Shown here one piece after another: positions 1 to 16,348 of a DNA stretch of 16,348 nucleotides (positions are counted from its first letter, which is position 1; each line of letters begins with the position of its first letter). Location: the NCBI GenBank assembly GCA_001797815.1, contig MGQK01000032.1, positions 2,828 to 19,175 on the forward strand, written 5' to 3'. Position numbers and translations under genes: made by a program. The notes below the pieces were generated by a model that saw only the letters and a list, made by a program, of their open reading frames with translations, was not told the origin of the DNA and ran no database searches. Origin of the DNA: Deltaproteobacteria bacterium RBG_13_61_14. Its GTDB lineage: Bacteria > RBG-13-61-14.

Positions 1-3000
1 CAAGACTTTCCACAATGGACTTGGAAATGGAAAGCCCGAGTCCGGTCCCTTTATCCGGCGCCTTGGTGGTGAAAAAGGGATCAAAGATCCGGTTCAGAAT
101 TTCCGGGGGTATCCCCATCCCCTGATCCTTCACGTCAATGACTACCTTTCCCCGGTCTCCCTCCGGCTCGGCGCGCGTGCGCAGCACGATCCGGGGCGGG
201 ACCGATCCCGGCTCCTGCTTCAATCGCTCGGAGGTGGCGTCCCGGGCATTGTTGATCAGGTTCAGGATCACCTCTTCCAGGGAGAAGGGGTTGGCCAGAA
301 CCTCGGGCAGGTTTTCCATGAGCTCGCACTCGAGGGTCATGCCCCGGGCCCGGGCCTGGGCCCCGAGCAGGCCGGTGCCGGAGCGGATCACGTCGTTGAC
401 CTGCACCGGCATCAGCTCGGAGTTGTCCGCGCCCCGGGCGAACATGCGCACCCGCTCGATGATGTGGGTCATCCGGTCCGACTGCTCCACGATCAGGTTG
501 ACCTTTTCCTTGATCTTATCCGGCGAGGTATCCCAGCCCCGATCGGTGCCGATCAGGATGTGCTCGGCCAGGCCGCGCACGCCCAGGAGCGGCTGGTTCA
601 ATTCGTGGGCAATCCCGGCCGCCATTTCCCCCAGCGAACGCAAGCGGTCGGCGTAAATCGCGCGCGTCCGCTGCTCCTCCAGCTCCCGCTCGGCCTTGTC
701 CCTGGCCTCTTCCGCCCGCTTGCGCTCGGTGGTATCCTGGACGGTCCCGATCATCCGGATCGGCTTGCCCGCGGGATCAAAGGTGACCTCCGCCCTTTCC
801 TGCACCACGCGCACCTCGCCCTCGGGCAGGACGATCCGGTGCTCGATGCTATAGGGCTGGTTCTCATTGAGCGCCTGATCCACGGACCGGTTGACGAGTT
901 CTCGGTCCTCCGGGTGGACGGAATTCAAAAAGGCCTCGTAGGTTGCGCCGAACTCCCGGGGCGTTAGCCCGAAGATGCGGTAGATCTCGTCCGACCAGCG
1001 CAGCTCATTGGTGACGATGTTCCAGTCCCAGTTGCCCAGATGAGCCATCCTTTGGGCCTCGGCCAGCGAAGCTTCGCTCTGGCGCAATTTTTCCTCCGCC
1101 CGCTTGCGCTCGGTGATATCAATGCCCATCTCCAGGATGAGAGGGGCGCCGTCGGCGTCGGTGAAAGGGTAATCGTTGATATCGTAATTGCCGCCGTCGG
1201 GCCCGGTCCACTCCCAGTGGTGAGGCGCTCCGGTCTTGAGGACCCGGTAGGTCTCGCAGGTCTCGCAGGGCTCGGTGCGGTTGAAAAGATACTCGAAACA
1301 GCGCCGGCCGTGCGACTCGCCGAATCGCTCCCGGAAGAACCGGTTGGCAAAGGGGACGTGGTAATCCGGGGTCAGCAGGACCACGTAAGCCGGCAAGGCC
1401 TCCAGGACGTCGTAGAACCGCTTCCGTTCGGCTTGGACCCGCGCTTCGGCTCGCTTGCGCTCGGTGATTTCGTTGCGGAGGTCTTTGATCACCTGGCGGA
1501 CCTCCGCGGTTCGCGCTTGCACCAGTTCTTCCAACCGCTCCCGGTGCTTCTTCAGCTCCTCCTCGGCCTGCTTGCGCCCGGTGATGTCCCGCAAGATGCC
1601 CCACATCCCGACGACCTGCCCGTGGTCATCCCGGACCAGCCAGACCCGGAGGCTGACCGGGAACACCGTCCCATCCTTGCGGATGTATTCCTTCTCGTAT
1701 TCATCGGAAAAACCGCGAACCAAGATTTGGTTCCGCACGATCTCGGCTTCCCATTCATACCACTTGGCCGGAGTCAGTTGCTGGTAGGTCAAGTGCCTGG
1801 CCTCTTCCAGGGTGTAACCGATCATGTCCAGGTAGGCCTGGTTGGCGTCCGCGATGTGACCTTCCAAATCGGTGGAAACCACCCCATCCACCGACGATTC
1901 ATACAAGGTCCGATATTTCTGCTCCGATTTCCGAATTTCTTCCTCGGACTGCTTGCGCGCGGTGATGTCCCGCATCACGTGCACCGAGCCGGTGAGCTTC
2001 CCACCCGCGCCGAAAAGCGGGGTGGTGCTGACCAGGAAATGCCGGCCCAGGCTGGCCTCATACACTTCCCCGGTGTGCTCCTGCCCGTCACTCAAGGTCC
2101 GGGCGTGGGGGCAGGATTCAATCGGCGCCTCGGTCCCGTGGACGCAGCGGAAGCAATGGACTCCCACCAGCTTGGCGGGAGAACGACCGAGCGTTTTGGC
2201 CGTGGCCTGGTTGACTCGCACGATCCGGTGCTCCGGGTCGAGCAGCAGGATCAGGTCCGGGATGGCGTCAAAGGTCTTGCGCCATTCCTCCGCCGCCGTC
2301 CGCACCGCGTCCTCCGCCCGCTGCCGCTCCCGAATCTCCTCCCGCAAAAGCTCGTTGGCATGGGAAAGCTCCCCGGTTCGCTCCTTGACCCGCCGTTCCA
2401 AATCTTCATGCGCCCGGGCCAGCGCCTCCCGGTTGCGCAGCGCCTGGATGCCAAAAGCCAGGTTGTCGGCCAACTCCGCCAGCAGGGTAAATTCTTCGGC
2501 GCCGAATGCCTCCGGCTCGGCCGCGTAAACATTGAGCGCGCCGAAGACCTGGCCTTCTGCGGACAGCGGCAATACCAGGGAAGAAGCATAACCGCGCTTA
2601 AGCGCCTCCGCCCGCCAGGGCTTGAACTTGGGATCGAGCAACATGTTCCGGCAGGTGGCCGGCCGGCCAGTGCGGATGGCGGTCCCGGTCGGACCCCGGC
2701 CCCGCTCGGTGTCGGCCCAGGTGATCTTCAGGGTTTCAAGATAGCCTTCCTCGTAGCCGGCCTGCGCCACCGGCCGCACCGATCTCTCCAGGTCGTCCTC
2801 CTTGAAGCCGATCCAAGCCATCCGATATCCGCCCTGCTCCACCAGGATCCGGCACATCTCCCGCAGAAGCTCCGCTTCCTCGGTCGCCCGCACCAGGGCC
2901 TGGCTGCAGTCGCTCAGCATCTTGAGCGCCCGGTTGATTTGCTGAAAATGCTTCACGGCCTGCTTGCGCCCGGTAATATCGCGAAACGCGCTCAGCACCA

Positions 3001-3448
3001 AGGGGCGTCCACCAAGTTCAAGCCATCCCATGTTGAGCAGGGCATCCCAGGTGGAACCGTCCTTCCGCCGAAAGACCACTTCCGCGTTCCGGACCCGTCC
3101 GGATGCCTGTAATGTTGGGATTAACCTTTCCCTTTCCTCCGGATGGACGTAAAGCGCCGCCGCGCCTACGGCTTTTAACTCCTCCAGCGAATAGCCGGTC
3201 AACTCCTGCAGGGGAGCGTTGGCCTCCACCACTTGACCTTGAGGATCCGCCAGCAAAATCCCGGTGGGAAGAGCATTAAACAGCAGGCGGTAGTCGGTTC
3301 GCGATCCCTGCAGGGCTTCATCGGCCCGGATTCGTTTCGCTTCGGCGGATCGCTGCCCTTGCTGCTTGGCCCGAGCTTTGGCTCTACTTGGTCGGGCTGC
3401 CCGAACTTTTTTAGACAGTTTCCCTGGACCGGGTGGTTTGCGTTTCAT
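1..3448 (-). CDS. Multi-PAS/GAF sensor histidine kinase, C-terminus cut off by window edge
   Basis: A soluble two-component sensor kinase that would autophosphorylate on His and pass phosphate to a response regulator not present here. The reading frame is open for 1149 codons. Order: Lys/Arg-rich N-terminus (1-40), PAS1 (about 45-157), GAF (about 175-335), coiled coil, PAS2 (about 387-497), PAS3 (about 507-625), PAS4 (about 677-782), PAS5 (about 792-908), HisKA with [10 protein letters not shown] (His948), then HATPase_c with an N box LINNA (Asn1066/1067), G1 box DQGMG (Asp1108) and G2 box GTGLGLS (1134-1140). PAS units end in ITGRKQ or ITERKRAEE linkers. I see no membrane segment, so it should sense cytoplasmic signals. 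ATG 3448 is preferred over ATG 3454 because GGAGG lies 8 nt before the former and only 2 nt before the latter. An in-frame TAA lies upstream. PAS2 and PAS4 carry cysteine clusters. The kinase assignment is secure; the ligands are unknown. Confidence 0.95.
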
Positions 3449-3456
3449 GGTCATGG

Positions 3457-3461
3457 CCTCC
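3457..3461 (-). promoter_or_regulatory. Ribosome binding site deciding the kinase start
   Basis: GGAGG on the minus strand sits 8 nt before ATG 3448 and only 2 nt before the in-frame ATG at 3454. The spacing favours 3448, giving a protein that begins MKRKPPG. Confidence 0.6.
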
Positions 3462-3506
3462 AGACCAAAAGCGGGCAGGGTGGTTGATTACCTCAATTAA
3501 GACTTC

Positions 3507-3512
3507 ATTATA
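3507..3512 (-). promoter_or_regulatory. Candidate -10 box for the histidine kinase
   Basis: An exact TATAAT on the minus strand lies about 60 nt upstream of the kinase start, in the AT-rich gap between the propeller gene and the kinase. No good -35 hexamer is seen at 16-18 nt, so this is only a candidate. Confidence 0.35.
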
Positions 3513-3525
3513 ACTTTAGAACCTG

Positions 3526-3568
3526 AAAAAAACTAATTACGACCTTCCCCGCGAATGAAGACGCGAGG
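3526..3568 (-). terminator. Weak candidate terminator after the propeller gene
   Basis: On the minus strand a 7-bp stem (arms 3562-3568 and 3547-3553, one G-U pair, 8-nt loop) follows the stop codon at 3584. A run of seven T (3532-3526) comes about 14 nt after the stem. That gap is longer than in a classic intrinsic terminator, so function is uncertain. Confidence 0.3.
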
Positions 3569-3583
3569 TTGCTCTAACCTGAA

Positions 3584-4567
3584 CTAAAGACCTGAGGGCG
3601 AGGGCACGGGGTCCCAGACCAGCGGGGCGATGCTGACCGAGCCCGGGATCTTGCCCTCCACGCCCGGATAGGCGCTCCAGCCGCAGGCGGTGATATACCA
3701 ACGGCCGTCGGGGGTGTGAATGTATTCCGCCGCATGCGTCGGCAGGATGGTCACCAGGTCCGCGGTTTCGCCCGGCCCGCCCGCGGCATAGACGCCGAAG
3801 TCCAGGGGGTTTTCCGAGCGCACCACGATGGTCTGGGCGTAGGAGGAAGGCTGGGAGGAGGAGGTCAGGCAGACCGAGAGGTAGTAGGCGCCGGCATAGG
3901 CCATGACGAACGGCGATTCGGTGGCGGAAATCCCGCCGTAGGGCATCCGGGGATAAACGGCCGCGGGCTTGACCGCCCGGAAAGCGGTTTGCCCGAAGTT
4001 CCATTGAAAGAGGTCGGGCGAGCGATAGACGGAAACGGTGTTATCCCGGTCGGTGCAATACATCAGCCATTGGCTCCGGTCGAGCTTCAACACCATGCAG
4101 TCGCGGAAGCTGGCCCAGCCGGGGCGGATGGCGATGTCGTGAAAGGTCCAGCGGATGCCGTCCGGCGAGGTGTAGTGCCGGATGCGGCCGGGACCGCAGA
4201 ACAGGTGCCAGGTCCCCTGATCTTCCACCACGTGCGGCGCCCACTTGGGACGATGGTCCGGGTCCGACCGAAAAAGCACCGGCAACTCTTGCATGGGTTC
4301 TTCGAGAGAGGGGCCGACCGCATGGCCCAGGTAGGGCGTGACCAGGTCCAGCAGCCGGTGGGTGGCGATGCCCACGAAACGCCAGTTGCCGTCCGCATCC
4401 TGGAAAAGGGTATGATCGTTGACGTGAGGGCCGGCTTTCACGGGCCGATACAGCACCCGCCATTCGCCCGCGATCACGGGTTGATAGCGGCCGGGTTCCT
4501 GGGCGGGCGCCGGCTTCACCGCCAGGATCAGCGTCAGCGCCGAAAAGACCCCAACCTGCTTATACAT
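3584..4567 (-). CDS. Secreted five-bladed beta-propeller glycosidase-like protein (GH32/GH43 superfamily)
   Basis: 327 aa with an apparent signal peptide (hydrophobic residues 7-17, likely cleavage after APA near residue 22). The body has the layout of clan GH-F/GH-J five-bladed propellers. VNDHT places Asp51 where the nucleophile or base of the NDP motif sits. FRDC gives Asp156, like the RDP motif. ATESPF gives Glu217, like the acid/base EC motif. PKWAPHVV (108-115) and repeated YTSPDG or YRSPDLFQW turns are typical blade elements. It probably acts on a fructose-, arabinose- or xylose-type glycan outside the cytoplasm, but the substrate cannot be read from sequence. It starts 12 nt after the stop of the TPR gene and has no clear Shine-Dalgarno sequence, so translation may be coupled. 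The family assignment is by motif only. Confidence 0.75.
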   Translation of the reverse strand: MYKQVGVFSALTLILAVKPAPAQEPGRYQPVIAGEWRVLYRPVKAGPHVNDHTLFQDADGNWRFVGIATHRLLDLVTPYLGHAVGPSLEEPMQELPVLFRSDPDHRPKWAPHVVEDQGTWHLFCGPGRIRHYTSPDGIRWTFHDIAIRPGWASFRDCMVLKLDRSQWLMYCTDRDNTVSVYRSPDLFQWNFGQTAFRAVKPAAVYPRMPYGGISATESPFVMAYAGAYYLSVCLTSSSQPSSYAQTIVVRSENPLDFGVYAAGGPGETADLVTILPTHAAEYIHTPDGRWYITACGWSAYPGVEGKIPGSVSIAPLVWDPVPSPSGL

Positions 4568-4579
4568 TTCTGAAAGTTA

Positions 4580-5515
4580 TCACCGGCCGGGATAGTCGCG
4601 GCCGGAAATATCCTTCCACTGCCGGAGCGCCTTCTGCTGCTGCATCCGGTTTTCCCGCTGGAATTCCGGGAGCGCGGCCGGGTCGTGGCTGAGCATATAC
4701 CCCAGGTCGTCCAGCGCTTTCTCCTTCTGGCCCATCTTCTGATAGATGCCCGCCCGCACCGAGTAGTTGAGGAACCGATCCGGCGCACGCTCGATGGCCT
4801 TGTCCAGGTAAGGTAAGATTATCTCGGGCGCAAAGCCGAAGCTCCGGGCCAGCCAGCAGGGAACTATATAGAGGACTACCGCAAAGGTCCGGAAGATGGC
4901 GCCGTCATCGTAGTAGGGGTCCACCGCTGCCACCTTGTCCGAGAGCTTGAACACTTCGGGCAGCACCCAGGCCGACGCCACCACGCCCTTGACCTCGCCC
5001 TCGGCCAGAAGCAGGTTGGCCAGGCACAGGTTGGCCGCCGGACTTTGCGGGTCCAGGGTTTGGGCCTTGGAGCAGGCTTCTTTGCCGCGGCCATAAAGCT
5101 CAAGCTTTTTCTCCTTGGCGCTGTTTCCTTCCAGCGGCAGGTTCAGTCCCTGCAGGAAATAGGCGTTGCCCAGACCGGACCAGGCCGCGTCGTATTTCGG
5201 CGCGATCTCAACGGCCTGCCGGTAAAGCGAGGCCGCCTGGCCGAACCGCTCGTCGCTTTCCGCTTCCGCCAGAATCCCCGCCGCCTCGACGATGACCTTC
5301 TTGGCCTGGGCCTCCTCCACGCTCAGCGGCCGCGCCGGCCGCGCCCGATATTCATCCGAGCGTTGGGCATATTCCTCCGCCTGGCGCCGCGCCTGGGCCA
5401 GGGAATCTTCCGCCGTCCGGCCGGCGCCGGACCAAAGCCAGATCACTCCGAGAACCAGCCCCGTCAGTGTTCCTCGCGGCTTCGTGACCCTACTCCAGGC
5501 ACCAGAGTTTACCAC
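4580..5515 (-). CDS. Exported TPR-like protein
   Basis: 311 aa from a GTG start. Residues 17-30 form a hydrophobic signal or anchor segment. A charged helical stretch follows (36-90), then TPR-like helix pairs: about 91-123 (ending AWSGLGNAYF), about 146-172 (PAANLCLANLLL) and about 232-279 (YLDKAIERAP and KALDDLGYML). Between them, VDPYYDDGAIFRTFAVVLY resembles the TAtT subunit of TRAP transporters, but no TRAP genes are visible, so I treat that as a loose resemblance. A scaffold or binding role in the periplasm or at the membrane is inferred. The start is uncertain: GGGAG abuts the GTG directly, and a GTG at codon 24 would remove most of the signal. It is the first gene of a two-gene unit with the propeller protein and diverges from lpdA. 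Confidence 0.7.
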   Translation of the reverse strand: MVNSGAWSRVTKPRGTLTGLVLGVIWLWSGAGRTAEDSLAQARRQAEEYAQRSDEYRARPARPLSVEEAQAKKVIVEAAGILAEAESDERFGQAASLYRQAVEIAPKYDAAWSGLGNAYFLQGLNLPLEGNSAKEKKLELYGRGKEACSKAQTLDPQSPAANLCLANLLLAEGEVKGVVASAWVLPEVFKLSDKVAAVDPYYDDGAIFRTFAVVLYIVPCWLARSFGFAPEIILPYLDKAIERAPDRFLNYSVRAGIYQKMGQKEKALDDLGYMLSHDPAALPEFQRENRMQQQKALRQWKDISGRDYPGR

Positions 5516-5557
5516 TCCCGGTCGGCAAGTAAAGCCTTCCGGTTTCGCCGCGTTTAG

Positions 5558-5565
5558 GTTATACT
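5558..5565. promoter_or_regulatory. Overlapping divergent -10 boxes
   Basis: The octamer GTTATACT reads TATACT (5560-5565) on plus, toward lpdA, and TATAAC (5563-5558) on minus, toward the TPR gene. Start points about 7 nt downstream would give leaders of about 20 and 36 nt. The -35 regions are poor on both strands (TTCCGG at 5537-5542 on plus), so this is a candidate only. Confidence 0.4.
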
Positions 5566-5592
5566 GGGCCGCGACTTTTTCAGGAGCCTCGC

Positions 5593-7002
5593 TTGCAAAA
5601 ATACGACCTGGTGTTCATCGGCGCCGGCCCGGCCGGCTATGTAGGCGCGATCCACGCGGCTAAAGCGGGCGCCCGGGTGGCGGTGATCGAGAAGGACGAG
5701 GTGGGCGGCACCTGCCTGCAGCGGGGCTGCATCCCCACCAAGACCCTGGTCGCCTCAACGGCCGCGCTCCGCACCTGCCGGGAAGCGGCGGCCTTCGGCC
5801 TCATCCTCCCGGAGCCGGCCCGGCCCGACCTGGCCGCCATGCTTGCCCGCAAGGACAAGGTGGTCGGCATCTTGACCAAAGGGATTTTAAACCTCTTCAA
5901 AACTAACAAGATCGTGCTCCTCCGCGGCCAAGGCAAGCTCCTCGCCCCGGACCTGGTCGAGGTCAAGAGAGCGGATCAGAGCGAGCTCACGCTCCAGGCC
6001 AAGGGCATCATCCTGGCTCCCGGCTCGCGCTCCAAGGCTCTGCCGGCCTTGCCCATCAACGGCTCCAACATCCTGACCAGCGACCATTTGCTCAACCTGA
6101 GCGAAATCCCGGCCCGGGTTTTAGTCGTCGGCGCCGGCGCCATCGGCTGCGAATGGGCGTTCATCCTCAAGGAACTGGGCAGCGAGGTCACGGTGGTGGA
6201 GATGCTTCCGCGGCCGGTGCCTTACGAGGATGAGGACATCTCGGCGCTGCTGGCGCGGGAGATGAGGAAGGCCAATATCCGGCTTTCCTGCCCGGACCGG
6301 ATCCTCTCCATCGGCGAGGACAACCTGGGCGGAGAGCTGATGGCCCGGATGGCGAGCGGCTTCGAGGTCCGGGTGGACAAGGTCCTGGTCAGCGTCGGCC
6401 GCGCCTTCAACACCGAGGGCCTGGGCCTGGAAGAGCTGGGGATCAAGCTCAACGCCGACGGCTCGATCGTGGTGAACGAAAAGATGGAGACCAATGTCGC
6501 CGGGATCTATGCGGCCGGGGACGCGACCGGCGGCATCCTGCTGGCTCACAAGGCCTCCGCCGAGGCGGTCGCAGCCGCGACCAACGCACTCGGAGGTGAG
6601 GCGCGGATTGATTACTCGGTCATTCCCAGCGCCACCTTCACCTTTCCCGAGATCGGGAGCGTGGGGCTGCGGGAGCATGAGGTGAAGCAGAAAGGCATTG
6701 CCTATCGGGTGGGGAAGTTCCCCTTCCGCGGCCTGGGCAAGGCGCAGGCCCTGGGCGAGATCGCGGGCGAAGTCAAGGTGATTGTCCATGCCCAGACCGA
6801 CCGCCTGCTCGGCGTCCACATCATCGGCCCGGCCGCGACCGAGCTCATCCACCAGGCCGCGCTGGCCCTCCGCCACGGCCTCACCGCCGCCGACCTCGCC
6901 TCGTTCGTCCACGCTCACCCCACCCTGAGCGAGGCGCTGATGGAAGCGGCGGCAGCCACCACCGGCCAGGCGATCCATCTGCCCAGGCAAAAAGACGCAT
7001 AA
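5593..7002 (+). CDS. lpdA: Dihydrolipoamide dehydrogenase (E3)
   Basis: 469 aa FAD/NAD-dependent oxidoreductase that reoxidises dihydrolipoyl groups of 2-oxoacid dehydrogenase or glycine cleavage complexes, passing electrons to NAD+. The N-terminal FAD site is GAGPAGYVGA (10-19). The redox disulfide is in GGTCLQRGCIPTK (Cys41, Cys46). The NAD-binding motif is VVGAGAIGCEW (178-188). The second FAD motif is YAAGDATGG (306-314). The dimer-interface catalytic pair is HAHPTLSE (His442, Glu447). Length and motif order are full and typical. It starts at TTG, supported by CAGGAG at 5581-5586 with 6-nt spacing. No E1 or E2 subunit is adjacent, so its partner complex is encoded elsewhere. The AT-rich cassette that begins after 7002 is foreign to this gene. 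Confidence 0.96.
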   Translation: MQKYDLVFIGAGPAGYVGAIHAAKAGARVAVIEKDEVGGTCLQRGCIPTKTLVASTAALRTCREAAAFGLILPEPARPDLAAMLARKDKVVGILTKGILNLFKTNKIVLLRGQGKLLAPDLVEVKRADQSELTLQAKGIILAPGSRSKALPALPINGSNILTSDHLLNLSEIPARVLVVGAGAIGCEWAFILKELGSEVTVVEMLPRPVPYEDEDISALLAREMRKANIRLSCPDRILSIGEDNLGGELMARMASGFEVRVDKVLVSVGRAFNTEGLGLEELGIKLNADGSIVVNEKMETNVAGIYAAGDATGGILLAHKASAEAVAAATNALGGEARIDYSVIPSATFTFPEIGSVGLREHEVKQKGIAYRVGKFPFRGLGKAQALGEIAGEVKVIVHAQTDRLLGVHIIGPAATELIHQAALALRHGLTAADLASFVHAHPTLSEALMEAAAATTGQAIHLPRQKDA

Positions 7003-7025
7003 GATTGCTCCTGCTTAGTCGAAGC

Positions 7026-7053
7026 TTGACCCTACTTCCTTCGTGTGTTAAAT
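7026..7053 (+). promoter_or_regulatory. Candidate promoter of the restriction-modification cassette
   Basis: TTGACC (7026-7031) and TTAAAT (7048-7053) are separated by 16 nt, about 43 nt before the methyltransferase start. The -35 matches 5 of 6 consensus bases and the -10 matches 4 of 6. It is the only reasonable pair in the gap. Confidence 0.35.
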
Positions 7054-7095
7054 AGGGTAGAGTGAAGATCCGGCCCTTGAGCCAAGAGGATTTCT

Positions 7096-8358
7096 ATGCG
7101 CACTGCTCAGCGTTCCAACGACATTTCCGCGTTTCTGCAGGGGTTCCAGGCGACCCAGGAATTGAATTTATTTTATAAGGGCGCTCAGACCATCACGGAT
7201 ACTGTTCGCATAGGTTCGCATCCGATTCCGCGATATATCAATGAATATTGGACTTCCCGCCAGCGCCAGGCCTCAAGTATCCATGAAATAAGCTATCGCG
7301 CTTGCTTCAAACCCCAGCTCCCCCGCTTTTTTATTGAGCTTCTTGCCCACGAGCCGGATTCCGTAGTCTACGACCCTTTCAGCGGGCGCGGCACCACGGT
7401 CATCGAGGCGGGATTGATGGGGAGGCGATTCATTTCCAATGATATCAATCCGCTGAGCGAGATTTTAGCACGGCCACGTTTTTACGTCCCCAACTTGATG
7501 GAAGTATCGGCGAGGCTGGAAGCGATCCGCCCTTCGCGCCGCTTTAACGCCGACCAAGATCTTTCAATGTTCTATCATCCCGACACCGAGTCGGAAATTG
7601 TCGCTCTCAAAGCTTACTTGCGGGAAAGGCGGGCATCTGGCCAAGAAGATCATGTGGACGGTTGGATTCGGATGGTGGCCACCAACCGGCTGACCGGCCA
7701 TTCTCCAGGATTTTTTTCGGTCTATACTCTGCCCCCCAATCAAGCGGTTACGCCCGAAGCTCAAATCAAGATCAATCAGAAACTGGGCCAACAACCCGAA
7801 TATCGGAACACCAAAAAAATCATCCTACGGAAATCCAAGAACTTGATTTTCAGTCTGAGCCAGGAAGACCGGGTTCGGCTCCATGAAGCCGCGGATTCAT
7901 CTCTCTTTCTCTGCCAGAACGCGCGCTCAACTCCCGAGATCGAGGATGCTTCAGTTGACTTGACCGTCACTTCGCCTCCCTTCCTGGATGTCGTCCAATA
8001 CCTGCAAGATAATTGGCTCCGTTGTTGGTTTAATAGCATTGATGTCGAGGAAATTGCCAACCGCATCACGGTTTGCAAAACTCTGCAAGAGTGGCGAACA
8101 ATCATGCGGTCGGTGTTCCTCGAACTGCACCGGATCACCAAACTTGGCGGCTGGGTAGCATTTGAAGTGGGCGAAGTTCGAAATGGAAAGATCAATCTGG
8201 ATGAGGAGGTGGTGCCGCTGGGCCTTGAAGCTGGCTTCACCTGCCAGGGAATTCTGGTAAACCAGCAGAAATTCACCAAGACCTCGAACATCTGGGGGAT
8301 TCGCAACAATCAGCGCGGTACGAATACCAACCGAGTAGTCCTGTTTCAAAAGGATTAA
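7096..8358 (+). CDS. Type II DNA methyltransferase, probably N4-cytosine
   Basis: 420 aa S-adenosylmethionine-dependent DNA methyltransferase. Motif I (cofactor binding) is DPFSGRGTT (93-101) and motif II-like residues are SNDINP (114-119). The catalytic motif IV is TSPPF (292-296). SPP followed by an aromatic is typical of amino-methyltransferases and, in this form, mostly of N4-cytosine enzymes. The conserved stretch around 51-82 (YWTSRQRQ, then SYRACF and QLPRFFIELL) looks like motif X plus the start of the fold. About 190 residues lie between motifs I and IV and probably hold target recognition. AGAGGA at 7085-7090 gives good 5-nt spacing to the ATG. It would protect host DNA from the nuclease encoded next door. 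The methylated base is inferred and the recognition sequence is unknown. Confidence 0.9.
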   Translation: MRTAQRSNDISAFLQGFQATQELNLFYKGAQTITDTVRIGSHPIPRYINEYWTSRQRQASSIHEISYRACFKPQLPRFFIELLAHEPDSVVYDPFSGRGTTVIEAGLMGRRFISNDINPLSEILARPRFYVPNLMEVSARLEAIRPSRRFNADQDLSMFYHPDTESEIVALKAYLRERRASGQEDHVDGWIRMVATNRLTGHSPGFFSVYTLPPNQAVTPEAQIKINQKLGQQPEYRNTKKIILRKSKNLIFSLSQEDRVRLHEAADSSLFLCQNARSTPEIEDASVDLTVTSPPFLDVVQYLQDNWLRCWFNSIDVEEIANRITVCKTLQEWRTIMRSVFLELHRITKLGGWVAFEVGEVRNGKINLDEEVVPLGLEAGFTCQGILVNQQKFTKTSNIWGIRNNQRGTNTNRVVLFQKD

Positions 8359-8366
8359 CTTTTTTT
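8337..8366 (+). terminator. Weak hairpin plus T7 between methyltransferase and nuclease
   Basis: AGTCCT (8337-8342) can pair with AGGATT (8351-8356) with one G-U pair and an 8-nt loop. Three bases later come seven T (8360-8366). The stem overlaps the last methyltransferase codons and its TAA. It could be a leaky terminator lowering nuclease transcription relative to the methylase. The stem is short, so this is tentative. Confidence 0.4.
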
Positions 8367-8416
8367 ATAGGTTTTCAATCTCCCATCGAATCATGAAGAA
8401 AGGCTGCTGACCAAGA

Positions 8417-9106
8417 ATGGACAAAGAATACGTTAAGAGGCTGGAGAAAGTTATTCAGCAAGTGCTCAAACCCCTCAAGAACATTCCCTTTAATGTTGTT
8501 ATTCAAACAATTTCGGGTAACCGGGTCATTCCGTTTAACAGAAAAAACTCCAAAGATCGAGCATTGCTCCAGAAACTGAGAAAAGCAGCTCGGCTTGCAG
8601 GACTCCATATCAATCGAGAGCCTATTTTCAGGGCTCGAGCTAACGAGGTTGGTAATGATATAGAACCTTATATTCGAGAAGCTCTCCAAAAGGTCGGTTA
8701 TCCTGCCCAAGTCCCCAAGACTAGGGGCGGCTCGAAAAAGGGTGCTGGATATCCTGATATTGAGTTTAAAGACGAGTTCCAACGCACCAATTATCTTGAA
8801 TGTAAAACCTATAACATTGAAAACATCTCTACCACCCAACGTTCTTTCTATTTTTCTCCCTCCGAAAAATTCAAAGTCACCCGGGATGGTCATCACTTTA
8901 TTCTCTCTTACGAGATGTATGTGGATGGCCGCAAAAATAGGAAAAATATCTATAGGTGTCGCCACTGGAAAATTCTCTCTATTGAAAAACTACTGGTAGA
9001 TTTGAAGCATGAATTCAACTGCGATAATCGAAGGCTTTACGCGGATGGGTTTCTTCTCGCTGAAGGCGATCTTAAGGGAAGAAAACCCGCCAAACGTAAG
9101 AAATAA
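8417..9106 (+). CDS. Type II restriction endonuclease, PD-(D/E)XK fold
   Basis: 229 aa. The core motif is GYPDIEF followed by YLECKTYN, giving Asp114, Glu128 and Lys130 as the metal-binding and catalytic set. A preceding helix with NEVGNDIEP (77-84) could supply an extra acidic residue, as in many such nucleases. The C-terminus is strongly basic (KGRKPAKRKK). Its place 58 nt after a methyltransferase gene makes it the matching restriction enzyme, cutting unmethylated DNA at the same site. I do not recognise the specificity. ATG 8417 is the first usable start because an in-frame TGA ends at 8410. Its ribosome site is poor (AAAGG about 13 nt away). Base composition is clearly AT-richer than the chromosome: 60-base lines at 8821 and 8941 are about 38% and 35% GC. 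Confidence 0.8.
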   Translation: MDKEYVKRLEKVIQQVLKPLKNIPFNVVIQTISGNRVIPFNRKNSKDRALLQKLRKAARLAGLHINREPIFRARANEVGNDIEPYIREALQKVGYPAQVPKTRGGSKKGAGYPDIEFKDEFQRTNYLECKTYNIENISTTQRSFYFSPSEKFKVTRDGHHFILSYEMYVDGRKNRKNIYRCRHWKILSIEKLLVDLKHEFNCDNRRLYADGFLLAEGDLKGRKPAKRKK

Positions 9107-9141
9107 AATCCCAGCCTTGTAAAAGAGAGGAGGCAGACAAA

Positions 9142-9609
9142 ATGGCTTTGAACAATCTTAGCGGCTCTAACCAATCAAGTTTTGTTTGTATTCAAAGGGC
9201 TCGAACATTTCTTGCGGACAATGCCCAGAATCCTGACGGCAGGTGGCATGTAGTGAATTTTCTCTTAAACCTACGAAATGCGCTTGGAATAGAGAATCGA
9301 ATATCCATAGATGATATTCTAGTCCATTTGGAATCACATGGCATCTCTCTCAGTCGGGAACAATTCCAACAAACGATCCTTGGGGAATTAAAGAGGCAGG
9401 GAATATTAATGACCTTACCTTACCCGGGTGGAAGAGGCGGGGTCTTTATTCCAACTAGTGAAGATGAAGCTCGAAGAGCCGCTGCTCAAGTCCTAGAAAG
9501 GATAGAATCTGAGATTGAAAATATAAGGGGCGTAACAGATTTAATGTCTTGGAGGCAGCTAATAACTTCGCTTCAGGATAATATCTCGCAGACAAGAAGG
9601 AAGTTGTAG
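9142..9609 (+). CDS. Unrecognised small protein with winged-helix-like segment, third gene of the RM cassette
   Basis: 155 aa. I do not recognise the family. Residues about 35-50 look helical. Residues 54-104 have a helix-turn-helix then wing pattern: IDDILVHLESHGI, then REQFQQTILGELKRQGI, then a glycine-rich strand pair LPYPGGRGGVFIP. That pattern suggests DNA binding, but the inference is weak. The remainder (about 108-155) is a charged helical region that could dimerise. It has the best ribosome site in the cassette, AGGAGG at 9128-9133 with 8-nt spacing. It lies 35 nt after the nuclease and shares its AT-rich composition, so it probably belongs to the cassette. It could be a regulator, a nuclease partner or an unrelated passenger. 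It is much longer than classical controller proteins and lies last in the unit. Confidence 0.65.
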   Translation: MALNNLSGSNQSSFVCIQRARTFLADNAQNPDGRWHVVNFLLNLRNALGIENRISIDDILVHLESHGISLSREQFQQTILGELKRQGILMTLPYPGGRGGVFIPTSEDEARRAAAQVLERIESEIENIRGVTDLMSWRQLITSLQDNISQTRRKL

Positions 9610-9684
9610 GCTACGTCTAAGTTTTTCTGGTTTTCATGGCAAAGATCAAATAGCAATCGAGCAATTGTTAAAAAGGACCATACG

Positions 9685-10659
9685 TTGGAAACTGGCAATT
9701 CCTATCCGGTCTCAAAGCCCGCCCTCTGGCGCCAGCTTCTGCCCTGGGTCCTGGCCGGGGTGATCCTGGTCTATGTCTTCCAGAAGGTCCCCTTCGCCGA
9801 GGTCAAGGCCGCGCTCAAGGGCGTGAGCCTGCTCGCGGTGATCGCGGGCTTTGCCGTTTACACCCTGGCCTATTACCTGACCGACGCCCTCAGCTTCTGG
9901 CGGTGTTATTCCCGTTACAATTTGCCGATCCGCTTCGGCGAGGTGATGAAACTGCGGCTGGCCAGTTACATCGTCCAGGCCCTTTTCGCGGCTTTTACCG
10001 AGATGTTGACGGTGCTCTATCTCTTTCGCCGGCACCGAGTCCCGGTTCTTGCCGCCACTTCCTCCGGGATCTTCGTCTATTTCCTGGAAACCTATAACAT
10101 GGTGCTGGCCCTCTCCATCTGTCTGGTTATGGTTCCCCCGTTGCGCGGGTTCTCCTGGCTTGGCCCGACCCTGATCGCGGTCTGCGTGGCCGCCTGGGCC
10201 TTCCTCTTGCTATGGCTTCTTTATTGGCACACCGGCTTGCGCCGCCGGCTCTGGCCCACCTGGCAAGACCGAAAAATCTTCACCGCTTTTGCCCAGGCCC
10301 GGCTCTGGCATTACCCCGAAATTTGGCTCTACCGGCTGCTCACCGTGGCCGCCTCGGTCTGGGCCAGCATCTGGATTTTCCGGAGCATGGGCGTAACCGC
10401 GCCCACCGGTCTGCTCGTCGCCGCGGTCCCGGTCATTATCAACAGCACTTACTGGCCGGTCTCAGCCGGAGGCGTGGGCGGCCCGCAACTGTTCGCGGAT
10501 ATCTTGCTCCGAGGCTACATGACCTCGGCCCAGGCCGTGGCCTGGAGTCTGATCTGGTCCGCGGTTTTCCTGCTCACCCGCACCCTCACCGGCGTCTTTT
10601 TCATCCGGCCGGTCTGGCGGGCGGCCTTTCAACCCGAGTCGAAAAACGCCGATGACTAA
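9685..10659 (+). CDS. LPG-synthase transmembrane / YbhN-type flippase-like integral membrane protein
   Basis: 324 aa, predominantly hydrophobic, with likely membrane segments near 18-33, 46-66, 122-150, 158-182, 216-234, 242-258 and 283-308. The C-terminal half has the family pattern of a Pro-Ser-x-Gly-Gly-x-Gly turn (PVSAGGVGGPQ, 258-268), then a membrane helix and a conserved Arg (TRTLTG, 298-303). Many relatives have Glu where this one has Gln268. Members of this superfamily are proposed to move lipids or lipid-linked sugars, or form the membrane half of lysylphosphatidylglycerol synthases. The synthase domain is absent here. TTG is the start, supported by AAGGA (9673-9677) with 7-nt spacing. 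The coding sequence returns to high GC, marking the right edge of the RM island. Confidence 0.8.
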   Translation: METGNSYPVSKPALWRQLLPWVLAGVILVYVFQKVPFAEVKAALKGVSLLAVIAGFAVYTLAYYLTDALSFWRCYSRYNLPIRFGEVMKLRLASYIVQALFAAFTEMLTVLYLFRRHRVPVLAATSSGIFVYFLETYNMVLALSICLVMVPPLRGFSWLGPTLIAVCVAAWAFLLLWLLYWHTGLRRRLWPTWQDRKIFTAFAQARLWHYPEIWLYRLLTVAASVWASIWIFRSMGVTAPTGLLVAAVPVIINSTYWPVSAGGVGGPQLFADILLRGYMTSAQAVAWSLIWSAVFLLTRTLTGVFFIRPVWRAAFQPESKNADD

Positions 10660-10684
10660 GAGCTGAACCCAGGTAGAAGCCAAG

Positions 10685-10713
10685 TTGGATTTATTCCCCC
10701 GGCGTGATATACT
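10685..10713 (+). promoter_or_regulatory. Extended -10 promoter of the ctpA gene
   Basis: TTGGAT (10685-10690), a 17-nt spacer, then TATACT (10708-10713) preceded by TG at 10705-10706, making an extended -10. The -10 matches 5 of 6 consensus bases. A start near 10720 would give a leader of about 27 nt containing the AAGGAGG at 10734-10740. Confidence 0.55.
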
Positions 10714-10746
10714 AATTTTGTAAACCTTTGAACAAGGAGGTCTTGC

Positions 10747-12144
<1,398 letters not shown>

Positions 12145-12147
12145 GCG

Positions 12148-12286
12148 GGTTGGCGGTTGGCGAAGCGGAGGCGACAGTTTACGGTTGGCGCTTGGCGGAA
12201 GCACCCTTTCCGGGTCGCCCACCCTCGGGTCGGCGGGAGGGTGGGCTTTCTTTTTTCCGCCAACTGCCGACCGCCAACTGCCAACT
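12148..12286. repeat. Inverted 7-nt tandem repeats framing a terminator
   Basis: Left tract (12148-12196): seven 7-nt units in register. Four are GGTTGGC or GCTTGGC and three are degenerate. Right tract (12259-12286): four units, GCCAACT three times and GCCGACC once, which is the complement of the left unit. The bases 12183-12198 can pair with 12257-12272 at 13 of 16 positions, nesting the 12217-12246 terminator inside a longer imperfect stem. The left tract begins three bases after the ctpA stop and the right one ends five bases before the next ATG. Confidence 0.75.
12217..12256 (+). terminator. Strong intrinsic terminator after ctpA
   Basis: A perfect 10-bp stem, GCCCACCCTC (12217-12226) with GAGGGTGGGC (12237-12246), has a 10-nt loop and is followed at once by TTTCTTTTTT (12247-12256). 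It is the clearest terminator in the window. Confidence 0.88.
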
Positions 12287-12291
12287 AAGCT

Positions 12292-13512
12292 ATGGCCAAG
12301 GGGCGCGCCAAACCCCGCGCTAAATCTAAAACCGGCCGGGCCAAGCCCAAAGCCAAGCGCCGGAGCTTTTTCTCCTTCGCCGTCCGGGTCGGACTGGGCT
12401 TGATTTTACTGCTCGGCGCCGCCCTCGCCGTGTATCAGACCTGGGGTCCCTTTGAGCTCTGGCCCCGACCGGCGCCGGTCCCGCCCGACGCCCAGACCTT
12501 GCTTCACGAAACTATCTCCCAGCTCAAGAGGCTTCCCCGCCTGCCCAGCCTCCGGATCGAAAAGACCGAACCCATTGAGCGCGCCGGCCTGGTTTTTTAC
12601 TCCGCCGATTTCAGCTTTGAGACCGAGACCGAGATCATCCTGGCCGAGCAGGCGGTCGAGGATTTTTGGAAGAGCCAAATCCCCGCCCTGGAAGTGGACG
12701 CGGCCTACCCGGAGGAAGCGGCCAAGGGCACGACCCTGCTCATGGCCAACCGCGGCGGCTCGCCCCTGCTCGCGGTCCGGCTGTTTTTGCGGGAGGTCCC
12801 GGCCGAGCCGGTCCGGCCGGCGGAGCCGCTCTTGCCCGAGAACCACGGCCGGATCGCGATTGTCATAGACGACCTCGGCAACAACCGGGAGGCCGCCCAA
12901 CAACTGGCCGACCTGCCCGCGGCGATCACCCTGGCGATTATTCCCTTCACGCCCTATGCCGAGGAGGCCGAGCGCCTCGCCCTCCGGGCGGGCAAAGAGG
13001 TGGTCCTGCACCTGCCCATGGAGCCCCAGGATTATCCCCATACCGACCCGGGGCCGGGCGCGCTGCTCTCGGCCATGTCCGACGCGGACCTGGAGCGGGC
13101 ATTGCTTTCGGCGCTTCAGGAAGTGCCCAACGCCGTGTGCGTCAACAACCACATGGGCTCGGCCCTGACCGAAGACCCCGCGGCCATGGCCGCGCTGATG
13201 CGGACCCTCAAAGCCCGCGGACTCTGCTTCCTCGATTCCCGCACCTCGGCCCATTCCGTGGCCCAGGATCAGGCCGAACAAGCCGGCGTCCCCGCCGCCC
13301 GGCGCGATGTATTCCTGGATAACGACCGCCGGCCTTACGCCATCCGCCGCCGGCTCCTGGAGCTCTCGCGCCTGGCCCATCGTCACGGCCGGGCCGTGGG
13401 CATCGGGCACCCTTACCCCGAGACCATCCAGGTGCTGGCCGAGACCTTGCCCCATCTCCAGAAGCTGGGCTACGAGGTGGTCCCGCTCTCGCAGTTGGCA
13501 AATGGCCCCTGA
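12292..13512 (+). CDS. Divergent polysaccharide deacetylase family protein (YibQ type)
   Basis: 406 aa. A very basic N-terminus (1-25) precedes one membrane anchor (about 27-48), an extended linker domain (about 65-180) and a divergent polysaccharide deacetylase domain (187-403). Family signatures are IAIVIDDLG (188-196), HLPMEP (240-245), NNHMGS (285-290), DSRTS (315-319) and IGHPYPETI (371-379). The fold belongs to the NodB-like glycoside hydrolase/deacetylase superfamily and acts at the envelope; the true substrate is not established for this family. Relatives are commonly found near envC and S41 protease genes, consistent with the upstream neighbour. No Shine-Dalgarno sequence precedes the ATG, and only 35 nt of heptamer repeat separate it from the upstream T-tract. 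Expression must therefore come from readthrough or a promoter inside ctpA. Confidence 0.88.
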   Translation: MAKGRAKPRAKSKTGRAKPKAKRRSFFSFAVRVGLGLILLLGAALAVYQTWGPFELWPRPAPVPPDAQTLLHETISQLKRLPRLPSLRIEKTEPIERAGLVFYSADFSFETETEIILAEQAVEDFWKSQIPALEVDAAYPEEAAKGTTLLMANRGGSPLLAVRLFLREVPAEPVRPAEPLLPENHGRIAIVIDDLGNNREAAQQLADLPAAITLAIIPFTPYAEEAERLALRAGKEVVLHLPMEPQDYPHTDPGPGALLSAMSDADLERALLSALQEVPNAVCVNNHMGSALTEDPAAMAALMRTLKARGLCFLDSRTSAHSVAQDQAEQAGVPAARRDVFLDNDRRPYAIRRRLLELSRLAHRHGRAVGIGHPYPETIQVLAETLPHLQKLGYEVVPLSQLANGP

Positions 13513-13537
13513 GTTTCTATCATAAGGAGTGGAAGCG

Positions 13538-13542
13538 AGGAG
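13538..13542 (+). promoter_or_regulatory. Ribosome binding site deciding the DUF362 gene start
   Basis: AGGAG lies 7 nt before ATG 13550. The longer frame beginning at GTG 13529 has AAGGA directly abutting it with no spacer, so 13550 is preferred. The resulting N-terminus is a cleaner Tat signal. Confidence 0.6.
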
Positions 13543-13549
13543 AGAGGAA

Positions 13550-14746
13550 ATGAAAGTCCATCGCCGTTCCTTTTGCCAGGGTCTGGGCGCCGGCCTGCTG
13601 GGAGCTAGCCTGGCTCCGTGGCAAGTGCGCGGCCAGAGCGAGGAGGTGATGCCCATGCTCAAAGAAACATCCGAAGCAGTCTATGTGCAAGGCCTTCCCC
13701 GCGGCGCCTCCGCCGAGCAAATCCTGCAAGCGGTCCGCCGAACGGCGGAAGCCGCCACTGATTTCTCCTGGCTCTCCCAAGGCGACACGGTCCTGCTCAA
13801 GCCGGCCGCCAACTCCAAGAACCCCTACCCTGCCACCACCTCTCCCCTGGCCGTGGCCGCCATGGCCAAACTCCTCAAGGAAAAAGGCGCGGGCCGGGTC
13901 ATCCTCTGCGACAAGGCCGGCGTCCAATCGGTTTACCAGACCCCGGACCGCGTGCGCGGGTCCACCCGCCAGTGCTTCCTCAATAACGGGCTCCACCCCG
14001 CGGCCCTGGACTCCGGCGCCGAGGCGCTCTATTTCGAAGAGACCCCTTACGACTCCTTTTTCAGCGACACCCCGCCGGTCGGCTCGCATTGGAAAAACGG
14101 GATCTGGATGCCCGGCGTCATCCAGCAGGCCGACCACATCGTGCTGCTCCCGCGCGTCAGCCGCCACGTGCTCGCCGGTTCCACCCTCGCCCTGAAAATG
14201 GCCATCGGCTGGCTGCGCGACGACTCGCGCCTGGAACTGCACCGCGACGCCGCCACCTTCTACCAGAAGATCGCCGAAATCCACCACCTCCCCTCGATCC
14301 AAAAGCGGCTGCGCCTCACCTTGACCGTGGCCACCCAAGTCCTGGCCTCCTTCGGCCCGGACTTTGGCACCGTGGCCGAGCCGGACCCCGGCCTGGTCTT
14401 CGCCTCGACCTCGCTTGTTGCCCACGACCTGATCTCGCTCTCCTGGCTCTTGTGGTGCCGCGAACACGCGGTCCCGAAAAGCGCCCTCGGCTTTGCCCGC
14501 GATCCCTACCAGACCTTCCCCGGCGCCATGAACCGGGCCTTTGTCGGCACGATCTGGGGTCTTTCCGAGATGCTCCACAGCCAGACCTTTGACCCGGTCC
14601 GGCTCCGCACCGTCTGGGACGATCCGGTGCTCCGCCGCGCGATCGAGATTGAAAACGGCGCGCCTCGGCTTGATTTGCAGATCCTGGACCAAAGCGTGAG
14701 CGAAACGGTGCAGGAACAAATCAACGCCTACCTGCTTGCCCCGTGA
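13550..14746 (+). CDS. Tat-exported DUF362 domain protein
   Basis: 398 aa from ATG 13550. The N-terminus HRRSFCQGLGAGLLGASLA has twin arginines, a hydrophobic core and a later small-residue region, typical of a Tat signal; cleavage is probably near residue 30. The mature part matches DUF362: GDTVLLKPAANSKN, then TTSPLAVAAMAKLLKEKGA and RVILCDKAG, where relatives have LLKPN and a pattern ending ViigE. Many DUF362 proteins carry ferredoxin-type cysteine clusters. None is seen here: cysteines are few and scattered. Tat export suggests folding, or a cofactor acquired, in the cytoplasm. The function of the family is largely undefined. The gene begins 37 nt after the deacetylase stop on the same strand and is probably co-transcribed with it. 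Confidence 0.8.
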   Translation: MKVHRRSFCQGLGAGLLGASLAPWQVRGQSEEVMPMLKETSEAVYVQGLPRGASAEQILQAVRRTAEAATDFSWLSQGDTVLLKPAANSKNPYPATTSPLAVAAMAKLLKEKGAGRVILCDKAGVQSVYQTPDRVRGSTRQCFLNNGLHPAALDSGAEALYFEETPYDSFFSDTPPVGSHWKNGIWMPGVIQQADHIVLLPRVSRHVLAGSTLALKMAIGWLRDDSRLELHRDAATFYQKIAEIHHLPSIQKRLRLTLTVATQVLASFGPDFGTVAEPDPGLVFASTSLVAHDLISLSWLLWCREHAVPKSALGFARDPYQTFPGAMNRAFVGTIWGLSEMLHSQTFDPVRLRTVWDDPVLRRAIEIENGAPRLDLQILDQSVSETVQEQINAYLLAP

Positions 14747-14885
14747 ACCTGCGCGTGAACGTGAACGATTTCCGCAGGTCGTAGATCGGGGAAGACCGCC
14801 AACCGCGAACTCTTCTCCGCCCGCGACCAACGGGAGCGGGCCATATTTCAACCGGCGGCAGCTGGGAAACTGCACCATTTTTACA

Positions 14886-14891
14886 TATAAT
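14886..14891 (+). promoter_or_regulatory. Consensus -10 box in the spacer
   Basis: An exact TATAAT lies in an AT-rich patch 22 nt before the ATG of the doubtful small frame. The hexamer 17 nt upstream (TGGGAA) is a weak -35. It might drive a short RNA through the repeats. Confidence 0.35.
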
Positions 14892-14897
14892 AGAGAA

Positions 14898-14932
14898 GGA
14901 TGAAGGGTGAATTATGAAGGCTGAAATTGGAA
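14898..14932 (+). repeat. Five tandem 7-nt units (NNNTGAA)
   Basis: Four consecutive heptamers end in TGAA (GGATGAA, GGGTGAA and two more), followed by a fifth degenerate one ending GGAA, all in exact 7-nt register. The period is the same as in the repeat around the ctpA terminator, with a different sequence. Confidence 0.6.
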
Positions 14933-15004
14933 AAGAAATCTATTATCTAACCTGGCGATTTATAATGGCTTTGGGGGTTATTTTGACCGGGTGCGCGGAT
15001 CGGC

Positions 15005-15026
15005 GCGCGGCTGGGGTCAGCCGCGC
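15005..15026. repeat. REP-like hairpin, copy 1
   Basis: A perfect 9-bp stem, GCGCGGCTG (15005-15013) with CAGCCGCGC (15018-15026), has a 4-nt loop GGGT. Outer arms GTGCGCG (14991-14997) and CGCGCAC (15034-15040) can extend it. Its core is repeated in inverted orientation at 15104-15119. Confidence 0.65.
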
Positions 15027-15101
15027 CCCCGGTCGCGCACAACTTCTTGAAAATTCTTGCCAAATTTTTTTATTAAATGTGCTTCACTCTGACCTGAGTG
15101 G

Positions 15102-15121
15102 TGCGGCTGCCCCCAGCCGCA
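15102..15121. repeat. REP-like hairpin, copy 2 (inverted)
   Basis: An 8-bp stem, TGCGGCTG (15102-15109) with CAGCCGCA (15114-15121), has loop CCCC. Read on the minus strand, its 16-nt core matches copy 1 (15008-15023) at 15 of 16 positions. A small 5-bp stem (15085-15089 with 15096-15100) lies just upstream. Confidence 0.65.
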
Positions 15122-15213
15122 GATGGGTGCGACTTTCCACCCCCATAATGACCCATCCCCTGTCCGAATCGCCCTAACTACGACACTATTCTTCCTAATC
15201 CAGACGCCTTCCG

Positions 15214-15276
15214 CACCCATAAAAACACGATCCCCACCCATAAAAACACCATTCGCACTCATAAAAGCATGAACTG
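15214..15276. repeat. Three 21-nt direct repeats
   Basis: Copies at 15214-15234, 15235-15255 and 15256-15276 share a CACCCATAAAAACAC-type core. Copies 1 and 2 match at 18 of 21 positions; copy 3 is more diverged. There is no spacer between units, which rules out a CRISPR array. A minus-strand frame reads them as repeats containing VFMG, but nothing else supports coding. Confidence 0.65.
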
Positions 15277-15286
15277 TTCCGCCTCT

Positions 15287-15324
15287 AACTTAACATTGGG
15301 GTCAGGCCCCAAAACTTAACATTG
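15287..15324. repeat. Palindrome flanked by 12-nt direct repeats
   Basis: AACTTAACATTG occurs at 15287-15298 and again, identical, at 15313-15324. Between and overlapping them is the hairpin TTGGGG (15296-15301), loop TCAGG, CCCCAA (15307-15312). From memory, GGGGTCAGG-type hairpins near ends of REP-associated transposase elements look similar, but no transposase is present. Confidence 0.6.
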
Positions 15325-15418
15325 AAGATGATCCGAAGTCATTCATGAGACCTTTTGTCAAGTTTTTTGATTCCTGAGACAATTTAGACCCGAAATTCGT
15401 TTGCGGTTTGAACTTGAC

Positions 15419-15460
15419 CCTCCGTCCTCTCCGGGTGCTCTGTGCTCTCCGTGTTAAACT
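15419..15460. repeat. Degenerate CTCCGTG / CTCTGTG tandem tract
   Basis: Imperfect units (CTCCGTC, CTCTCCGGGTG, CTCTGTG, CTCTCCGTG) run head to tail and end in TTAAA. Their spacing of 7, 9 and 11 nt is irregular. It looks like a decayed simple-repeat tract. Confidence 0.4.
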
Positions 15461-15575
15461 CTTAATTTTATTTCCTCGCGGATTGGCGGCTGGGCGTGCC
15501 GACCGGTCTGGCTTTCGGGGGCAAGATGATTTACAATTGGCTTTAGGTTGTGATCGCCAAAATTTTCGCATCGAG

Positions 15576-15603
15576 GTAGGGGCATGGCATGCCATGCCCC
15601 TAC
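15576..15603. repeat. Perfect 28-bp palindrome upstream of xseA
   Basis: The half-site is GTAGGGGCATGGCA, followed without spacer by its exact reverse complement. It ends one base before the GGAAGGA that is the probable xseA ribosome site, and it contains an in-frame alternative ATG (15589). It is likely a REP- or MITE-type element, or possibly a protein-binding operator. Confidence 0.85.
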
Positions 15604-15624
15604 GGAAGGACCGTAACCGATCAG

Positions 15625-16348
15625 ATGGACAACCTCTTCCGCCAGGTTTACACGGTCTCGGAGCTGACCGTCAAGATCAAGGGGCAGTTGGAAAAAGACT
15701 TCCCCGAGGTCTGGGTCCAGGGCCAGATTTCCAACTTCCGGAAGCCGGCTTCGGGCCACATGTATTTCGCGCTCAAGGACGAGAAGGCGCAATTGCACGC
15801 GGTGATGTATCGCTTCCAGAACCTTTATCTCCCCTTCCGGCCCGAGGACGGCATGGAGGTTTTGTGCCGGGGCCGGATCAGCGTTTATGAGGCGCGGGGC
15901 GAATACCAGATCATCCTGGACCAGATGGAGCCGAGGGGCATCGGCGCGCTGCAGAAGGCGTTCGAGCAGCTCAAAGCGCGGCTGGAAAAAGAGGGCCTGT
16001 TCGACCCGGCGCGCAAGCGGCCGATCCCGGAGTATCCCCGGCGCGTCGGCATCATCACCTCGCCGCAAGGCGCCGCGCTCCCGGACATGCTCCGCGTGAT
16101 CCGGCGCAAGGCCCCTGGCCTGCAGGTGCTGATCATCCCCTCCCGCGTCCAGGGCGAGGGCGCCGCGGCTGAGCTGGCCCATGCCCTTGCGCTCGCCAAC
16201 CTCCCGGAGGCGGCGACGCCGCCGGACCGGCCGGCGATGGAGCTGGTGGTGCTGGCGCGGGGCGGCGGCTCGCTCGAAGACCTGTGGGCCTTCAACGAAG
16301 AAGCGCTGGCCCGGGCGATCGCGGCTTCGCGCCTGCCGGTCATCTCCG
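15625..16348 (+). CDS. xseA: Exodeoxyribonuclease VII large subunit, 3' end outside the window
   Basis: The first 241 residues of the catalytic subunit of exonuclease VII, which with XseB degrades single-stranded DNA to short oligonucleotides in repair. Residues about 5-103 form the OB-fold (YTVSELTVKIKGQLEKDF, then VWVQGQISNF and GHMYFALKD). The nuclease domain follows with GIGALQKAFEQLK (105-117), RVGIITSPQGAALPDML (140-156, conserved Asp154) and the signature ARGGGSLEDLWAFNEE (211-226). ATG 15625 gives the usual N-terminal length. GGAAGGA at 15604-15610 is 14 nt away, which is long. An in-frame ATG at 15589 lies inside the 28-bp palindrome and would add 12 residues not expected in the family. 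xseB would be expected downstream, outside the window. Confidence 0.95.
   Translation, partial: MDNLFRQVYTVSELTVKIKGQLEKDFPEVWVQGQISNFRKPASGHMYFALKDEKAQLHAVMYRFQNLYLPFRPEDGMEVLCRGRISVYEARGEYQIILDQMEPRGIGALQKAFEQLKARLEKEGLFDPARKRPIPEYPRRVGIITSPQGAALPDMLRVIRRKAPGLQVLIIPSRVQGEGAAAELAHALALANLPEAATPPDRPAMELVVLARGGGSLEDLWAFNEEALARAIAASRLPVIS

Follow-up and report, generated by a model that had tools for sequence, protein, structure and literature searches.

A dispersed element with the layout of a putative small transcription unit lies decayed in the repeat-rich spacer before xseA of Deltaproteobacteria bacterium RBG_13_61_14

The stretch of DNA analysed here (henceforth the window, 16,348 nucleotides) carries an S41 peptidase gene, a polysaccharide-deacetylase gene, a DUF362 gene (13529–14746) and xseA, the last of these preceded by a long spacer. 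Among relatives of the same order, xseA was found in one genome (G001), where it directly follows the deacetylase gene, with neither DUF362 nor the spacer between them. The DUF362 homologues of G001 and of a second relative (G002) lie at other places. It follows that either one lineage gained the DUF362 gene and the spacer at this locus or the other lost them.

A preliminary description, made from the sequence alone, had listed a series of short repeat units in this spacer, and every one of them is present at or near the place given for it. A search of the spacer against its own genome (a 4.74-Mb draft in 132 contigs, whose assembly may have collapsed identical repeats) returned 66 matches and showed nearly all of the listed units to be multi-copy. 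The pattern of matches partitions the spacer: about a dozen loci match 14867–15282 as one block, with 71–82% identity, and shorter parts match separately. Dispersed repeats have piled up in the spacer. The largest part, 14867–15282, makes up half of it, and this large element is itself interrupted and flanked by palindromes of the REP/RAYT type and by short tandem tracts. The units had been called unrelated, which cannot be maintained throughout: the heptamer tract, the 21-nt repeats and the stretch linking them are parts of a single element of about 420 bp with some 40 further copies.

Successive insertion at a tolerant site, one of the possibilities raised in the preliminary description, fits the data: the families are dispersed and multi-copy, and G001 lacks the spacer. 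The narrower view that the spacer is nothing more than a tolerant gap gathering unrelated short repeats agrees with the presence of several independent families and again with G001, but a single element, found some 40 times as a block, occupies half of the spacer. As an account of the whole spacer we consider it very improbable: the block-wise copies contradict it for 14867–15282, and it is true of the remainder. When ten repeat families were scored at 49 sites bearing the head of the element (described below), the window spacer ranked first with eight of the ten (mean 2.6; upstream control stretches 0.23), a ranking biased upward because several of the families were chosen for occurring in this very spacer.

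Among the smaller components, a GTGAAC hexamer tract detected by TRF (14742–14767) runs from the 3′ end of the DUF362 gene into the spacer, and similar tracts occur near other copies of the element. The same is true of two heptamer tracts elsewhere in the window, GGTTGGC and GCCAACT (12148–12162 and 12259–12286), in the gap that separates the S41 peptidase gene from the deacetylase gene. A separate dispersed repeat of about 47 bp (14819–14865, + strand), which ends in a GGCGGCAGC hairpin, abuts the element on its left. It has matches on contigs C127, C33, C56, C41, C22, C45, C118, C129 and others in the same genome, and several further copies of the element have it in this same position. In many head copies the left flank holds a hairpin or a short repeat that stops at one and the same base just before the head, whichever family it belongs to, an endpoint that might reflect insertion beside repeats or, instead, hairpins that insulate the element from upstream.

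To the right of the element lies a repeat of the form AACTTAACATTG-GGGTCAGGCCCC-AAAACTTAACATTG (15287–15324), in which a palindrome (15298–15310) is placed between two copies of AACTTAACATTG (15287–15298 and 15313–15324). The same kind of repeat is found directly on both sides of a RAYT-type Y1 transposase gene on contig C34 (L180, 25297–28029), so that it flanks such a gene as RAYT-associated repeats do. Y1 transposase-domain matches number 19 in this genome, the two relatives having 5 and 6; two shorter ones on contig C130 (L196 and L197) have GCGGGTG..CACCCGC palindromes on both sides. Further along the spacer are a degenerate CTCCGTG-type tract (15420–15453, + strand), with 30 genome sites at no more than one mismatch and none for the reversed-pattern control, and a perfect 28-bp palindrome, GTAGGGGCATGGCATGCCATGCCCCTAC (15576–15603), found on at least eight other contigs at 96–100% identity. 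This palindrome is multi-copy and starts with GTAG, as GTAG-tagged REPs do; its GTAG pairs with the terminal CTAC. By definition the tag of a GTAG-tagged REP is not base-paired and stands at one foot of a short stem-loop (PMC3733652).

The element itself is represented in the window by a decayed copy of what we call type A (14867–15282, + strand). Aligned copies share one architecture. A 26-bp head, AAACTGCAMCATTTNTACATATAWTA, leads into purine-rich heptamers; a second conserved block (TAACC..) stands near position 81, and a variable stretch separates this block from the tail, which is made of 21-nt units. In the window the head reads AAACTGCACCATTTTTACATATAATA (14867–14892, + strand) and is promoter-like, with TATAAT at 14886–14891; it is near-invariant across types A, B and C. 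The heptamer tract, of GAAGGAT type (14895–14925, + strand), was delimited by TRF and by the alignment of copies, and combines purines resembling a ribosome site with a start codon; some type B copies have two additional heptamers. Type A tails have units like CATTCTTCCTTACCACGACAC (12 sites in this genome, none in G001 or G002), and types B and C the unit CCCCATTCTGCACAGCAACCA, usually four times. A few divergent types are also found among the head sites.

The family appears to be confined to this genome. A model of the head finds 41 sites in it at E ≤ 1e-4. The 59 other genomes scanned with this model, two of the same order among them, gave none, but at their distance they cannot show that closer kin lack the element. 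A strict 20-nt head motif gave 36 sites, with none in G001 or G002 and none for the reversed-pattern control. Scanning 84,980 genomes with the head pattern yielded one match only, in a Ruminococcus record, which we take as chance given the number of random matches expected, and neither the head pattern nor the tail pattern of type B matched any of the viral contigs. An apparent match to the element in G001 proved to be just a heptamer tract.

From its sequence we infer a promoter role for the head. Some head matches stand without the rest of the element, one of them (L131; C80:35090–35123, − strand) about 20 bp upstream of a 434-codon frame beginning with GTG; the position of this lone head at C80:35103 is compatible with such a role. 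The idea that the whole element serves as an attenuator of the downstream gene was rejected, the right-hand neighbour lying on either strand about equally often (neighbour genes being called roughly, by ORF length only).

Between the ATG of the heptamer tract and the tail, 28 of 30 copies keep a stop-free frame, where dinucleotide shuffles would expect 2.2–4.8 stops. In disjoint close pairs of copies, 4 new in-frame stops were counted against 17.2 expected, and three of the four fall in offset-frame pairs, leaving a single real one (L085); the other two sense frames gave 21 new stops against 16.9 expected and 13 against 17.2. A combined probability of 1.1e-8 calculated for these pairs refers to the case of no stop in any of them and is set aside, four having been counted. 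A BLOSUM-weighted substitution score was likewise highest in this frame (z 5.5, against 1.3–3.6 in the five other frames). These coding tests were devised once the ORFs had been seen, and they compare copies that share ancestry. The open frame is kept against stops, as in a protein-coding family, and pN/pS in it is 1.01 for type A, 0.62 for B and 1.00 for C, from which it follows that the amino acids are, to judge by these ratios, hardly conserved. Synonymous counts across whole ORFs showed no excess, a Pfam search with eight of the ORFs gave no match, and the frame that runs through the tail varies from copy to copy. An antisense frame through the tail, open in several copies, was discarded as coding, its support by the BLOSUM-weighted score being no better than that of controls. 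Our reading is that the frame is probably held open while the peptide itself is under little constraint.

The same observations bear on the alternative that the element is a selfish, non-autonomous mobile repeat with no coding role, moved by a transposase acting in trans, its open frame a by-product of the scarcity of stops on a C- and T-rich strand. The copies are many and dispersed, with differing flanks and no orientation bias relative to neighbouring genes, the genome is rich in Y1 transposase domains as given above, amino-acid constraint is weak and a second frame is likewise open in several of the type B copies, all of which speaks for this alternative. It is harder to reconcile with the avoidance of stops in one frame and not in the other two sense frames. 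No transposase is tied to the element, and no recent, near-identical copies appear among the aligned pairs, the closest being about 95% identical, although the assembly may collapse such copies. Terminal inverted repeats, the mark of a MITE, were not seen either: with AAACTGCA.. at one end and ..GAACTGTTCCGC or ..CCACCCCAG at the other, the element does not close with an inverted copy of its start. We regard pure mobility as possible but rather unlikely.

The tail of the window copy (15125–15282, + strand) is built of units with a 21-nt period, C-rich and G-poor on the + strand, and includes three 21-nt direct repeats at 15210–15272. Across the family, 21 is the best period at 38 of 46 scored sites, with the tail at the same place and usually four to five units. 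In an alignment of 11 type A copies the tail shows no indel over 158 columns despite at least 127 substitutions; the remainder of the alignment, with at least 277 substitutions, is broken by 13 separate gap blocks. A published criterion for Rho utilisation (rut) sites asks for 78 nt with C above G and with C spaced at 11–13 nt (PMC6407284), and all 36 tails tested satisfy it on the sense strand. The C/G ratio over 78 nt has a median of 5.7 in the tails, compared with 1.4 in random flank controls (99th percentile 3.7) and 0 on the antisense strand, and mean predicted folding energy is −12.4 kcal/mol in tails against −31.7 kcal/mol in flanks. Given these 36 tails, their low folding and the Rho homologue encoded in the genome, Rho-dependent termination at the tail is a reasonable inference. 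A rut site does not require exact 21-nt spacing or a constant number of units, which counts against this reading. The strict 21-bp period, equal to two helical turns, the usual four to five units and the freedom of type A tails from indels would instead suit a phased array of binding sites for a DNA-binding protein, e.g. a chromosome-organising or partition-like site to which the head also belongs. We judge such an array improbable: its units differ strongly among types, no binding protein is known, and both the strand asymmetry and the arrangement of head and ORF would be left unexplained.

The copy in the window is a decayed one. It is one of only two among the 30 with an in-frame stop before the tail, and what remains of the frame (14914–15177, + strand) is 87 codons long, stopping early and not in register with the tail. 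Two REP-like palindromes lie inside the element, GCGGCTGGGGTCAGCCGC (15007–15024) and GCGGCTGCCCCCAGCCGC (15103–15120), both reading GCGGCTG-N4-CAGCCGC and belonging to a family, GCGGSTG-N4-CASCCGC, with 79 sites in the genome and none for the reversed-pattern control. The second palindrome forms a strong fold peculiar to the window copy.

A structured RNA, another suggestion of the preliminary description, is not supported. The + strand of the window copy does fold better than its shuffles (z −3.45), as a regulatory RNA conserved for its structure would, but this fold arises from the inserted palindromes, and a palindrome-free copy scores near zero (z 0.60 and −0.32). Across 11 copies the covariation term is unfavourable and no covarying base pairs were detected, single folds of both strands and consensus RNA folding gave no conserved structure, and neither Rfam nor tRNA scans found anything. 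A conserved structured RNA is, in our estimation, extremely improbable.

The family, its architecture, the open frame of most copies and the nested palindromes are direct results of the computation. The reading that in our view best accommodates them, with a probability of roughly 55%, is that 14867–15282 represents, in decayed form, a dispersed cassette specific to this lineage, which when intact is a small transcription unit, its function and mobility being putative. In an intact copy the head would act as promoter and the purine-rich heptamers as a ribosome site with its start codon. The translated product would be a peptide of about 85–130 residues with a hydrophobic N-terminal stretch. 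In the RNA, the C-rich, G-poor and poorly folded 21-nt tail would serve as the Rho utilisation site that ends the transcript, and translation may also run through it in whatever frame is open there, giving repeats of 7 residues in the peptide. The window copy would no longer function in this way and would persist as inert spacer. More tentatively, the genome may hold around 40 such self-contained mini-genes, specific to it and spread through its intergenic DNA, each with its own promoter, an open but freely drifting peptide frame and a Rho terminator of 21-nt repeats.

Dispersed repeats of bacteria are usually palindromes or remnants of transposons. A fixed promoter-like head joined to a frame protected from stops but lax in its amino acids, and to a C-rich tail of fixed length, would make this an unusual case, in which selection may keep translation or termination itself rather than the sequence of a peptide. 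With many diverged copies in one genome, the idea can be tested by expression mapping.

The element invites comparison with several known systems. BOX is likewise a small, non-autonomous dispersed bacterial repeat, with tens of modular intergenic copies. MITE-like repeats, RPE (PMC10969869, PMC2229807) and STAR (PMC3532100) share with the element tens of intergenic copies, a length of a few hundred bases and modular parts. The element differs from these and from BOX in that no terminal inverted repeats are seen in it and in its promoter-like head, maintained frame and tail of 21-nt period. REP/RAYT systems (PMC3733652) are similar in their dispersed intergenic palindromes and Y1 transposase genes, one RAYT gene here being flanked by the 15287–15324 repeat; the 420-bp element, unlike them, has no terminal palindrome or linked transposase, and its internal palindromes belong to another family. 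The tandem repeats of Borgs (PMC9879509) also comprise 21-nt and other units readable as peptide repeats, but those are perfect, A-rich and found in many unrelated genes, whereas the units of the element are diverged, C-rich and confined to one place in one family. With known Rho utilisation sites (PMC6407284) the tail shares a minimum length of 78 nt, an excess of C over G, C residues at regular intervals and little structure; it differs in that the candidate site is made of repeated 21-nt units and occurs some 40 times in one genome.
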